Origin: Reyranella massiliensis 521
GTDB taxonomy: Bacteria; Pseudomonadota; Alphaproteobacteria; Reyranellales; Reyranellaceae
Direction: 5' to 3'
NCBI GenBank assembly: GCA_945862125.1
Contig: CAMAYC010000007.1
Coordinates: 1-64,000, forward strand
Length of the DNA stretch: 64,000 nucleotides
The first letter of the stretch is position 1, and every line of letters begins with the position of its first letter. The position numbers were made by a program, and so were the translations under genes. The notes under the pieces were generated by a model that saw only the letters and a list, made by a program, of their open reading frames with translations, did no database searches and was not told where the DNA came from. Positions 1-64,000 of the stretch are shown here, piece after piece.

Positions 1-8
1 GATCACGA

Positions 9-25
9 GCGAGCCGGAGGCTCGC
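9..25. terminator. short GC-rich hairpin beyond the GlcG remnant
   Basis: GCGAGCC and GGCTCGC form a 7-bp stem around a GGA loop, just past the 3' end of the minus-strand GlcG/HbpS remnant. There is no T-tract on either side, so it could be a weak or Rho-assisted terminator or simply chance in GC-rich DNA. Confidence 0.25.
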
Positions 26-48
26 GGTCCCCAAGATTATGAAAGACT

Positions 49-294
49 CTAGCTGCCGAGCCCCGCCTTGGCGCACTGCTCGTCCTGGTCGCCGGTAACA
101 CCGCTCACGCCCACGGCGCCGGTCACCTTGCCGTCGACCATGATCGGCACCCCGCCGGGCGATGCGAAGACGCCGGGCAGCGTGGCGATCGCCCGCGACT
201 TGCCGACGGCGATGTCCATGCTGGCGGTCTGTGTGTTGTCCATGCGCTCGAAGTAGACCGGGAAGCCGAAGGCGAGCCCCCCGCGCGAGCGAAA
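49..294 (-). pseudogene. GlcG/HbpS-type (DUF336) heme-binding domain remnant
   Basis: The reading frame is open from just below an in-frame TAA near 295-297 and can start at the ATG at 243 (64 residues). It carries two GlcG/HbpS signatures: RMDNTQTASMDIAVGKSRA, like the family's RMDG..-S-DIA-KA stretch, and the C-terminal PGGVPIMVDGKVTGAVGVSG with DQDEQCAKAG. Family members are about 135-145 residues. Here the N-terminal beta-strands are missing and the segment normally lying between those two blocks is deleted, so ATLPGV follows the helix directly. I therefore call it a decayed gene with both a 5' loss and an internal in-frame deletion. The alternative is a short functional fragment, which seems unlikely. 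No neighbouring glycolate oxidase genes are visible. Confidence 0.7.
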
Positions 295-418
295 TTATAG
301 GGAACGACGCAGAAATCACGATCCGCGAACGCTGGCATCGCGTTCCGACAACGGCCCATGGTGACACTCAGGGCTACCGAAGCCGAGTAGACGCGCTTCT
401 CCTTCAAGGAGACATCGA

Positions 419-1432
419 GTGCCCGCGATCAAGAAATTGCCCATCCTGGCTGCCATTCCGCGTTCGGGGACCTGGTTCCTGCGCTATGCCGTGTCGTTCC
501 TGATCCATCTCGATCGTGGTGGACGCATAGAAGACCGCCTCACGGGCGAAGTCGTCGGCCGGCCGTCGGGGACGCCTTTCGATTTTCGCCGCTTCAAGGG
601 GGGGCCTCTCTTCCTCACGCAACGGTCGATGCCGGCCGAGCACCTCTTCATCGGCCATACCGTGTGCCCGGGCTTTGCCGACTCCGTCGACGACCATGGC
701 TGGTGGGCCAGGACCGGCTTCCACGTTCCCGGATACGACTACCTGCACGAAGGGCTGAACTACCCCTACACGCCGATCGATCTCGCGGCGGAGGTTGAAT
801 ACACGCCATTGTCCGTCCGGACATTGGACCGGGCCGCTGCGGCCGGTCGCAGTGCCCCGATGGCGCTGGTCTATCGCAACCCGCTGGCTCAGGCGGCCTC
901 CTACTATTGCTACTGCATCAGCCATCCAAGCCCGACCTACAACAGAGTCGACGGCCAGCCGCTCGCCCGTGTGCCCTTCCGCGATTACCTGTTCGGCAAA
1001 GCGCTGCCGTCCTATGCCAAGCAGTTCATCTCATTCCAGACCATGGCCGCCCGGCATCGCGGCCTGGTGCGGCTGGTCCCCTATGAACGCCTGATCGAGC
1101 GGCCGGCCGAGATCCTGGCCGACCTGCTCAATCACCTGCAGGGAACATCCCGCTGCGATTGGCGGAACCTGCACCACGCCGTGCGCCTCGCGCGGCGCGA
1201 GCACCTCAAGGCGATCGAGGCCGAGCTCGGGCGCTCGCTCGACGGCACCCGCGCCACCAACGTCAGCCATATACGTTCCGGCAGGTTCGAGAAGACCCTT
1301 CACGGGGGCTTGCGAGAAGACGTGATCCAGCGGCTCCAGTGGATGGGCGTGGACACCGATCTTCTGGTTTGGTCGGCCGTCGGCAACCGCGATTACATTC
1401 CACGACAGAAAGAGCATGTCGCAGCAGAGTAG
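419..1432 (+). CDS. sulfotransferase-like P-loop protein
   Basis: This 337-residue protein starts at GTG, preceded by AAGGAG at good spacing. Residues 13-20 read IPRSGTWF, which matches the 5'-phosphosulfate-binding loop (PRSGTTWL type) of PAPS-dependent sulfotransferases. A later RNPLAQAASYY stretch resembles the 3'-phosphate-binding R-x(n)-S region, and the C-terminal half contains GRFEKTLHGGLRED, like the R-G-x-W/H-x-G-binding end of the fold. The family transfers sulfate from PAPS to hydroxyl or amine groups of small molecules or glycans. No PAPS synthesis genes or glycan cluster are adjacent, so the acceptor cannot be deduced. The gene stands alone between a pseudogene and a membrane protein. 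The fold is fairly likely; the exact activity is unproven. Confidence 0.65.
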   Translation: MPAIKKLPILAAIPRSGTWFLRYAVSFLIHLDRGGRIEDRLTGEVVGRPSGTPFDFRRFKGGPLFLTQRSMPAEHLFIGHTVCPGFADSVDDHGWWARTGFHVPGYDYLHEGLNYPYTPIDLAAEVEYTPLSVRTLDRAAAAGRSAPMALVYRNPLAQAASYYCYCISHPSPTYNRVDGQPLARVPFRDYLFGKALPSYAKQFISFQTMAARHRGLVRLVPYERLIERPAEILADLLNHLQGTSRCDWRNLHHAVRLARREHLKAIEAELGRSLDGTRATNVSHIRSGRFEKTLHGGLREDVIQRLQWMGVDTDLLVWSAVGNRDYIPRQKEHVAAE

Positions 1433-1486
1433 GTCTCGAGCCTCAACGCTGCTGACGACAGGCTGGAATCCGCCCAGTATCGGCAC

Positions 1487-2206
1487 ATGAAACCTCTCCT
1501 CTGGTGGCTCTGCCTCTGCGTCGCCCCCGCCGTCCTGATCGCCGTCGAGCTGTTCCATCCCGCCGGCTTCACCACGACGCCCGGCATGTACCAATTCCTC
1601 TCCCACACCGATCCGCACGTGGCGCATTCGGCGCTGGGTTATTTCGGGCCGCACTGGTGGTTCGTGCTGCACATGATCCAGACGCCGATGGTCGGCCTCG
1701 TCGCCGTCGGCCTGTGGCTGATGCTGGACGGCATCGGCGCCACGGATGGCAGCGCAACCCGCGTCACGGCGTGGCTGGCCCGCGCGTCCATCTTCGTCTT
1801 CGCGCTCTACTTCACCATCCTGGACGCGATCGGCGGCATCGGGCTCGGCCGCACCATCCTCGTGGTCCAGCAGATGGTGGCCGCGGACAAGCTCACCCCG
1901 CAGCAGTTCGAGGGCATCGTTCAGCTGCAGAACACGCTGTGGGTCGATCCGATCATCGGCGGCGTCGGCTCGTTCGTGAGCGAGACGGCCTCGTGGGCAG
2001 CCTTCGCCAGCGCCGTGCTGGTGGCCGCGTCGCTCCTGCAGGCCGGCCGCGCGGGCTGGGCCAGCATGGTGCCGCTGGTGGGCTTCGGCTGGGAGCTGCA
2101 GGTCGCGCATGCGAGCCCGCACGGGCCGATCGCCTTCGCGTTGCTGATCGTGGCGGCGGCGTGGCTGTGGTTTGCCTCCAGGCGGCGCGGGGCTCCGATC
2201 GCCTGA
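1487..2206 (+). CDS. multi-pass membrane protein of unknown function
   Basis: This is a 239-residue protein with about six hydrophobic segments, roughly at residues 3-22, 58-80, 92-118, 150-172, 172-192 and 212-230. It ends in a short basic tail (SRRRGAPIA). A His-rich stretch (HTDPHVAHSALGYFGPHWW) lies between the first two segments, probably outside the membrane. I recognise no family motif. No strong Shine-Dalgarno sequence precedes the ATG. It lies 54 bases after the sulfotransferase-like gene on the same strand, but nothing shows that the two cooperate. Confidence 0.6.
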   Translation: MKPLLWWLCLCVAPAVLIAVELFHPAGFTTTPGMYQFLSHTDPHVAHSALGYFGPHWWFVLHMIQTPMVGLVAVGLWLMLDGIGATDGSATRVTAWLARASIFVFALYFTILDAIGGIGLGRTILVVQQMVAADKLTPQQFEGIVQLQNTLWVDPIIGGVGSFVSETASWAAFASAVLVAASLLQAGRAGWASMVPLVGFGWELQVAHASPHGPIAFALLIVAAAWLWFASRRRGAPIA

Positions 2207-2277
2207 GCGGGGAACCTCACCCGCCGCTCCTGCATTGAGTCCGGAGAATTGAGTACGGATCCAGGCAGGAGCACGAC

Positions 2278-2562
2278 ATGGCCGGCGACAAACATTCCAA
2301 ACAGGACCGTCCCCGCCCGCGCGAGGTGCGGAAGGCCGACGTTCAGAAGGCATATGGCCGCTACAGCGCGACGGAACAGGGCGATGACCGGCGTACCCAC
2401 GAACAGCCCGTTCCCGACGCCGCCCCGGGCCAGGAGGCCGAGCGCGGCGCCTACGATCCCGACCATGAATACCGGCGCTACGAACAGCCAGACCGCAAAC
2501 CCGAGGCCCAGCCCGAGGCCCAACCCAAGGCGCGGCCCAAGGCCCGGCCCCGGAGCGCTTGA
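2278..2562 (+). CDS. small, highly charged hydrophilic protein
   Basis: This 94-residue protein is preceded by AGGAG seven bases before the ATG. It is rich in Asp, Glu, Arg, Lys and Pro with almost no hydrophobic core, so it is probably intrinsically disordered. The C-terminal 25 residues are an imperfect PEAQ/PKAR dipeptide-like repeat that turns from acidic to basic. There is no signal peptide or Cys. The RBS and start are convincing, but the composition alone cannot give a function. Its TGA stop lies inside the TTGACA element of the next promoter. Confidence 0.5.
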   Translation: MAGDKHSKQDRPRPREVRKADVQKAYGRYSATEQGDDRRTHEQPVPDAAPGQEAERGAYDPDHEYRRYEQPDRKPEAQPEAQPKARPKARPRSA

Positions 2563-2587
2563 CAGGATCGTATATTTTTCCTATCCT
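2559..2587 (+). promoter_or_regulatory. sigma70-type promoter for the small HTH-like gene
   Basis: A perfect TTGACA (2559-2564) is followed after exactly 17 bases by TATCCT (2582-2587), a 4/6 match to TATAAT. Transcription would begin near 2594, giving a leader of about 15 bases that still contains the AGGAGG ribosome-binding site. The -35 box overlaps the stop codon of the preceding gene. Confidence 0.6.
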
Positions 2588-2604
2588 CCTCTTTGATAGG
2601 AGGA
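2579..2604 (+). promoter_or_regulatory. inverted repeat over the -10 box and Shine-Dalgarno site
   Basis: Two overlapping palindromes share this site. TCCTATC (2579-2585) pairs with GATAGGA (2595-2601), and TCCTCCT (2584-2590) pairs with AGGAGGA (2598-2604). As DNA, the first could be an operator covering the -10 box. As RNA, either would hide the AGGAGG of the gene starting at 2609, but only if transcription begins upstream of the local promoter. The symmetry is plain to see; its role is inferred. Confidence 0.45.
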
Positions 2605-2608
2605 GCCG

Positions 2609-2965
2609 ATGAACCGCCCCGTCCAGATACCCAACCCTGCCCCACTCCCCCGCCACCGCCGGCGCAAATGGCAGAGCAAGGGCCAGCGCCACCGCGCCTT
2701 TCTAAGAGCCCTCAACGCCACGGGCTGTGCTGCCTTCGCCGCCGCCATCGTCGATGTCGACCGCACCACGCCCTATGTCTGGCGCGCCCGGGTTCCGGGC
2801 TTTGCCGAGGCCTGGGAGGCTGCGCTCGCGTCCCCGCCGGCCCGGAAGCGCGGCCTTTTCGATCTGCCGGTCTCGCGCATGAACGTGCGGCTGTTGTTGT
2901 ACGTCGACACCAGGCTGCAGGCCCGCCAGCGCGAGGCGCCACTTTCGTTTTTCGACAGTCCGTGA
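2609..2965 (+). CDS. small basic protein with terminase-small-subunit-like HTH
   Basis: This 118-residue protein has an excellent AGGAGG site before its ATG. The first 30 residues are very basic (HRRRKWQSKGQRHR). Residues 31-70 (FLRALNATGCAAFAAAIVDV, then TTPYVWRARVPGFAEAWEAAL) follow the pattern of helix-turn-helix modules seen in phage terminase small subunits and related proteins: AFL-AL--TG---AA---V-R-T-Y-WR--DP-FA-AW--AL. It probably binds DNA. No other phage gene is nearby, so it is more likely a chromosomal regulator or a domesticated module than part of a prophage. The palindrome over its own promoter would fit autoregulation. Confidence 0.6.
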   Translation: MNRPVQIPNPAPLPRHRRRKWQSKGQRHRAFLRALNATGCAAFAAAIVDVDRTTPYVWRARVPGFAEAWEAALASPPARKRGLFDLPVSRMNVRLLLYVDTRLQARQREAPLSFFDSP

Positions 2966-3070
2966 CTCCGTTGGGCAGGAAAGATGCGTCTTATCAATCG
3001 CCTGGCCTGTTCGCCGATAATTGTGACTCCCGGCGTTGCGGCGCTTGGAAAGGGGTTCCATATCGGAAGC

Positions 3071-3448
3071 ATGCGCCGCCCCCTGCTCGCCCCCGCTCTG
3101 CTCGCTCTTCTTCTGCCCTTGGTCGCCACCTCGGGCGCGGCCATGGCCCAGCTCAATCCCAGCCTGCCGCCGGTGACGTCGATCGGCTCGCAGGCCCCCG
3201 TCCAGCCGGCGCTGCCGCCCACCGTGCCGCCGGGCGGCACCTCCGCCGGCGCGGCCAATCCCAACACCCAGTCGCTGGCGCGCGATCGCGTGCAATCGCA
3301 GGGCTACAAGGTGCAGCGAATGGAGCAGCGGAACGACGGTACGTGGAAGGTCGACGCGACCCGCGATCCCGTGCCGACCCGCCCCAAGGGCGTGCCGACC
3401 AAAGTCACCATCCTGCCCGACGGCCGGATGCTGGAGGAATACAACTAG
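3071..3448 (+). CDS. secreted (periplasmic) protein of unknown function
   Basis: I place the start at the ATG at 3071, after GGAAG, because it yields a clean signal peptide: MRRPLLAPALLALLLPLVA followed by an AMA|QL-type cleavage site. A start at 2984 would bury this in a 29-residue extension. The mature part is about 95 residues: a Pro-rich linker (PPVTSIGSQAPVQPALPPT), then a compact C-terminal segment, SLARDRVQSQGYKVQRMEQR to PDGRMLEEYN, predicted to be a small soluble domain. I do not recognise the family. Its TAG stop overlaps the stop of the convergent permease gene inside CTAG. Confidence 0.6.
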   Translation: MRRPLLAPALLALLLPLVATSGAAMAQLNPSLPPVTSIGSQAPVQPALPPTVPPGGTSAGAANPNTQSLARDRVQSQGYKVQRMEQRNDGTWKVDATRDPVPTRPKGVPTKVTILPDGRMLEEYN

Positions 3449-4110
3449 CGCCGCCCCGCGAGAGCCCGGTTTTCCAGGCGGCTCAGCAGCCGGACCAGCG
3501 GCCACAGCATGAGGAAGTAGATCACCGCCGCCACCACGATCGGCGTCGGATTATAAGTCAGGCTCTGCGCCTGGCGCGCCTGGTAGAGCAGCTCAGGGAC
3601 TGCGACGACGCTGCCGAGCGAGGTGAGCTTCACCACCTCGAGCGTGTTCGAGAGGAGATCGGGCAGCACGTTGCGCACCGCCTGCGGCAGCACGATGTAG
3701 CGCATCGCCTGCAGGCGGCTGAGGCCGGTCGAGCGTCCCGCTTCGACCTGGCCCGCCGGGACCGACTCGATGCCGGCGCGAAAGATCTCGCCGTAATACG
3801 AGCCGGTGTTGAGGAAGAAGGCGATGGCCACGCAGGCGAAACCGCCGAGGTCGAGGCCGGCGAAAGGAAGACCGGCGAACAGGAGGATCAGCAGCACCAG
3901 CGGCGGGAAGGCGCGGAAGAAATCGACCCAGACCATCAGTGGCCAGCGCACCGCCGGATGACGCACCGACGCCAGCAACGCCAGGATGAGGCCGCCGAAC
4001 AGGCCGAGCGGCACCACGATCAGCGACAGCAGCACGGTGTTCAGCAGGCCCGCGACCACGATCGGCCACGAAGCGGCGATGATTTCTACGTTGAAGAAAG
4101 TCTGGATCAT
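3445..4110 (-). CDS. polar amino acid ABC transporter permease (HisM/GlnP type)
   Basis: This 221-residue inner-membrane permease has about five hydrophobic segments. Its cytoplasmic EAA loop reads EAGRSTGLSRLQAMRYIVLP, the signature that couples to the ATPase in the His/Glu/Gln/opine family. It is the last gene of a four-gene operon reading binding protein, ATPase, permease, permease, with an RBS inside the end of the preceding permease gene. The two permeases would form a heterodimeric channel. The family assignment is strong. The exact substrate is unknown; the neighbouring hydantoin genes make a D- or N-substituted amino acid possible, but that is inference. Confidence 0.9.
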   Translation of the reverse strand: MIQTFFNVEIIAASWPIVVAGLLNTVLLSLIVVPLGLFGGLILALLASVRHPAVRWPLMVWVDFFRAFPPLVLLILLFAGLPFAGLDLGGFACVAIAFFLNTGSYYGEIFRAGIESVPAGQVEAGRSTGLSRLQAMRYIVLPQAVRNVLPDLLSNTLEVVKLTSLGSVVAVPELLYQARQAQSLTYNPTPIVVAAVIYFLMLWPLVRLLSRLENRALAGRR

Positions 4111-4120
4111 TTCTTCGCCC

Positions 4121-4801
4121 TCATTTCTTCCAGGCGAATCTGCGTTCGAGACGGCGTGCCAGCACCACGACGGGGAGGAACAGCACGAGATAGGCCGCGG
4201 CGCCCATCATCAGCGGCGAGGGATTGTAGGAGTTGGACATGGCCGAACTCGCCGCGCCCAGGATCTCCGACACCGCGACGACGGTGCCGAGCGCGGTGCC
4301 CTTGGTGATGGCGATGGTGCGGTTGGTGAGCGGCGGAATGGTGAGGCGCAGCGCCTGCGGCAGCACGACGTTCATCAGCGTCTGGCCGAACGAGAGGCCG
4401 GTCGAGCGCGAGGCTTCCCACTGGCCTTTGTGCACGGAGGTGATGCCGGCCCAGAAGATCTCCTCGGAGAAGGCCATCAGCACGAAGGCGAGCGACAGCC
4501 AGGTCGAGACGAAGCCCGAGGGCGAGACCTCGGCGTACGGCAGGCCGAAGTACATCAGCACGATGATGACCAGAGGAGGCAACGAGCGGAACAGATCGAC
4601 GATGAAGATGATCAGCCAGTTGAGCGGCCGGATGGCTAGGCTGCGCAGCAGGGCGAGGGCAAGACCGGCGGCGAGGCCGGACAGCACGATCAGCACCGCC
4701 AGCTCGATCGTGACCACCACCCCCCAGAGGATGTCCGGCAGGTACTTGAGCATTACCTTGCCGTTGAAGAACGTGTCGAGGAAGCGCTCCCAGGTGCTCA
4801 T
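4121..4801 (-). CDS. polar amino acid ABC transporter permease
   Basis: This is a 226-residue permease of the same family as its downstream neighbour, with about five membrane segments and an EAA loop reading EASRSTGLSFGQTLMNVVLP. Its ATG overlaps the TGA of the ATPase gene by one base (TGATG), which implies translational coupling. It should pair with the 3445-4110 product to form the transmembrane part of the importer. The EAA-loop glycine and the following LPQALR are intact, so there is no sign of decay. Confidence 0.9.
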   Translation of the reverse strand: MSTWERFLDTFFNGKVMLKYLPDILWGVVVTIELAVLIVLSGLAAGLALALLRSLAIRPLNWLIIFIVDLFRSLPPLVIIVLMYFGLPYAEVSPSGFVSTWLSLAFVLMAFSEEIFWAGITSVHKGQWEASRSTGLSFGQTLMNVVLPQALRLTIPPLTNRTIAITKGTALGTVVAVSEILGAASSAMSNSYNPSPLMMGAAAYLVLFLPVVVLARRLERRFAWKK

Positions 4802-5544
4802 CAGTGGCGCTGGATCTGCCCGATGAAGGCGCGGGTGCGCTCGTGGGTCGGCGTCTCGAAGATCGCGGCCGGCGGCCCCTGCTCCACGATCAGACCGTCG
4901 TCCATGAAGACAACGCGGTCGGCGGCGTTGCGGGCAAAGCCCATCTCGTGGCTCACCACCACCATGGTCATGCCGCTTTCGCGCAGGGAGCGCATGACTT
5001 CCAGCACCGAGCCCACCAGCTCGGGGTCGAGCGCACTGGTCGGCTCGTCGAACAGCATGACGCGGGGCTCGAGTGCAATCGAGCGCGCGATGGCGACACG
5101 CTGCTGCTGGCCGCCCGAGAGCTGTCCCGGCGTATGCTCGGCGCGGTCGGCGAGGCCCACGCGCTCCAGCGCGGCCTGGCCCAGGCGATCGGCCTCGGCG
5201 CGCGACTTGCCCGCGACCTTGCGCAGCGCCAGCGTGACGTTACCGAGCGCCGTCATGTGCGGATAGAGGTTGAAGGACTGGAACACCATACCGATACGCT
5301 GACGGGCATGGTTGATGTCGGTCCTGGGGTCGAGCATGTCGATGCCGTCGACCACGATCGAGCCGGAGGACGGTTCCTCCAGCCGGTTGAGGCAGCGCAG
5401 CAGGGTCGACTTGCCCGATCCCGAGGGGCCGATGACGAAGACCAGTTCACGCTCGGCCACCTTGAGATCGACGCCCTTCAAGACATGAAGGGCGCCGAAA
5501 TGCTTGTGGACCGCGCGCGCGTCGACGATGGGCTGCGGTTTCAT
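4801..5544 (-). CDS. polar amino acid ABC transporter ATPase (GlnQ/HisP type)
   Basis: This 247-residue ATPase has all the expected motifs: Walker [10 protein letters not shown] near residue 40, the signature [13 protein letters not shown] near 142, Walker [15 protein letters not shown] near 163-175, and the switch His in VVSHEMGFA near 200. It energises uptake by the two permeases downstream. It starts 10 bases after the binding-protein gene and overlaps the next permease gene by one base. The closest known families carry glutamine, glutamate, histidine, arginine or opines. Confidence 0.95.
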
Positions 5545-5554
5545 CAGCGCGGAA

Positions 5555-6403
5555 TCAGCCGCACTTCAGTTCGTGCGGGGTCGGATCGTAGCCCGGCATG
5601 CCCGGCACGCCGTAGCCCGGCGTGATGACGACGGCGAGATCGTCGGGCTCCGGCTTCTTGCCGAACCACTTCTCCGACATCTTGGCGATGGTGCCGTCCT
5701 TCTTCATGCAGTCGAGTGCATCCTGAAGCTCGGCACGCAGCTTCGGATTGTTCTTCGGCACGGGAGCGGCCCAGGCGGCGCGGGTGTCCTTGAGCTCCAG
5801 GTCGGCCACCAGCATCGGGTTCTTCGAGGCGGCGTAGATGATCGAGGTGTTGCCGACCAGCGTGGCATAGGCGCGGCCCGAGAGCACGGCCTGCACGGCG
5901 TCAGGCTGGGTGTCGTAGGCCTGAACGGTGAAGCCGTGTTCCTCACCCATCTTCTTGGACAGCGTCTCGTAGGGTGTGCCCTTGTTGACGGCGACGGCCT
6001 TGCCCTTGAGGTCGGCCCAGCTCTTGATCGGCGCCGAGCCCTTCTTGATGCCGAACTGGAAGGCGGTCCACAGGTAGCCCGCGGTGAACAGCATGTTCTC
6101 CGCCCGCTCCTTGGTGACCGTGGTCGGCGCCGCGATGAAGTCGTAGCGGCCGGCCTGCATGCCGGGGATGAGGGTCGAGAAGCTCACGGCATCGATGGTG
6201 ATGTCGCGCTTCATGCGCTTGGCGACCTCGGTGAAGAGGTCGATCTGGAAGCCTTCGATGCCGCCGCCCAGCTTGGGCATGGCGTGCGGGGCGAAGGTGC
6301 CGTCGACGCCGGTCCTGAGCGGCGGCAGCTTGTCCTGCGCGAGCGCGGGGGTCGCGCAAAGCACAATGGCCGCGGCAATCGCGGCATAGCGTCGTTTCAT
6401 CAT
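5555..6403 (-). CDS. periplasmic amino-acid-type binding protein (SBP_bac_3)
   Basis: I choose the ATG at 6403 because GGGAGG lies seven bases upstream and the protein then begins [22 protein letters not shown], a clean signal peptide. The 282-residue product has the family-3 solute-binding pattern: an early [12 protein letters not shown] ligand strand, [15 protein letters not shown], then the mid-protein [19 protein letters not shown] that opens lobe 2. It delivers the ligand to the ABC importer encoded immediately downstream. The first gene of the operon, it is divergent from the racemase-like gene, with a palindrome between them. Confidence 0.9.
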
Positions 6404-6450
6404 ATCGAGCCTCCCAAAAGAAATCCCCAAGCGCGGACGTTAGATCAGGC

Positions 6451-6466
6451 ATTGTTGATTAGCAAT
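6451..6466. promoter_or_regulatory. ATTG-N8-CAAT palindrome between divergent genes
   Basis: ATTG (6451-6454) and CAAT (6463-6466) are perfect 4-base arms, and the interior is also largely symmetric (TTGnTnATnAnCAA). It lies between the divergent binding-protein gene (start 6403) and the racemase-like gene (start 6488), where a LysR- or GntR-type regulator could control both. No regulator gene is nearby. The sequence is certain; its function is inferred. Confidence 0.35.
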
Positions 6467-6487
6467 TTAGGGGCCATCCTCACCGCC

Positions 6488-7150
6488 ATGGATCGCATTC
6501 TCGTCATCAATCCCAATTCGACCGAAACCGTGACCAAAGGCATCGATGCCGCCATGGAGCCGCTGCGCATGAACGGCGGCCCCATCATCGAGTGCGTGAC
6601 CCTGAAAGACGGCCCGCCCGGCATCGAGAGCCAGGCCCATGTCGAGCAGGTCGTGGGACCGATCGGCAAGATGGTGACCAAACGCGACAACGACTGCTCT
6701 GCCTTCGTCATCGCCTGCTACTCCGATCCCGGCCTGCATGCGGCGCGCGAAATGACGACCAAGCCGGTCCTCGGAATTGCCGAGTGCGGCATTCTGACCG
6801 CGCTCACGCTCGGCCAGCGCTTCGGCGTGATCTCGATCCTGAAGAAGTCCATTCCGCGCCACCTACGCTATGTCGGACAGATGGGCTTGGCCGACCGCAT
6901 GGCGGGCGACCGCGCCATCGGCCTCGGCGTCGTCGAGCTGTCCAACGAGGCCACCACCTTCGCCCGCATGGCCGAGGTCGCGGCCGAATTGCGCGACGAG
7001 GACGGCGCCGACGTGCTGGTCATGGGCTGCGCCGGCATGGCCCGCTACCGCGACCGCCTGCAGCGCCACGTCGGCCTGCCCGTGGTCGAGCCCAGCCAGG
7101 CCGCCGTCGCCATGGCGATCGGCCGCTCGCGGCTCGGCTGGTCGGCCTGA
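6488..7150 (+). CDS. hydantoin racemase / Asp-Glu racemase family protein
   Basis: This 220-residue protein begins MDRILVINPNSTETVTKGID, the hallmark N-terminus of the HyuE/Asp-Glu racemase superfamily. The two catalytic cysteines are visible in the usual places: VIACYSDPGL near residue 79 and VMGCAGMARY near 181. Such enzymes epimerise 5-substituted hydantoins, or racemise amino acids, by a two-base mechanism. The nearby D-hydantoinase and N-carbamoyl-D-amino-acid hydrolase genes strongly favour a hydantoin or allantoin-like substrate. The gene is divergent from the ABC transporter operon. The start follows only a weak GGGG ribosome-binding site. Hydantoin versus allantoin racemase cannot be decided here. 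Confidence 0.8.
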   Translation: MDRILVINPNSTETVTKGIDAAMEPLRMNGGPIIECVTLKDGPPGIESQAHVEQVVGPIGKMVTKRDNDCSAFVIACYSDPGLHAAREMTTKPVLGIAECGILTALTLGQRFGVISILKKSIPRHLRYVGQMGLADRMAGDRAIGLGVVELSNEATTFARMAEVAAELRDEDGADVLVMGCAGMARYRDRLQRHVGLPVVEPSQAAVAMAIGRSRLGWSA

Positions 7151-7153
7151 GGC

Positions 7154-7921
7154 CTACTCGCGACGGAACTCGTACTCGAAGTTGAGTCCGTCGCGGCAGA
7201 GCGCCAGCGTGTCGCTGACGCGGCGGCAACTCATGCTGTTGGGCGGGCCATTCCATTGCGCCGTTCCCGGATTACAGCGCACCGCGGGCTGCGTCGTGCC
7301 GAGCTTGTCGTCATTGCCGAACCTCGCGGTGATCGGTGCGGTGCAGGTGATGGTGCCGGTGCTCGGGCAAACGGAGGTCGACTGGCGCTCGCCACCTCCG
7401 TTGCTTCCAAAGCAGATGCGGCCCGCCTTGACCTCGCACATTTCCGACCGGCCGCTTTGATCGAGGCTGCCGCGCGTGTCCCGCCCCAGCCGCCAGCAGC
7501 CCTGCAGCATGGTGAGGTCCTTCTGCGCCCATCGATCGGCCGGCAGTGGAGGTGGCGGCGGAGGTGGCGCCTGGGCGACGGGTGGCGGCTTCGGTGGCGG
7601 CGGTTTGGGCGGCTCGACCGGCTTGCATTGCGCCAACGCCCGCTTGATGTCCGCCTCCAGGGCAGCAACCTCGGCCATGAGCTTTCTGCCGTCGGCCGCA
7701 GCCTCGTCCAGCGAGGCCTTCAGCACCGGCGTGGGATCGGGTGGCAAGGGTGGCGGCGGCGGTAGCGGCTCAGCCTCGAGCGTGACGACCCTGGCCGACG
7801 GCTCGACCGCGGCACAGGTCCGCAGAAGCCACGACGCGATCAGCAGGGCCAGGATCGACAGCAGGCCCATCAAGAGTGCTGCCAGCCAACGCGGCCAGCC
7901 TTCAACGGAGCGCGCGGTCAT
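7154..7921 (-). CDS. membrane-anchored, proline-rich, cysteine-rich protein of unknown function
   Basis: The 255-residue product has one N-terminal membrane helix (about residues 13-35), a periplasmic polyproline stretch (PPPPPLPPDP), a short alpha-helical coiled-coil-like segment (about 65-97), a second polyproline linker (about 100-127) and a C-terminal domain with eight cysteines, starting MLQGCWRLGRDTRG. Single-helix anchor, Pro-rich stalk and disulfide-rich head is the architecture of an envelope or surface-displayed protein. The GCWRL motif occurs in several poorly described proteobacterial proteins. It lies in the middle of the catabolic island but has no obvious metabolic role. It ends three bases from the convergent racemase-like gene. 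Confidence 0.65.
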   Translation of the reverse strand: MTARSVEGWPRWLAALLMGLLSILALLIASWLLRTCAAVEPSARVVTLEAEPLPPPPPLPPDPTPVLKASLDEAAADGRKLMAEVAALEADIKRALAQCKPVEPPKPPPPKPPPVAQAPPPPPPPLPADRWAQKDLTMLQGCWRLGRDTRGSLDQSGRSEMCEVKAGRICFGSNGGGERQSTSVCPSTGTITCTAPITARFGNDDKLGTTQPAVRCNPGTAQWNGPPNSMSCRRVSDTLALCRDGLNFEYEFRRE

Positions 7922-7935
7922 TAACCAAAGATGGG

Positions 7936-7971
7936 CGCCCCCGGGCAGGCATACAAGCCCGGTAAGGGGCG
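7936..7971 (-). terminator. imperfect GC-rich hairpin after the flavin-reductase-like gene
   Basis: CGCCCC-CGGGC (7936-7946) pairs with GCCCG (7957-7961) and GGGGCG (7966-7971), interrupted by a four-base bulge. It starts right after the stop of the flavin-reductase-like gene and would end the hydantoin operon. There is no clear T-tract. Confidence 0.35.
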
Positions 7972-7973
7972 TC

Positions 7974-8600
7974 TTACTCCGCGGCCTCCGCCTTCACGAC
8001 CGGCGCCGCCGGGAAGTCCATGCGATCGTCGGTGCGGCAGTAGCGGTCGGCGAACATGCGGCCGACGGGATGATACTTGTCCATCTGCACGCGCATCGCC
8101 TTGGGATCCCACAGCTCGTCGCGTATGTGGAAGCGCGTGCCCTCGCCGATGATGAGCTGGCGCTCTTCCTTCACATTGATGATTTGCCAGGTCTTGCATT
8201 CCATCGCCCAGGGCGCATCGGCCAGCCGCGGCACCTTGACGTCGACCGACGGCGCGAGCTTGAGGCCGAGATAGTCGGGCTCGCCGACATTGGGCGGGAA
8301 GTCACCGCTCGAATTATGCATCTCCAGCGCCATCGGCTCGTCGGTGATGTGGACGACGAATTCGTTGGTGCGCTGGATGTTCATCCAGGTGTCTTTCAGG
8401 CGCCCGTCCGGCCTCTTGTTGATCGCGAACATGACCAGCGGCGGGTCCTCGCCGAACACGTTGAAGAAGCTGAAGGGGGCGGCATTCACCACGCCGGTCG
8501 GACCGAGGGTGGTCACCCAGGCGATCGGGCGCGGCAGCACGAAGGCCGTCAGGATCTTGTAGCGGTCGTGCGGGTTAACGTCTGACGCGGCGTATTGCAT
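7974..8600 (-). CDS. flavin reductase-like (DIM6/NTAB, FMN-binding split barrel) protein
   Basis: The 208-residue protein carries the FMN-binding split-barrel pattern: RYKILTAFVLPRPIAWVTTL, then VVNAAPFSFFNVFGEDPPLV (the SxFnxvs-DPP FMN loop), and later NSSGDFPPNVGEPDYLGL. Members either reduce flavin for a partner oxygenase or act alone as FMN oxidoreductases. It is the last gene of the lyase - hydantoinase - carbamoylase operon, 10 bases after the carbamoylase. No oxygenase is encoded in that operon. A ring-reducing or ring-oxidising step on the heterocycle is possible but unproven. Confidence 0.8.
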   Translation of the reverse strand: MQYAASDVNPHDRYKILTAFVLPRPIAWVTTLGPTGVVNAAPFSFFNVFGEDPPLVMFAINKRPDGRLKDTWMNIQRTNEFVVHITDEPMALEMHNSSGDFPPNVGEPDYLGLKLAPSVDVKVPRLADAPWAMECKTWQIINVKEERQLIIGEGTRFHIRDELWDPKAMRVQMDKYHPVGRMFADRYCRTDDRMDFPAAPVVKAEAAE

Positions 8601-8610
8601 CGATCATTCC

Positions 8611-9561
8611 TCAGTTTGACGTTTCGACCTTCACGCCGGCACGCTCGCTGATGAGCTTGTAGTGCTCCGGGCGCCGGTGCTTGGCGAAATTGAAGGTGGT
8701 GTTGCGGATGTATTCACCGAGCGCCAGGTCGCAGTCGTAGGAGATGACCTCGTCCTCCTCGGTCGTGCCCTTGGCCACGATTTCGCCGGTCGGCGCCACG
8801 ATCACCGATCCGCCGTGCAACCAGTAGCCGTCTTCCTTGCCGGCCTTGGCGGTCGCCACGACCCAGATGCCGTTCTGATAGGCCGCGGCCTGGAGCGAGA
8901 GATTATGGTGGAACACGCGCAGATAAGGCGGCTCGTGCGGCGCGTAGACGTTGTCGGTCGGCGTGTTGTAGCCCAGCACCACCATCTCGGCGCCCTTCAG
9001 CCCCATGACACGGAACGTCTCGGGCCAGCGCCGATCGTTGCAGATGCATTGACCGACAATCACCTCGTCCTTGAACATCTTCCAGACATTGAAGCCGAGG
9101 TCGCCCACCTCGAAGTATTTCTTCTCGAGATGCTGGTACGGCACGTTCGGCCGGTGGTCGTCATGGCCCGGCAGGTGGACCTTGCGGTACTTGCCGATCA
9201 GCCTTCCATCCGGTCCGACGAGGATCGAGGTGTTGAAGCGATGCGTCGCCCCCTCTTCCTCGGTACGCTCGGCATAGCCCAGGTAGAAGCCGATGCCCTT
9301 GGACCGCGCCAGTTCGAACAGCGGCTGCGTCTCGGGACTGGGCATCTGGTTCTCGAAATACTTGTCGACCTCGGCCTGATCCTCCGTCCAGTAGCGCGGG
9401 AAGAAGGTCGTCAGCGCGAGCTCCGGGAAGACCACGAACTTCGAGCCCCGGCTATCGGCTTCCTTCAGCATCTCGACCATGCGCTTGACCACGCTGGCGC
9501 GACTGTCGGCGAGATTGATCGGGCCCAGCTGGGCAGAGGACACTTTCAGACGACGGGACAC
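8611..9561 (-). CDS. hyuC: N-carbamoyl-D-amino-acid hydrolase (nitrilase superfamily)
   Basis: This 316-residue enzyme starts at GTG after GGAGA. It matches the D-carbamoylases along its whole length: FPELALTTFFPRYW, GYAERTEEEG, RFNTSILVGPDGRLIGKYRK and HLPGHDDHRP. The catalytic triad is present: Glu47 in FPELAL, Lys127 in KYRKVHLPG and the nucleophilic Cys174 in ICNDRRWPE. It hydrolyses N-carbamoyl-D-amino acids to D-amino acid, CO2 and ammonia, the step after hydantoin ring opening. It follows the hydantoinase gene by 13 bases. The L-carbamoylase family has a different fold, so D-specificity is reasonable. Beta-ureidopropionase-like activity on pyrimidine products is the alternative. Confidence 0.9.
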   Translation of the reverse strand: MSRRLKVSSAQLGPINLADSRASVVKRMVEMLKEADSRGSKFVVFPELALTTFFPRYWTEDQAEVDKYFENQMPSPETQPLFELARSKGIGFYLGYAERTEEEGATHRFNTSILVGPDGRLIGKYRKVHLPGHDDHRPNVPYQHLEKKYFEVGDLGFNVWKMFKDEVIVGQCICNDRRWPETFRVMGLKGAEMVVLGYNTPTDNVYAPHEPPYLRVFHHNLSLQAAAYQNGIWVVATAKAGKEDGYWLHGGSVIVAPTGEIVAKGTTEEDEVISYDCDLALGEYIRNTTFNFAKHRRPEHYKLISERAGVKVETSN

Positions 9562-9574
9562 GCTCTCTTCTCCT

Positions 9575-11044
9575 CTAGAACAACGGCTTCAGGCCAAAGC
9601 GCGACATGGACTGCAATTCCGGCGCGGCCTGGCCGAGCGGTTTGGATGAATCGGGCGACGCGCAGGGCAGGAACTGGCCCGAACCGCGCGCGGCGTTGAG
9701 CTTGCCCTCCTCGACCACGACCCGGCCGCGGCTCACGACGGTGATGGGCCAGCCTTTGATCTGGCGACCGGCGTAAGGCGTATAGCCGACATTGTCGTGC
9801 AGCATGCTCCAGTCGAGCGTCACTTCCTTGTCGGCGTCCCAGATCGCGAAATCGGCGTCGGAACCCACGGCGATCGTGCCCTTGCGTGGATAGAGGCCGT
9901 AGAGCCGGGCATGATTGGTCGCCGTCAGCGCCACGAACTGCTGCAGCGTGATGCGGCCCTTCTGAACGCCCTCGGAGAAGAGCAGCGGCATGCGGACCTC
10001 GAGGCCCGGCACGCCATTGGCCATTTCCTTGAAGGTGGTCTTGTCGCCCTTGGGAATCTTGCCGCCGGCGTTGAACTGATAGGGCGCATGATCCGACGAG
10101 AAGGTCTGGAAGGTACCGTCCTTCAGCGCCGCCCACACCGCCTCCTGTGCCTCGGAGTCGCGCGGCGGCGGGCTGCAGCACCACATCGCGCCCTCGACGC
10201 CGGGCTTGTCCATATCGTCGGCAGTCAGCGCGATATACTGCGGGCAGGTCTCACCGAAGATCTTCAATCCCTTCTTCTGGGCCTGCCGCAGCGTCTCGAT
10301 TGCCTCGATCTCCGACATGTGGACCAGCAGAAGTGGCGCATCGACCAGCCGCGCCAGCGAGATCGCCCGGTTGGTCGCTTCAGCCTCGGCGATGCGGGCA
10401 TGGGCCACGGCATGGAACTTGGGCGCAACATGGCCCTGATCGACCAGGTGATGTGCCAGCCAGTTGATCATGTCGTGGTTCTCGGCATGCACCATGACCA
10501 GTGCCCCGTCGCGCCGCGCCAGCGCCAGGATGTCGAGCATCTGGTAGTCGCTGACCTTCATAGCGTCGTAGGTCATATAAATCTTGAACGAGGTGTAGCC
10601 GTCCTTGATCAGCGCCGGCAGCTCCTGCCCCAGCACCTGCGGAGTGGGATCAGTGACGATCAGGTGGAACGCGTAGTCGATGACCGCCTTCGGCGTTGCC
10701 GCCTCGTGATAATCCTTCACCACCTGGCGCAGCGACATGCCGCGATGCTGGGCAGCGAAGGGGATCACCGTCGTCGTGCCGCCGAACGCCGCCGATACCG
10801 TGCCAGTATAAAAGTCATCGGCGCACATGATACCGAAACCAGACTTCTGCTCGATGTGGCAGTGGCTGTCGACGCCGCCCGGCAGGACGAACTTGCCGCC
10901 GGCGTCGATCTCGCGGGCACCCTTGCCGGCGATTGCGGGTTCAAGCGCGACGACCGCGCCATCCTTGACGGCGATGTCGCCGTCGAGCTGGCGGTCTTCG
11001 GTGACGACTTTGGCGTTGCGGATGACGAGATCGTAGTCGGCCAT
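9575..11044 (-). CDS. hyuA: D-hydantoinase / dihydropyrimidinase
   Basis: I choose the ATG at 11044 (489 residues), with its GGAG inside the end of the upstream gene; the longer frame to 11089 adds a non-conserved tail. It is a cyclic amidohydrolase TIM barrel. Metal ligands are His61 and His63 (DSHCHIEQ), the carboxylated Lys154 (SFKIYMTYD), His186 (MVHAENH), His242 (VHMSEIEA) and Asp318 (SSDHAPY). HCHIEQ replaces the HTHLDMP-type sequence of many dihydropyrimidinases, which may mean an altered pocket. It opens cyclic ureides (hydantoins, dihydrouracil) to N-carbamoyl acids, the substrate of the next gene's product. It lies four bases after the lyase-like gene. Confidence 0.9.
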   Translation of the reverse strand: MADYDLVIRNAKVVTEDRQLDGDIAVKDGAVVALEPAIAGKGAREIDAGGKFVLPGGVDSHCHIEQKSGFGIMCADDFYTGTVSAAFGGTTTVIPFAAQHRGMSLRQVVKDYHEAATPKAVIDYAFHLIVTDPTPQVLGQELPALIKDGYTSFKIYMTYDAMKVSDYQMLDILALARRDGALVMVHAENHDMINWLAHHLVDQGHVAPKFHAVAHARIAEAEATNRAISLARLVDAPLLLVHMSEIEAIETLRQAQKKGLKIFGETCPQYIALTADDMDKPGVEGAMWCCSPPPRDSEAQEAVWAALKDGTFQTFSSDHAPYQFNAGGKIPKGDKTTFKEMANGVPGLEVRMPLLFSEGVQKGRITLQQFVALTATNHARLYGLYPRKGTIAVGSDADFAIWDADKEVTLDWSMLHDNVGYTPYAGRQIKGWPITVVSRGRVVVEEGKLNAARGSGQFLPCASPDSSKPLGQAAPELQSMSRFGLKPLF

Positions 11045-11048
11045 TTCT

Positions 11049-12008
11049 CTACTCCGCCGCGACTTTGCGGCCGTGGCCTGAAGCGGCAAGCCTGCGATCC
11101 AGCCGCGCGATCAAGGCGTTCAGTTCGGCATGGTCCGTGGCGGTGAGCGAGGAGCCCGGCGCGCGCTGCTTCGAGCTCTTGATCGCGCCGCGCTTGAACA
11201 ACACTTCCTTGCGTAGCGCGAGACCGACGGCCGGTTGAACCTCGTGCTTCACAAGAGGCAGGTAGATATCGAACAGGTCTTCCGCCTCCTCAGCCTTGCC
11301 GGCGGCGAACAGCTCGTAGACCTGCACCAGCATCTCGGGCCAGGCGAAGCCGGTCATCGGACCGTCGGCGCCACGGCGCATCTCCTGCGGATAATAGATG
11401 CCGCCATTGCCGACCAGGATTGAGACCCGACGGCGTCCCGGCTTCTTCTCGCCCTCGCGGATGCGCGTCAGCTTGGCCAGGCCCGGCGCATCCTCGTGCT
11501 TGAGCATGACGAGCTGCTTGAAGTCGTCGACCATGCGCTCGAACACTTGGGGCGAGAGATAGACGCCAGTGGTCTGCGGATAGTCCTGGTAGACTAACGG
11601 AATGTCGGGGCCGAGCGCCGTGCAGACCTGGGCATAGTAGTTATAGACGCCGTCGTCGCCCTTGAGGCCCTGCGGCGGCGCCACCATGACACCCGAGGCG
11701 CCGGCGATCATCGCCTCGTGCGCGAGGCGCCGAACGTTCTCGAGGCCGGCGTGGCTCACGCCCACGATCACCTGCCGGCCCTGCGCACGGCCGATGACGC
11801 GGTTCACCACGGAAATCGATTCGTCCGCCGTCAGCTTGTGCGCCTCGCCCATGATGCCGAGCAGGGTGAATCCATGTACGCCGCACCTCAAATAAAAGTC
11901 GGTCAAGGTGTCGACGCTCTGCAAATCGAGCGCGCCCTCGTCCGTAAATGGCGTGGCGGCGATGATGTAGACGCCCTTGGCGGATTCGGTGAGCTTGTGC
12001 GTGGTCAT
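11049..12008 (-). CDS. DapA/NanA-family lyase (dihydrodipicolinate synthase-like)
   Basis: The ATG at 12008 follows AGGAG and gives 319 residues with the class I aldolase barrel of the DapA family. The Schiff-base lysine is Lys170 (VMLKHEDAP) and the conserved tyrosine is in PLVYQDYP (Tyr140). The usual GTTGE pyruvate-carboxylate motif is replaced by GIMGE at 51-55, so this is not the lysine-pathway DapA. It probably cleaves or condenses an alpha-keto acid or dehydrates a related compound. It is the first gene of the hydantoinase operon, divergent from the peptide-type ABC transporter, so it likely works on a product or precursor of the same heterocycle route. Confidence 0.85.
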   Translation of the reverse strand: MTTHKLTESAKGVYIIAATPFTDEGALDLQSVDTLTDFYLRCGVHGFTLLGIMGEAHKLTADESISVVNRVIGRAQGRQVIVGVSHAGLENVRRLAHEAMIAGASGVMVAPPQGLKGDDGVYNYYAQVCTALGPDIPLVYQDYPQTTGVYLSPQVFERMVDDFKQLVMLKHEDAPGLAKLTRIREGEKKPGRRRVSILVGNGGIYYPQEMRRGADGPMTGFAWPEMLVQVYELFAAGKAEEAEDLFDIYLPLVKHEVQPAVGLALRKEVLFKRGAIKSSKQRAPGSSLTATDHAELNALIARLDRRLAASGHGRKVAAE

Positions 12009-12042
12009 GTATTGCTCCTCGGCGCGGTTCTTGCAGCGATCA

Positions 12043-12058
12043 TGCCACCGGTGTGGCA
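12043..12058. promoter_or_regulatory. perfect inverted repeat TGCCAC-CGGT-GTGGCA between divergent operons
   Basis: Six-base perfect arms (12043-12048 and 12053-12058) lie around CGGT, midway between the divergent lyase-hydantoinase operon (start 12008) and the Dpp-type transporter operon (start 12122). The position suits an operator that co-controls both. I see no matching regulator gene nearby. Confidence 0.4.
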
Positions 12059-12121
12059 CTTGTCGAGCTTCGCCGTACAGGTCAGTGTTTTAATCCCGGA
12101 CGGGAGCAGGTTTCGCAGGAC

Positions 12122-13060
12122 ATGGCGCGGCATATCGCCCATCGATTAATGATTTCGCTACCAGTGCTGCTTGGAGTGCTGTTGATCGGCTTCCTGCTGC
12201 TGCAGGTGGTGCCGACCGATCCGGCGACCGTGGTGGCCGGTCCCACCGCCACCCGGGCCGATGTCGAAGCCATTCGCCAGCAGATGGGCCTCGACCGCCC
12301 GCTCTGGGTGCAGTTCGCAGGCTACCTGGGCCGCGTCCTGCAGCTCGATCTCGGCCGCTCCATGATCTCCAACCGGCCGGTGGTCGACGAGATCGCCCTC
12401 ACCTTCTGGCCGACTGTCGAACTGATGCTGGCCTGCCTCATCTGGGCGGTACCGCTCGGCATATCGCTCGGTACCCTCGCTGCCCGCCGTCGCGGCACCC
12501 TGGTCGATCGCGCCATCATGGCGCTGTCGGTCATGGGCGTGTCGGTGCCGGTGTTCTGGGTCGGCCTGCTGCTGATCCAGTATGTCGGCGGCGCCGGCCT
12601 GCTGCCCTTCCAGGGACGCAACGGACCGATCTGGACGGCCAACGGCTTCCTCAGCATCATCCTGCCCGCCGTCACGCTGGGCGCCGTGTTCGTCGGTCCC
12701 GTGGCGCGCATGACACGTACGTCATTGCTCGAGACCCTGGGCGCCGATTATGTGCGCACGGCGCGCGCCAAGGGTGCCTCCGACTGGCGCGTCACGATCC
12801 GCCACGCGCTGCGCAACGCCATGATCCCGGTGGTCACCCTGGTCGGCCTGCAGATCGGCTTTCTCCTGGGCGGCTCGATCGTGACGGAAACCATGTTCGC
12901 CTGGCCCGGCGTCGGCCGCATGGCCGTGGGCGCCATCACCTCCAGCGATTTTCCTTTGGCCCAGGGCGCTATCCTGATCCTGGCCATAGGCTTCATGGTC
13001 GTGAACCTGATCGTCGACGTGCTTTACGCCTACCTCGACCCGCGGATCGCCCGATCATGA
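12122..13060 (+). CDS. dipeptide/oligopeptide-type ABC transporter permease (DppB)
   Basis: The most likely start is the ATG at 12122 (312 residues), giving MARHIAHRLMISLPVLLGVL, the usual DppB/OppB N-terminus; an in-frame upstream start at 12053 adds non-conserved residues. Later hallmarks are RQQMGLDRPLWVQFAGYLG and the EAA loop region DYVRTARAKGASDWRVTIRH. Six membrane segments are expected. It pairs with the next gene's product. The family imports peptides but also nickel, heme, opines and other small solutes, so the substrate here is not given by homology. Confidence 0.92.
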   Translation: MARHIAHRLMISLPVLLGVLLIGFLLLQVVPTDPATVVAGPTATRADVEAIRQQMGLDRPLWVQFAGYLGRVLQLDLGRSMISNRPVVDEIALTFWPTVELMLACLIWAVPLGISLGTLAARRRGTLVDRAIMALSVMGVSVPVFWVGLLLIQYVGGAGLLPFQGRNGPIWTANGFLSIILPAVTLGAVFVGPVARMTRTSLLETLGADYVRTARAKGASDWRVTIRHALRNAMIPVVTLVGLQIGFLLGGSIVTETMFAWPGVGRMAVGAITSSDFPLAQGAILILAIGFMVVNLIVDVLYAYLDPRIARS

Positions 13061-13070
13061 GAACAAGCTC

Positions 13071-13976
13071 ATGACGGACGCGGCAATCTCCTTGCAGAGC
13101 GAAGCCGACCAGCGCGCCATCGGCGCACTGCGGCGCAAAAACGCGATCTGGCGGCGCATCCTCCGGGACCCACCGGCTGCCGCCGCTGCGATTTTCCTCT
13201 TTGCCGTGGTCACCGCCGCCATCCTGGCGCCGTGGATCGCGCCATTCGATCCCTACGCCAACAACATGCGGCTGCGCCTCTGCCCGATCGGGGGCGCACG
13301 CTGCCCGGATTTCCTGCTGGGTGCCGACAACCAGGGCCGCGACATGGTGAGCCGCATCCTGTTCGCCCTGCGAGCCACCCTGGGCATGGGCGTGACCGCC
13401 GTTCTGGTCGGCGGCGGTCTCGGCGCCCTGATCGGCCTCAGCGCCGCCTACTTCAAGCGCCTCGACCAGCCGCTGATGCGCCTGATCGACGTGCTGCTCT
13501 CCTTCCCGTCGATCCTGTTTGGCCTCGCCATCGCCGCGGTCCTCGGCACCGGCCTCACCTCGCTGGTGATTGCTCTCAGCGTCGCCGCGGTGCCGTCGAT
13601 CGCCCGCATCGCGCGCGGCGCCGCCCAATCGATCATGCAGCAGGAGTACATGGAGGCGGGTCGTGCCGTCGGCCTCGGCGACGCGGCGTTGATCTGGCGG
13701 TACCTCGCCCTCAACTGCTGGCCGACCATATTGATCTACATGACCCTGCAGCTCGGACAGGCGATCCTGCTCGGCGCCGCCCTCTCTTTCCTCGGGTTGG
13801 GCGCGCAGCCGCCGACCGCGGAGCTCGGCAGCATGGCCGCCGACGGCCGCAAGTTCCTCTCGATTGCACCGCACGTCTCGACGATCCCGTGCGCGGCGAT
13901 CTTTCTCGTCGTTCTGGCATTCAACGTCCTGGGCGACGCACTGCGCGACGCCCTGGATCCCAAGCTGAGACAATAG
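13071..13976 (+). CDS. dipeptide/oligopeptide-type ABC transporter permease (DppC)
   Basis: This 301-residue DppC/OppC-type permease has a hydrophilic N-terminal segment, a membrane anchor near residues 39-60 and the periplasmic PFDPYANNMRLRLCP region. GADNQGRDMVSRILFALRAT follows, with an EAA loop reading EYMEAGRAVGLGDAALIWRY. It begins 10 bases after the stop of dppB with a poor RBS, which suggests coupling. Its C-terminus LGDALRDALDPKLRQ is typical for the family. Confidence 0.92.
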   Translation: MTDAAISLQSEADQRAIGALRRKNAIWRRILRDPPAAAAAIFLFAVVTAAILAPWIAPFDPYANNMRLRLCPIGGARCPDFLLGADNQGRDMVSRILFALRATLGMGVTAVLVGGGLGALIGLSAAYFKRLDQPLMRLIDVLLSFPSILFGLAIAAVLGTGLTSLVIALSVAAVPSIARIARGAAQSIMQQEYMEAGRAVGLGDAALIWRYLALNCWPTILIYMTLQLGQAILLGAALSFLGLGAQPPTAELGSMAADGRKFLSIAPHVSTIPCAAIFLVVLAFNVLGDALRDALDPKLRQ

Positions 13977-13987
13977 GAGGTGTGGTC

Positions 13988-15565
13988 ATGAACAACCGGA
14001 TGATGTGGACGACCCTTGCCGCGTTGGCGGCGATCGGCATGGCAGGCCCGGCGCTTGCGCAGAAGAGCGTGACGGTGGTGCGCGAAATCGATACCGACCG
14101 CTACGACCCCCACAAGTCGACGGCGCGCTCGGGCGCCGAGGTCATGTACATGATCGGCGACACGCTGGTGAACCTCGACTTCGACATGAAGACGTTGAAG
14201 CCCGGCCTAGCCAAGAGCTGGTCGGTCTCTCCGGACGGTCTCACCTACACCTTCAAGCTGCGCGACAACGTCACCTTCTGCAGCGGCAAGAAGCTCACGG
14301 CCAAGGATGTGGTCGCAAGCTACGAGCGATGGCTCGATCCCGAGACCAAGGGCCTGGTGAAGTGGCGCATGGGCGATGTCGACAAGATCTCGGCGCCGGA
14401 CGACGTCACCGTCGAGTACAAGCTCAAGAAGCCGTTCTCCGAACTGCTGTTCCAGATGACCCAGTACTTCCACACCGTGGTCAATGCCGAGCAGGCCAAG
14501 CAACTCGGCGCCGACTTCGGCGTAAAAGCGTTCGACGGCACAGGTCCGTACTGCCTGGAGAGCTGGACGCCCCGCGATTCCACCGTGCTCGCCAAGCACA
14601 AGGGCTATAACTGGGGTCCGGGCATCTACGACTACACCGAAGCCCAGGTCGACAAGGTGATCTGGAAGGTCGTGCCCGAGGAGAACACCCGCGTCACCGC
14701 GCTGCAGGCCGGCCAGGCCGACGCCAGCCAGTACGTGCCCTACTGGTCGTTGAAGGAGCTGATGGCCAACAAGACGCTCAGCGTTTCCAAGGCCGAGAAC
14801 TACTTCTGGAGCTACTTCATCGGCTTCAAGATCGACAAGGATCTCGTAAACGACGTCCGCGTGCGCCAGGCCATGAACCTCGCGGTCGATCAGAAAGGCA
14901 TCACCGAGGCCGTCACCTTCGGCTTCGCCGAACCCGCCTCGACGATGCTTCTGCCGACCGTGCTCGACTTCAATACCAAGCTCGACCGGTTGAAGTATGG
15001 CGAGAACATCAAGGAGGCCGAGAAGCTGCTCGACGAGGCCGGCTGGAAGAAGGGCGCGGACAACTTCCGTTACAAGGACGGCAAGAAACTCGCGCCAATC
15101 GTCTACGGCATCTCCGGCGCCTTCAAGGAAATCGCCGAGGCGGTCCAGGGCGACCTCCGCAAGATCGGCGTTGACCTGCAGATCCAGCTCTTCGACTCGA
15201 CCGTGGCCTGGGGCAAACTCGCGACCCAGGAGTTCGATGCCTTTGGCATGAGCTTTCCCTACGTCAGCGCCGGCGATGCGCTCAACCTCTACTTCCGGTC
15301 AGCCAACACGCCGACACCCAATCGCATGAATTGGAAGGACAAGGAGACCGACGAGCTTCTCGACAAGGGCTCGCAGGCGCTCGACGATGCTTCACGGGCT
15401 GCAGCCTACCAGGCCGTTCAGCAGAAGGTGCACGATGCCTTCGTCTGGATCCCGCTCTACCACGAGCCGCTGTTCCTGGTGAGCGGCGCGAAGCTCAAGC
15501 CCATGAAGGCGCACGGCAATTACGGATGCGCGCTTTATAAGGGCCTTGGCATCGCGCTCAAATAA
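13988..15565 (+). CDS. peptide/opine-type periplasmic binding protein (SBP_bac_5)
   Basis: The ATG at 13988 follows AGGAGG and gives 525 residues with a signal peptide, [20 protein letters not shown] then PALAQ. The family 5 signature appears in the N-terminal half: [40 protein letters not shown] and [16 protein letters not shown]. It delivers the ligand to the two permeases just upstream. Gene order permease-permease-binding protein-amidohydrolase-ATPase-ATPase puts a hydrolase inside the transport operon, arguing that the imported ligand is the hydrolase substrate. Confidence 0.92.
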
Positions 15566-15583
15566 TCGGGAGAGAATAGACCC

Positions 15584-17047
15584 ATGAAGACGACCAGGAT
15601 CGCCGGCCTCGACCACGCCATCGCGTGGGACGAGGCCGAACAGCGACACGTCTATCTCGAGAACGTGGATTTCGTGTTCAAGGGCAACGAGATCGTCCAT
15701 GTCGGGCCGGGCCATGCCGGCCCGGTCGATACGACCATCGACGGCAAGGGGATGATGCTCATCCCCGGCTTCGTGAACGTGCACAGCCATCCCTTCTCGG
15801 AGCCGGCCAACAAGGGCCTCACCGAGGAATACGGCAGCGACAAGCTGGGCCAGAGTTCGCTCTACGAGTATCTGACCGTGTTCGGGCTCAACCCGGAGGA
15901 TGCGGGGCCGTCCTCTAAGGTGGCAATTTCGGAGCTGCTGAAGAGCGGCGTCACGACGATCTCGGATCTGTCGATGGCGCGCGACGGCTGGGTCGAGGAT
16001 CTCGCCTCGACGGGCATCCGTGCCGTCGTGTGCCCGATGATGCGCCAGGGCGTCTGGTACACCAAGAATGGCCATACGGTCGAATACGCCTGGGACGAGA
16101 AAGCCGGCGAAAAGGCTTTCGAAAATTCCATGAAGATGCTCGACGAAGCGGCAAAGCATCCGAGCGGCCGCATCTCCGGCATGGTGGGCCCGGCGCAGAT
16201 CGACACCTGCGGCGAGGGCTACTTCAAGGAGGCCCTGCAGGAAGCCAAGCGGCGCGGCCTGCCGATGCAGACTCATGCCTGCCAGGCTGTCGTCGAATTC
16301 CACGAGATGGTGCATCGCCACGGCAAGACGCCCATCGAGTGGCTCGATTCGATCGGCGTGCTCGGACCCGACCTCATCATCGGCCACGGCATCTTCCTGA
16401 ACGACCACCCACAGATCCACTATCCGCACGCCAACGATTTCGAGCGGCTGCGCGATTCGGGAGCGTCGGTGGCCCATTGCCCTACCGTGTTCGCCCGGCG
16501 CGGCATGGTGATGAACTCGATCGGCCGCTACATGAACGCCGGCATTACCGTCGGCATCGGCACCGACACCTTCCCGCACAACATGCTCGATGAGATGCGG
16601 CTCGTCTGCTACCTCGCCCGCGTCTTCACCATGAACTACAAGATGGGCACGACGCGGCATGCCTTCGAGGCGGCCACCGTCGGCGGCGCCAAGATGCTGC
16701 GCCGGCCCGACCTCGGCCGACTGGCACCGGGCTGCAAGGCCGACTTCTCCCTGGTCGACATGAGTCATCCCTACATGCAGCCGGCGCACGAGCCGGTGCG
16801 CAGCCTGATCTACTCCGCCGGCGACCGCGCCATCCGCCATGTCTATGTCGACGGGACACAGGTGGTGCGCGACGGCAAAGTCCTGACGGTCGATGTCGAG
16901 GCGGCCACTGCGGGCCTGATCGAAGGTCAGCGCAAGCGGCTGGAGACCGTCAGTCAACGCGACTGGGCCGGCCGCACCGCCGACCAGCTGGCGCCGCCGG
17001 TCTATGGCACCAAAGAACGCCTGCCGCAGTCGCGGCCGGTGACCTGA
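15584..17047 (+). CDS. COG0402-type metal-dependent amidohydrolase (deaminase/chlorohydrolase family)
   Basis: This 487-residue protein follows GGGAGA. It has the amidohydrolase-superfamily barrel of the cytosine/guanine deaminase and TrzN/AtzA group: metal ligands His67 and His69 (GFVNVHSHP), a His in MQTHACQ, a His in [10 protein letters not shown] and Asp328 in [11 protein letters not shown]. The usual composite C-terminus ([30 protein letters not shown]) is present. Such enzymes deaminate or hydrolyse N-heterocycles. It lies inside the Dpp-type transporter operon, so the imported ligand is its likely substrate. The precise reaction is unknown. Confidence 0.88.
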
Positions 17048-17051
17048 GCGA

Positions 17052-19125
<2,074 letters not shown>

Positions 19126-19126
<1 letters not shown>

Positions 19127-19140
19127 GCGTCGCTGACGCT
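19126..19140. terminator. 6-bp hairpin between convergent stops
   Basis: AGCGTC-GCT-GACGCT lies between the convergent dppF-like gene and the ferredoxin reductase gene, overlapping both stop codons. There is no T-run, so at best it is a weak bidirectional stop. Confidence 0.25.
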
Positions 19141-20161
19141 AGGCATCGGGCACGCCCGCGGTCGTCGAATATTCGAAGTGCAGCGGCTTCTCCGGATGGA
19201 CAAGCGCATAGGCCGAGCGTGCCGCGATGGCGGCTTCCGAAAAGCCGGTGAGGATCAGCTTCAGCTTGCCGGGATAGGTGACCACGTCGCCGATGGCGAA
19301 GATGCCGGGCTTGCTGGTGGCAGCGGTCGCGGGATCGACGGCGATCTGATTGTGCTCGAGCGCCAAGCTCCAGTCGGCGATCGGCCCCAGCGACATCGAC
19401 AGGCCGAAGAACGGCAGCAGCATATCGGCCTCGATGCGCTTGAGGGCGCCGTCGAGCGTCGAGACGGTGACGGCTTTCAACTGTCCGCTGGCGCCCTCGA
19501 GCCCGTGAAGCTGGTATGGCACGACGAGATCGATCTTGCCCGACTTGGCCAGCGCCTTTAGCCGGGCCTCGCTCTCGGGGGCGGCGCGAAACTTGTCGCG
19601 GCGATGGATCACCGAGACGCGGGACGCGACCTCGGCCAGAGAGATCGCCCAGTCGACGGCGGTGTCGCCGCCGCCGGCGATCACCACGCGCTTGCCGCGG
19701 AAGGTCTCGCGCTGCGTGACGTAATAGAAGACGCTCTTGCCCTCGTAGGCTTCGATGCCGGGCAGCGGCGGCCGGTTAGGCCCGAAGGCCCCGACGCCGG
19801 CGGCGATGATGACGGCGCGTGCCTGAAGAACCGTGCCCTTGGAGGTCGTGACGCGCCAGAAGCCACCGGTCAGCGCCTCCAGCGCCTGGACTTGCTCCCC
19901 CAAATGGTAGACGGGCCGAAAGGCCGCCGCCTGCGCCTTCAGCCGGACGATCAATTCGGCCGCCTCGATGCGGGGAAAGCCCGGGATGTCGTAGATCGGC
20001 TTTTCGGGATAGAGCGCCGTGCACTGGCCACCGGCGTCGCCGAGCACGTCGACGACGTGACAATTCAGCCGGACCATGCCGCACTCGAACACGGCGAACA
20101 GGCCCACGGGCCCCGCGCCTACGATGACGACGTCGGTCTGGTGCGAATGTCCGTTGGCCAT
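19139..20161 (-). CDS. ferredoxin/flavodoxin-NADP+ reductase, TrxR-like (YumC type)
   Basis: This 340-residue flavoprotein resembles thioredoxin reductase but lacks the redox CxxC in the NADPH domain. The FAD-binding VIVGAGPVGLFAVFECGM lies near residue 11, GGQCTALYPEKPIYDIPGFP near 43, and the NADPH-binding IAGGGDTAVDWAISL near 160. AIGDVVTYPGKLKLILTGFS near 290 is the YumC-type ferredoxin reductase signature. It passes electrons from NADPH to ferredoxin or flavodoxin. The gene starts only about 30 bases below the tRNA terminator, so how it is transcribed is unclear. A nearby possible partner is the isc ferredoxin at 25250, which is inference. Confidence 0.9.
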   Translation of the reverse strand: MANGHSHQTDVVIVGAGPVGLFAVFECGMVRLNCHVVDVLGDAGGQCTALYPEKPIYDIPGFPRIEAAELIVRLKAQAAAFRPVYHLGEQVQALEALTGGFWRVTTSKGTVLQARAVIIAAGVGAFGPNRPPLPGIEAYEGKSVFYYVTQRETFRGKRVVIAGGGDTAVDWAISLAEVASRVSVIHRRDKFRAAPESEARLKALAKSGKIDLVVPYQLHGLEGASGQLKAVTVSTLDGALKRIEADMLLPFFGLSMSLGPIADWSLALEHNQIAVDPATAATSKPGIFAIGDVVTYPGKLKLILTGFSEAAIAARSAYALVHPEKPLHFEYSTTAGVPDA

Positions 20162-20190
20162 GATCCTAACGTGGCGAAGATGGTGCCCAA

Positions 20191-20226
20191 AATAAAGGCC
20201 CCCGGCGACTGGATCGTCCGGGGGCC
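20191..20226 (-). terminator. intrinsic terminator of tRNA-Met
   Basis: On the minus strand a 9-bp stem, GGCCCCCGG pairing with CCGGGGGCC (20197-20205 with 20218-20226), is followed by TTTATT. It comes directly after the CCA end of the tRNA and just before the ferredoxin reductase gene. Confidence 0.75.
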
Positions 20227-20232
20227 AGAATT

Positions 20233-20309
20233 TGGTAGCTGGGGGCGGACTTGAACCGCCGACCCCGGCATTATGAGTGCCGTGCTCTAACCAGCTGAGC
20301 TACCCAGCC
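20233..20309 (-). tRNA. tRNA-Met (CAU), probably elongator
   Basis: On the minus strand a full cloverleaf of 77 bases ends with an encoded CCA. The D-arm is GCTCAGCTGGTTAGAGC, the anticodon stem CGGCA/TGCCG holds loop CTCATAA (anticodon CAT), and the T-arm has GGTTCAAGTCC. The acceptor stem is closed by G1-U72 with six further pairs, unlike the open 1-72 end of initiator tRNA. The anticodon-arm shape resembles elongator Met. tRNA-Ile2 with a lysidine-modified CAU is the alternative, but its typical identity elements are not evident. Confidence 0.9.
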
Positions 20310-20322
20310 ATGGGTGGGCGCT

Positions 20323-20350
20323 ATTAAGCGGCGGGGCCCGGACCTGTCAA
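20323..20350 (-). promoter_or_regulatory. promoter of tRNA-Met
   Basis: On the minus strand TTGACA (20350-20345) is followed by 16 bases and CTTAAT (20328-20323), placing the transcription start about six bases upstream of the mature tRNA 5' end. The -35 box contains the TGA stop of the upstream phosphodiesterase gene. Confidence 0.65.
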
Positions 20351-21636
20351 GAAACGCGGGGCGGCTCCCGTCGGGGCTCTATCGGCACACCATCCATGCC
20401 GTCCGAGGACAGGCCGAGAAAAGCCAGGATCGTGGGGGCGATGTCGACCAGGCTGGTCCTGCGCCCGATTTCGCCATGGCCAAAGCTTGGATGCACGAAC
20501 GCGAGAAACGGGCGCGTTTCGCCGGGCCCCATTCCGCCGTGATGCCCGCAACCAATCTCCGGTGCGCCCTCGCCGTCCTCGACCAGCCAGCGCGTGCCAG
20601 GGATGCCATGGTCGTTGGTCTCGTCGTGACGCGCCGTGTCGACTGCCGCCAGAATCGTATCGCCGGAAAGGCCGGTCGCGGCCAAGGCGTCGCCGGTCAG
20701 GATCGCGCCAGCCCATGGCTCCTGGCACATCGCGGGCAGGAGAGCCTCCACGGCCGCCCTCGCCCCGTCCGTCGCATAGACGAGTGCGGATGTCCCCTGC
20801 GACGCCACGCCAACCCGGCCCTCGCGAACCTCGTCCGCGAGGCCATGGCCGGCCAGCCAATTGCCGATGTGGACAGACCGCCCGATGGTCTCGTGCCCAT
20901 GGTCCGATCCAATCATCAGGAGCGTATCGAAGCGATCCTCATGGGCTTTCACCGTCTCGACGACCTTCGAGACCAGCCCGTCGGTCACCTCCAGGGCATG
21001 AAGATGTTCCGGCGAGCCCAACGCCTCGTGATGCAGGGTCAGATCTGGGTTTGCCAGCCACAGCACGGCCAGGCTGAAGTCGATCGACGGAACGATCCTC
21101 GTGCAGAAGCGCGCGGTCATCTCGACATCGCCCGCGAGATCGTGCGTCACATCGAGATGGTCATCGCCTGTGAGCGGCACGCCGCCAGCACCGAAGGAAC
21201 CGGCGCGATGCAGCACGGTGCCAAAGTGATCCGGATCGAGGAAATAGGCCGCGCCCGGCGAGACATTCGAATAGGCTATCTGGCCGCCGCAGGACGCCAG
21301 CCGCTCGGCCATGGTGGGCACGCGCAAAGTCCGCCCCGTCACCCGCCGCATGGTCTGCCGGAACGACGGCGCGCCCACATTGTGCACGACGAGCCGGCCG
21401 TCCTCGACCAGCGCCATCTGATTGCCCTCGAGACCATGCCGTCCGGGAAAGCACCCCGTCGCGATCGAGGCTGCCGAGACGCGCGTCACAGAGGGGAATA
21501 CCGCCCGGTGGTCGCTCGCACGGCGATGTGCGGCCTGCAGCGCCGCGAGCGTGGGCGTATGCGCTTCACTGATCCATTCGGCACCGAGGCCATCACAGAT
21601 GATCAGGATCGCCCGGCGGTGGCGAGATCGGGTCAT
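20347..21636 (-). CDS. alkaline-phosphatase-superfamily phosphodiesterase/pyrophosphatase-like protein
   Basis: I start at the ATG at 21636 (429 residues), because MTRSRHRRAILIICDGLGAE begins the conserved fold; the open frame further upstream reads through the neighbouring gene and is not conserved-looking. Metal ligands of the type I phosphodiesterase family appear as ILIICDGLG (first Asp), SVTRVSAASIATG with the nucleophilic Thr, LMIGSDHGHETIG and GCGHHGGMGPGETRPF. These enzymes hydrolyse nucleotide or phospho- or phosphonate esters. Substrate unknown. It follows a Bug-type binding protein gene by 37 bases. Confidence 0.8.
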   Translation of the reverse strand: MTRSRHRRAILIICDGLGAEWISEAHTPTLAALQAAHRRASDHRAVFPSVTRVSAASIATGCFPGRHGLEGNQMALVEDGRLVVHNVGAPSFRQTMRRVTGRTLRVPTMAERLASCGGQIAYSNVSPGAAYFLDPDHFGTVLHRAGSFGAGGVPLTGDDHLDVTHDLAGDVEMTARFCTRIVPSIDFSLAVLWLANPDLTLHHEALGSPEHLHALEVTDGLVSKVVETVKAHEDRFDTLLMIGSDHGHETIGRSVHIGNWLAGHGLADEVREGRVGVASQGTSALVYATDGARAAVEALLPAMCQEPWAGAILTGDALAATGLSGDTILAAVDTARHDETNDHGIPGTRWLVEDGEGAPEIGCGHHGGMGPGETRPFLAFVHPSFGHGEIGRRTSLVDIAPTILAFLGLSSDGMDGVPIEPRREPPRVS

Positions 21637-21673
21637 GTCGCCATGATAGACGATACCGCGACCGCTGGTATCG

Positions 21674-22681
21674 TCATTCCGGCTGGATGCCTGCCTGCGA
21701 AACGATCCTGTCGCTTTTCGCCACTTCCTCACGCACGAAAAGCCGGAACTGCTCCGCCGTCGAGCCCACGGGAACGGCACCCTGATCGCGCAATATCGCC
21801 TGCACGTCGCTGGCGGCAAGCGCGCCGACCATTCCTTCGCGCAGACGATCGACGACTTCCTTCGACGTGCCCTTCGGAACAGCGACGCCGACCCAAGTAT
21901 TGAATTCATAGCCGGCGAAACCGAGCTCAGCCATCGTCGGCACGTCGGGCAGCGCCTCAGATCTCACCCGCGAGGTCACGGCGAGCGCGCGCAGCTTGCC
22001 CGACCTCACGAGCGGCACGGCCGGCGGCACGCTGCTCACCGCCATGTTGAGGTGTCCGCCCACGGCATCCTGCACCAGAGGGCCCGAGCCCTTGTACGGA
22101 ATGTGGAGGAACTTCGCCTTGGCCATGCTCGACAGGAGCTCTGCAGCCAGGTGCTGCGGGCTGCCGCTGCCGATCGAGCCATAGCTGACTGTGTCGGGCT
22201 TGGCGCGTGCCGCTTCAATAAGCTCGCCGAGCGATTGCGAACTCGAGGCCGGCGCCACGAACACCAGGGGAAAGGTCGCGATCAGGCTGACCGGTTCGAA
22301 ATCGGTGCGCGGATCGTAGCTCATGCTCTTGAACAGGCTGGCGTTGATTGCCATCTCGCTTGCCGCGCCGAACAGCACCGTGTAACCATCGGGTACACTC
22401 TTCGCGACGCTGGCCGCTCCGATCATGCCCGTGGCACCGGGCTTGTTCTCGATGACGACCGATTGGCCCAGCTGTTCCGACAGCTTTTGAGCCATCGCAC
22501 GCCCGGTGATGTCGGTGCCGCCGCCCGGCGGATAGGGGATGATCAGTTTGACAGGCTTGGCAGGATACGATGCCGGCTGCGCCTGCAGGGCCGAAGGTGC
22601 TAGCGCGAACCCCATGAGAAGTGCTGCGTTGCGCAATTGATCACGTCGCAAGGCGAGCCGTCTAAAACCGTCCTGTTCCAT
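21674..22681 (-). CDS. Bug-type (tripartite tricarboxylate transporter) binding protein
   Basis: The 335-residue product starts at the ATG at 22681; a GTG at 22696 is also possible. A long n-region precedes the hydrophobic ALLMGFALAPSALQA signal sequence. The Bug pattern follows: YPAKPVKLIIPYPPGGGTDI, VIENKPGATGMIGAASVAKS and PDGYTVLFGAASEMAIN. The family binds carboxylated solutes for TTT importers or for sensing. No TctA or TctB membrane gene is adjacent, so it is an orphan. It shares a strand with mnmA and the phosphodiesterase gene, but operon membership is not proven. Confidence 0.9.
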   Translation of the reverse strand: MEQDGFRRLALRRDQLRNAALLMGFALAPSALQAQPASYPAKPVKLIIPYPPGGGTDITGRAMAQKLSEQLGQSVVIENKPGATGMIGAASVAKSVPDGYTVLFGAASEMAINASLFKSMSYDPRTDFEPVSLIATFPLVFVAPASSSQSLGELIEAARAKPDTVSYGSIGSGSPQHLAAELLSSMAKAKFLHIPYKGSGPLVQDAVGGHLNMAVSSVPPAVPLVRSGKLRALAVTSRVRSEALPDVPTMAELGFAGYEFNTWVGVAVPKGTSKEVVDRLREGMVGALAASDVQAILRDQGAVPVGSTAEQFRLFVREEVAKSDRIVSQAGIQPE

Positions 22682-22709
22682 GACGGTCTTATCCACGCAA
22701 CGCGTGACT

Positions 22710-23840
22710 CTACGATGACATCCGCCTGATGAATCCTCCGCCCAGGACTCGGCTGCCCGTCATGGCGTCATAGACTACGCACGCCTGGCCGGGCGACACA
22801 CCGATCTCGGGTTCGGCGAAGCGGACCAGGGCATCCCCGTCCGATAGCTCGATCTCGGCCGGACGCAGCGCCTGGCTGGAGCGAACCCGTACCTGCACGG
22901 GCATGGCTCCCTCGAACGCCGGCCCGATCCAGTTGAGGTCGTAGAGGGCCATCTCGATGCGGCCCAGCGCCGCGCGCGGGCCCACGACGACGCGGCGTGT
23001 TTCAGGATCTAGTCGCACGACATAGAGCGGGTCGTTGTCGGTGCCGTCGCGGTCGCCCAGCGCCAGTCCACGGCGCTGGCCCACAGTGAAATGCACGATG
23101 CCCTCGTGGCAACCGACCACGCGGCCCTGCAGGTCGACGATCTCGCCGGGCTCGACCGCCTCGGGCCGCAGTTTCTGCACGACAGCGGCATAGTTGCCGC
23201 CGGGCACGAAGCAGATGTCCTGACTGTCGGGCTTCTCGGCCACGGGCAGGTCGAAGCGCTCGGCCAGCGCCCGCGTCTCGCTCTTCGGCAGATGGCCCAG
23301 CGGAAAGCGCAGATAGTCGAGCTGATCCTTAGTCGTGCCGAACAGGAAGTAGCTCTGGTCGCGCGCCGGATCGGCACCGCGATGCAGTTCCGGCCCCGCC
23401 TCGCCCCGCACGCGCTGGACATAGTGCCCGGTCGCCAGCGCTTCGGCGCCGAGCTCGCGCACAGTCTTGAGCAGGTCGCGGAACTTCACCGTGCGGTTGC
23501 AGGCGATACAAGGCACTGGCGTCTCGCCACGCGCATAGGCGTCGGCGAAGGAGTCCATCACTTCGGTGCGAAAGCGGCTTTCATAGTCGAGCACATAGTG
23601 CGGGATGGCGAGCCTTTGGGCGACCTGGCGGGCATCCTGGATGTCCTGCCCGGCGCAACAGGCGCCCTTCTTCCCGATGGCGACGCCATGGTCGTAGAGC
23701 TGCAAGGTGACGCCCACGACGTCGTAGCCCTGCTCCTTGAGGAGTGCTGCCGCGACCGACGAATCGACGCCTCCCGACATTGCCACCACCACACGGGTGT
23801 CGCCGGGCGCCTTTTCAATATCGAGGGAATTGCGGACCAT
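22710..23840 (-). CDS. mnmA: tRNA-specific 2-thiouridylase MnmA
   Basis: I place the start at the ATG at 23840 (376 residues), the frame's upper part being non-conserved. The PP-loop ATP site is [20 protein letters not shown] near residue 20. The catalytic cysteine pair is in [13 protein letters not shown] and the other conserved elements [18 protein letters not shown] and [20 protein letters not shown] are intact. It thiolates U34 of tRNA Lys, Glu and Gln, taking sulfur that ultimately comes from IscS. It is encoded downstream of the isc operon on the same strand, separated by two lipoprotein genes. Confidence 0.95.
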
Positions 23841-23883
23841 GAGGGGGCCTATATAGGCTCCGCCCCCCAGTCCCGCCAGCCAA

Positions 23884-24396
23884 CTAGTCGCGGCGGGGAG
23901 TCGTGTCGCGGACGGCCTTGGCCACGCCGCTGCTGTTGTAGACGATCTGGACGCGATCCCCCATCTGGACGTCGCCGTCATCGTACTGGGCGACCTTCAC
24001 CTGCTGGCCGTCGTCTTTCTGCACCGTTACCTCGATCCCGCGCCTTGAACTGCCACGGTCGACAGCCGTGCCGGCGATGGCGCCGCCAACGGCGCCCAGC
24101 AGTCCGCCGACCAGCGCACCGCCCACCGAGTTGGTGGTAGCCGCACCGATCGCTGCGCCGCCGGCCGCCCCCAGGCCACCGCCGATCAAGGTACCGTCGC
24201 TCACGCCAGATCCGCTGCCGCCGCGGACAGGCACTTCGCGGATGGCCATCACACGGCCGGTTTCGCCGCGATAGCTGCCTTGTGCCGAGGTATTGACGAC
24301 TCCGGGCTGCACCGCACCGCTGCTGCCGTTGCAGGCGCCGACGCTGGCAGCCAAGGCCACCGGTACCAGAAGGCTCAAAAGCCGCTTGCCGAACAT
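23884..24396 (-). CDS. glycine-zipper outer-membrane lipoprotein, SlyB-like
   Basis: The ATG at 24396, after GAGAGGA, gives 170 residues. A lipoprotein signal ends in ASVGAC with the acylated Cys followed by NGSSG. The middle is a glycine zipper ([40 protein letters not shown]), predicted to insert in or cross a membrane. The C-terminal half is a small soluble beta domain, [20 protein letters not shown] with [19 protein letters not shown]. It is a clear tandem paralogue of the next gene. SlyB-type proteins stabilise the outer membrane; the role of this pair is not known. Confidence 0.8.
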
Positions 24397-24444
24397 CGCG
24401 ATATTCCTCTCGAACACAATCTCAGTCTAATGGAACGCTTGGGG

Positions 24445-24975
24445 TCAGTCGGGGTTCCGCGCACCATCGCGAACGACCTTGGCCACGCCCTGTCGGTCCT
24501 GCACGATCTGAACCCGGTCACCGAGCTGCACGTCGCCGTCGTCGACTTGAGCCACCGTGATCTTCTGACCGTCGTCGCGCTGGACCACCACCTCGATACC
24601 GCGACCGCTGCCGCGCTGGCCGTCGGCGATACTCCCGGCGATGGCGCCGCCGACGGCACCGAGTAGGGCGCCGACCAGACCGCCGCCGACCGAGTTGCTG
24701 GTAATACCGCCGAGGAGGCCGCCGCCCGCCGCGCCAAGCATGCCACCCATCAAGGCGCCATTCCCCGAGCCGCCGCCTTGGCCTTTGATTCCGACTTCAC
24801 GGATCGACACCACCCGCCCCTGGCCGCCCGGCATGACGGTGGAGCCATTGGACGCCGCTGGCGCAGCAGCGGAGGTATTGACGATGCCCGGTTGAACGCC
24901 GCCGGAGTCGCAGGCGGCCAGCCCGGCTGCCAGCATCAGCGGCAGCAGCGTAAGACGCACGGACTTCCCGATCAT
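24445..24975 (-). CDS. glycine-zipper outer-membrane lipoprotein, paralogue
   Basis: This 176-residue protein, with GGGAGG before its ATG, has the lipobox AAGLAAC and a Ser/Ala-rich linker. A glycine zipper ([40 protein letters not shown]) comes next, then the same C-terminal beta domain as its neighbour (GIEVVVQRDDGQKITVAQVD). The motif QPGIVNTSA occurs in both. The duplication is recent enough to be obvious by eye but already differs at many positions. The pair separates the isc operon from mnmA. Confidence 0.8.
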   Translation of the reverse strand: MIGKSVRLTLLPLMLAAGLAACDSGGVQPGIVNTSAAAPAASNGSTVMPGGQGRVVSIREVGIKGQGGGSGNGALMGGMLGAAGGGLLGGITSNSVGGGLVGALLGAVGGAIAGSIADGQRGSGRGIEVVVQRDDGQKITVAQVDDGDVQLGDRVQIVQDRQGVAKVVRDGARNPD

Positions 24976-25033
24976 GACGGCCTCCCGAAGAGCCCAAATT
25001 CGCCGGTATTTTCGACCAAATTACGGCGTGCGG

Positions 25034-25240
25034 CTAGTCACGTTCCTCGATCCAGGCGGCCTGGATGGCCTCGAGGATCTTTTCGTTGGAACGGTTGGGA
25101 TCGTCCTCGAACCCCGGCAATTCCATCACCCAGCGATGCAGGTCCGTAAACCGCAGGTTGATGTTGTCGATGTCCGGATGCCGCTCTTCGAGCTCTATCG
25201 CGATATCGTGAACGTCGGTCCAGCGCAGCTTGCGCGCCAT
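25034..25240 (-). CDS. iscX: IscX (YfhJ) Fe-S assembly modulator
   Basis: This 68-residue acidic protein is preceded by GGAGAGG. It follows the IscX consensus closely: KLRWTDVHDIAIELEERHPD, LRFTDLHRWVMELPGFEDDP and SNEKILEAIQAAWIEE. In E. coli IscX binds IscS and iron and tunes the rate of cluster assembly. Its position as the final gene of the isc operon, after ferredoxin, is the classical one. Confidence 0.95.
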   Translation of the reverse strand: MARKLRWTDVHDIAIELEERHPDIDNINLRFTDLHRWVMELPGFEDDPNRSNEKILEAIQAAWIEERD

Positions 25241-25249
25241 TGGCCTCTC

Positions 25250-25585
25250 CTACTTGTCGACCATCATGTTACGGGTCGCCGCCGGCAGGCGGACCACCAG
25301 CCCATCCAGCGCGTCGGTCATCAGGATCTGGCAACCCAGCCGCGAGGTGTGGGTCAGGCCAAAGGCGAGATCCAGCATATCCTCCTCGTCCTCGCTGGCG
25401 GGCGCCAGCTTCTCGAACCAGTCCTTCTCGACCACGACGTGGCAGGTCGAGCAAGCGAGCGAGCCCTCGCATGCCCCTTCGATCTCGATGTGATTGCGGT
25501 GGGCGATCTCGAGCACCGACAGGCCGATCGGCGCATCGACTTCCTTGCGCGACCCGTCTTTGAGGATGAACGTCAATTTCGGCAT
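25250..25585 (-). CDS. fdx: ISC-type [2Fe-2S] ferredoxin
   Basis: The 111-residue ferredoxin carries the adrenodoxin-type ligands [10 protein letters not shown] (C-x5-C-x2-C) and a distal cysteine in [12 protein letters not shown]. Other family elements are the beta-grasp start [18 protein letters not shown] and the [10 protein letters not shown] region. It supplies electrons for cluster assembly on IscU. It sits between hscA and iscX with short gaps. The YumC-type reductase at 19139 might reduce it, though many ISC ferredoxins use other reductases. Confidence 0.95.
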
Positions 25586-25596
25586 AAAGTGCTCCG

Positions 25597-27492
25597 CTAC
25601 TCCCCAACTCTGCTTTCCAGATCGCCGACCGACAGGCCGGCCAGCGCCTCGCGAATGCCTCGATCCATGCGCCGCTCGGCGAACGGCTTCGACAGCGCCT
25701 CCAATGCCTCGGCCGCAGCGTTGATGGCGTCGCGGTCGTCGCCGGCAATCGCCGCCTCGACGCGTGCGCGGCCCTCGTCGATCGCGACACGTTCCTCAGC
25801 CGCGAGCAGCGCACCGTCCCTGGCGAGCGCGGCGTCGAGCGCCAGCAGGTTGCGGCGCGCCTCGACCCGGGCTTCAGCGAGGAGGCGCTGCATCATGTCG
25901 GCCTCGGCATTGTCGAGACTGTCATAGAGCATGTCGGCCATATCCTCGTGACTCAGCCCGTAGGACGGCTTGACCTCGATGCGCTGCGCCACACCGGTCG
26001 TGCGTTCCTCGGCCGAGACGGCAAGAAGGCCATCTGCATCGACCGCGAAGGAGACGCGAATGCGCGCCGCGCCTGCCGTCATCGGCGGAATTCCGGAGAG
26101 CTCGAAGCGCGCCAGACTGCGGCAATCGGCCACCATCTCGCGTTCGCCCTGCACGACGTGGATCGCCATGGCGGTCTGGCCGTCCTGATAGGTGGTGAAA
26201 TCCTGCGCAAGCTGGACCGGGATCGGCGTGTTGCGCGGTACGACCTTCTCGACGATGCCGCCCATGGTCTCCAACCCCAGCGAGAGCGGCGTGACATCGA
26301 GCAGCAACGTATCGCCGCCGCCGGTCAACGCCTCGGCCTGGAGCGCGGCGCCCAGCGCCACGACCTCGTCGGGATCGATGTCGGTCAGTGCCGGCTTGCC
26401 GATCATGCCGGCCAGTTCCGCGCGCACAAGCGGCAGGCGCGTCGAACCGCCGACCAGCACGACGCCCCGCACGTCGGATACGGACATGCCGGCGTCGGCC
26501 AGCACATTGGCGGCGATATCGAGCGTGCGTGCGACAAAGGCCGCGATCATGGCTTCGAATTCGATGCGCGTGAGCGCGTGAAAGGACGGCGTGCCAGCAA
26601 CATCGAGGCGGCCCGAGGTCTGGTCGCGATCGGAGAGCTTCTCCTTCATCTGTCGTGCGAGCGCGAGCGTCGTCTTGACCGCCGCTTCGTCGACCTGATC
26701 GTCAAGGCCATCGCGCTTGCGTTCTGCCAGCATGCGCTCGGCAATGGCGCGGTCGAAATCGTCGCCGCCAAGAGCGGTGTCGCCGCCGGTCGCCAGGACC
26801 TGGAACACGCCCTTCTCCAGCCGCAGCAGCGAGAAGTCGAAGGTGCCGCCGCCCAGGTCGTAGACAGCGTAAAGACCCTCCGAGCCCTTATCGAGACCGT
26901 AGGCCAGCGCCGCAGCCGTCGGCTCGTTGACGAGACGCAAGACTTCAAGACCAGCGACGCGCGCGGCATCCCGGGTGGCGGTGCGCGCTGCATCGTCGAA
27001 GTAGGCAGGCACGGTGATCACCGCCCGCTCGACCGGCTTGTCCAGAGCGGCTTCGGCGCGGGCGCGCAAGGCTTTCAGGATTTCGGCGGAAATCTCGACC
27101 GGCGAGCGTGCCTTGCCGCCGATCCGCAATTTCACCATGTCGGTCTGGCCGCTGCCCGGCTCGATCTCATAGGGCAGCACGCCGGCCACGGTATGAAGGT
27201 CGGCTGCTCCGCGCCCCATCAAGCGCTTGATCGAGGCCACGGCGTTACGCGGCTCTCGTGCCATCAGCAGGCGCGCATCCTCGCCCACCAGCACACCACC
27301 AGCCTCTGGATAGGCCACGACCGACGGCACCAGCGCGTTGCCGGCCTCGTCGTGCAGCGCCGCCGGCACGCCCTCGCGCGCGATGGCGACCACCGAGTTG
27401 GTCGTGCCGAGATCGATGCCGACGGCGAGCGACGCCTCGCCGGCATGCGGCAGCGGTGTTTCACCCGGCTCGTGGATCTCCAGCAGACTCAT
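25597..27492 (-). CDS. hscA: HscA Hsp70-type chaperone for Fe-S assembly
   Basis: The 631-residue chaperone begins with the actin-like ATPase motif [18 protein letters not shown]. Later elements are [48 protein letters not shown] and [15 protein letters not shown] substrate-binding domain follows ([20 protein letters not shown]). HscA remodels IscU, recognising LPPVK, and helps release the cluster. The LPPVK motif is present in the IscU encoded here. Its ATG overlaps the hscB stop by four bases (ATGA). Confidence 0.95.
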
Positions 27493-28001
27493 ACCTTCAC
27501 TCGTTGCAGATTTGTGCGCCTGGCGCGGGCCTCCTCGGCGAACTTGTCGAGGTAGCGCAGGCGAAGGAGCGCCTTTCTGATGGCGGCGTTGTCGTGGCGC
27601 AAGAACAAAGTCCCGAGACCTTTTAGCGCCTGTTGCATGTCCTCGCGCGCTTGCGCGGCCAAGGCGTCGACCGCCTCCGGCGTGGCCGCCTCTTGCAGCG
27701 CCTCACGCGCTTCCATTGCCTCCATCAGGAGGTCGGGATCGTCGATCGTCTTGCCGTCACCCGGCAGTTCGACGCCGTTCAGTTCGGCAAGATAGAAAGC
27801 CCGCGACAGCGGGTCCTTCAATATCCGGTAGGCATCGTTCAGACCTGCCGCTTCGCTCGATGCCTTTGCCCGCTCCTCGGGCGGGCGGGCGACGAAGCGA
27901 TCCGGGTGCCATTGCCGCTGGGCCGCGAAATAGACCCGGTCGAGCGTCGCGGGCTCCAGATCGAGCGCCGCCGGCAATCCCAGCCGCGCGAAGTGATCCA
28001 T
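27489..28001 (-). CDS. hscB: HscB J-domain co-chaperone
   Basis: The 170-residue protein starts [20 protein letters not shown], typical of HscB, with the J-domain HPD triad in [20 protein letters not shown] near residue 32. The C-terminal three-helix IscU-binding region includes [18 protein letters not shown]. HscB delivers IscU to HscA and stimulates its ATPase. It overlaps hscA by four bases and lies nine bases after iscA. Confidence 0.93.
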
Positions 28002-28010
28002 GGCTCTGCT

Positions 28011-28427
28011 TCAGACGTGGAAGGATTCGCCGCAGCCGCAGCGGCCCTTCTCGTTCGGATTCCTGAACACGAACCCCGACTTCAGCTTCTCTTCCTCGTA
28101 GTCCATCTCTGTGCCAATCAGGAACAGCGAGGCCTTGGGGTCGATCAGCAGCTTGATGCCGCCGGCTTCCACGACCTCGTCCATCGGCTGTTGGGCATCG
28201 GCGAACTCGAGCGTGTAGCTCATCCCCGAGCAACCCTTCGTGCGCACGCCTATGCGGATGCCGGCGGTCGGCTTGCCGCGACCATCGATCAGCGCCTTGA
28301 CGCGCTCGGCAGCGGCCGGCGTCACCGACATCACCTGCGGGCGCGGCCGGCGGACGCGCGGCACGGTGGGTCCGGGAGCCGGTGCCGCCGCGGCTGTGGC
28401 GGGCGGGGATGTTTCGGTTGTGCTCAT
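28011..28427 (-). CDS. iscA: IscA A-type Fe-S carrier
   Basis: The 138-residue protein has the three A-type cysteines in TKGCSGMSYTLEF and KGRCGCGESFHV. The core domain starts near residue 33 (VMSVTPAAAERVKALIDG). The first 32 residues are an Ala/Pro-rich, Arg-rich extension absent from E. coli IscA, so this protein is about 30 residues longer than usual. A later start at Met33 is conceivable. IscA carries or delivers clusters to apo-proteins. It is the fifth gene of the operon counted from iscR. Confidence 0.92.
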   Translation of the reverse strand: MSTTETSPPATAAAAPAPGPTVPRVRRPRPQVMSVTPAAAERVKALIDGRGKPTAGIRIGVRTKGCSGMSYTLEFADAQQPMDEVVEAGGIKLLIDPKASLFLIGTEMDYEEEKLKSGFVFRNPNEKGRCGCGESFHV

Positions 28428-28454
28428 GACACTCTGCTCCGAACTTTTCCGCTG

Positions 28455-28865
28455 CTACTTGGCAGCTTCCTGGGGCTCGTCCTTCTTGCCGGCCTTGGCG
28501 CGATAGTCTGCAATCGCCGCCTTGATCGCGTCCTCGGCCAGTACCGAGCAGTGGATCTTCACCGGCGGGAGCGCCAGATGGCGCGCGATGTCGGTGTTCT
28601 TGATCGTCTCGGCCTCGTCGATGGTCTTGCCCTTGACCCACTCGGTGACGAGCGAGCTGGAGGCGATCGCCGAGCCGCAGCCGAAGGTCTTGAACTTGGC
28701 ATCCTCGATCAGCCCGTCGGCGCCGACCTTGATCTGCAGCTTCATGACGTCGCCGCAGGCTGGCGCACCGACCAGACCCGTGCCGACATCCTCGGCGTTC
28801 TTGTCGAGCGAGCCGATATTGCGGGGGTTCTCGTAGTGGTCGAGCAGCTTTTCGCTGTAGGCCAT
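28455..28865 (-). CDS. iscU: IscU Fe-S cluster scaffold
   Basis: The 136-residue scaffold follows GAGGAG. The three cluster cysteines and the conserved Asp are all present: GAPACGDVMKLQIKV, FKTFGCGSAIASSSLVTEW and LPPVKIHCSVLAEDAI. The LPPVK sequence is the HscA recognition site. The N-terminus YSEKLLDHYENPRNIGSLDK is nearly canonical. It lies 40 bases after iscS. Confidence 0.96.
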   Translation of the reverse strand: MAYSEKLLDHYENPRNIGSLDKNAEDVGTGLVGAPACGDVMKLQIKVGADGLIEDAKFKTFGCGSAIASSSLVTEWVKGKTIDEAETIKNTDIARHLALPPVKIHCSVLAEDAIKAAIADYRAKAGKKDEPQEAAK

Positions 28866-28905
28866 GACACTCTCCTCAAAATCTCAATTCAAACCTTCGA
28901 CGGGC

Positions 28906-30144
28906 CTAGTGGGCGGCCCATTCGATGGACTTGATGTCGATTCCCTCCTGGGACATTTCCCAGAGTGGGCTCATTTCGCGCAACTTGGTGACATGGTGCA
29001 CCAGCTCTTCAACGGCGGTGTCGACCTCATGCTCCGTCGTGAACCGGCCGAGGCCGATCCGCAGAGACGTGTGCGCCATCTCCTCTTCGACGCCGAGCGC
29101 CCGCAGCACGTAGCTGGGCTCGAGCGAGGCCGAAGTGCAGGCCGAGCCTGAAGACACCGACAGGTTCTTGATCCCCATCATCAGCGACTCGCCTTCGACA
29201 TGGGCGAAGCTGATGTTGAGATTGCCGGGTATGCGCTGTTCGAGGTCGCCGTTGACGTAGATTTCCTTCAGCTTGGCGTTCAGGCCCTTCAACATGCGGT
29301 CGCGCAGCTTGGTGAGGCGCACGGCCTCGCCGTCCATTTCCTTCATGCAGATCTCGGCTGCCTCGCCGAGACCGACGCAGAGCGGCGTCGGCAACGTGCC
29401 CGAGCGGAAGCCGCGCTCCTGGCCGCCGCCCACGATCATCGCGACCAGCCGCACGCGCGGCTTGCGACGGACGTAAAGCGCACCGATGCCCTTGGGGCCG
29501 TAGATCTTGTGTCCAGAGATGCTCATGAGGTCGATGTTCATCGCCTCGACGTCGAGCGGGATCTTGCCGGCCGCCTGGGCCGCGTCGGTGTGGAAGAAGG
29601 CGCCCTTCTCGCGGCAGATCTTGCCGATCTCGGCGAGCGGCTGGATGACGCCGATCTCGTTGTTCACAGCCATGATCGAGACGAGCACCGTCTTGTCGGT
29701 GACGGCCGACCGCAATTCTTCGAGATCGACGAGACCGTCCTTCTTCACCGGCAGGTAGGTGACGTCGAAGCCCTGCTGCTCGAGGTGGCGGCAGGTATCG
29801 AGGACGCACTTGTGCTCGGTGACCGTGGTGACGATGTGATTGCGCCGGTCCTTGTAGAACTCGGCCACGCCCTTGATTGCGAGATTGTTCGACTCGGTGG
29901 CGCCCGACGTGAAGATGACTTCCTTCTCGTCCGCACCGATCAGCTTGGCGACCTGGCCACGTGCCTTCTCGACGCCCTCCTCGGCTTCCCATCCGTAGCT
30001 GTGGCTGCGTGAGCCCGGATTGCCGAACTTGTAGGTGAAGTAAGGCATCATCGCTTCCAGGACGCGCGGGTCCATCGGCGTCGTGGCCTGGTAGTCGAGG
30101 TAGATCGGCTGGTCGTTGCGCCGGATCTGGGCAATGGCGGTCAT
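28906..30144 (-). CDS. iscS: IscS cysteine desulfurase
   Basis: The 412-residue type I desulfurase carries the PLP lysine in [12 protein letters not shown] and the mobile catalytic cysteine in [20 protein letters not shown]. Other canonical parts are [14 protein letters not shown] and the C-terminal [20 protein letters not shown], which binds IscU. It generates persulfide for IscU and for the tRNA thiolation relays. It is the second desulfurase of the operon, 18 bases after the paralogue. Confidence 0.96.
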
Positions 30145-30162
30145 GCTAACCCCTTGAAAATC

Positions 30163-31281
30163 CTAGGCCGCGCGGGCTTGGTCAATATCCGAGCGTCCCA
30201 CTCGGATATATAGGTCCCGCCATGCGGCGATCAAGCGTTCGATATCCTCCGAAACGGTATTCCAGCCGAAGCTGATTCTAAGAGCCGTCTCGGCTTCGGC
30301 AGGTTCCACGCCCATGGCCAGAAGTACCGCTGAACGTGTCACCTTGCCCGAGGAACAGGCAGCGCCCGCCGACACACAAATGCCGGCCAGATCGAAGGCC
30401 ATGACCTGGGTCTCGGCCCGCACGCCCGGCATCGAAATGCAGGTCGTATTGGGCAAACGATCGGCGCCCGCACCGTAGACCCGGGCCGCCGGCGCAATCT
30501 CGAGCAACGTCCTCTCGAGCAGATTGCGCCATTCCGTCGTCGCGAGGCCGCTGTTCGCTTCCATCGCCGCGACCCCGAAGCCGGAAATCCCGGCCAGGTT
30601 TTCCGTCCCGGCGCGACGATTGGATTCCTGTCCGCCGCCGAGACGATCCGGCACGAAGGGAGCACCATCACGCACCACCAACGCGCCGACGCCCGACGGG
30701 CCGCCCAGCTTGTGGGCCGACAGGCTGAGGTAATCGACCCCTAGGCCGCGAAAATCGACGGGCACCTTGCCCGCCCCCTGCACGGCGTCGCAATGCACCA
30801 GTGCGCCGGCGGCGCGCGCCAAGCGCACCACGTCGGCGATCGGCTGCAGCACACCGGTCTCGTTGTTGGCGAACATCACCGAAACCAAAGCGGGCTCGGC
30901 GGACGCCGCCAGACTCTTCTCCAGACTGCCAAGGTCGATGATGCCGTAGCCATCGACCGGTACGATTTCCATGCCGCGGGCTGCCTTCAACACACTGTCG
31001 TGCTCGACCGACGACACCATCACGCGCTTGCGGCCTGCCCCGGCAAGGGCCGAATTGTTGGCTTCTGTGCCGCCCGACGTAAAGACGATCTCCGTCGGTC
31101 GTGCGCCGATCAGCGTCGCCACCTGCCGCCGCGCGGCATCGACACGCGCGCGTGCCGTTCGACCGGAACGATGCACCGACGAAGGATTGCCACCCGCCTG
31201 CAGTGCCTCGACCATGGCGTCGAACGCCGCCGGCCGGAGCGGGCTGGTGGCGTTGTGGTCGAGATAGGCGAAAGCAGACAT
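30163..31281 (-). CDS. second cysteine desulfurase (NifS/IscS-like paralogue)
   Basis: The 372-residue enzyme is clearly homologous to IscS but divergent. The PLP lysine is in SLSAHKLGGPSGVGALVV, and the cysteine loop is shorter, SAGAACSSGKVTRSAVLLAM. It starts AYLDHNATSPLRPAAFDAM and lacks the IscS C-terminal IscU-binding tail. Gene order iscR - this gene - iscS - iscU recurs in some alphaproteobacteria; its separate job is unclear. It might feed a different acceptor, such as a thiouridylase relay. It begins 10 bases after iscR, so it shares the IscR-controlled transcript. Confidence 0.92.
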   Translation of the reverse strand: MSAFAYLDHNATSPLRPAAFDAMVEALQAGGNPSSVHRSGRTARARVDAARRQVATLIGARPTEIVFTSGGTEANNSALAGAGRKRVMVSSVEHDSVLKAARGMEIVPVDGYGIIDLGSLEKSLAASAEPALVSVMFANNETGVLQPIADVVRLARAAGALVHCDAVQGAGKVPVDFRGLGVDYLSLSAHKLGGPSGVGALVVRDGAPFVPDRLGGGQESNRRAGTENLAGISGFGVAAMEANSGLATTEWRNLLERTLLEIAPAARVYGAGADRLPNTTCISMPGVRAETQVMAFDLAGICVSAGAACSSGKVTRSAVLLAMGVEPAEAETALRISFGWNTVSEDIERLIAAWRDLYIRVGRSDIDQARAA

Positions 31282-31291
31282 GGGTACGGGC

Positions 31292-31768
31292 TTAACTGGC
31301 AGCGGCCATCGTATCGGACTTGGCGACTGGGCTCGGCGCTTCGACCAGCCGGGTGCTGATCTTGCGATCGAGCACGTCGAGCAGAGTCACCGAGCTCAGG
31401 AAGGCGTGGATCTGGTTGCCCAGCTCCTCCCAAAGATCGTGAGTCAGACACTTGCTTCGATCTGCGCGGCAGCCCGCCTCTCCCATTTCGGTACAGCGCG
31501 TGGCGCTGATGGGCTCATCGACCGCCAGAATGATCTCGGATACCCGGGTCTCGGCTGAGCCGTGCGCCAGGCGATACCCACCGCCAGGACCGCGCACGCT
31601 CTTCACCAGGCCTGCGCGCCGCAGCCGCGCAAAGAGCTGCTCCAGATATGACAGCGAGATTTCCTGCCGGGTCGCGATATCCGATAAAGATACAGGCTTT
31701 GCCTGCGCGTGACGGGCCAAATCGACCATCGCCATGACGGCGTAACGTCCCTTGGTGCTGAGCTTCAC
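31292..31768 (-). CDS. iscR: IscR Rrf2-family Fe-S cluster regulator
   Basis: I choose the GTG at 31768 because GAGGAGG precedes it and the canonical KLSTKGRYAVMAMVDLARHA follows, giving 158 residues; the frame extends upstream without conservation. The winged helix is followed by LSYLEQLFARLRRAGLVKSV and RGPGGGYRLAH. The cluster ligands are RCTEMGEAGC, ADRSKC and the following LTHDLW with its His. Spacing between the cysteines (7 and 6) is one longer than E. coli at both steps. It senses [2Fe-2S] status and regulates the operon it leads. Confidence 0.93.
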   Translation of the reverse strand: MKLSTKGRYAVMAMVDLARHAQAKPVSLSDIATRQEISLSYLEQLFARLRRAGLVKSVRGPGGGYRLAHGSAETRVSEIILAVDEPISATRCTEMGEAGCRADRSKCLTHDLWEELGNQIHAFLSSVTLLDVLDRKISTRLVEAPSPVAKSDTMAAAS

Positions 31769-31897
31769 AGCATCCTCCTCGTGCCGGCGCCTGCCGGTTA
31801 CCGTTACCGAATGCCTAAAGGTCTTGAAAACCAAGGCACTACTAAGATATTCCAACCCCCAACACGGGAACTGGGGAAAAACCAACTTACCGGGTAG

Positions 31898-31930
31898 GAC
31901 TTAGTTAGTCCGAGTAGTTTGGTCAAGTAT
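31898..31930 (-). promoter_or_regulatory. putative iscR operon promoter with IscR-like box
   Basis: On the minus strand ATACTTGACCAAACTACTCG leads into GACTAACTAAGTC. TTGACC (31926-31921) is a good -35 box; a -10 about 17 bases on (TAAGTC) is poor, as is common for activator- or repressor-controlled promoters. The CTTGAC-C-AA...CTCGGA arrangement resembles reported alphaproteobacterial IscR boxes, from memory. The leader to the GTG is about 125 bases. This is a suggestion, not an established site. Confidence 0.4.
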
Positions 31931-32003
31931 CAAGATTCCCCTATAAGACAGCACACCTTTGGCCCCGTCGGATGGTCCAAACGGGTGATTAACCGGAGCC
32001 TCC

Positions 32004-32678
32004 ATGCCTGATGTGATGTTTACCGGACCCGAGGGTCGCCTTGAGGGCCGCTATCACCAGAGCAAGGAAGAGCACGCCCCGATTGCCCTGATATTGCATC
32101 CTCACCCGCAGTACGGCGGGACGATGAACCACAAGGTCGTCTTTTCGCTGTTCCACGTCTTCGTAAACCGGGGCTTTTCCGTCCTGCGCTTCAATACCCG
32201 CGGCGTTGGCCGCAGCCAGGGCCGGTTCGACAACGGCATGGGCGAGTTGAGCGACGCCGCTGCCGCGCTGGACTGGCTGCAGAGCATGAATGCCGATGCC
32301 AAGTCGTGCTGGATCGCCGGTTACTCGTTCGGCGCCTGGATCGGTATGCAGTTGCTGATGCGCCGCCCCGAGATCGACTGCTTCATCTCGGTGTCGCCGC
32401 CGGCCAACTCCTACGATTTCACCTTCCTCGCACCTTGCCCCGCCTCCGGCCTGATCGTGGGCGCAGAGAAGGACGAGGTGGTGCCGCTCGCCGACATCCA
32501 GAAGCTGGTGGCGCGGCTTTCGCTGCAGAAGGGCATCACCGTCGAGTCGCGCACCGTGAAGGGCGCCAACCACTTTTTCCACGACTCACTCGACAAGCTC
32601 GCGGTCGATGTCGACAGGTACGTCGCCAAGAGCCTGCTCACTCCGCCGGGCCGCGCGACGAGCAACAAGGAACCCTGA
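32004..32678 (+). CDS. alpha/beta hydrolase (COG2945 type)
   Basis: The 224-residue protein starts after CCGGAG. Its alpha/beta-hydrolase features are the HPHPQYGGTMNHKVV oxyanion region, the nucleophile elbow GYSFGAWIG (Ser in GxSxG near residue 109), EKDEVVPLADIQ with the acid, and the catalytic His in GANHFFHDSLD. The HPHP...G-M-N pattern marks the COG2945 group, small hydrolases of unknown physiological substrate. It is divergent from iscR, with a 235-base intergenic region between. Confidence 0.85.
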   Translation: MPDVMFTGPEGRLEGRYHQSKEEHAPIALILHPHPQYGGTMNHKVVFSLFHVFVNRGFSVLRFNTRGVGRSQGRFDNGMGELSDAAAALDWLQSMNADAKSCWIAGYSFGAWIGMQLLMRRPEIDCFISVSPPANSYDFTFLAPCPASGLIVGAEKDEVVPLADIQKLVARLSLQKGITVESRTVKGANHFFHDSLDKLAVDVDRYVAKSLLTPPGRATSNKEP

Positions 32679-32681
32679 CGC

Positions 32682-33764
32682 CTACGGCAAATGCAGCGTG
32701 CCGCCGGTCAGCGGCCGAGGTGCACCCGTCGTCGTCGGAAAGGTGAGCGGTAGGCCGCGCAGCGAGCGCACCGCCAGGAATCCGAACGCGTGAGCCTCAA
32801 GCCCATCGCCGTCCCACCCGAGGTCGGCTGCGGTCACGACCTTGCCGCGCGTCTCCTCTGCGATCATCCGCAACAGAGTCGGATTACGTGCCCCGCCGCC
32901 GCAGATCACCCATTGCGTGACAGGCGCGGGGAAATGCCGGGCCGCAAGGGCAAGCGCATGCGCCGTACCGGCGGTCAACGTGGCGGCGCCATCGGCGGCA
33001 CCCAGACCTTCTGCCCAGGCATCGCTGAAGTCGCCGCGATCGAGCGACTTGGGCGGTAGCCGCGCAAAGAAGCGATGCTCGCTGAAGCGCGCCAGCCTCG
33101 TGCGGTCGACCGCGCCCGTCGCCGCCAGCATACCGTCCTTGTCGTAGCGCTGGCCGGCGCGGCGCATGCACCAATCGTCGATCGGCCCGTTGCCCGGCCC
33201 CGTATCGAACGCCAGGAGCGATTCGTCGGCGCCGACCCACGTCACGTTGGCGACACCGCCGACATTCACCACGGCAAGCGGTCGCGGCAGGTTGCGCGAG
33301 AGGGCTGCATGGTAGATGGGCACCAGGGGAGCGCCCTGCCCGCCCGCCGCCACGTCGGCGCCGCGCAGGTCGTTGACCACGCGCACGCCCAATAAACGCG
33401 CCAGCGCCGCACCATCGCCGATCTGCCAGGTGAAGCGCCTTTCCGGCCGATGCGTGATCGTCTGGCCGTGGAAGCCCACGAGGTCGATGGTCGAAAGCGC
33501 AATGCCCTGTTCAGCCGACCAGCGCTGCACGGCCGCCGCGTGCGCTTCCGTCACGGCCTGCTCGGCGGCGCGGGTGACGTCGGAAGAAAGCTCGGCGCCG
33601 AAAGCTGCGCGAATCAAGCCCCGCATGTCGTCGGCATAGGGCACGGTGAGGCAAGGCCCGAGGGCGGAGATGCGCTCCCCGTCCGTCTCGATCAGGGCCA
33701 CATCGACGCCGTCGACCGAGGTGCCGCTCATCAGGCCGAGTGTGCGCAGAGGAGATGAAGGCAT
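32682..33764 (-). CDS. anmK: anhydro-N-acetylmuramic acid kinase AnmK
   Basis: The 360-residue kinase has the ATP-phosphate motif [20 protein letters not shown] at residue 8, [15 protein letters not shown], a central [14 protein letters not shown] and the second phosphate-binding [16 protein letters not shown]. It phosphorylates and hydrolyses anhydro-MurNAc released during peptidoglycan recycling. AnmK and tyrS are divergent neighbours in many alphaproteobacteria, as here. It ends three bases from the convergent hydrolase gene. Confidence 0.95.
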
Positions 33765-33820
33765 GGCGGGAATGTGTTACACCCCGGCCCCTTCACGGAC
33801 AATGCGAGTCGAGCGGCGAG

Positions 33821-35029
33821 ATGACGGGTTTCAAGTCGGATTTCATGCGTGTCGTGCACGAGCGCGGCATGGTGCACCAGTGCAGCGACACGGCACGGCT
33901 GGACGAGATGCTGTCGAGCGGCACCCGCACGGCGTATATCGGCTTCGACTGCACGGCCGACTCGCTGCACGTCGGCCACCTGCTGCAGGTCATGCTGTTG
34001 CGCTGGTGGCAGAAGACCGGCCACAAGCCGATCGCGCTGATGGGCGGCGGCACCACCAAGGTCGGCGACCCGTCGGGCCGCGACGAGACGCGCCAGCTGC
34101 TCACGACCGAGCAGATCGACGCCAACATGGCGAGCATCAAGGCGAGCTTCGCCAATTATCTGAAATTCGGCAGCGGCCCGACCGATGCGGTGATGGCCAA
34201 CAACGCCGACTGGCTCGACACCCTGCTCTACATTCCGCTGTTGCGCGACGTCGGCCGGCACTTCTCGGTCAACCGCATGCTGACCATGGATTCGGTGAAG
34301 CTTCGGCTGGATCGCGACCAGCCGCTGAGCTTCCTCGAATTCAACTACATGATCCTGCAGTCGTACGATTTTGTGGAGCTGCACAAGCGGCACAACTGCA
34401 TCGTGCAGATGGGCGGCTCCGACCAGTGGGGCAACATCGTGATGGGCGCCGATCTCGGCCGCCGCATGGAAGGCGCTGAACTGTTCGCGCTGACCTCACC
34501 GCTGCTCGCCACGGCCTCGGGGGCAAAGATGGGCAAGACCGCGGCCGGCGCGGTGTGGCTCAAGGCCGAGCGTCTGAACCCGTTCGATTTCTGGCAGTAC
34601 TGGCGCAACACCGAAGATGCCGACGTCGGACGCTTCCTGAAACTCTTCACCGACTTGCCGCTCGACGAGATCGCGCGGCTGGAGAAGCTCGGCGGCGAAG
34701 AGATCAACGAAGCCAAGAAGATCCTGGCGACCGAGGTGACCCGCCTCGCCCACGGCGACGAAGCCGCCAAGGGTGAGACGCTGCCGGTCATCGACATCGC
34801 GCGCGCCAGGCTCGCGGCGGGTATCGCCGCATTCGAGCTGTTCCATGACGCCGGGCTGGCCGAAAGCCGGACCGAGGCGCGCAAGTTGATCAAGGGTGGT
34901 GGCGGCCGCCTGAACGACAAGCCTATCGCCTCGGACACGGCCATGGTGAAGGAGGGCGACCTCGACGGCTCGGGCACGCTGAAACTGTCGGCCGGCCGCA
35001 AGCGGCACGTGCTGGTGCGCGCCGTCTAG
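33821..35029 (+). CDS. tyrS: tyrosyl-tRNA synthetase
   Basis: The ATG at 33821 gives 402 residues; the frame extends upstream without family similarity. Class I motifs are HIGH-type [13 protein letters not shown] near residue 48 and KMSKS-type [10 protein letters not shown] near 231, with Tyr-pocket residues in AYIGFDCTA and [14 protein letters not shown]. The C-terminal S4-like RNA-binding domain includes [18 protein letters not shown]. It charges tRNA-Tyr. Its TAG stop overlaps that of the convergent AsmA-like gene within CTAG. Confidence 0.96.
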
Positions 35030-38000
35030 GGCGCTCGATTCTTTTCCGTGTTCGGCGGCGCCGGCGTGCTGCTGTCAGGCGGCGCGTTGAATATCTCGCG
35101 CAGCACGCCGGGCGTGACCGCCGACATCATGCTGACGTTGCTCTTGAGATCGTCGAACGGCCCCTCGAGGCTGTAGGAGATTGCAAACAGGCCGCCGTCC
35201 TTGCCACCGGTGAGCAGCGGACCGAGCAACGGCACGTTGGACAGAAGGTTGTTGAGGGCGAAGGCCGGCACCACCACGCCGCGCAACTGCGCCGTCTCGT
35301 TGGCGAGATCGAGCCAACCCTGGGTCGTCAGGCCGATCGAGCGGCCGCTGGTCCGCCCGTTCCTCACGTCGATGCGGTCGCCGACCTTATTGATTTTGGC
35401 TTCGAGGCCGTCGAATTGCTGGGTAGCGTCACCGGCCCGGCCGAGGCCCTCGATCGCGGCGTTCAGCGTGCCAACGTCGGGCCGTGGCTTGACCGCCTGC
35501 ATGCGGTACGGACCCACCTTGAGCGTGCCTTCGAGCGGCGGATCGGCCCAGACGTCGTTGAAGCGGCCTTCGATGTGGAGATAGCCGCCCACCAGCCCGT
35601 CGATCCAGCCGGCGTCCTTCAGCAATTGCCCAAAATCGGCAACGTAGAAGAACAGAGTGCGGTTCGTGCCGGCCGGGGTGATGCGAAATGTCGACCCCTT
35701 GCCGCCACCCAGCGTCATGTCGGCCGAAGCGATGCGCTCGCCAATAAGCTCCAGCCGGCCGTTGAGGTAGCCGAGCGTGCCGCGCTTCACCAGGATCTGA
35801 TCCAGCTGGACTACGACCTTCGTGCTGGCACGTGCCGTCGCGGCAGCACCCTTGGGTTCCTTCGCCGCCATTTCGTCACGCGCCTTCAGCATGTTGCGCA
35901 CGCGCTGCAGTTCCAGTGACTTGCCCTTGAGATTGAGTTCCACGCCGCCAGGACCACGCTTCCAGTCGACAGCGATGTCGGTCTGCCCGATCCTGACCTG
36001 CTGCAAGGTGATCTGCTGCACGGCATTGTCGCCGGAGAACCGCACCTGCCCCTTGCCCTGGAGGCCGTTGCCGCGTCCCTCGAAGTCGGCAGTCGTGAGC
36101 TTGCCACCCGTTGCGATCTTGAGCGCCATCGTGAGCTGGCCGTCGGCGCCCGGGTCCTTGGTCCAGGACAGGGGCTGGACCGCAAGTTTGGCTGCCTTGA
36201 GATCGAAGCGGCCGGTCACCTCACCGGTCCCGTTTGGCGCCACCTGATACTGCAACGCGACCCCGACAGGCCCCGTGACGTAGGGTTCCGGCGACGGAAA
36301 TCCCGCCTTCGGCATGAGAGCTGCGGGCAGCGTACCCTTCAATTCGTAGCGACGACGGAAGGGCGCCTTGGTCCCGTAGAGTTCACGCCAGCCGATCTCT
36401 ACGGCGTGCCCGTCGAGCTTGCCGGTCCCCGTGATGCTGAGTTCCGAGCCGCCATACTTCACGCGGGCCACACCATCGCTTAGATCGACGTCGCCCAACG
36501 CGTCTCTCAACGAAAAGCCCCGCAGCTCCGCGTCCGCCCTGATCTCGATGTCGGCCACCGCCAGCGCTTCGATGAGAGGAAAGGTCAGACCGATATCGAC
36601 AGTCACATCCCCGCCGACCCGCCTGTAGTCGTAGACGACATCCTTCGGCAACCCGAGCTGGCGCCGCGCAAGGAACTGGGCAACCCGGGGGGCCGGGCCG
36701 GCGATGGCAAGCTGAATGTTGGCGTGGGACACCGGCTGATCGATGCCGGTCAGGTCGATGGTCCCGTTAGTCAGACGCAAGCCCACGCTATTGCCGCTGG
36801 CCACGTCGAAATGCAGCATCTTGTCCTCGAAGCGGGCCTTGCCCGAGACGTCCTGCAATTCCGGCATGTGCGGCATGTAACGGACCTTCATGCCGCGGTA
36901 GTCCAGCAAACCGACCAGACGATCGACCTTGAGCTCGGAAATCTCGTTGCCCGGCGCACTCAGCGCAAACTCGGCGGCAGCATCGGCTTCGCCATTGCTC
37001 AAGTTGGCGAGCGCCCACTGTCGCCCGCCTGGCGCGAATTCCAGCGGCCAGTAGTCTCCGAGACGGCTGACGGGAATCTTGCGGACGTCGACTCGTCCAG
37101 TGAGGGTCTGGCCTTCCGGCTTCTTCATGCCGATGCCGGTGATCGACACTGTGGCGGCGCCGATGTCGAGCTCGATCTTTTCGATCCTGGCGGTATGCGA
37201 CGCGGCATCAACCAGTACCCGGGCATTGACCGTCCGCACCTGGTGAGTCACGGGCAACACACCCGGCAGCGTCACCTTGCCATTGCCTCCGTGGATATCG
37301 ATCTCGACGCTTCGGATTTCACCGCCGCCTGTCGCTTCGACACGCACCCGGCCGGACAGCGAAATGTCAATGCCACGCAGCAGGGCCGCGTCGGAAGACA
37401 CGTCAGCGAAGGTAAGGGGCTTCAATCCCTCGATGTTGGCCTCGACGAAAATGCGGCTGCGGTCGCGCGCATAGAAGCCCGACAGCGAAACGTCGATCGG
37501 CTCGCCGCCGCCATTGCTGAATCGGGCACTGGCGACAATGACGACGCCGCTGGCATCGCGCGTGAGGCGCGCCATCGCGGCCGGCGCCGTCCAGGCGACT
37601 CCGCTCTGCACGTCGCGCAGCGTGACCCGGGCGCGCTGAACCAATACGGTGTCGAGTTGTCCCAGCAGCGATGTCTGGTTCGGCTCGGCCATGAGCTGAT
37701 CGACCAGCAGGTCGACAATCTCGCCCTGGGACTTCGTGTCCGGGCTGGCAAGCACGCGCCGCAACATGCCGCCTTCACGCGCGACGTCGGCGTCGAGAGT
37801 CGGGCTGTCGATGAGAATCGACGTCGGCAGGAGCTTGCCACGGGCGACACTGCGAGGATCGAAGGAGAGCGAGACACTCGGCGCCGTGGCGATCTCTTCA
37901 CCTGAGACATTGCTGATCTTGAGGCCGGCCAGCACGAGCCGAACCGGCTGGCTGAGGCCGCTCCACTCGGCATAGATGCGATCGGCGTGAATCTTGATCT

Positions 38001-38163
38001 TGGCATCGGGAACGTCGAAGGTTTCCGCGACCCGTGACTTCAGGAAATCGAGATCGATCGGCCCGGCCATCAGGCGAAGTGCCGCAACGGCAACAAGCAC
38101 CCCCACGCCGATGACGAAACCGGCGGTAATACGCAGAGCGACGCGATAGGCTCTTCTGACCAA
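35026..38163 (-). CDS. AsmA/YhdP-like giant envelope protein
   Basis: This 1045-residue protein has one N-terminal membrane helix (about residues 8-32, [20 protein letters not shown]) and a long periplasmic portion made of repeated beta-strand elements. The C-terminal part, [40 protein letters not shown] and [20 protein letters not shown], is the AsmA-like C-terminus shared by the YhdP family. Related proteins are thought to bridge inner and outer membrane and move phospholipids. It is divergent from glnE. Exact orthology among the AsmA-like family is uncertain. Confidence 0.85.
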
Positions 38164-38251
38164 AGGTCGATACTTCCAGCTTCTTGACGACGACGGCGCC
38201 CGCAGGCAAGCGTGCCAGGGACACCGACAACTTACCCGACCGCCGCAACCT

Positions 38252-41194
38252 ATGTCTTGGCTTTCGACTGCTCGCCTGCCGCGCCCGCACGATCAAGAGC
38301 GGCAGGCCGTGGCGTGGGCCCGGTGGACCGACAAGGCCCAGCGGCCAAGCGACCCCTCAGAGGTGGCGCTGCTGGATGCGTTGTTCGGCAACAGCCCGTA
38401 CCTCACGGAAACGGCCCTACAAAATCCCGTTTTTGTGACCGATCTGTGGCGGCTGGGCCCCGAGACCATCCTGGATGATCTCTCAAGCGAACTTCGTGCC
38501 GCGCAGAATTCAGCGCGCGATGGCATGCTGCCTGAAGCCATTGCAACCACGTTGCGTCGGCTCAAGCGTCACGTGGCGCTGGCCGTCGCCGTGGCCGACA
38601 TCGCCGAGGTCTGGCCGCTCGAGAAGATCACCGGAGCGCTCAGCGACTTCGCCTCGGGATGCCTCGATGCCCTTACCGACTCGATCCTGCTTCAGCTCTC
38701 GCGCGACGCCCGCATAGACCTCGGCGGCAATCCCGAGGCGGCGGCCCTCACCGTCCTCGGCATGGGCAAGCTCGGGGCGGGCGAACTCAACTACTCGAGC
38801 GACATCGACCTCATCCTGCTCTACGACCGTGACGCGCCGGCAATCGCAGGCAACGACCAGATGCCTCGCCACTTCGTGCGTTGCGCTCGTTTGCTGGTGC
38901 AGCTGCTGTCGGAGACCTCGGCCGACGGCTACATCTTCCGCACCGACCTCCGGCTGCGCCCCGATCCCGGCTCCACGCCGCTCGCCATGTCGATCCAGGC
39001 CGCCGAACTCTATTACGAGAGCGTCGGACAGAACTGGGAACGGGCGGCGATGATCAAGGCCCATCCGGTGGCCGGCAACCGGCCCGTGGGAGAGGCGTTC
39101 CTGGCCGACATGCGGCCCTATATATGGCGCAAGCACCTCGACTTCGCGGCAATCCACGACATTCACTCGATCAAACGGCAGATCGATGCCCATCGCGGCG
39201 GCGGCACGGTCAAGGTCTTCGGCCATAACGTCAAACTGGGTCGCGGCGGCATTCGCGAGATCGAATTCTTCGCCCAGACCCAGCAGCTCATTTTCGGCGG
39301 CCGCGACCCGTCGTTGAGGCTGCGCGGCACCTGCGAAACCATCCGGGCGCTGTCGGCGACAGGACACGTCACGCCAACAGCGGCGGACGAGCTTATCGAG
39401 GCATATGGCTTTCTGCGGCGGGTCGAGCATCGTCTCCAGATGGTCGATGACCGCCAGACCCACAGCCTGCCAGCCGACGAGACCGGGGTGGCGGCGATTG
39501 CCACTTTCCTGGGCTACCCCGATTCGGCTTCGTTCCAGCAGGCCCTGCTCGACCGGCTGCGCTGCGTCGAAGGCCACTATGCCAAGCTGTTCGAGGAGGC
39601 GCCGAGCCTGGCCGGCCCCGGCGGCAATCTGGTCTTTACCGGCACCGACGACGATCCCGGCACGCTGGAGTCGCTCAGCGCGATGGGCTTCCGCGATGCG
39701 TCGGCCGCAGCCGGCATCGTGCGGCGCTGGCATCACGGCCGCTATCGCGCCACCGCGACGGCTCGTGCGCGCGAATTGCTGACCGAGCTGATGCCCGGCC
39801 TCCTGAAGGCGCTGGGCTCGACTGCCGCGCCCGACCAGGCGCTGCTCAATTTCGATCTCTTCCTCGCCAACTTGCCGGCCGGCGTACAGCTCTTCTCGCT
39901 GTTCAAAGCCAATCCGGCACTGCTCGAACTTCTCGCTACCATCATGGGCAGCGCGCCGGGCCTTGCCGCCCATCTCGCGCGTCGCACGCTCCTTCTCGAT
40001 TCAGTGCTGTCGCCCGACTTCTATCGTCCCCTGCCTTCGGCCAGGGAGATGACGGCAGAACTGGCTTCCGTTCTGGCACATGTCGATCACGAGCAGGATA
40101 TCCTGGACCTTGCGCGGCGCTGGGCGAATGACCGCCGCTTCCAAATCGGCGTACAGCAGTTGAAGCACATCGTGCGCCCGGCAGAGGCAGGCCTCGCCTA
40201 TTCCGACGTCGCCGCCGCCACCATCTCGGCGCTCTGCGACCGGGTCGAACAGCGCTTCGCCGATATCCATGGCGGTTTTCGCGGCCAACGCCTGGCCGTG
40301 ATGGGACTGGGCAAGCTGGGCAGCCGCGAGATGTCGGCCACCTCAGACCTCGACCTGATCTTCGTCTACGATATCCCGTCGGACCTCGAAACCTCGGATG
40401 GCGCGCGGCCGTTGTCACCCATCCAGTACTACACGCGACTGAGCCAGAAGATCGTGACGGCGCTCACCGCTCATACCAACGAAGGCGCCCTCTATGAGGT
40501 CGACATGCGCCTGCGCCCGTCGGGTCGCTCCGGGCCGCTCGCCAATTCGCTGGAAGGCTTCGAGACCTACCACGCGCAATCCGCCTGGACCTGGGAGCAC
40601 ATGGCGCTGACCCGCGCCCGCGTGATTCACGGGCCGGCGGCGCTGGTCGACCGTCTCACCGATATCGTCAAGACCGCACTCTGCCGACCACGTGACCCCG
40701 TTGCGCTGGTCCGCGACGTGGCCGATATGCGCGATCGCATCGCCCAGCACGCCCCGGCCAAGAGCGCCTGGGACTTCAAGCACCTGCCGGGCGGGCTGTT
40801 CGATATCGACTTCGTCGCGCAATACCTCGCGCTCCTCCACGCTGCGGCGCGGCCCGACCTGCTTGCCCCTCATCCCGCCGAAATGCTGCGGCGGATGGCC
40901 GAGGCCGGACTGATCGAGCGCACCGATGCCGAACGCCTGCAGGCCACGCGCACGCTGCTTTCCGACGTGCAGAGCCTGCTCCGCCTCACCCTGAACGGCG
41001 ACGAATCGGCCTTCGACGAGACCAGCGCGCCCGAAGGCCAGCGCCGGCTGATCGCGGCTACCGAGGATGCGGTCGATCTCGCAAGCCTCAAGGCACGGAT
41101 CGCGACCGAGGCAGCAGCCGCGCGTGCTATATACGAGCGCATCATCGAGGCCCCGGCGCGCGTCGCCGGCTGGCAGGCAAGGAGAGACAAATGA
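38252..41194 (+). CDS. glnE: bifunctional glutamine synthetase adenylyltransferase/deadenylylase
   Basis: The 980-residue protein has two nucleotidyltransferase domains. The N-terminal deadenylylase domain shows GMGKLGAGELNYSSDIDLIL near residue 170, and the C-terminal adenylylase domain shows GLGKLGSREMSATSDLDLIF near 685, each with the paired catalytic Asp residues. A central helical regulatory region links them. It switches glutamine synthetase activity by reversible AMP addition under PII control. The ATG at 38252 has a weak RBS, so the start could shift. It overlaps bcp by four bases. Confidence 0.95.
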   Translation: MSWLSTARLPRPHDQERQAVAWARWTDKAQRPSDPSEVALLDALFGNSPYLTETALQNPVFVTDLWRLGPETILDDLSSELRAAQNSARDGMLPEAIATTLRRLKRHVALAVAVADIAEVWPLEKITGALSDFASGCLDALTDSILLQLSRDARIDLGGNPEAAALTVLGMGKLGAGELNYSSDIDLILLYDRDAPAIAGNDQMPRHFVRCARLLVQLLSETSADGYIFRTDLRLRPDPGSTPLAMSIQAAELYYESVGQNWERAAMIKAHPVAGNRPVGEAFLADMRPYIWRKHLDFAAIHDIHSIKRQIDAHRGGGTVKVFGHNVKLGRGGIREIEFFAQTQQLIFGGRDPSLRLRGTCETIRALSATGHVTPTAADELIEAYGFLRRVEHRLQMVDDRQTHSLPADETGVAAIATFLGYPDSASFQQALLDRLRCVEGHYAKLFEEAPSLAGPGGNLVFTGTDDDPGTLESLSAMGFRDASAAAGIVRRWHHGRYRATATARARELLTELMPGLLKALGSTAAPDQALLNFDLFLANLPAGVQLFSLFKANPALLELLATIMGSAPGLAAHLARRTLLLDSVLSPDFYRPLPSAREMTAELASVLAHVDHEQDILDLARRWANDRRFQIGVQQLKHIVRPAEAGLAYSDVAAATISALCDRVEQRFADIHGGFRGQRLAVMGLGKLGSREMSATSDLDLIFVYDIPSDLETSDGARPLSPIQYYTRLSQKIVTALTAHTNEGALYEVDMRLRPSGRSGPLANSLEGFETYHAQSAWTWEHMALTRARVIHGPAALVDRLTDIVKTALCRPRDPVALVRDVADMRDRIAQHAPAKSAWDFKHLPGGLFDIDFVAQYLALLHAAARPDLLAPHPAEMLRRMAEAGLIERTDAERLQATRTLLSDVQSLLRLTLNGDESAFDETSAPEGQRRLIAATEDAVDLASLKARIATEAAAARAIYERIIEAPARVAGWQARRDK

Positions 41195-41655
41195 GTGTCG
41201 AGGAAGGCAGGAAAGCGCCGGATTTCACCGCCGCCACCGACGGGGCCAAGAAGCTCAAGCTCTCGGAGCTGCGCGGCAAGCCTGTCGTGCTCTACTTCTA
41301 TCCCAAGGACGACACGCCGGGCTGCACGACCGAGGCCTGCGGCTTCCGTGACGCCGCCCCGGACTTCAAGAAACTGAAGGCCCAGGTGATTGGCGTCTCC
41401 AAGGACAGCGTCGCCCGTCACGACAAGTTCAAGGCCAAGTACGAACTCAACTTCCCGCTCGTGTCCGACGAAGACGGCAAGATCTGCGAGAAATACGGCA
41501 CCTGGATCGAGAAGAGTCTCTACGGCCGCAAGTACATGGGCATCGATCGCGCCACCTTCCTGATCGACAAGGACGGCGTGGTCCGCAGGATCTGGCGCAA
41601 GGTCAAGGTCGCGGGCCATGTCGACGAGGTCCGTGACGCGCTCAAGGCGCTCTGA
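41191..41655 (+). CDS. bcp: thioredoxin-dependent peroxiredoxin Bcp/PrxQ
   Basis: The 154-residue peroxiredoxin has the peroxidatic cysteine in YFYPKDDTPGCTTEACGFRD near residue 46, with the resolving cysteine five residues on (GCTTEAC), the PrxQ atypical arrangement. It reduces organic and hydrogen peroxide using thioredoxin. Its ATG overlaps the glnE TGA (ATGA). The glnE-bcp pair is frequent in alphaproteobacteria. Confidence 0.95.
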   Translation: MSVEEGRKAPDFTAATDGAKKLKLSELRGKPVVLYFYPKDDTPGCTTEACGFRDAAPDFKKLKAQVIGVSKDSVARHDKFKAKYELNFPLVSDEDGKICEKYGTWIEKSLYGRKYMGIDRATFLIDKDGVVRRIWRKVKVAGHVDEVRDALKAL

Positions 41656-41774
41656 CGGCGCTGCCACCGAACGCGAAATAGCAGCTCTGCCTATCCCCCG
41701 ACCGCCTTGCGGGCGGCCCATGCCCTGCCCTACCCTCTGGGATTGAAATTCACCCGCCCGGACAGGAACACCCC

Positions 41775-44033
41775 ATGACCAACGACAATCCCGACAACAA
41801 GTGGATCGGCAAGCGCACCCCCCGGCCGGACGGCGCTGACAAGGTCACCGGACGCGCCGCCTACGCCGCCGACACCAACATGCCGGGCATGATCTGGGGC
41901 AAGGTACTGCGCAGCCCGCACGCCCACGCCCGCATCAAGTCGATCGACACTTCGAAGGCCGAGGCCTTCCCGGGCGTCAAGGCGGTCATGACCTCCAAGG
42001 ACATTGTCGACTTCCCGATCGACAAGGGCCCAGTGATGCTGGGCATCCAGGACATCCGCTGGATGTGCCGGAACGTGATGGCGCGCGACAAGGCGCTGTT
42101 CCACGGCCATCCCGTGGCAGCCGTCGCCGCGACCTCGCAGGAGATCGCCGCCGAAGCCCTGAAGCTGATCAAGGTCGACTACGAGGTTCTGCCTCATGCC
42201 ATCGACGTCGAGGACGCGATGAAGCCGGGCGCCGCCCCTCTGCACGATCACATCAAGTTCGAGGGTAAGCCCTCCAACATCGCAGGCACGCTCGAGCACA
42301 AGAAGGGCGATATCGAAGCCGGCTTCAAGCAAGCCGACGTGATCGTTGAGCGGAGCTTCAAGACCGAGGCCGTGCACCAGGGCTATATCGAGCCGCATGC
42401 CTGCCTGGTCAGCGTCGTCGACGGCAAGGCCACGATCTGGAGTTCGAGCCAGGGCCAGTTCATGGTCCGCGCCATGACCGCGCTGCTTACCGGCGTGGCA
42501 CAGAGCGACATCCGCGCCATCCCGGCCGAAATCGGCGGCGGCTTCGGCGGCAAGACCATCATCTATCTCGAGCCGCTGGCGCTGGTGCTGGCGCGCAAGT
42601 CGGGCAAGCCCGTGAAGATGGTGATGAGCCGCGAGGAAGTGTTCCGCGCGTCCGGACCGACCTCGGGCTCGATGAGCAAGGTAAAGATCGGCGCCAAGAA
42701 GGACGGCACCATCGTGGCCGCGCAAGGCACCTACTGGCTGCAGGCCGGCGCATTCCCCGGATCGCCGATCCGCGGCGCCGCCGGTTGCGCCTTCGGCCCC
42801 TACGATATCCCCAACGCCTACACGCTCGGCTACGACGTCGTTTCCAACCGCTCCAAGGTCGCGGCCTACCGTGCGCCAGGCGCGCCGATCGGCGCCTATG
42901 CCGTCGAGTGCGTGCTCGATGAGCTGGCCGAGAAGCTCAAGATGGATCCACTCGAGCTTCGTCTCAAGAACGCCGCCAAGCAGGGTACCAAGGCCGTCCA
43001 CGGTCCAGTCTATCCGGTCATGGGCTACCAGGAGACCGTGAAGCAGGCGCTCGCCCATCCACACTACAAGGCGCCACTGAAGCCCAATCAGGGCCGCGGC
43101 GTGGCGTCGGGCTACTGGTTCAATGCCGGAGGCGAATCGAGCGCCCAGATGAGCATCAACGAAGACGGCACGGTCGTGGTGATGACCGGCCATCCCGACA
43201 TCGGCGGCAGCCGCGCCTCCACCGCCAACATCGCCGCCGAGCTGCTCGGCATCCCGCACAGCAAGGTCCAGGTGCTGATCGGCGACACCAGCAGCATCGG
43301 CTTCTCGAACCTGACCGGCGGCAGCCGCGTCACCTTCGCCTCGGCGATGGTGGTGACCGATGCCGCGGGCAAGGTCATCGCCGACCTCAAGCGCCGCGCC
43401 GCCAAGATCTGGAAGATCGATCCCGAGGCCGTGACCTGGGAAAACGGCGAGGCCAAGCCTGCCGGCGACAATGCCGGCAAGTTCGATCCGCTGTCGCTGG
43501 CCCAGCTCGCCGCCCGTGCGACCGAGACCGGCGGCCCGATCGGCGCCGGCGCCTCGACCAACACCACGGGCGCCGAGGGTGGCTTCAGCACGCACATCTG
43601 TGACGTCGAGGTTGACCGCGACACCGGCCGTGTGTGGGTGACGCGCTATACGGCCTTCCAGGACGTCGGCCGCGCCATCCATCCTGACTATTGCGAGGGC
43701 CAGATCCAGGGCGGCGTCGCTCAGGGTATCGGCTGGGCGCTCAGCGAGGAGTACATCTACGACAAGAACGGCCGCCTCGATAACGCCGGCTTCCTCGACT
43801 ATCGCATGCCCGTCACCTCGGACCTGCCGATGCTCGATGCCGTCATGATCGAGATCCCGAACCCCAAGCATCCGCAGGGCGTGCGCGGCGTCGGCGAGGT
43901 GCCGCTGGTCCCCGTGATGGCCGCCGTCGCCAACGCGCTGCATGGCGCACTGGGCGAGCGCTTCTACAGCCTGCCCATGTCGCCGCCGAAGGTACTGGAC
44001 GTACTGGAGCCCGCGGCAAAGGCCGCCGATTAG
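41775..44033 (+). CDS. xanthine dehydrogenase-family molybdopterin-binding subunit
   Basis: The 752-residue protein is the molybdenum cofactor subunit of the aldehyde/xanthine/CO dehydrogenase family. Recognisable parts are GKRTPRPDGADKVTGRAAYA, LRSPHAHARIKSID, the pterin-binding EIGGGFGGKTIIYLEP, AYRAPGAPIGAYAVEC and the catalytic Glu in GVRGVGEVPLVPVM. Substrate is unknown; the active-site region is not AYRCSFR, the CO dehydrogenase loop. No 2Fe-2S or FAD subunit gene is next to it, so the partners must be elsewhere. A strong terminator follows. Confidence 0.9.
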   Translation: MTNDNPDNKWIGKRTPRPDGADKVTGRAAYAADTNMPGMIWGKVLRSPHAHARIKSIDTSKAEAFPGVKAVMTSKDIVDFPIDKGPVMLGIQDIRWMCRNVMARDKALFHGHPVAAVAATSQEIAAEALKLIKVDYEVLPHAIDVEDAMKPGAAPLHDHIKFEGKPSNIAGTLEHKKGDIEAGFKQADVIVERSFKTEAVHQGYIEPHACLVSVVDGKATIWSSSQGQFMVRAMTALLTGVAQSDIRAIPAEIGGGFGGKTIIYLEPLALVLARKSGKPVKMVMSREEVFRASGPTSGSMSKVKIGAKKDGTIVAAQGTYWLQAGAFPGSPIRGAAGCAFGPYDIPNAYTLGYDVVSNRSKVAAYRAPGAPIGAYAVECVLDELAEKLKMDPLELRLKNAAKQGTKAVHGPVYPVMGYQETVKQALAHPHYKAPLKPNQGRGVASGYWFNAGGESSAQMSINEDGTVVVMTGHPDIGGSRASTANIAAELLGIPHSKVQVLIGDTSSIGFSNLTGGSRVTFASAMVVTDAAGKVIADLKRRAAKIWKIDPEAVTWENGEAKPAGDNAGKFDPLSLAQLAARATETGGPIGAGASTNTTGAEGGFSTHICDVEVDRDTGRVWVTRYTAFQDVGRAIHPDYCEGQIQGGVAQGIGWALSEEYIYDKNGRLDNAGFLDYRMPVTSDLPMLDAVMIEIPNPKHPQGVRGVGEVPLVPVMAAVANALHGALGERFYSLPMSPPKVLDVLEPAAKAAD

Positions 44034-44063
44034 GCGATCAGAAAGCGAACGAATTCTGTGTTG

Positions 44064-44100
44064 GGGGCGCGCTACTTCGGTGGCGCGCCCCTAACTTTTT
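44064..44100 (+). terminator. strong intrinsic terminator with C(UUCG)G loop
   Basis: A 9-bp GGGGCGCGC/GCGCGCCCC stem (44064-44072 with 44083-44091) is extended by three inner pairs that close a TTCG tetraloop. TAACTTTTT follows. It ends the molybdopterin subunit transcript. The 3' end of the convergent oxidoreductase gene is immediately beyond. Confidence 0.85.
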
Positions 44101-44102
44101 GA

Positions 44103-44954
44103 TCAACACGCCAGTTGCTTCTTCAACTCGTACCAGCGGTCGAGGATGGAGAGGATCTTGTCCTCCTTCTCGGCGGGCAGGGAGAAGACGACGCGGTCGA
44201 TGCCGATCTTCTCGCAGAGTCTCAGGCGCTCGATATTGTCGGGAACGCGGAAGGCGCTGATCGGCAGGCTGGCGGGGTCGCGGCCGGCTTCTGTCGCCAT
44301 CTGACGGAACTGGTCGATGACGCCCATGCCGTCCTTCTCCAGCCAGTCGTCGCGCGGGATCCAGCCGTCGCCGTAGCGGATGGCGCGCCGGGCCGCATGC
44401 GGGAAGCCGCCGCCGACGATGATGGGCGGATGCGGCACCTGCCGCGGCTTCGGCCACTGCTTCATCTTGTCGAAATTCACGAACTCGCCGTGATACTCGG
44501 GCTCCTCGTTGGTCCAGATCGCCTTCATCGCCTCGATGCGCTCGCGCGCCAGCTTGTGGCGCGTCTTGAAGGCGGTGCCATGGTTCTCGATCTCGGGCTG
44601 GTTCCAGCCGTTGCCGACTCCGAACAGGAAGCGGCCGTTGCTGAGCTGATCGATCGAGGACACCATCTTGGCCGTGACGATCGGGTCGCGCTGGATCACC
44701 AGAGCGATGCCGGTGCCGACCTTGAGTTTGCTCGTCACTGCCGCTGCCGTGTTGAGCGCCAGGAACGGATCCATGATCTCGTAGTAGGCGCGCACCAGGC
44801 CGCCGGTCGCCGGATAGCGCGAATTGCCGGCCGACGGGATGTGCGTGTGCTCCGGCACCCAGAGCGATTCGAATCCGCGTTCCTCCAGCGCCCGGCCCAG
44901 CGCCGCCGGATGCATGGAGTCCGCCGTGAAGAACATCACCGCGCCGATTTTCAT
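44103..44954 (-). CDS. luciferase-like (LLM) F420-type oxidoreductase
   Basis: The 283-residue protein follows the TIGR03619-type pattern: MKIGAVMFFTADSM, LEERGFESLWVPEHTHIPSA, KVGTGIALVIQRDPIVTAKM, LSNGRFLFGVGNGWNQPEIE and PPIIVGGGFPHAARRAIRYG. The bacterial luciferase barrel binds F420 or FMN. Whether this organism makes F420 cannot be seen here. It starts about 30 bases after the amidohydrolase gene on the same strand, likely an operon. Confidence 0.85.
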   Translation of the reverse strand: MKIGAVMFFTADSMHPAALGRALEERGFESLWVPEHTHIPSAGNSRYPATGGLVRAYYEIMDPFLALNTAAAVTSKLKVGTGIALVIQRDPIVTAKMVSSIDQLSNGRFLFGVGNGWNQPEIENHGTAFKTRHKLARERIEAMKAIWTNEEPEYHGEFVNFDKMKQWPKPRQVPHPPIIVGGGFPHAARRAIRYGDGWIPRDDWLEKDGMGVIDQFRQMATEAGRDPASLPISAFRVPDNIERLRLCEKIGIDRVVFSLPAEKEDKILSILDRWYELKKQLAC

Positions 44955-44984
44955 GTGGCTTCTCCCCTCCCCAGAGTGAGGTGG

Positions 44985-45824
44985 CTATTTCTTCGGCGAC
45001 CAGCCGTAGATCTTCTGCAGGGATCCACCCATCAGCGTCGCGCGATCGCTGTCGGACAGGCGATCGGTGACGCGGAAGGAATCGACGCCTTCCTTGTAGG
45101 TCAACAGCGCCACGGCGCGGGTCCAGTCGGTGCCCCACATGCAGCGATTGAGCGAAAAGGCGTCGAAGATACGGCCCAGCGGATCCCAGATGTCCTTGTA
45201 GGGAAACTTTTCGTGGCTGAGCGTGCAGGCGCCGGTGATCTTGACCACCACGTTGGGGTTCGAAGCGAGCGCCAGCAGCTTGGGCAGTTCATGCCACGGC
45301 TCCTTCGGCGCCGGCGGCGCCATGGGCTGTTCCAGCCCGAGATGATCGATCACCAGAGTCGTGTTGGGGTTGCGCTTGGCGAGCAGGCCCACCTGTTCCA
45401 GCCGGCCACGCGCCATCAGGTTGACCGGCAGGTCGTGTTTGGCGGCGGCCGCCAGCACGCGGTTGATGCCGGGATCGGCCGCATCGGTCGAAATCTCCGG
45501 CGTGAACATGATGCGGATGGCGACGGTGCCATCCATCGCCGCCCATGCCGCGATCGTGTCCTCGACCTTGGGATCGTTGGCATTCACGGGCTTGATGACG
45601 CCGAAGCGGCCGGGATGTGCCTTCTGGACTCCGACGGCATAGCTCTCGTCCCAACGGTACATCGTATAGACGGAGACCAGCAGCGCACCATCGACGCCGA
45701 CGGAGTCCATGGCCTTGATCATGTCGGCCGCCGTCACCTCCGGCGGACCGGCGAGCACCGCTGCCCACGGGCGGCCGGGATGATTGCGCTCGTAGCAGTG
45801 AACCTGGGCGTCGATTGTCGGCAT
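44985..45824 (-). CDS. amidohydrolase family 2 (ACMSD-like) protein
   Basis: The ATG at 45824, after AGGAGG, gives 279 residues. The protein begins MPTIDAQVHCYERNHPGRPW; the family's HxH motif is reduced to QVH, so the second metal ligand of the first strand is retained. Later parts match the barrel: GVIKPVNANDP, LPVNLMARGRLEQV, LVIDHLGLEQPMAPP and RCMWGTDWTRAVAL with the catalytic Asp. Such enzymes are decarboxylases or lactone hydrolases in aromatic or heterocycle degradation. The neighbouring LLM oxidoreductase supports an oxidative catabolic role. Confidence 0.85.
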   Translation of the reverse strand: MPTIDAQVHCYERNHPGRPWAAVLAGPPEVTAADMIKAMDSVGVDGALLVSVYTMYRWDESYAVGVQKAHPGRFGVIKPVNANDPKVEDTIAAWAAMDGTVAIRIMFTPEISTDAADPGINRVLAAAAKHDLPVNLMARGRLEQVGLLAKRNPNTTLVIDHLGLEQPMAPPAPKEPWHELPKLLALASNPNVVVKITGACTLSHEKFPYKDIWDPLGRIFDAFSLNRCMWGTDWTRAVALLTYKEGVDSFRVTDRLSDSDRATLMGGSLQKIYGWSPKK

Positions 45825-45940
45825 GCGGTCTGGCCTCCTACTCATTGGCTGTCGAAACTATGGTGCTGCAGAGGGGCCATCAAGAGCCGCTGCGTCGGCG
45901 TCCGCCATACCGCACAGTGAACCATTCAGCCGCAAGTGGA

Positions 45941-45965
45941 CCCCGGCGTTGACGATCCGCCGGGG
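45941..45965. promoter_or_regulatory. 8-bp inverted repeat upstream of the MFS gene
   Basis: CCCCGGCG (45941-45948) and CGCCGGGG (45958-45965) flank nine bases, ending 21 bases before the MFS ATG. It could be an operator or an mRNA hairpin in the divergent region with the amidohydrolase gene. Confidence 0.35.
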
Positions 45966-45986
45966 CGTGGCGCAGGCTCAAACAAC

Positions 45987-47477
45987 ATGGGTATCTCCGC
46001 ACGACAGTGGCTAATCCTTCTGTGCGTGCAGTTCACGACGATCCTGTTCGGCCTCACCGCGACCAGCGTCACCGTGATATTGCCCCAGCTGAAGGGCGCG
46101 TTGTCGGCAACCCAGGAGCAGATCTCCTGGGTGCTCACATTCAATCTCGTGGCAACGGCCATCGCCACGCCGCTCACTGGATGGCTGGCGGCAAAGCTCG
46201 GCTGGCGCACGCTGATGGCGTGCTCGGTGGCGGGCTTCACGGTGGCCTCGATGTTGTGCGGCCTGGTGCAGTCGCTCGAGGCGATGCTGGCGCTGCGGGT
46301 GATCCAAGGCGCGTTCGGCGCACCGATCTTCCCGATGGGCCAGACCATCCTGCTCGCGAGTTTTCACCGCAGCCAACATCCCTTCATCATCATGATGTGG
46401 GGCGTCGGCGGCGTCATGGGACCGATCCTCGGACCGACCTTCGGTGGCCTGGTCACCGACATGATGAGCTGGCGCTGGACGTTCTTCCTGATCCTGCCGC
46501 TCGGCGCCGCAGCCTTCACAGCGGTGTTGTTGGCGCTCACCGACCGGGAGAAGGGAACGGCACAACGCTTCGACTATATCGGCTATGTCTTCATCGCCGT
46601 CGCAATCGCGGCCGCCCAACTCGTATTCGACCGCGGCCAGCGCAACGACTGGTTCGACTCTCCCGAGATCATCGCCGAGTGCGTCATCGCCTGCCTGTTC
46701 GCCGCCATGTTCGCCATCCATATGGCCACGGCACGAGCCCCGCTGTTCGACATGGCGACCTTCCGAGACCGCAACTTCTCCGTCGGCATCGCCATCGCCC
46801 TGGTCATGGGCATGCTGCAATACACGCCCATGGTGCTATTCCCGCCCCTTCTGCAGGAATTGCTCGGCTATCCGGAAACGATGATCGGCTACCTGATCGC
46901 GGCGCGCGGGCTCGGCAACCTCGCCTCCTTCTGCGTCGTGGCCCAACTCACGAGGATCAATCCCCGCTTCTGCCTGTTCCTCGGGTTGGCCATCCAGGCA
47001 TTCGCGGGATTCTGGATGGCGTCCCTCGACATCAACCTCACAGCCAACGACGTGATGTGGACCAATATCCTGCACGGCTTCGGATTCGGGCTCTGCTACA
47101 CGCCCATGGCGGTTCTCGCCTTCTCGACGATGCCCGGATCACTCCTGACCCAGGGCAACGCGATTTTCGCCCTGGTACGCATGCTCGGCAGCAGCGTCTT
47201 CATTTCATTGACCCTGGTCGTGTTCGCGCATGCGACCGCGGAGGCACATGTCAACCTGACAAGCGGCATAACCGCCTTCACGCAGGACCTGATCGCGCCA
47301 TGGCTCAATGCTTTCGGTCGCACCGGTGGCCAAGCGGAGGCACGGCTGAGCGCGGAAATCCAGCGGCAGGCCTCGATGATCGGCTACATCAACGCCTTCT
47401 ACCTGATGACTTTGGTGCCTCTGCTCACCATGCCATTGGCCCTGTTGTTCGCGGTCCGGCCGGCATCGAAGCGCTGA
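45987..47477 (+). CDS. DHA2/EmrB-type MFS exporter
   Basis: The likely start is the ATG at 45987 (496 residues), with GISARQWLILLCVQFTTILF as the first membrane helix. About 14 hydrophobic segments and the DHA2 features AKLGWRTLMACSVAGFT, RVIQGAFGAPIFPMGQTILL and WGVGGVMGPILGPTFGGLVT (motif C, typical of exporters) are visible. Drug or solute export is likely. The gene is divergent from the amidohydrolase/LLM pair, whose product it may export or tolerate. Confidence 0.88.
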   Translation: MGISARQWLILLCVQFTTILFGLTATSVTVILPQLKGALSATQEQISWVLTFNLVATAIATPLTGWLAAKLGWRTLMACSVAGFTVASMLCGLVQSLEAMLALRVIQGAFGAPIFPMGQTILLASFHRSQHPFIIMMWGVGGVMGPILGPTFGGLVTDMMSWRWTFFLILPLGAAAFTAVLLALTDREKGTAQRFDYIGYVFIAVAIAAAQLVFDRGQRNDWFDSPEIIAECVIACLFAAMFAIHMATARAPLFDMATFRDRNFSVGIAIALVMGMLQYTPMVLFPPLLQELLGYPETMIGYLIAARGLGNLASFCVVAQLTRINPRFCLFLGLAIQAFAGFWMASLDINLTANDVMWTNILHGFGFGLCYTPMAVLAFSTMPGSLLTQGNAIFALVRMLGSSVFISLTLVVFAHATAEAHVNLTSGITAFTQDLIAPWLNAFGRTGGQAEARLSAEIQRQASMIGYINAFYLMTLVPLLTMPLALLFAVRPASKR

Positions 47478-47488
47478 TCGGGCTGGGT

Positions 47489-48646
47489 TCACGCCGCGCG
47501 GTTGACCCGCCGCCACAGGCCCGTGATTCCCACTCCAAGGGCCAGCGCCCCGCCAATCAAGAATCCGCTGCCGTATCCGCCGGTGATCGACAGCGCCGCG
47601 CTGAACAGCAGCGGCAGGACCAGCGACCCTGCGTCGCCAAACGCCAGCACCGCGCCGGTCGTGGCCCCGATGCGCCCCGAGGGCGAGAGCCGCGCCACTT
47701 CGGCCAGCAGTACGCCGTGCCAGCTCACGGCGGTAACGCTGAAGGCAACGGCAATGCCCGTGGCTGCCCAGGTCGGCCAGGCAGGATCGATGAGCGCCGT
47801 GAGGACAGAGCTGCCCGCCATGGCGATGCCCAGGATCGCCAGCAGCGTCGCGGGCTTCACCAGGCGCGAGGCGAGCCAGCCCCAGCCGATGCGGGCCGGC
47901 ACCGCGACCGCGACCGCGATGGCAAACACGATGCCGGCGCGCTCAAGGTCGTAGCCAAGGCCGCGCACGAGATAGAGCACGAAGAAGCCGGTGAAGAGCG
48001 ATTGCAAACCGACGAAGCTGAACATGGCGACACAGAGCGTGCGCAGCGCCGGGTCGCGCAGGACACTGGCGACATTGGCGCGGATGTCGGCGGGCGATAG
48101 TGGCTGGTCGGGATTGCGGTCGGTGTCGAAGCGCGCGCGGAGCGGCTGCAGCGCCACCACCGTCGCGAGGCAGAGACCGGCCACGACGAGCAGAGCCGCC
48201 CGCCAGCCGGACTCGACGGCCAGCACCGGCGCCACCACACCCGCCAGCATCAGCCCCGCCGGCACGCCGGTCTGCTTGATCGAGAAGATCAGAGGTGCCA
48301 GGTGCCGCGGCGAGAGCCGGCCGAGCAGGTGTGAGCTGGAGGGCGTCGAGAGTGCCTGGCCGAGGCCGCCAACGAAGGCTCCCAGCGCAAACAGCGGCAG
48401 CCAGCCCGCGGTGGTAACGGCAAGGCCCGTGGCCAGCGCCAGCATGCCGACCTGTGTCATGCGGAGTGCGCCATATCGGACGATGAATCCGCCGCAGCCC
48501 ATGGTCGTGATGAAGCCAGCGACCGCGCCGATCGCCAGATAGACGCCTACCAAGGCCGGATCCACGCCGAGGTCGAGCACGATGGCGGCGGCGATCAACG
48601 GCACCGTCGAACGGCCCAGCGTCGCGAACGACTGCTGTACCGTCAT
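47489..48646 (-). CDS. 12-TM MFS transporter
   Basis: The 385-residue protein has about 12 hydrophobic segments and starts MTVQQSFATLGRSTVPLIAA. Motifs include GALRMTQVGMLALATGLAVT, GALVGGLGQALSTPSSSHLL as a variant, and FSIKQTGVPAGLMLAGVVAP (motif C-like). It belongs to the major facilitator superfamily, perhaps an organic-anion or cyanate-type carrier. It ends 11 bases from the convergent exporter gene. Direction and solute are unknown. Confidence 0.85.
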   Translation of the reverse strand: MTVQQSFATLGRSTVPLIAAAIVLDLGVDPALVGVYLAIGAVAGFITTMGCGGFIVRYGALRMTQVGMLALATGLAVTTAGWLPLFALGAFVGGLGQALSTPSSSHLLGRLSPRHLAPLIFSIKQTGVPAGLMLAGVVAPVLAVESGWRAALLVVAGLCLATVVALQPLRARFDTDRNPDQPLSPADIRANVASVLRDPALRTLCVAMFSFVGLQSLFTGFFVLYLVRGLGYDLERAGIVFAIAVAVAVPARIGWGWLASRLVKPATLLAILGIAMAGSSVLTALIDPAWPTWAATGIAVAFSVTAVSWHGVLLAEVARLSPSGRIGATTGAVLAFGDAGSLVLPLLFSAALSITGGYGSGFLIGGALALGVGITGLWRRVNRAA

Positions 48647-48756
48647 GGCGCCTAGGGCGAGGTAGAGATTGAAGATTTTTTCGGGCTCCGGTGCGATTGG
48701 AACCTGAGAGTGCCGTCGCGGTCCCTGCCTGTCGACGCCCGCCTGCCGCCCTGCGG

Positions 48757-50061
48757 TCAGAAGGCCAGGAGATTGTCGCGGAAATGGCGGTGCTCATAGG
48801 CGGTGCGGACCACGCCCAGGCGCTGCAGTTCCGGCACGACCCCGTCGGTGATCTCCGCCACGTGGCGGCGCGTCACCGGGCCACTGAACATGAAGCCGTC
48901 GCCGCCGACCTCCTGCATGACCTCGGCCATGGCACCGGCGACATGCTGGACCGTGCCGACGACCGGATCTTCCAGTCCGTAGCGGTAATTGCTTGCGATT
49001 TCGCGCAGCGTGGCGCCCTGGGCCAGAAAGCGCTTCAGCGTGCCCTGCTGCCCATTGGTGGTGAGCTCACCCAGCGGCGCGTCGAGATCGAAGGTCGAGA
49101 AGTCGATGTCGGTGAGGCTGCCCATCTGGGCCAGCGTCATCTCCGGTGAGGCCTCGCGCTGCGCCTGCCGGCGCCTGAAACGCTCCTGCGCCTCGGCGTT
49201 GGTCTCGCCCAGGGTCGGCACGACGACGAAGAACAGCTTGCAGCTCTCGGGATCGCGGCCCGCCGCTACCAGCCGTTGGCGGAGGTCGGCGCGGAACGCC
49301 TTCATTTCAGGCACAGTACTTACGGCCGCGATGACGGAGTCCATGTGCTTGGCTGCGAACTGCCGGCCCTGTGGCGATCCGCCGGCCTGCACAAGCACCG
49401 GACGCCCCTGCGGTGGCCGCGCCGTGTTGAGCGGACCGCGCGAGGAGAAGAAGCGGCCCTTGAAGTCGATGGCGCGGACCTTGGCCGGATCGACGAACAC
49501 GCCGGCCTCGCGGTCCGTCACGATCGCGTCGGCATCCCAGGACGACCAGAGCCTGCTCACGAGGTCGACGAACTCGTCGGCCATCTCGTAGCGCAGGTCG
49601 TGCTCGATATGCGTATCGAGGCCGAAATTCTGCGCCGCCCGCTCGGCGGTCGAGGTCACGAAATTGCAACCCACTCTGCCTTTCGACATCAGGTCGAGTG
49701 TCGCGATGAGGCGCGCGAGCAGGAAAGGTGGATAGAAGCTGGTCGAAATCGTCGGCACGATCCCGAGATGCGTCGTCGCCTGGGCAATCAGCGGCACCAG
49801 CGGCAGCGGGTCGTTCTTGGGTGCCCGCAGCGCGCGCCGGAGGTAGAAGTCGGCGGTGCCGCCATAGTTGTCCGGAACAAATAGCGAGTCTTCCAGCAGG
49901 AAATAGTCGAAGCAGGCGCGCTCGAACGCCTTCGCCATCTCGATGTGCAGGTCGGGCTGCGTCCAGTCCTGCCCGTCCCCGCCGCCCCACAGCTGGTTCC
50001 AGCCGTGGACGCCGTAGGTGTTGTTCATGAACCAGCCAAGATGGAACGGTTTTCCTGCCAA
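48757..50061 (-). CDS. NtaA/SnaA/DszA-type FMNH2-dependent monooxygenase
   Basis: The 434-residue luciferase-family enzyme begins KPFHLGWFMNNTYGVHGWNQ and has LEDSLFVPDNYGGTADFYLR, LGIVPTISTSFYPPFLLARL, GRVGCNFVTSTAERAAQNFG and QAGGSPQGRQFAAKHMDSVI, all of the NtaA/SnaA/DszA group. These oxygenases need FMNH2 from a separate reductase and act on chelators, sulfones or similar. No reductase is adjacent; the 7974 gene product is the only candidate in the window. Confidence 0.88.
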   Translation of the reverse strand: MAGKPFHLGWFMNNTYGVHGWNQLWGGGDGQDWTQPDLHIEMAKAFERACFDYFLLEDSLFVPDNYGGTADFYLRRALRAPKNDPLPLVPLIAQATTHLGIVPTISTSFYPPFLLARLIATLDLMSKGRVGCNFVTSTAERAAQNFGLDTHIEHDLRYEMADEFVDLVSRLWSSWDADAIVTDREAGVFVDPAKVRAIDFKGRFFSSRGPLNTARPPQGRPVLVQAGGSPQGRQFAAKHMDSVIAAVSTVPEMKAFRADLRQRLVAAGRDPESCKLFFVVVPTLGETNAEAQERFRRRQAQREASPEMTLAQMGSLTDIDFSTFDLDAPLGELTTNGQQGTLKRFLAQGATLREIASNYRYGLEDPVVGTVQHVAGAMAEVMQEVGGDGFMFSGPVTRRHVAEITDGVVPELQRLGVVRTAYEHRHFRDNLLAF

Positions 50062-50140
50062 GTGCTCTTCTCCGCCACTGCCTCGAGGAACCGATGCAAT
50101 CGGCGGACCACTGGGCTAACGTCGGCGGGCGGAGGTGCAC

Positions 50141-50320
50141 ATGCGCTTCAAATGGCTGGACGACCTGTTTGCCGAGTCGGCGGCACCGAACGACCGGCCG
50201 CTACGGGATCTGTCGCGCTTCGACATAGGAGTCTGTCCGGGATGCCGCGGCCTGCGCGTGACGGCGAGCCTGCGCTGCAGCCACTGCGGCAGCACCCAAG
50301 CCGTCACCGCCGACGCTTGA
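50141..50320 (+). CDS. 59-residue zinc-ribbon protein
   Basis: The ATG at 50141 is four bases after GGAGGT; a GTG at 50135 is the alternative. The product MRFKWLDDLFAESAAPNDRP is followed by a CPGC and a CSHC pair 14 residues apart (GVCPGCRGLRVTASLRCSHC), a classic zinc ribbon that would fold around one Zn. It may be a small regulator or RNA-binding adaptor; nothing more specific can be said. It is well supported by its RBS and Cys pattern. Confidence 0.6.
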   Translation: MRFKWLDDLFAESAAPNDRPLRDLSRFDIGVCPGCRGLRVTASLRCSHCGSTQAVTADA

Positions 50321-50333
50321 CTGCGCTTCAAAT

Positions 50334-50350
50334 CCGCCGCGTTGCGGCGG
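50334..50350 (+). terminator. hairpin after the zinc-ribbon gene
   Basis: CCGCCGC-GTT-GCGGCGG forms a 7-bp stem, beginning 13 bases after the zinc-ribbon stop. The following CCTTCGCTCT is only modestly T-rich, so termination is likely but not certain. Confidence 0.4.
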
Positions 50351-50446
50351 CCTTCGCTCTAGTAGGCGGTGGCGCGTGGGCCGTTGGCAGTCCGTTGTGA
50401 AAATGCGAAACCTCGCCCACGTCGAATGAACCTGCGGGAGTAAGCG

Positions 50447-51067
50447 ATGATCTTCGAAATGCGCACCTACCTGATGAAGCCGGGCACCATTCCCCAGGTC
50501 GAGGAAGCCTTCGCGATGGCCCTGCCCGGTCGCCTAAAACTCTCGCCGCTGGCCGGATTCTGGCGGACCGAAGTCGGCACACTGAACCAGATCATCCATG
50601 TCTGGCCCTACGAGAGCACCGCCGAACGCGACCGCATCCGCGCCGAGGCCGTCGCGACCAAGGTCTGGCCGCCCAAGATCGCCGACTTCGTCCTCGAGAT
50701 GGAAGCCAAGATCCTCCACCCCGCGCCCTTCTCACCCAATTTCAAGCCGGGCGAACACGGCACCTGCTACGAGTTCCGCACCTATACCTACAATGTGGGG
50801 GCGATCCCCAAGGTGATCGAGAACTGGGGTCCTAAGCTGCCGGCGCGCACGGCCATCTCGCCGCTGATCTTCGCGGGCTTCACCGAGATCGGCCCGCTCA
50901 ACCAATGGGTCCATGTTTGGGCCTACAAGAACATGGGCGAGCGCGAGCGCCTGCGCGCCCAGGCAACGAGCACCGGCGTTTGGCCGCCGCCGCGCGCCGA
51001 AGGCGTCGTGATGCAGCGCATGCAGAACACCTTTGCCGTACCGGCGGCGTTCTCGCCGCTGCGCTAG
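50447..51067 (+). CDS. NIPSNAP family protein, two tandem domains
   Basis: The 206-residue protein is preceded by GGGAG. It is two NIPSNAP repeats: residues 1-100 start IFEMRTYLMKPGTIPQVEEA, and residues 105-206 start CYEFRTYTYNVGAIPKVIEN. Each ends in a W-x-Y segment (IHVWPYESTAERDRIRAEAV and WVHVWAYKNMGERERLRAQA). The ferredoxin-like dimeric alpha/beta barrel fold often occurs with small-molecule catabolic enzymes. Activity unknown. Confidence 0.88.
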   Translation: MIFEMRTYLMKPGTIPQVEEAFAMALPGRLKLSPLAGFWRTEVGTLNQIIHVWPYESTAERDRIRAEAVATKVWPPKIADFVLEMEAKILHPAPFSPNFKPGEHGTCYEFRTYTYNVGAIPKVIENWGPKLPARTAISPLIFAGFTEIGPLNQWVHVWAYKNMGERERLRAQATSTGVWPPPRAEGVVMQRMQNTFAVPAAFSPLR

Positions 51068-51080
51068 AGCAGTCGCTGAC

Positions 51081-52055
51081 TCAGGCGGCTGGAGGCTTCT
51101 GCTCCTCCAGCCGGTCGGTGGCCGGCGGCGGCGTGGGTGACAGCGCAGAGATCTCGGCGCGCAGCTCCCGCGTCATGTCGATCTTCACCGAGGCGAGCGA
51201 GTCCTTGAGCTGGTCGAGGTTTCGCGCGCCGATGATGGGCGCGGTAACGCCGGGATGCGATCCCACCCAGGCGATGGCGGCGCTGACCGGATGCATGCCC
51301 TTCTGCTTGCAGAAGGCGACGAATTTCTCCGCGACCTCGAAGGTCCAGGACTCGCCGTAGCGCGCCTCGTACATCTTGTTGGTCTTCAGGCGACCGGTTG
51401 CCTGGCCCAGATACTTGCCCGACAGGAGCCCAGCCGCGCCGGGGCTGTAGGGAATGACACCGATGCCGTTGGCCTGGGCCATAGGCAGCAGTTCGACCTC
51501 CGCCTGGCGCTTCACCAGGTTGTACATCGGCTGGATGACCTGCAGCCGCGCCCAGTTGTGGCGCTCCTGCAGGTCGACGGCGCGCTGCGTCTGCCAGGCA
51601 GCCCAGTTGCTGACGGCGGGATAGAGAACCTTGCCGGAGCGGACCACGTCCTCCAGCCCGCGCATCATCTCCTCGATCGGCGTCAAAGGATCGAACTTGT
51701 GCAGGAACAGCACGTCGATGCGGTCGGTCTGCAGATGGCGGAGACTGCGCTCCACCGCGCGCACCACATGGCGACGCGAACTGCCGCGCGCGTTGATGTC
51801 GTCGCTGTGCGGACTGAAGCACTTGGTCGTCAGCACAAGATCGTCACGATGACCTTTCGCCAGGCGGCCGAGGATCTGCTCCGAGACACCCTTATTATAC
51901 TCGTCGGCGCAGTCGAAGAAGTTGATGCCGGCGTCGCGGACCGCCTTGTACATGGCGGCCGAGGTGGCTTCGTCGGCATCGCCGCCGAAGGACATTGTGC
52001 CAAAGCAGAGTTCGGAGACGGAGACGCCGGTGCGGCCGAGGAGCTTGGTTTTCAT
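51081..52055 (-). CDS. aldo/keto reductase
   Basis: The 324-residue enzyme shows the family tetrad: Asp and Tyr in NFFDCADEYNKGVSEQ, Lys in DLVLTTKCFSP and His in RIDVLFLHKFDPLTP. NADPH-binding elements are MYNLVKRQAEVELLP and the C-terminal PIIGARNLDQLKDSLASV. It belongs to the YghZ/GSP69-like group. The gene ends near the convergent NIPSNAP gene and is divergent from the GMC oxidoreductase gene. Confidence 0.9.
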   Translation of the reverse strand: MKTKLLGRTGVSVSELCFGTMSFGGDADEATSAAMYKAVRDAGINFFDCADEYNKGVSEQILGRLAKGHRDDLVLTTKCFSPHSDDINARGSSRRHVVRAVERSLRHLQTDRIDVLFLHKFDPLTPIEEMMRGLEDVVRSGKVLYPAVSNWAAWQTQRAVDLQERHNWARLQVIQPMYNLVKRQAEVELLPMAQANGIGVIPYSPGAAGLLSGKYLGQATGRLKTNKMYEARYGESWTFEVAEKFVAFCKQKGMHPVSAAIAWVGSHPGVTAPIIGARNLDQLKDSLASVKIDMTRELRAEISALSPTPPPATDRLEEQKPPAA

Positions 52056-52125
52056 CCGCGATTTCTAGCACAGCAGCTCAAATCGCTCTACGCTTGGGGA
52101 AAATAGCAAGAACAACGAGGGCGGA

Positions 52126-53745
52126 ATGCAGGACCAGGGTTCGTACGACTTCATCGTCACCGGCGCCGGCTCGGCTGGCTGCGCCGTCGCCGGTCGCCTG
52201 AGCGAGGACGGGCGCTTCCGCGTGCTGCTGCTCGAGGCAGGGCCCAAGGACTCCTATCCGTGGATCCACGTGCCGCTCGGCTATCACAAGACCTTCAACA
52301 ATCCGAAGGTCAACTGGATGTTCGATTCGGAACCCGAGCCCGAGCTCAACAACCGCATCATGTATCAGCCACGCGGCAAAGTGCTGGGCGGCACCAGCTC
52401 GATCAACGGCATGGTTTATATGCGCGGCAACGCCGCCGATTACGACGAGTGGCGGCAGCGTGGCTGCGAAGGCTGGGACTACGAATCGGTGCTGCCCTAC
52501 TTCAAGCGCGCAGAAGACAACGAGCGCGGCGGCAATGATTTCCACGGCACCGGCGGGCCACTGAAGGTGCAGGACCATGCATGGAAGCCGACACTCGCCA
52601 AGGCCATGCACGATGCCGCGCTAGAAGCCGGCATCCCGGAAAATCCCGACTTCAACGGCGCCCACCAGGAGGGCGTCGGCTACTACCAGACCACGATCAA
52701 CAACTCGCGGCGCTGGTCGAGCGCCCGCGCCTATCTGAAGGACGCCAAGCAGCGCAAGAACCTCACCATCGCCACCTCGGCCCACGCCACCCGCGTGCTG
52801 ATCGAGAACGGCCGTGCCGTCGGCGTCGAATACCGCACGCCGGCCGGCCTGCAGGTCGCCAAGGCCTCGCGCGAGGTGATCGTCTCGGGCGGCGTCTACG
52901 GATCGCCGCAGCTCCTGATGCTGTCCGGCCTCGGCCCGGCGGCACACCTGCAACAGCACGGCATCGCGGTCGTGAAGGACATGCCGGGCGTCGGCAGCCA
53001 CCTGCACGATCACTTCAACACCTACATCGCCTACAAATGCAGCCAGCCCGTCACCATGAACGACCTGGCAAACAGCCTGCCGCGGCGCATCCTGGCCGGC
53101 ATGATGTACGCCTTCGGTCGCACCGGGCCGCTCGCCTCGATGGGCCTCTTCGTCGGCGCCATGGTGCGCAGCGACAAGCGGTTCGAGCGGCCGGACCTGC
53201 AGATCAACATGTTTGCTTGGGCGATCAAGGAGCGTAACCGCAACGGCGTGGTCGCCCAGCCTTTCTCCGCCTTCGGCCTCTCGCCGGTGCATCTCCGTCC
53301 CGACGGCCGTGGCACGGTGCGGCTGAAGTCGGCCGATCCGCTGGCGGCACCCGAGATCCGCTTCAACTTCCTGAAAACCGCCAACGACTGGGATGCCATG
53401 CTGAAGGGCATGGCGATCTGCCGGGAGATCGGCCGGCAGGCGGCGCTGAAGCCGTTCGTGGTCGAGGAAATCATGCCCGGCGCCTCGGTGACGGAGGAAA
53501 GCGCGCTGCGCGACTACCTGCGCGCCACCGGCGTCTCCAACCTGCACCCGGTCGGGACCTGTCGCATGGGCCGCGGCAGCGACGACGTCGTCGATCCGCA
53601 GCTCCGAGTCCACGGCATCGGCGCGCTCCGCGTCGCCGATGCCTCGATCATGCCGTCCATCGTCGCCGGCAACACCAACGCGCCCTCCATCATGATCGGC
53701 GAGAAGTGCGCCGACATGGTGCGCGCGGCAGCGCAATCGGCCTAG
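52126..53745 (+). CDS. GMC family FAD-dependent oxidoreductase (choline dehydrogenase-like)
   Basis: The 539-residue flavoprotein begins [20 protein letters not shown], the FAD-binding GxGxxG. PROSITE-like GMC signatures are [20 protein letters not shown] and [20 protein letters not shown]. Catalytic His is in [15 protein letters not shown] and Asn in [19 protein letters not shown]. It oxidises an alcohol and passes electrons to a quinone or to oxygen. It lies among other catabolic oxidoreductases. Substrate unknown. Confidence 0.92.
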
Positions 53746-53757
53746 GGGACAGGCGGC

Positions 53758-54201
53758 TCAGGGATAGGTGATCGCCGCCGGCCAGATGGTGGTTCCGCCT
53801 GCATAGTTATAGGCGGCGGCATTGAAGGCCGGCGGGCCCATGCTGCCCTTGGCGTCGCGCGAGAAGCCGTAGCCTTCCTCGGGCTGGCCGAAGAAGCCGG
53901 TCCGCATCTTGGTCTCACCCTTCTCGGCATGGAAGAACGCCACGGCATAGACGCCGGGGGCCACGTCGGTGAAGGTGCAGGTCGCGTGCTGACCGGAGAT
54001 CGGCGCCACCACGCCCTTGAACTCCTGGCCGCTCTTGGGGAAGGTCGCGGCCGAGTTGTAGAGGCCGCAGCGCACGTCGCCGTTGTTGTTGCGCAGCCCG
54101 CTCACCTGGATGGAGATGGAATTGCCCTGCTGGGCCTGAGCGGCCGCGACGTTGAAGCCAGCCGCCAGCGTGAGCGCACATCCGAATTTCACAAGAGACA
54201 T
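53758..54201 (-). CDS. secreted DUF2141-domain protein
   Basis: The ATG at 54201, with GGGGAAG before it, gives 147 residues with a signal peptide, MSLVKFGCALTLAAGFNVAA ending AQA|QQ. The mature domain (ISIQVSGLRNNNGDVRCGLY, GVYAVAFFHAEKGETKMRTG, GFFGQPEEGYGFSRDAKGSM) is a DUF2141 beta-sandwich, found in the periplasm or outer membrane of proteobacteria. Function unknown. It is convergent with the GMC gene and has no clear partners. Confidence 0.85.
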   Translation of the reverse strand: MSLVKFGCALTLAAGFNVAAAQAQQGNSISIQVSGLRNNNGDVRCGLYNSAATFPKSGQEFKGVVAPISGQHATCTFTDVAPGVYAVAFFHAEKGETKMRTGFFGQPEEGYGFSRDAKGSMGPPAFNAAAYNYAGGTTIWPAAITYP

Positions 54202-54279
54202 GACTTCCCCCATCGCGATAGAGATGCACGACGATACTACCATGGCGAGGGTCGGTCCGGCGACGGGGATCACAAGAGT

Positions 54280-54537
54280 CTAGCGCGCCGGCACCAACAG
54301 CTTGAGGCCTTCGACGGTGAGTGTGACCGAGGTGGCCGGGTCGCCGTCGGAGCGCAGCCAGCCCTTGCCGACCGCCAGCCTGATCGCGGCCTCGACAGCA
54401 TCCGTGTTCGCCGTCGCCAGCTTGCGCTGAAGCTTCTCGACGTGCGTCCAGGTGGGCGGCGGTCGCTTCCCCGTGAGTTCGTGCACGGCAGTCAGCAGGG
54501 CGGACATGAACTGCGCGGCGTTGGGCGGTGCGACCAT
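54280..54537 (-). CDS. small protein with winged-helix-like features
   Basis: The 85-residue product, MVAPPNAAQFMSALLTAVHE and LQRKLATANTDAVEAAIRLA then VGKGWLRSDGDPATSVTLTV, has a helix-helix-helix-beta hairpin pattern like a winged helix, so it may bind DNA or a protein. No strong RBS is visible. I do not recognise the family. It lies between two envelope protein genes on the same strand. Confidence 0.5.
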   Translation of the reverse strand: MVAPPNAAQFMSALLTAVHELTGKRPPPTWTHVEKLQRKLATANTDAVEAAIRLAVGKGWLRSDGDPATSVTLTVEGLKLLVPAR

Positions 54538-54559
54538 GCAGGGAGTATAGGCCCCGGCC

Positions 54560-55096
54560 CTACTGGCAGGGAAACACCTTCATCTCAGGTCCGAAATCGT
54601 AGGGCGACGGCACCTGCGCGAGGGAGGTGACCTGGGTCGTCAGGGCCCAGGCGAAGGCGCGCTCGTGGCGGGAGCAGAACTCGGCATCCTGGGTGGGACG
54701 ACCTGCTGTCCGGTTGGCGATTTCGGTCACCAGGACATCGATGTTCAGACGCTTGCGGCCGGCCAGGCTCTTCAGTTCGGCGGCGTTGCTGGCGAGATCC
54801 GGCGTGAATTTGGTGATGAAGGCCTGATACTGATCGGTGAGGCGGCGGGAACCGTCCGCCGATTTGCAGGAAAGCACCCCGACAGCCAGCTGCTGCTGGA
54901 CGCTGCGGACGCGATAGGTTCCAAGATCGGCGGCGTCGTAGCAGACGGCCCTGAGGTTGGTGGGCGCCGCAGCTGCGGCCGCGGTAGCCTGATAATTGGG
55001 GGCTGGGGCGCTGGTGGTGGGTGGCTTGACGGCGCAGGCGGCGAGCGCCACTCCCAATCCGACGACAAGTGATGTGCTTACCGACTGTTTGAACAT
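54560..55096 (-). CDS. lipoprotein of unknown function
   Basis: The 178-residue product starts MFKQSVSTSLVVGLGVALAA with lipobox LAAC (Cys21), then an Ala/Pro/Thr-rich linker to about residue 48. The mature domain has cysteines in LRAVCYDAADLGTYR, VLSCKSADGSRR, AEFCSRHERAFAW and MKVFPCQ, the last ending the protein. It is probably anchored in the outer membrane. Family not recognised. Confidence 0.7.
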   Translation of the reverse strand: MFKQSVSTSLVVGLGVALAACAVKPPTTSAPAPNYQATAAAAAAPTNLRAVCYDAADLGTYRVRSVQQQLAVGVLSCKSADGSRRLTDQYQAFITKFTPDLASNAAELKSLAGRKRLNIDVLVTEIANRTAGRPTQDAEFCSRHERAFAWALTTQVTSLAQVPSPYDFGPEMKVFPCQ

Positions 55097-55164
55097 TGAG
55101 GTACTCCTGACCGAGCAGCAACGCAGGTCAGGGCCCTTCGTTCCGACGACTGCGACAGCGGCGG

Positions 55165-55869
55165 TCAGTCCCCCCGAACGGCGGGCTTGATCGTGAACGA
55201 CTCGCCTGCTTCGCCGCCGGCGTCGTAGGCCGTCGGCGAGATCATCCGGCTGGTCCGGTGAACGGTCCGCAGCTTCAGGTCGAGCTTTTCCAGTTCGGTG
55301 TCGACCACGGCCGCCTTGAGGACGACGAGGCCACGCCCGGTGCCGCTGTTCACCTTGTCCCGCCCCGCCTTCATCGCCATCAGCTTGTCGGCGATGGACG
55401 CAACCATGCCCAGGGCAAAGGAGGCATTCGCGAGGTGCCGCTCCTGGTGCCTGAAACGCTGGTAGTCCGACGAGGTCTTGTAGCGGCCAAGTTCCGAGCG
55501 GACGGCGGTGTCGATCACCTCGGTCAGATAATGAGCCACTTCAACATCGGCGCGCAGGCCGAAAAAAACGTAGCGTCCCTCGCCCGCCTGGTCCTTCTCG
55601 CGCCAGACGCGGCAATCGCAGAATTCGGCAATGGCGCCCACGCAATCGTCGAGCGGGATGCGCTTCTTGCGATGGGTCTCGTATTCGCGACGTTCGCAGG
55701 GTGCCTCGCGGATCTCGATGTCGGTCAGCGACAGGTCGTGGCGGTCGAGCAGCTCCGCGACTTTCTCCGCCGCCGCCAGCGCCTCGCCCTCGGTGCAGCC
55801 GTTGTCGATGGTCTTGGCGCGAAGCCCCTGGATGCGCGTCCGAAGCTTGTCGAACGCGTCGGCGATCAC
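55165..55869 (-). CDS. DUF2786-like protein
   Basis: I use the GTG at 55869, overlapping the upstream gene's stop (GTGA), which gives 234 residues; the frame above it is antiparallel noise over the neighbour. The N-terminal AKTIDNGCTEGEALAAAEKV and ELLDRHDLSLTDIEIREAPC match DUF2786, also seen in some phage proteins, followed by RYKTSSDYQRFRHQERHLAN. Function unknown. It is the last gene of the prfB coupling chain. Confidence 0.7.
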   Translation of the reverse strand: MIADAFDKLRTRIQGLRAKTIDNGCTEGEALAAAEKVAELLDRHDLSLTDIEIREAPCERREYETHRKKRIPLDDCVGAIAEFCDCRVWREKDQAGEGRYVFFGLRADVEVAHYLTEVIDTAVRSELGRYKTSSDYQRFRHQERHLANASFALGMVASIADKLMAMKAGRDKVNSGTGRGLVVLKAAVVDTELEKLDLKLRTVHRTSRMISPTAYDAGGEAGESFTIKPAVRGD

Positions 55870-56108
55870 TTGGCCCGGCTCCTGTAACCCTGGATCAGGG
55901 CAATGGCGACACCGATGCCCAGGCCGGGAAGCATCGAGAAGATCGCGATCGAGGCAGCGCCCATCTCGCAGCCACCCGAGTCGCCCGGCGTGCCGCAGCG
56001 GGGGTCGAGCAGATGGGCAGCCGTCAGAACGATGAAGAACATCGCCACCGGCGCCACGATCATGCCGGCCAAGCCGAAGGCGAAGGCCCTGACGATCAAC
56101 CGGAGCAT
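55866..56108 (-). CDS. 80-residue membrane protein
   Basis: Two hydrophobic segments are visible, VRAFAFGLAGMIVAPVAMFF near residues 6-28 and AASIAIFSMLPGLGIGVAIA near 52-72, separated by a loop with two cysteines (DPRCGTPGDSGGCEMG) that could form a disulfide outside. It ends in a basic QGYRSRAK tail. Its ATG shares one base with the prfB stop (TGATG), and its stop overlaps the GTG of the next gene by four bases. It is unusual that such a gene is so tightly coupled to prfB. Confidence 0.65.
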   Translation of the reverse strand: MLRLIVRAFAFGLAGMIVAPVAMFFIVLTAAHLLDPRCGTPGDSGGCEMGAASIAIFSMLPGLGIGVAIALIQGYRSRAK

Positions 56109-57230
56109 CAGGCCGCTTCCTTGTCCTTGCCCTCACCCACGCGCGCGGCCAGAGACGCCGCCATGAACTCGTCGAGGTCGCCGTCGAGCACCTTCTGCGG
56201 ATCGGAGCGCTCCACGTTGGTGCGCAGGTCCTTCACCATCTGGTAGGGCTGCAGCACGTAGGAGCGGATCTGGTGGCCCCAACCGATGTCGGTCTTGTTG
56301 GCCTCGATCTCCATCCGCTCGGCCTCGCGCTTCTGCAGCTCGACCTCATAGAGGCGCGCCTTCAGCATCTGTAGCGCCTTGGCGCGGTTCTGGTGCTGCG
56401 AGCGTTCCTGCTGCACGGCAACCGCGATGCCCGAGGGAATATGCGTGATGCGCACGGCCGAATCGGTCTTGTTGACGTGCTGGCCGCCCGAACCCGAAGC
56501 GCGATAGGTGTCGACGCGCAGGTCCTTGTCCAGAAGCTCGATCTCGATGTCGTCGTCGACCTCGGGATAGACCCAGACCGAGGCGAAGCTGGTCTGGCGG
56601 CGCGCATTGCCGTCGAACGGCGAGATTCGCACCAGTCGATGCACGCCCGACTCGGTCTTAAGCCAGCCGTAGGCGTTCGGGCCCTCGACCTTGTAGGCGC
56701 ACGACTTGATCCCGGCCTCTTCGCCGGCGCTCTCTTCGAGCCAGCTCACCTTGAAACCGCGGCGCTCGGCCCAGCGCGTGTACATGCGCGCCAGCATCTC
56801 GGCCCAGTCCTGGGCTTCGGTGCCGCCGGCGCCGGCATTGATCTCGATATAGGCGTTGTTGCCGTCGGCCTCGCCCGACAGCAGCGTCTCCAGCCGCGCC
56901 TTGGCGGCTTCGGTGCGTGCTTCGCCGAGCGCCCGCTCGGCATCGGCGATCATGGCCTCGTCCTTCTCGGACTCCGCCATCTCGATCAGCCCGACATTGT
57001 CGTCGATGGCGGCGCGCAGACGCTTGATGGTGGCGATCGCGGTCTCGAGCCGCGTGCGCTCCTTCATGACAGCCTGGGCCTGCTTGGGATCGTTCCACAG
57101 CGCCGAATCCTCGGCGCGCGCGTTCAGCTCGTCTAGACGTACGACCGCTCGGTCGTAGTCAAAGACGCCTCCTCAGGAGTTCGAGCGACTCCTCGATCTC
57201 CTTCACCATCGACTGGGCTTCTGCGCGCAT
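56108..57230 (-). CDS. prfB: peptide chain release factor 2, made by programmed +1 frameshift
   Basis: The gene begins at the ATG at 57230 and reads 23 codons to CTT, then an in-frame TGA at 57161-57159; skipping one base restores the frame (GAC TAC GAC) to the stop at 56108, giving 373 residues. RF2 features are VRISPFDGNARRQ (SPF tripeptide that reads UGA) and SGSGGQHVNKTDSAVRI (GGQ catalytic loop). It terminates translation at UGA and UAA. The frameshift is autoregulation: low RF2 favours slippage. PBP1A follows upstream by 15 bases. Confidence 0.95.
57157..57173 (-). promoter_or_regulatory. programmed +1 frameshift signal in prfB
   Basis: On the minus strand AGGAGG (57173-57168), CGT, CTT and TGAC follow one another: an internal Shine-Dalgarno three bases before the slippery CTT-T, then the UGA stop followed by C. 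This is the same layout and spacing as E. coli prfB (AGGGGG-TAT-CTT-TGAC). Ribosomes slip by +1 on CTT when UGA is decoded slowly. Confidence 0.95.
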
Positions 57231-57245
57231 TCCCGGTTCCGTTCG

Positions 57246-59729
57246 TCAGTAGGTCTCGCCGGTCCCCGTGAGACCGGGGCGGCGGGCGCCGCCCGCCTGA
57301 AGCGGGCCGCCGGGGTCTATACCGGAAAATGGGGCGGAGCCGTCAAGCGGAGTCACCATGAAGCCGTCGGAGCCGGGCTCGGTGCCGGGCTTGAAGACCT
57401 CGTCGATCGTGCCGCCCTCGTAGGTGAAGCGCACCATGCGCAGGCCGGGCGGAATGCGGAACGGCGTCGGTGCCTTGCCCTTGAAGATCTCCTTGGCGAT
57501 CTGCTCGAAGATGGGCGCGGCATTGCCGCCGCCGGTCTCCTGGGCGCCCAGGTTCCGCGGCTCGTCGAAGCCGATGAAGACGCCGATGGTGATATCGGGC
57601 GTCGAGCCCAGGAACCAGTTGTCGCGCGCATCGTTGGTCGTGCCGGTCTTGCCGGCGATCGGCCTGCCGAGTGCAGCGAGCCGGCCGGCGGTCCCGCGCA
57701 CCGTCACGCCCTGCATCATGCTCACGACCTGGTAGACCGATGCCGGATCGTGGAACGGCTTGCGCGAATCGACCAGTTCGGGCGGCGCCGGCTTGGCGCC
57801 GGCGGCGACCTCGCCGCAGCCCTTGCAGGCACGCGGCTCGTGGCGATAGACGGTCTTGCCGTTGCGGTCCTGCACGCGGTCGACGAGGCTCGGCGTGATC
57901 TCGAGCGCGCCATTGGCCAGCATCGCGTAGGCCATGGTCATGCGCAGCAGGGTCGTCTCGCCGGCGCCCAGCGCCATCGGCAGGTAGGCACCCATGTTTT
58001 CTGTGACGCCGAATTCCTTGGCGACGTCGACGACACGCTTCATGCCGATCTGCTGGGCCATGCGCACCGTCATCAGATTGCGCGACATCTCAAGGCCGCG
58101 GCGGACGGTGGTCGGCCCGAGGAAGTCGCCGCCGTAGTTCTTCGGCGTCCAGATCGGCTGGCCGTGGCCGGGGTCGTAGCTGAACGGCGCATCGAGCACG
58201 ACGCTGGCCGGGCTGAAGCCCGCATCCATTGCCGCCAGATAAACGAACGGCTTGAAGGCCGAGCCCGGCTGGCGCGCGGCCTGGACGGCGCGGTTGAACT
58301 GACTGCGGCCGTAGGCCCAGCCGCCCGACATGGCGAGCACGCGCCCGGTCTGGGTGTCCATGATCACCACGCCGCCCTCGACGTTGGGTACCTGGCGCAG
58401 CGCGTAGGTCCTCGGCGGATAGGGCTTGGCGTTGGCCGCCGTGCCCGTCGCTCCTGCCGGCTTCTCGATCTTCTCGACGACGACGACGTCGCCCACGCTC
58501 ACCACGTCCTTGGGACCGCGCGGCGGATTGCCGACCCGCTGGTCGGCCAGGGTCGGCCGCGCCCATGTCATCTCGGCGAACGGGATCGTGCCCTCGTTGT
58601 TGCCTTCACCGCCGGGCAGCCCGACGATCTGCACCGACTGGGCGTCGACTTTGTTGACGACTGCGAGCTGCCATGCGGGCGGTCCGTACAGCGGACGGCG
58701 CTGGGCGATGCGGCCGAACTCCTCCTCCCACACGCTCATGTCGGGGATCTTGGCGTAGGGACCGCGCCAGCCGTGGCGGCGGTCGTAGGCGATCAAGCCG
58801 TCGCGCAATGCCGTGTCGGCGGCCGACTGATAGGCCGGATCGAGCGTCGTGCTGACGGTGAGGCCGCCCTCGTAGAGGCCCTTCTCGCCATAGGCCGCCA
58901 TCAGGTTGCGCCGCACTTCCTCGGCGAAGAAGTCGGCCGTCGTCGTCTCGGTTGCCCCGCGGCGGCGCAGTTGCAGCTTCTCCGCGCGGGCGGCCTGGGC
59001 CTCGGCCGGCTTGATGTAGCCGTCCTCCTGCATGCGGTTCAGGACGTAATCACGACGCGCGTACGCCTCTTTTTCGTTGCGCACGATGTGATAGCGGTTG
59101 GGTGCCTTGGGGAGCGCCGCAAGATAGGCGATCTCGGACAGGGTGAGTTCGTCCAACGATTTGTCGAAGTAGTTGATCGCCGCCTGGGCCACGCCGTAGT
59201 TGCCCGAGCCCAGGTAGATCTCGTTGAGATAGAGTTCGAGGATACGCTCCTTGGAGTAGGTCTCCTCGATTCGGAAGGCGAGGATCGCCTCGCGGATCTT
59301 GCGCGCCAGCGTCGCCTGGTTGGTCAGCAGGAAGTTCTTGGCGACCTGCTGAGTGAGGCCCGAGGCGCCCTCCGGCCGCTTGCCGGGATTGGTGATGTTG
59401 GAGATCATGGCGCGCACGACGCCGATGAAGTCGATGCCCGGATGGGTGAAGAAGCGCTGGTCCTCGGCCGCGACGAAGGCTTCGACCACGCGCTTTGGCA
59501 TGGCCGCGACCGGCACGAACACCCGCTTCTCTCGCGCATACTCCGCCAACAGCCTGCCGTCAGCGGCATAGAGGCGCGAAACGGTCGCCGGCTGGTAGTC
59601 GGCCAGTTGCTTGTGATCCGGCAGTCCGTGGCTGAAATGCCAGAACAGGCCGGCCACGGTGCCCGTCCCCACGATCAGGACGGCCGTGGCGAAGGCCAGC
59701 AGGACTTTGAACAGATTGAGCACGGTCAT
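57246..59729 (-). CDS. mrcA: penicillin-binding protein 1A, bifunctional
   Basis: The 827-residue protein has a cytoplasmic tail and one membrane helix (residues 7-30), then a glycosyltransferase 51 domain with the catalytic Glu in AFVAAEDQRFFTHPGID and the TQQVAKNFLL and EAILAFRIEETYSKERILEL motifs. The transpeptidase domain has Ser490-x-x-Lys in QPGSAFKPFVYLAA, and KTGTT (IAGKTGTTNDARDNWFLG). It polymerises and cross-links peptidoglycan. It is encoded between an amidase and prfB, as in many alphaproteobacteria. Confidence 0.95.
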   Translation of the reverse strand: MTVLNLFKVLLAFATAVLIVGTGTVAGLFWHFSHGLPDHKQLADYQPATVSRLYAADGRLLAEYAREKRVFVPVAAMPKRVVEAFVAAEDQRFFTHPGIDFIGVVRAMISNITNPGKRPEGASGLTQQVAKNFLLTNQATLARKIREAILAFRIEETYSKERILELYLNEIYLGSGNYGVAQAAINYFDKSLDELTLSEIAYLAALPKAPNRYHIVRNEKEAYARRDYVLNRMQEDGYIKPAEAQAARAEKLQLRRRGATETTTADFFAEEVRRNLMAAYGEKGLYEGGLTVSTTLDPAYQSAADTALRDGLIAYDRRHGWRGPYAKIPDMSVWEEEFGRIAQRRPLYGPPAWQLAVVNKVDAQSVQIVGLPGGEGNNEGTIPFAEMTWARPTLADQRVGNPPRGPKDVVSVGDVVVVEKIEKPAGATGTAANAKPYPPRTYALRQVPNVEGGVVIMDTQTGRVLAMSGGWAYGRSQFNRAVQAARQPGSAFKPFVYLAAMDAGFSPASVVLDAPFSYDPGHGQPIWTPKNYGGDFLGPTTVRRGLEMSRNLMTVRMAQQIGMKRVVDVAKEFGVTENMGAYLPMALGAGETTLLRMTMAYAMLANGALEITPSLVDRVQDRNGKTVYRHEPRACKGCGEVAAGAKPAPPELVDSRKPFHDPASVYQVVSMMQGVTVRGTAGRLAALGRPIAGKTGTTNDARDNWFLGSTPDITIGVFIGFDEPRNLGAQETGGGNAAPIFEQIAKEIFKGKAPTPFRIPPGLRMVRFTYEGGTIDEVFKPGTEPGSDGFMVTPLDGSAPFSGIDPGGPLQAGGARRPGLTGTGETY

Positions 59730-59777
59730 CTTCTACGCGGCGCCTTTCACGGCAGCAACGGCGAGAATGAGCGCGAC

Positions 59778-60608
59778 TTATGCCTTTCTTATGGCGCCGC
59801 CAGCCGCAAAATGGGCATCAACCGAGCCCCGCAGCGCCTTCGCCAGGGCGATTTGGTGCTGGCGGATCGTCAGGAGCTTCTCGTCCTGGCGATTGGAAAG
59901 GTAGCCCAGTTCGACCAGGGCCGCGGGGATGTCGGGCGAGGTCAGGACGGCGAAGCCCGCCTGTCGGTGGGTACGTGGCAGCAGGCGGATGCCGTTGCGA
60001 CTGAAACTCTGCACGATAGTGTCGGCCAGCCGGCGCGAATCGTTCACCGTCCCGCGCTGGCTCATGGCGACAAGGGTGCGCGCGACATTGTCGTCCTTGT
60101 CCGAAAGCTTCATGCCGCCGAGGATCGTATCGGCGCGGTTCTCGCGGGCGGCAAGTGCCGCTGCCTCGCGATCGGTCGCCTGCTCCGACAGCGTATAGAC
60201 TGAAGCGCCCCGGACATCGGAATTGTCGCAGGCATCGGCGTGCAGCGAGAGGAACAGGTCGGCCTTGGCTTCCTGGGCACGGGCCACACGTTCGCGCAGG
60301 GCCACGTAGTTGTCGGTGCTGCGCGTCAGCAGCACCCGGTAGCGGTTTCCGGCCAGCAATTCACGCTGCAGCTCGCGGGCGATGGCCATGACGACGGCCT
60401 TCTCCTGCGTGCCGCGCACGCCCTGCGCCCCGGGATCCCTGCCGCCATGGCCGGGATCGAGGAAAATCAGCTTTGGTCGCGGCAGCGGCGTGGGCTTCTT
60501 GACCGACTTGGGGGTCCGCTTGTTGGCCCAGGCGTCGACGCCGCCCAAGCCAAGGGCCGTCAGGCCGGACAAGGCGGCAAGCAGATGGCGGCGGTGGAGG
60601 GTCGACAT
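59778..60608 (-). CDS. N-acetylmuramoyl-L-alanine amidase (AmiC-type)
   Basis: The ATG at 60608 gives 276 residues starting STLHRRHLLAALSGLTALGL, a Tat-like signal with a twin Arg. The zinc amidase_3 domain has IFLDPGHGGRDPGAQGVRGT (zinc His and Glu environment), LFLSLHADACDNSDVRGASV with the second His and VELGYLSNRQDEKLL with the catalytic Glu. It cleaves the peptide from MurNAc during cell separation or recycling. It is divergent from rne, with the same neighbours as in other alphaproteobacteria. Confidence 0.92.
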   Translation of the reverse strand: MSTLHRRHLLAALSGLTALGLGGVDAWANKRTPKSVKKPTPLPRPKLIFLDPGHGGRDPGAQGVRGTQEKAVVMAIARELQRELLAGNRYRVLLTRSTDNYVALRERVARAQEAKADLFLSLHADACDNSDVRGASVYTLSEQATDREAAALAARENRADTILGGMKLSDKDDNVARTLVAMSQRGTVNDSRRLADTIVQSFSRNGIRLLPRTHRQAGFAVLTSPDIPAALVELGYLSNRQDEKLLTIRQHQIALAKALRGSVDAHFAAGGAIRKA

Positions 60609-61101
60609 GGCAAACGCCACTTTAATGTCAGAGGGAGTTTATTATTTTTGCGATATCTTAATCTCAATACAGAAGTTCATTAATAATTTCAAGTCTTATC
60701 AATAAGTTAAAGAAGATTATTCATCTCCCTCAATCTTTTGATTGTCGCACCGTGCCGAACCCCGTATGTTGCGTCTCGCGAGCAGTCGCCGTCGTTCGAA
60801 GCGCCCCCTGTGGGACAGCGCTCCGACGGCAATCCCCAGCCGGGCCAGCGCTGGCGCCCCTTTTTGCAGTGCAAGAACGGACGCGGCGGGTCCGCCAAAG
60901 GATTGTTAGACAGGCGGTGACTATCAGGAACACCGAGGTTGGCAGGACCCAGTTGTGGTCCGGCGGCGCGATGCTTCCCCGTCTTGGCCTAGGTTTGGCC
61001 GTTCGACGGGTTGATGGCGCTCCGTCCCCCTCGCGCCAGAGAGGCGGCTTGGCCGCTGGTCGCTCGCGCCGGCTGGGACCGAACGCCTCGGGAGCGAGCC
61101 C
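60609..61101 (+). other. long leader region of rne
   Basis: About 490 bases with no gene between the amidase and rne starts. The first 140 bases (about 60620-60750) are strongly AT-rich against the GC-rich surroundings and probably hold promoters for both divergent genes, though I cannot fix -35/-10 boxes with confidence. The rest is GC-rich and contains a terminator-like hairpin at 60842-60865. Small open frames here are not convincing. A long structured leader is the known place of RNase E autoregulation in other bacteria. Confidence 0.6.
60842..60865 (+). terminator. terminator-like hairpin inside the rne leader
   Basis: GGGCCA-GCGC-TGGCgCCC forms a stem of about six pairs with a one-base bulge around a GCGC loop, followed by CTTTTT. 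It would act on plus-strand transcripts that start in the AT-rich patch, about 240 bases before the rne ATG. It could be an attenuator or a site of RNase E self-recognition. Confidence 0.4.
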
Positions 61102-63960
61102 ATGGCTAGGCGCATGCTCATTGATGCGAGCCACCCCGAAGAAACTCGGGTGGTCGTCGTCGATGGAACACGACTTGAAGAGTTCGATTTCGAAACGTCT
61201 ACCCGCAAGCCCCTCAAGGGCAATATCTACCTCGCGAAAGTCATTCGCATCGAACCGTCGTTGCAGGCGGCGTTCGTGGAATATGGCGGCAACCGCCATG
61301 GCTTCCTCGCCTTCTCCGAAATCCATCCCGACTATTATCAAATCCCGGTCGCCGACCGCGAGCGGCTGATCGCCGAACAGCAGCGGCTTCACGCCGAAGC
61401 CGACGACGATCACGAGCCGCGCCGCCGCCGGCGCGTCGACCGCTCCGACATCGAAGACGCCCGTGCGTCGCGTCGCGAGGAACCGGCCGCCGAGAATGGC
61501 GCCGAGGAAGCCGCCGCACCTGAAGAGAACGGCCACGTCGCCGAGGCGGTGAGCGAGACCCCCTCGGAATCCCCGGTGGAAGCCTCCTCGGAAGCCCCGA
61601 TCGAAGCTCAGGCGTCCGAAGCCGCCGTTGCCGAACCGGCACCGGTCGAAGCCGCGATCGAGCCCGCCGCCGACGCCCCTGCTCCCGAGCCGCAGGCCCA
61701 GGCAGCGGAGATCGTCAGCGAACGCCTCGACGGTCCCATCCTCGACGGCGTCGAAAGCGCCGAAGCGGCGGTCGCAACTGACACCCCGGTCGAAGTGTCC
61801 GAGGGCGAGCAGCCCGCCGGCGATCCGTCCGAGGCGCCGCAGCCGGAAGTCGTCGTGGAAACCCTGGGCGGCGACGATGCCGTCGAGGAGCGCGAGACGC
61901 GCGAGCGCCGCCGCCGCAACCCGATTCGCCACTACAAGATCCAGGAAGTGATCAAGCGCCGGCAGATCCTGCTGGTCCAGGTCGTCAAGGAAGAACGCGG
62001 CAACAAGGGCGCCGCCCTCACGACCTACCTGTCGCTGGCCGGCCGCTATTGCGTGCTGATGCCCAACGCCGGTCGTGGCGGCGGCATTTCGCGCAAGATC
62101 TCCAATCCCGCCGACCGCAAGCGGATGAAGGAGATGCTGGGCGAACTTGACGTGCCGCAGGGCATGGGCGTGATCCTGCGTACGGCAGGACTCGAACGCA
62201 GCAACATCGACATCAAGCGCGACTACGAATATCTCTCGCGACTCTGGGATTCGATCCGCGAACTCACGATGCGCTCGACGGCGCCGGCCCTCATCTACGA
62301 GGAAGGCGACCTCATCAAGCGCTCGCTGCGCGACGTCTACGATACCGACATCGCCCAGGTGCTGGTCGAGGGCGAAGCGGGCTTCGAGGCCGCCAGCGGC
62401 TTCATGCGCCAGCTTGTGCCGCACCAGGCCAGCAAGGTCGAACTCTACAAGGAGCAGATTCCGCTCTTCCACCGCTATCAGGTGGAGGCGCAGTTCGACG
62501 CCATGCACTCGCCGACCGTCCAGCTCCGGAGCGGCGGCTACATCGTCATCAACCCGACCGAGGCGCTGGTCGCCATCGACGTCAACTCGGGCCGTTCGAC
62601 CAAGGAACGGAACATCGAGGAGACGGCGCTCCGCACCAACATCGAGGCGGCCGAGGAAATCGCCCGTCAGGTCCGCCTGCGCGACCTCGCCGGACTGATC
62701 GTGATCGACTTCATCGACATGGAGGAGACGCGGCACCAGCGCCAGGTCGAGCACAAGGTAAAGGACGCGATGCGCACCGATCGCGCCCGCATCCAGATCG
62801 GACGCATCAGCGCGTTCGGCCTGCTTGAGATGTCGCGCCAGCGCCTGCGGCCGAGCCTGCTCGAGCATTCGACCGAACTCTGCCCGCATTGCGCCGGCAT
62901 CGGCCGCATCCGCTCCATCGAGTCCGCGTCGCTGCATGCGCTCAGGGCCATCGAGGAGGAAGGCGTCCGCCGCCGGGCGACCGAGATCCTGGTCAGCGTG
63001 CCGCCGAAGGTGGCGCTCTACCTGCTCAACACCAAGCGCCACACCCTCTCCGAGATCGAAAAGCGCTACGGCTTCATTGTGTCGGTCGAGGCCGACGACG
63101 AGCTGAACGCCGCCGATTGCGAGATCGAGCGCGTGCGCACGCGTCGCGAGGACCGCGACCGGCCCGCCCAGGAACTGGCCCGCGCCAACTATGATGAAGT
63201 CGCGCGCGAGTTGCCCCTCGGCGACGAGCCGGACGACGTCGAGGACCGCGAGGTCGGAGAAGCCGGCGAGCCTGTCGAACGCAGTGAACGCCGCCCCGAG
63301 GGTGAAGAGGGCGAGAGCCGCGATGGCCGTGGCCGTCGTCGTCGCCGCCGTCGTCGTCGGGGTGATCGCCCCGAAGGCGAAAATGGCGACCGGCCGCCGC
63401 GTGCTGCCGGCGAAGAATATCCGGCCGACGAAAGCGCCCCGAACGGTTCGGCCGAAAACGGCCACGACCATGCCCCGCGCGACGACCAGGATGGCGATGT
63501 GGCCGAAGGCGAAGTTCGCGCCGACGGCGAGCGCCGTCCCGCTGGCGATCGCGAAGGCGATGGCGATCGACGCCGCCGCCGTGGACGCCGCGGCGGCCGC
63601 CGCCGGCGCCGCGAGCCCGGCGAAGGCGAGCCCAGTGGCGAGCACGCGCCGCGTGATCCCGACTACACGTCGGAAGAGTTCGCTTCCGGCGCGCCCGCGC
63701 AACACGCATCGGATGTCGAGCCTTCGGCCCCTCATGAGCACACAAGCCGCGAGCACGAGGCCTACGATCCCGGCCCGCCGGTGAATGTGGAGGCGGCCCC
63801 GCCTCCTCCGCCGCCGTCGGAACCGACCTATACGCCGCCACCGGCTCCCGCGCCGGTCGTGATGCAGGCACCCGAGCCCCCGCCGGCTCCCGTCATTCCG
63901 GTGATCCCGGTGGCGGACATTCCGCCGGAGAAGCCCAAGCGGGGCTGGTGGCGCCGCTGA
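61102..63960 (+). CDS. rne: ribonuclease E
   Basis: The 952-residue endoribonuclease begins ARRMLIDASHPEETRVVVVD. The S1 domain (KGNIYLAKVIRIEPSLQAAF) is interrupted by a long acidic and Ala/Pro-rich insert (about residues 95-275) before YKIQEVIKRRQILLVQVVKE. The DNase I-like catalytic sub-domain has Asp493 and Asp536 in AIDVNSGRST and IVIDFIDME, spaced 43 apart as in E. coli. The Zn-link is CPHC (594-597). The C-terminal 250 residues are disordered with Arg-rich blocks and acidic stretches, ending PKRGWWRR, a GWW motif like the PNPase-binding peptide of Caulobacter RNase E. It starts mRNA decay and rRNA processing. Confidence 0.96.
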   Translation: MARRMLIDASHPEETRVVVVDGTRLEEFDFETSTRKPLKGNIYLAKVIRIEPSLQAAFVEYGGNRHGFLAFSEIHPDYYQIPVADRERLIAEQQRLHAEADDDHEPRRRRRVDRSDIEDARASRREEPAAENGAEEAAAPEENGHVAEAVSETPSESPVEASSEAPIEAQASEAAVAEPAPVEAAIEPAADAPAPEPQAQAAEIVSERLDGPILDGVESAEAAVATDTPVEVSEGEQPAGDPSEAPQPEVVVETLGGDDAVEERETRERRRRNPIRHYKIQEVIKRRQILLVQVVKEERGNKGAALTTYLSLAGRYCVLMPNAGRGGGISRKISNPADRKRMKEMLGELDVPQGMGVILRTAGLERSNIDIKRDYEYLSRLWDSIRELTMRSTAPALIYEEGDLIKRSLRDVYDTDIAQVLVEGEAGFEAASGFMRQLVPHQASKVELYKEQIPLFHRYQVEAQFDAMHSPTVQLRSGGYIVINPTEALVAIDVNSGRSTKERNIEETALRTNIEAAEEIARQVRLRDLAGLIVIDFIDMEETRHQRQVEHKVKDAMRTDRARIQIGRISAFGLLEMSRQRLRPSLLEHSTELCPHCAGIGRIRSIESASLHALRAIEEEGVRRRATEILVSVPPKVALYLLNTKRHTLSEIEKRYGFIVSVEADDELNAADCEIERVRTRREDRDRPAQELARANYDEVARELPLGDEPDDVEDREVGEAGEPVERSERRPEGEEGESRDGRGRRRRRRRRRGDRPEGENGDRPPRAAGEEYPADESAPNGSAENGHDHAPRDDQDGDVAEGEVRADGERRPAGDREGDGDRRRRRGRRGGRRRRREPGEGEPSGEHAPRDPDYTSEEFASGAPAQHASDVEPSAPHEHTSREHEAYDPGPPVNVEAAPPPPPPSEPTYTPPPAPAPVVMQAPEPPPAPVIPVIPVADIPPEKPKRGWWRR

Positions 63961-64000
63961 CTGAGGACTTGAGACCCTGAATTGGAAAGAGCGCCTCCGC

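Follow-up and report, generated by a model that had tools for sequence, protein, structure and literature searches.

In proteobacteria, RNase E governs a large part of mRNA turnover. The window analysed here, i.e. the whole 64-kb stretch of DNA, carries a gene for this enzyme (rne, a name taken from a preliminary description of the sequence) and, divergent from it, a gene at 59778-60609 that we take to encode an amiC-family amidase. An AT-rich island, a predicted promoter and a long 5′ untranslated region (UTR) lie between them, and the parts of this region are collected in Table 1. The preliminary description had drawn attention to the AT-rich patch and to a hairpin followed by a run of Ts, and had proposed that premature termination or RNase E cleavage here could set the level of RNase E. 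A conserved structured RNA, which flanks this hairpin on both sides, had gone unremarked.

Table 1. Features of the amiC-rne region (positions in the window)
Feature	Position	Strand	Remarks
amiC-like N-acetylmuramoyl-L-alanine amidase gene	59778-60609	-	divergent neighbour; ATG 60607-60609
AT-rich island	60618-60735	.	divergent amiC/rne intergenic region, 5′ of the likely rne promoter; relatives share its composition but not its sequence
-35 element TTGTCG	60742-60747	+	17-nt spacer to -10; conserved in alignment; putative motif assignment
-10 element TATGTT	60765-60770	+	conserved; GCGAGC 6-7 nt later in 23/23 genus loci
rne 5′ UTR	60778-61101	+	conserved structured leader of about 324 nt; start predicted from promoter
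P1, 5′ strand GCGAGC	60778-60783	+	predicted 5′ end of transcript
P2, 5′ strand	60784-60793	+	directly after P1; partner 60913-60922
Variable apical domain inside P2	60797-60908	+	much shorter in L022, L023, L116, L117
Terminator-like hairpin and T5 run	60839-60865	+	chance level, not conserved
P2, 3′ strand	60913-60922	+	partner 60784-60793
P3, 5′ strand	60934-60942	+	pairs with 61027-61033, encloses core hairpin
Small hairpin inside P3	60945-60961	+	arms 60945-60949 / 60957-60961; 4/5 pairs changed on both sides
Lower stem of core hairpin	60962-61026	+	60962-60970 with 61018-61026
Core hairpin P4	60978-61010	+	CCCGUC-N-UGGCC-loop-GGCCG-UUC-GACGGG, 1x3 internal loop; upstream of rne in eight families
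P3, 3′ strand	61027-61033	+	pairs with 60934-60942
Hairpin P5	61043-61057	+	between P3 and P1 3′ strand
P1, 3′ strand GCUCGC	61062-61067	+	about 40 nt before start codon; paired position 5 covaries with 5′ end
Shine-Dalgarno GGGAG of rne	61090-61094	+	from sequence
GCGAGC beside Shine-Dalgarno	61094-61099	+	could pair with 61062-61067, competing with P1
rne, RNase E coding sequence	61102-63960	+	gene name from the preliminary description

A DNA search with positions 60609-61350 matched 37 of 41 genomes (the window's own and its relatives). DNA identity spanning the leader and the start of rne is 78-95% in the other genus loci compared, and the amiC protein shares 40-71% identity with that of the window in 22 other genus loci (over 99 residues only in L019). 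On these figures the predicted 5′ UTR of rne is far better conserved than the adjoining amiC. The amidase gene diverges very fast, e.g. in L003 the leader and the start of rne show 94% DNA identity and the amidase protein only 41%; recombination or replacement of amiC is possible.

The low-GC patch of the preliminary description is borne out. The island has 28% GC against 66% window-wide and is the sole 118-nucleotide stretch below 42% in the 64 kb, the next-lowest elsewhere having 44%. The counterparts in relatives are low in GC too: of 23 genus loci, 20 have 24-37% and three have 40-48%. The sequence of the island aligns poorly across these loci. The patch had been placed in the rne leader; instead, it lies 5′ of the likely promoter (60742-60770), a position that rules it out as part of the leader.

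All 23 genus loci share a -35/-10 pair (TTGTCG, 17 nucleotides, TATGTT) that is followed after 6-7 nucleotides by GCGAGCAG; the -10 hexamer is TATGTT in 22 of them and TATTTT in one. Because of this conserved promoter and the sequence after it, transcription of rne should start at about 60778, with a 5′ UTR of about 324 nucleotides. The preliminary description had named a transcription start 3′ of the hairpin as the outcome that would speak against it, and the conserved predicted promoter lies 5′ of the hairpin. A palindrome, CAATC-TTTT-GATTG (60731-60744), overlaps the -35 region. It is possibly a regulator site; in L015 and L018 its outer CAAY/RTTG arms show a paired change to CAAC/GTTG.

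The hairpin itself is present. It has five pairs and a 7-nucleotide loop (60839-60855), with T5 at 60861-60865 starting five bases after it, but it is weak. Our terminator scan of 2 kb yielded two such sites, against an expectation of 2.0 from shuffles. A T-run of at least four occurs at this place in 6 of 23 genus loci and T5 in 5 of 23, and the stretch, which belongs to the variable apical domain, is absent from the short leaders of L022 and L023. Although the short hairpin with T5 resembles an intrinsic terminator or attenuator, we found neither a stem and U-tract above chance nor retention in relatives at 60839-60865, and a terminator at 60839 was rejected. In Synechocystis 6803 a long rne 5′ UTR is cut by RNase E, with autoregulation, and a six-uridine stretch and premature termination are central to that leader, as set out in part of one study (PMC10989929). 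Here, in contrast, the U-run is unconserved and the hairpin stands at chance level. Despite this precedent, and despite the presence of both hairpin and T5, the proposal that premature termination at 60839 sets the level of RNase E is unsupported, and we consider it highly improbable.

The fold of the leader was predicted with RNAalifold from 23 leaders, which gave a multi-helix structure. Its pairs were examined in an alignment (A3) of 32 of 42 diverse family leaders, near-duplicates having been dropped (the rule used did not pick up L118). In A3, 94.1% of the cells are standard pairs, compared with 29-57% when the partners are slid (maximum 56.6%). Changes on both sides are seen at 17 of 53 pairs; shuffles give a mean of 8.1, and none of 500 reaches the observed number. 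A second alignment (A2) holds 59 matches to the P4 model R1 from 67 sources, eight of which gave no match. In the P4 region of A2, which is fitted to the model and leans towards R1, 97.0% of cells are paired (at most 54.4% when slid) and 11 of 19 pairs changed on both sides, against a shuffled mean of 4.1.

The individual helices hold to different degrees. P1 is 100% paired in A3, with one covarying pair, and P2 is paired in 99.4% of cells, with 3 of 10 pairs changed on both sides. The two stems of P4 reach 99.5% and 98.1% and contain four covarying pairs. This hairpin follows the general pattern CCCGUC-N-UGGC...GCCG-UUY-GACGGG and is nearly invariant, with a 1x3 UUY internal loop. The remaining elements (P3 with its side hairpin, P5 and the lower stem of P4) give mixed results, being 87-93% paired, yet covariation is present in them. 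In this conserved fold the first 16 or so nucleotides of the leader are paired, by P1 to a site before the ribosome-binding site and by P2 to the middle of the leader. The stability of the window leader's fold is no better than that of shuffles (z 0.04). In L017 a long stretch that bears a palindrome (CACCTCCCCCACATGTGGGGGAGG) stands in place of the apical helix inside the P2 domain and resembles an inserted repeat element.

These compensatory changes at long-range pairs also bear on whether the conserved block is made of RNA at all. The high DNA conservation of the block, together with the CAAY-RTTG palindrome beside the -35 element in 13 of 23 genus loci, could be read as DNA-level regulator sites or a leader peptide with no RNA structure. 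The compensation across long-range pairs speaks against this reading. Furthermore, the start codon of an open reading frame of at least 8 codons is common to no more than 9 of 23 rows, and an upstream reading frame or leader peptide was ruled out on this count. We give this explanation very little credence.

P1 was followed across lineages with independently set anchors, GCGA 5-8 nucleotides after the -10 hexamer and NTCGC roughly 33-53 nucleotides before the start codon. In 191 leaders the 5′ anchor was found in 111, the 3′ anchor in 126 and both in 108, mostly in Reyranella. For the comparison we used 20 rows that differ in genus or family; f17, f51 and f93 contribute two apiece and f1 four genera, and the 5′ anchor of L239 was set by hand. 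Position 5 of P1 is Watson-Crick in 17 of these 20 rows, against 5.9 expected from shuffling; none of 20,000 shuffles reached this number, a result to which we attach no probability because related lineages are not independent. Position 6 is Watson-Crick in 13 of 20, against 7.8 by shuffling (0.0034, with the same caveat of kinship), and positions 7 and 8 give no signal in the 20 rows. All four pair types occur at position 5: G-C in Reyranella, A-U in g18, g280, f2, f3, f74, f89 and f60, C-G in f16, f17, f41 and Azospirillum, and U-A in f93. Mismatches are found in f38 and f91; a third (f93a) comes from the first of two candidate anchors and is ambiguous, and the match in f97 is a self-complementary hexamer. 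The P1 anchors are present and P4 is not recognisable in f17, f41, f74 and f89. By eye, GCG-N6-CGC in the first 12 nucleotides might fold into a local hairpin incompatible with P1 in Reyranella, Azospirillum, f3, f89 and f93.

The 3′ strand of P1 could instead pair with the GCGAGC beside the Shine-Dalgarno sequence. Neither g18 nor g280 keeps this complementarity, nor do four g1 loci (L022, L023, L116 and L117), so the competitor helix is not general, and sequestration of the Shine-Dalgarno sequence by GCUCGC was rejected as a general mechanism. When single sequences are folded, the probability of P1 exceeds 0.5 in 5 of 32 leaders for the UTR alone, in 2 of 32 with 24 nucleotides of coding sequence and in 3 of 32 with 60, and forcing P1 costs a median of 1.75 kcal/mol. 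When the 5′ 16 nucleotides are deleted (with 24 nucleotides of coding sequence), only 13 of 32 leaders lose more than 0.1 in predicted access to the Shine-Dalgarno sequence, and in 5 the access rises. A switch in which P1 would free the ribosome site is a possible model, one that single-sequence folding does not favour in most species. A more elaborate version is a bistable switch on the transcript's own 5′ end, in which the initial hexamer GCGANN would have two options, to pair locally as a 5′ hairpin or to clamp NNUCGC by the ribosome-binding site. Cleavage by RNase E would remove or free the 5′ strand, and a cut about 200 nucleotides distant would thus let the enzyme reset how its own mRNA is translated. 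We put this version forward tentatively and think it rather unlikely.

The association with rne is close wherever P4 is recognised. An exact-pattern scan for P4 in one genome per species (84,980 species) found 65 loci, of which 54 lie 120-148 nucleotides upstream of rne on the same strand; in the remaining 11, mostly from actinobacteria, rne was not found in the locus. The pattern is carried by Reyranella, Vineibacter terrae, Enhydrobacter aerosaccus and several Azospirillum, among others. In the window's own genome R1 gives a single match at E up to 1, and in its family the match adjoins rne in 57 of 61 genomes. In three of the other four no rne was found, and the fourth (G416) has rne, a sub-threshold match and a leader visible by eye.

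In 386 genomes of the class, with E up to 0.05 as the limit, R1 matched 16 times. Eleven of these matches adjoin rne; the other five (E 0.014-0.04) have no rne in the locus and were taken as chance. A further model, R2, matched in 38 of the 386 genomes at E up to 0.5, and 15 matches were located beside rne, in f1, f3, f16, f51, f60, f93 and f98. In the follow-up of R2, 16 loci were examined, 12 without rne were taken as chance and 12 further places were left out of the count. Confirmed P4 members come from eight families, counting f2 (L024) and including Azospirillum. Relatives of the N-terminus of rne were found in 141 of 144 class genomes. Since P4 was located in only 15 of the 386 sampled genomes, most alphaproteobacteria appear to lack a recognisable form of it. 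The junction, however, can be seen in several families where the core hairpin is hardly recognised, if at all, and the leader may therefore be more widespread than R2 detects. Examples are the regions before rne in L129, L135 and L141, whose junction is of the GAACCCGAAGCC or GAAACCC(A/G)AAGCC type. Locus L281, from an AT-rich genome of f98 (G121), keeps a UGGC...GCCGUUUGACGG core and a GAAAC junction in a leader that is otherwise AT-rich.

The best-known counterpart is rne5 (RF00040) of enterobacteria, in which RNase E binds a hairpin in the element and feedback-regulates rne. As a positive control, the E. coli rne leader was recovered as rne5 at 260.1 bits. Both RNAs are long structured 5′ UTRs of rne (361 nucleotides in E. 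coli), and the element here is directly upstream of rne, with its transcription predicted from the promoter. A long-range helix closing a multibranched domain not far from the start codon is a further feature shared with rne5; in the leader here, however, the very 5′ end is a strand of P1. The core hairpin also differs in sequence, and neither the rne5 covariance model nor any other Rfam 15 family matches the window leader (60600-61200, E up to 5). A second element, rne-II (RF01756), lies in the rne leader of Pseudomonadales. It is listed as a candidate structured RNA in a table of one paper (PMC2864571), and it matches neither the window leader (E up to 5) nor 18 other sources from related lineages (E up to 0.5). 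The rne leaders of these 18 sources have no Rfam match of any kind; a sub-threshold asponA hit in L160 is unrelated and lies elsewhere. In the literature searched, where coverage of subscription papers was slight, we found no description of an alphaproteobacterial rne leader motif. Judged by sequence, the leader RNA is unrelated to rne5 and rne-II, and its kind is absent from Rfam. As parts of the rne leader with a regulatory role, neither the AT-rich island nor the hairpin has stood up; the preliminary idea of a long leader, E. coli-like in design and different in sequence, fits with a covarying RNA structure specific to rne.

We favour, with moderate confidence, the view that the 5′ UTR is a cis-acting, rne-specific regulator, most likely an autoregulatory leader that senses RNase E. 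Feedback regulation of rne through its 5′ UTR in E. coli is described in parts of two papers (PMC10989929, PMC3997798). RNase E is the most likely ligand because the element is found only upstream of rne and because E. coli and Synechocystis both regulate through the rne 5′ UTR. RNase E would bind P4 or the junction. When the enzyme is scarce, the leader would stay folded, its 5′ end would be protected and rne would be translated. When it is plentiful, it would cut the leader in the less structured apical domain; putative cleavage somewhere in the leader is possible. The clamp would then be lost, a 5′-monophosphate end would appear and the rne mRNA would decay. The GCUCGC set free in this way could, in most Reyranella, also mask the site beside the Shine-Dalgarno sequence.

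The leader might also answer to a different ligand, e.g. a small molecule (as a riboswitch), another RNA-binding protein or a small RNA. The topology is riboswitch-like, with a junction closed by P1, a conserved unpaired GAAACC-type segment in it and near-invariant residues in P4, and the likeness to metabolite riboswitches extends to covarying structure in a 5′ UTR. However, metabolite riboswitches usually serve several genes. The same element was not found before several pathway genes here: every P4 pattern locus that can be assigned to a gene precedes rne (54 of 65, the other 11 being without rne), the window's own genome has its one match, and the leader is without an Rfam match. We regard another ligand as a less probable alternative that still deserves attention. 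It is also conceivable that the leader mainly protects the mRNA, with P1 and P2 locking the 5′ end against 5′-end-dependent decay and no sensing involved, as the pairing of the first 16 nucleotides and the place of P1 at the predicted +1 would suggest. A stabilising clamp, however, could do without a near-invariant P4 and its UUY internal loop, and it would not have to be confined to rne; we judge purely protective action to be distinctly unlikely.

According to PMC10989929, little is known of how bacteria unlike E. coli set their level of RNase E. The long folded leader of the rne mRNA in Reyranella and several other alphaproteobacterial families probably serves the enzyme in sensing and limiting its own production. 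With its covariation support, its restriction to rne and its lack of an Rfam match, it offers something that can be put to the test in Azospirillum brasilense, a culturable model. The long-range clamp of the 5′ end, if real, would mean that one helix links protection of the mRNA's 5′ end to translation. If the switch on the 5′ end were true, it would represent an independently evolved class of RNase E autoregulators, spread across many alphaproteobacterial families. More broadly, the leader would point to more than one origin for RNase E leaders, with sequences unrelated to each other.
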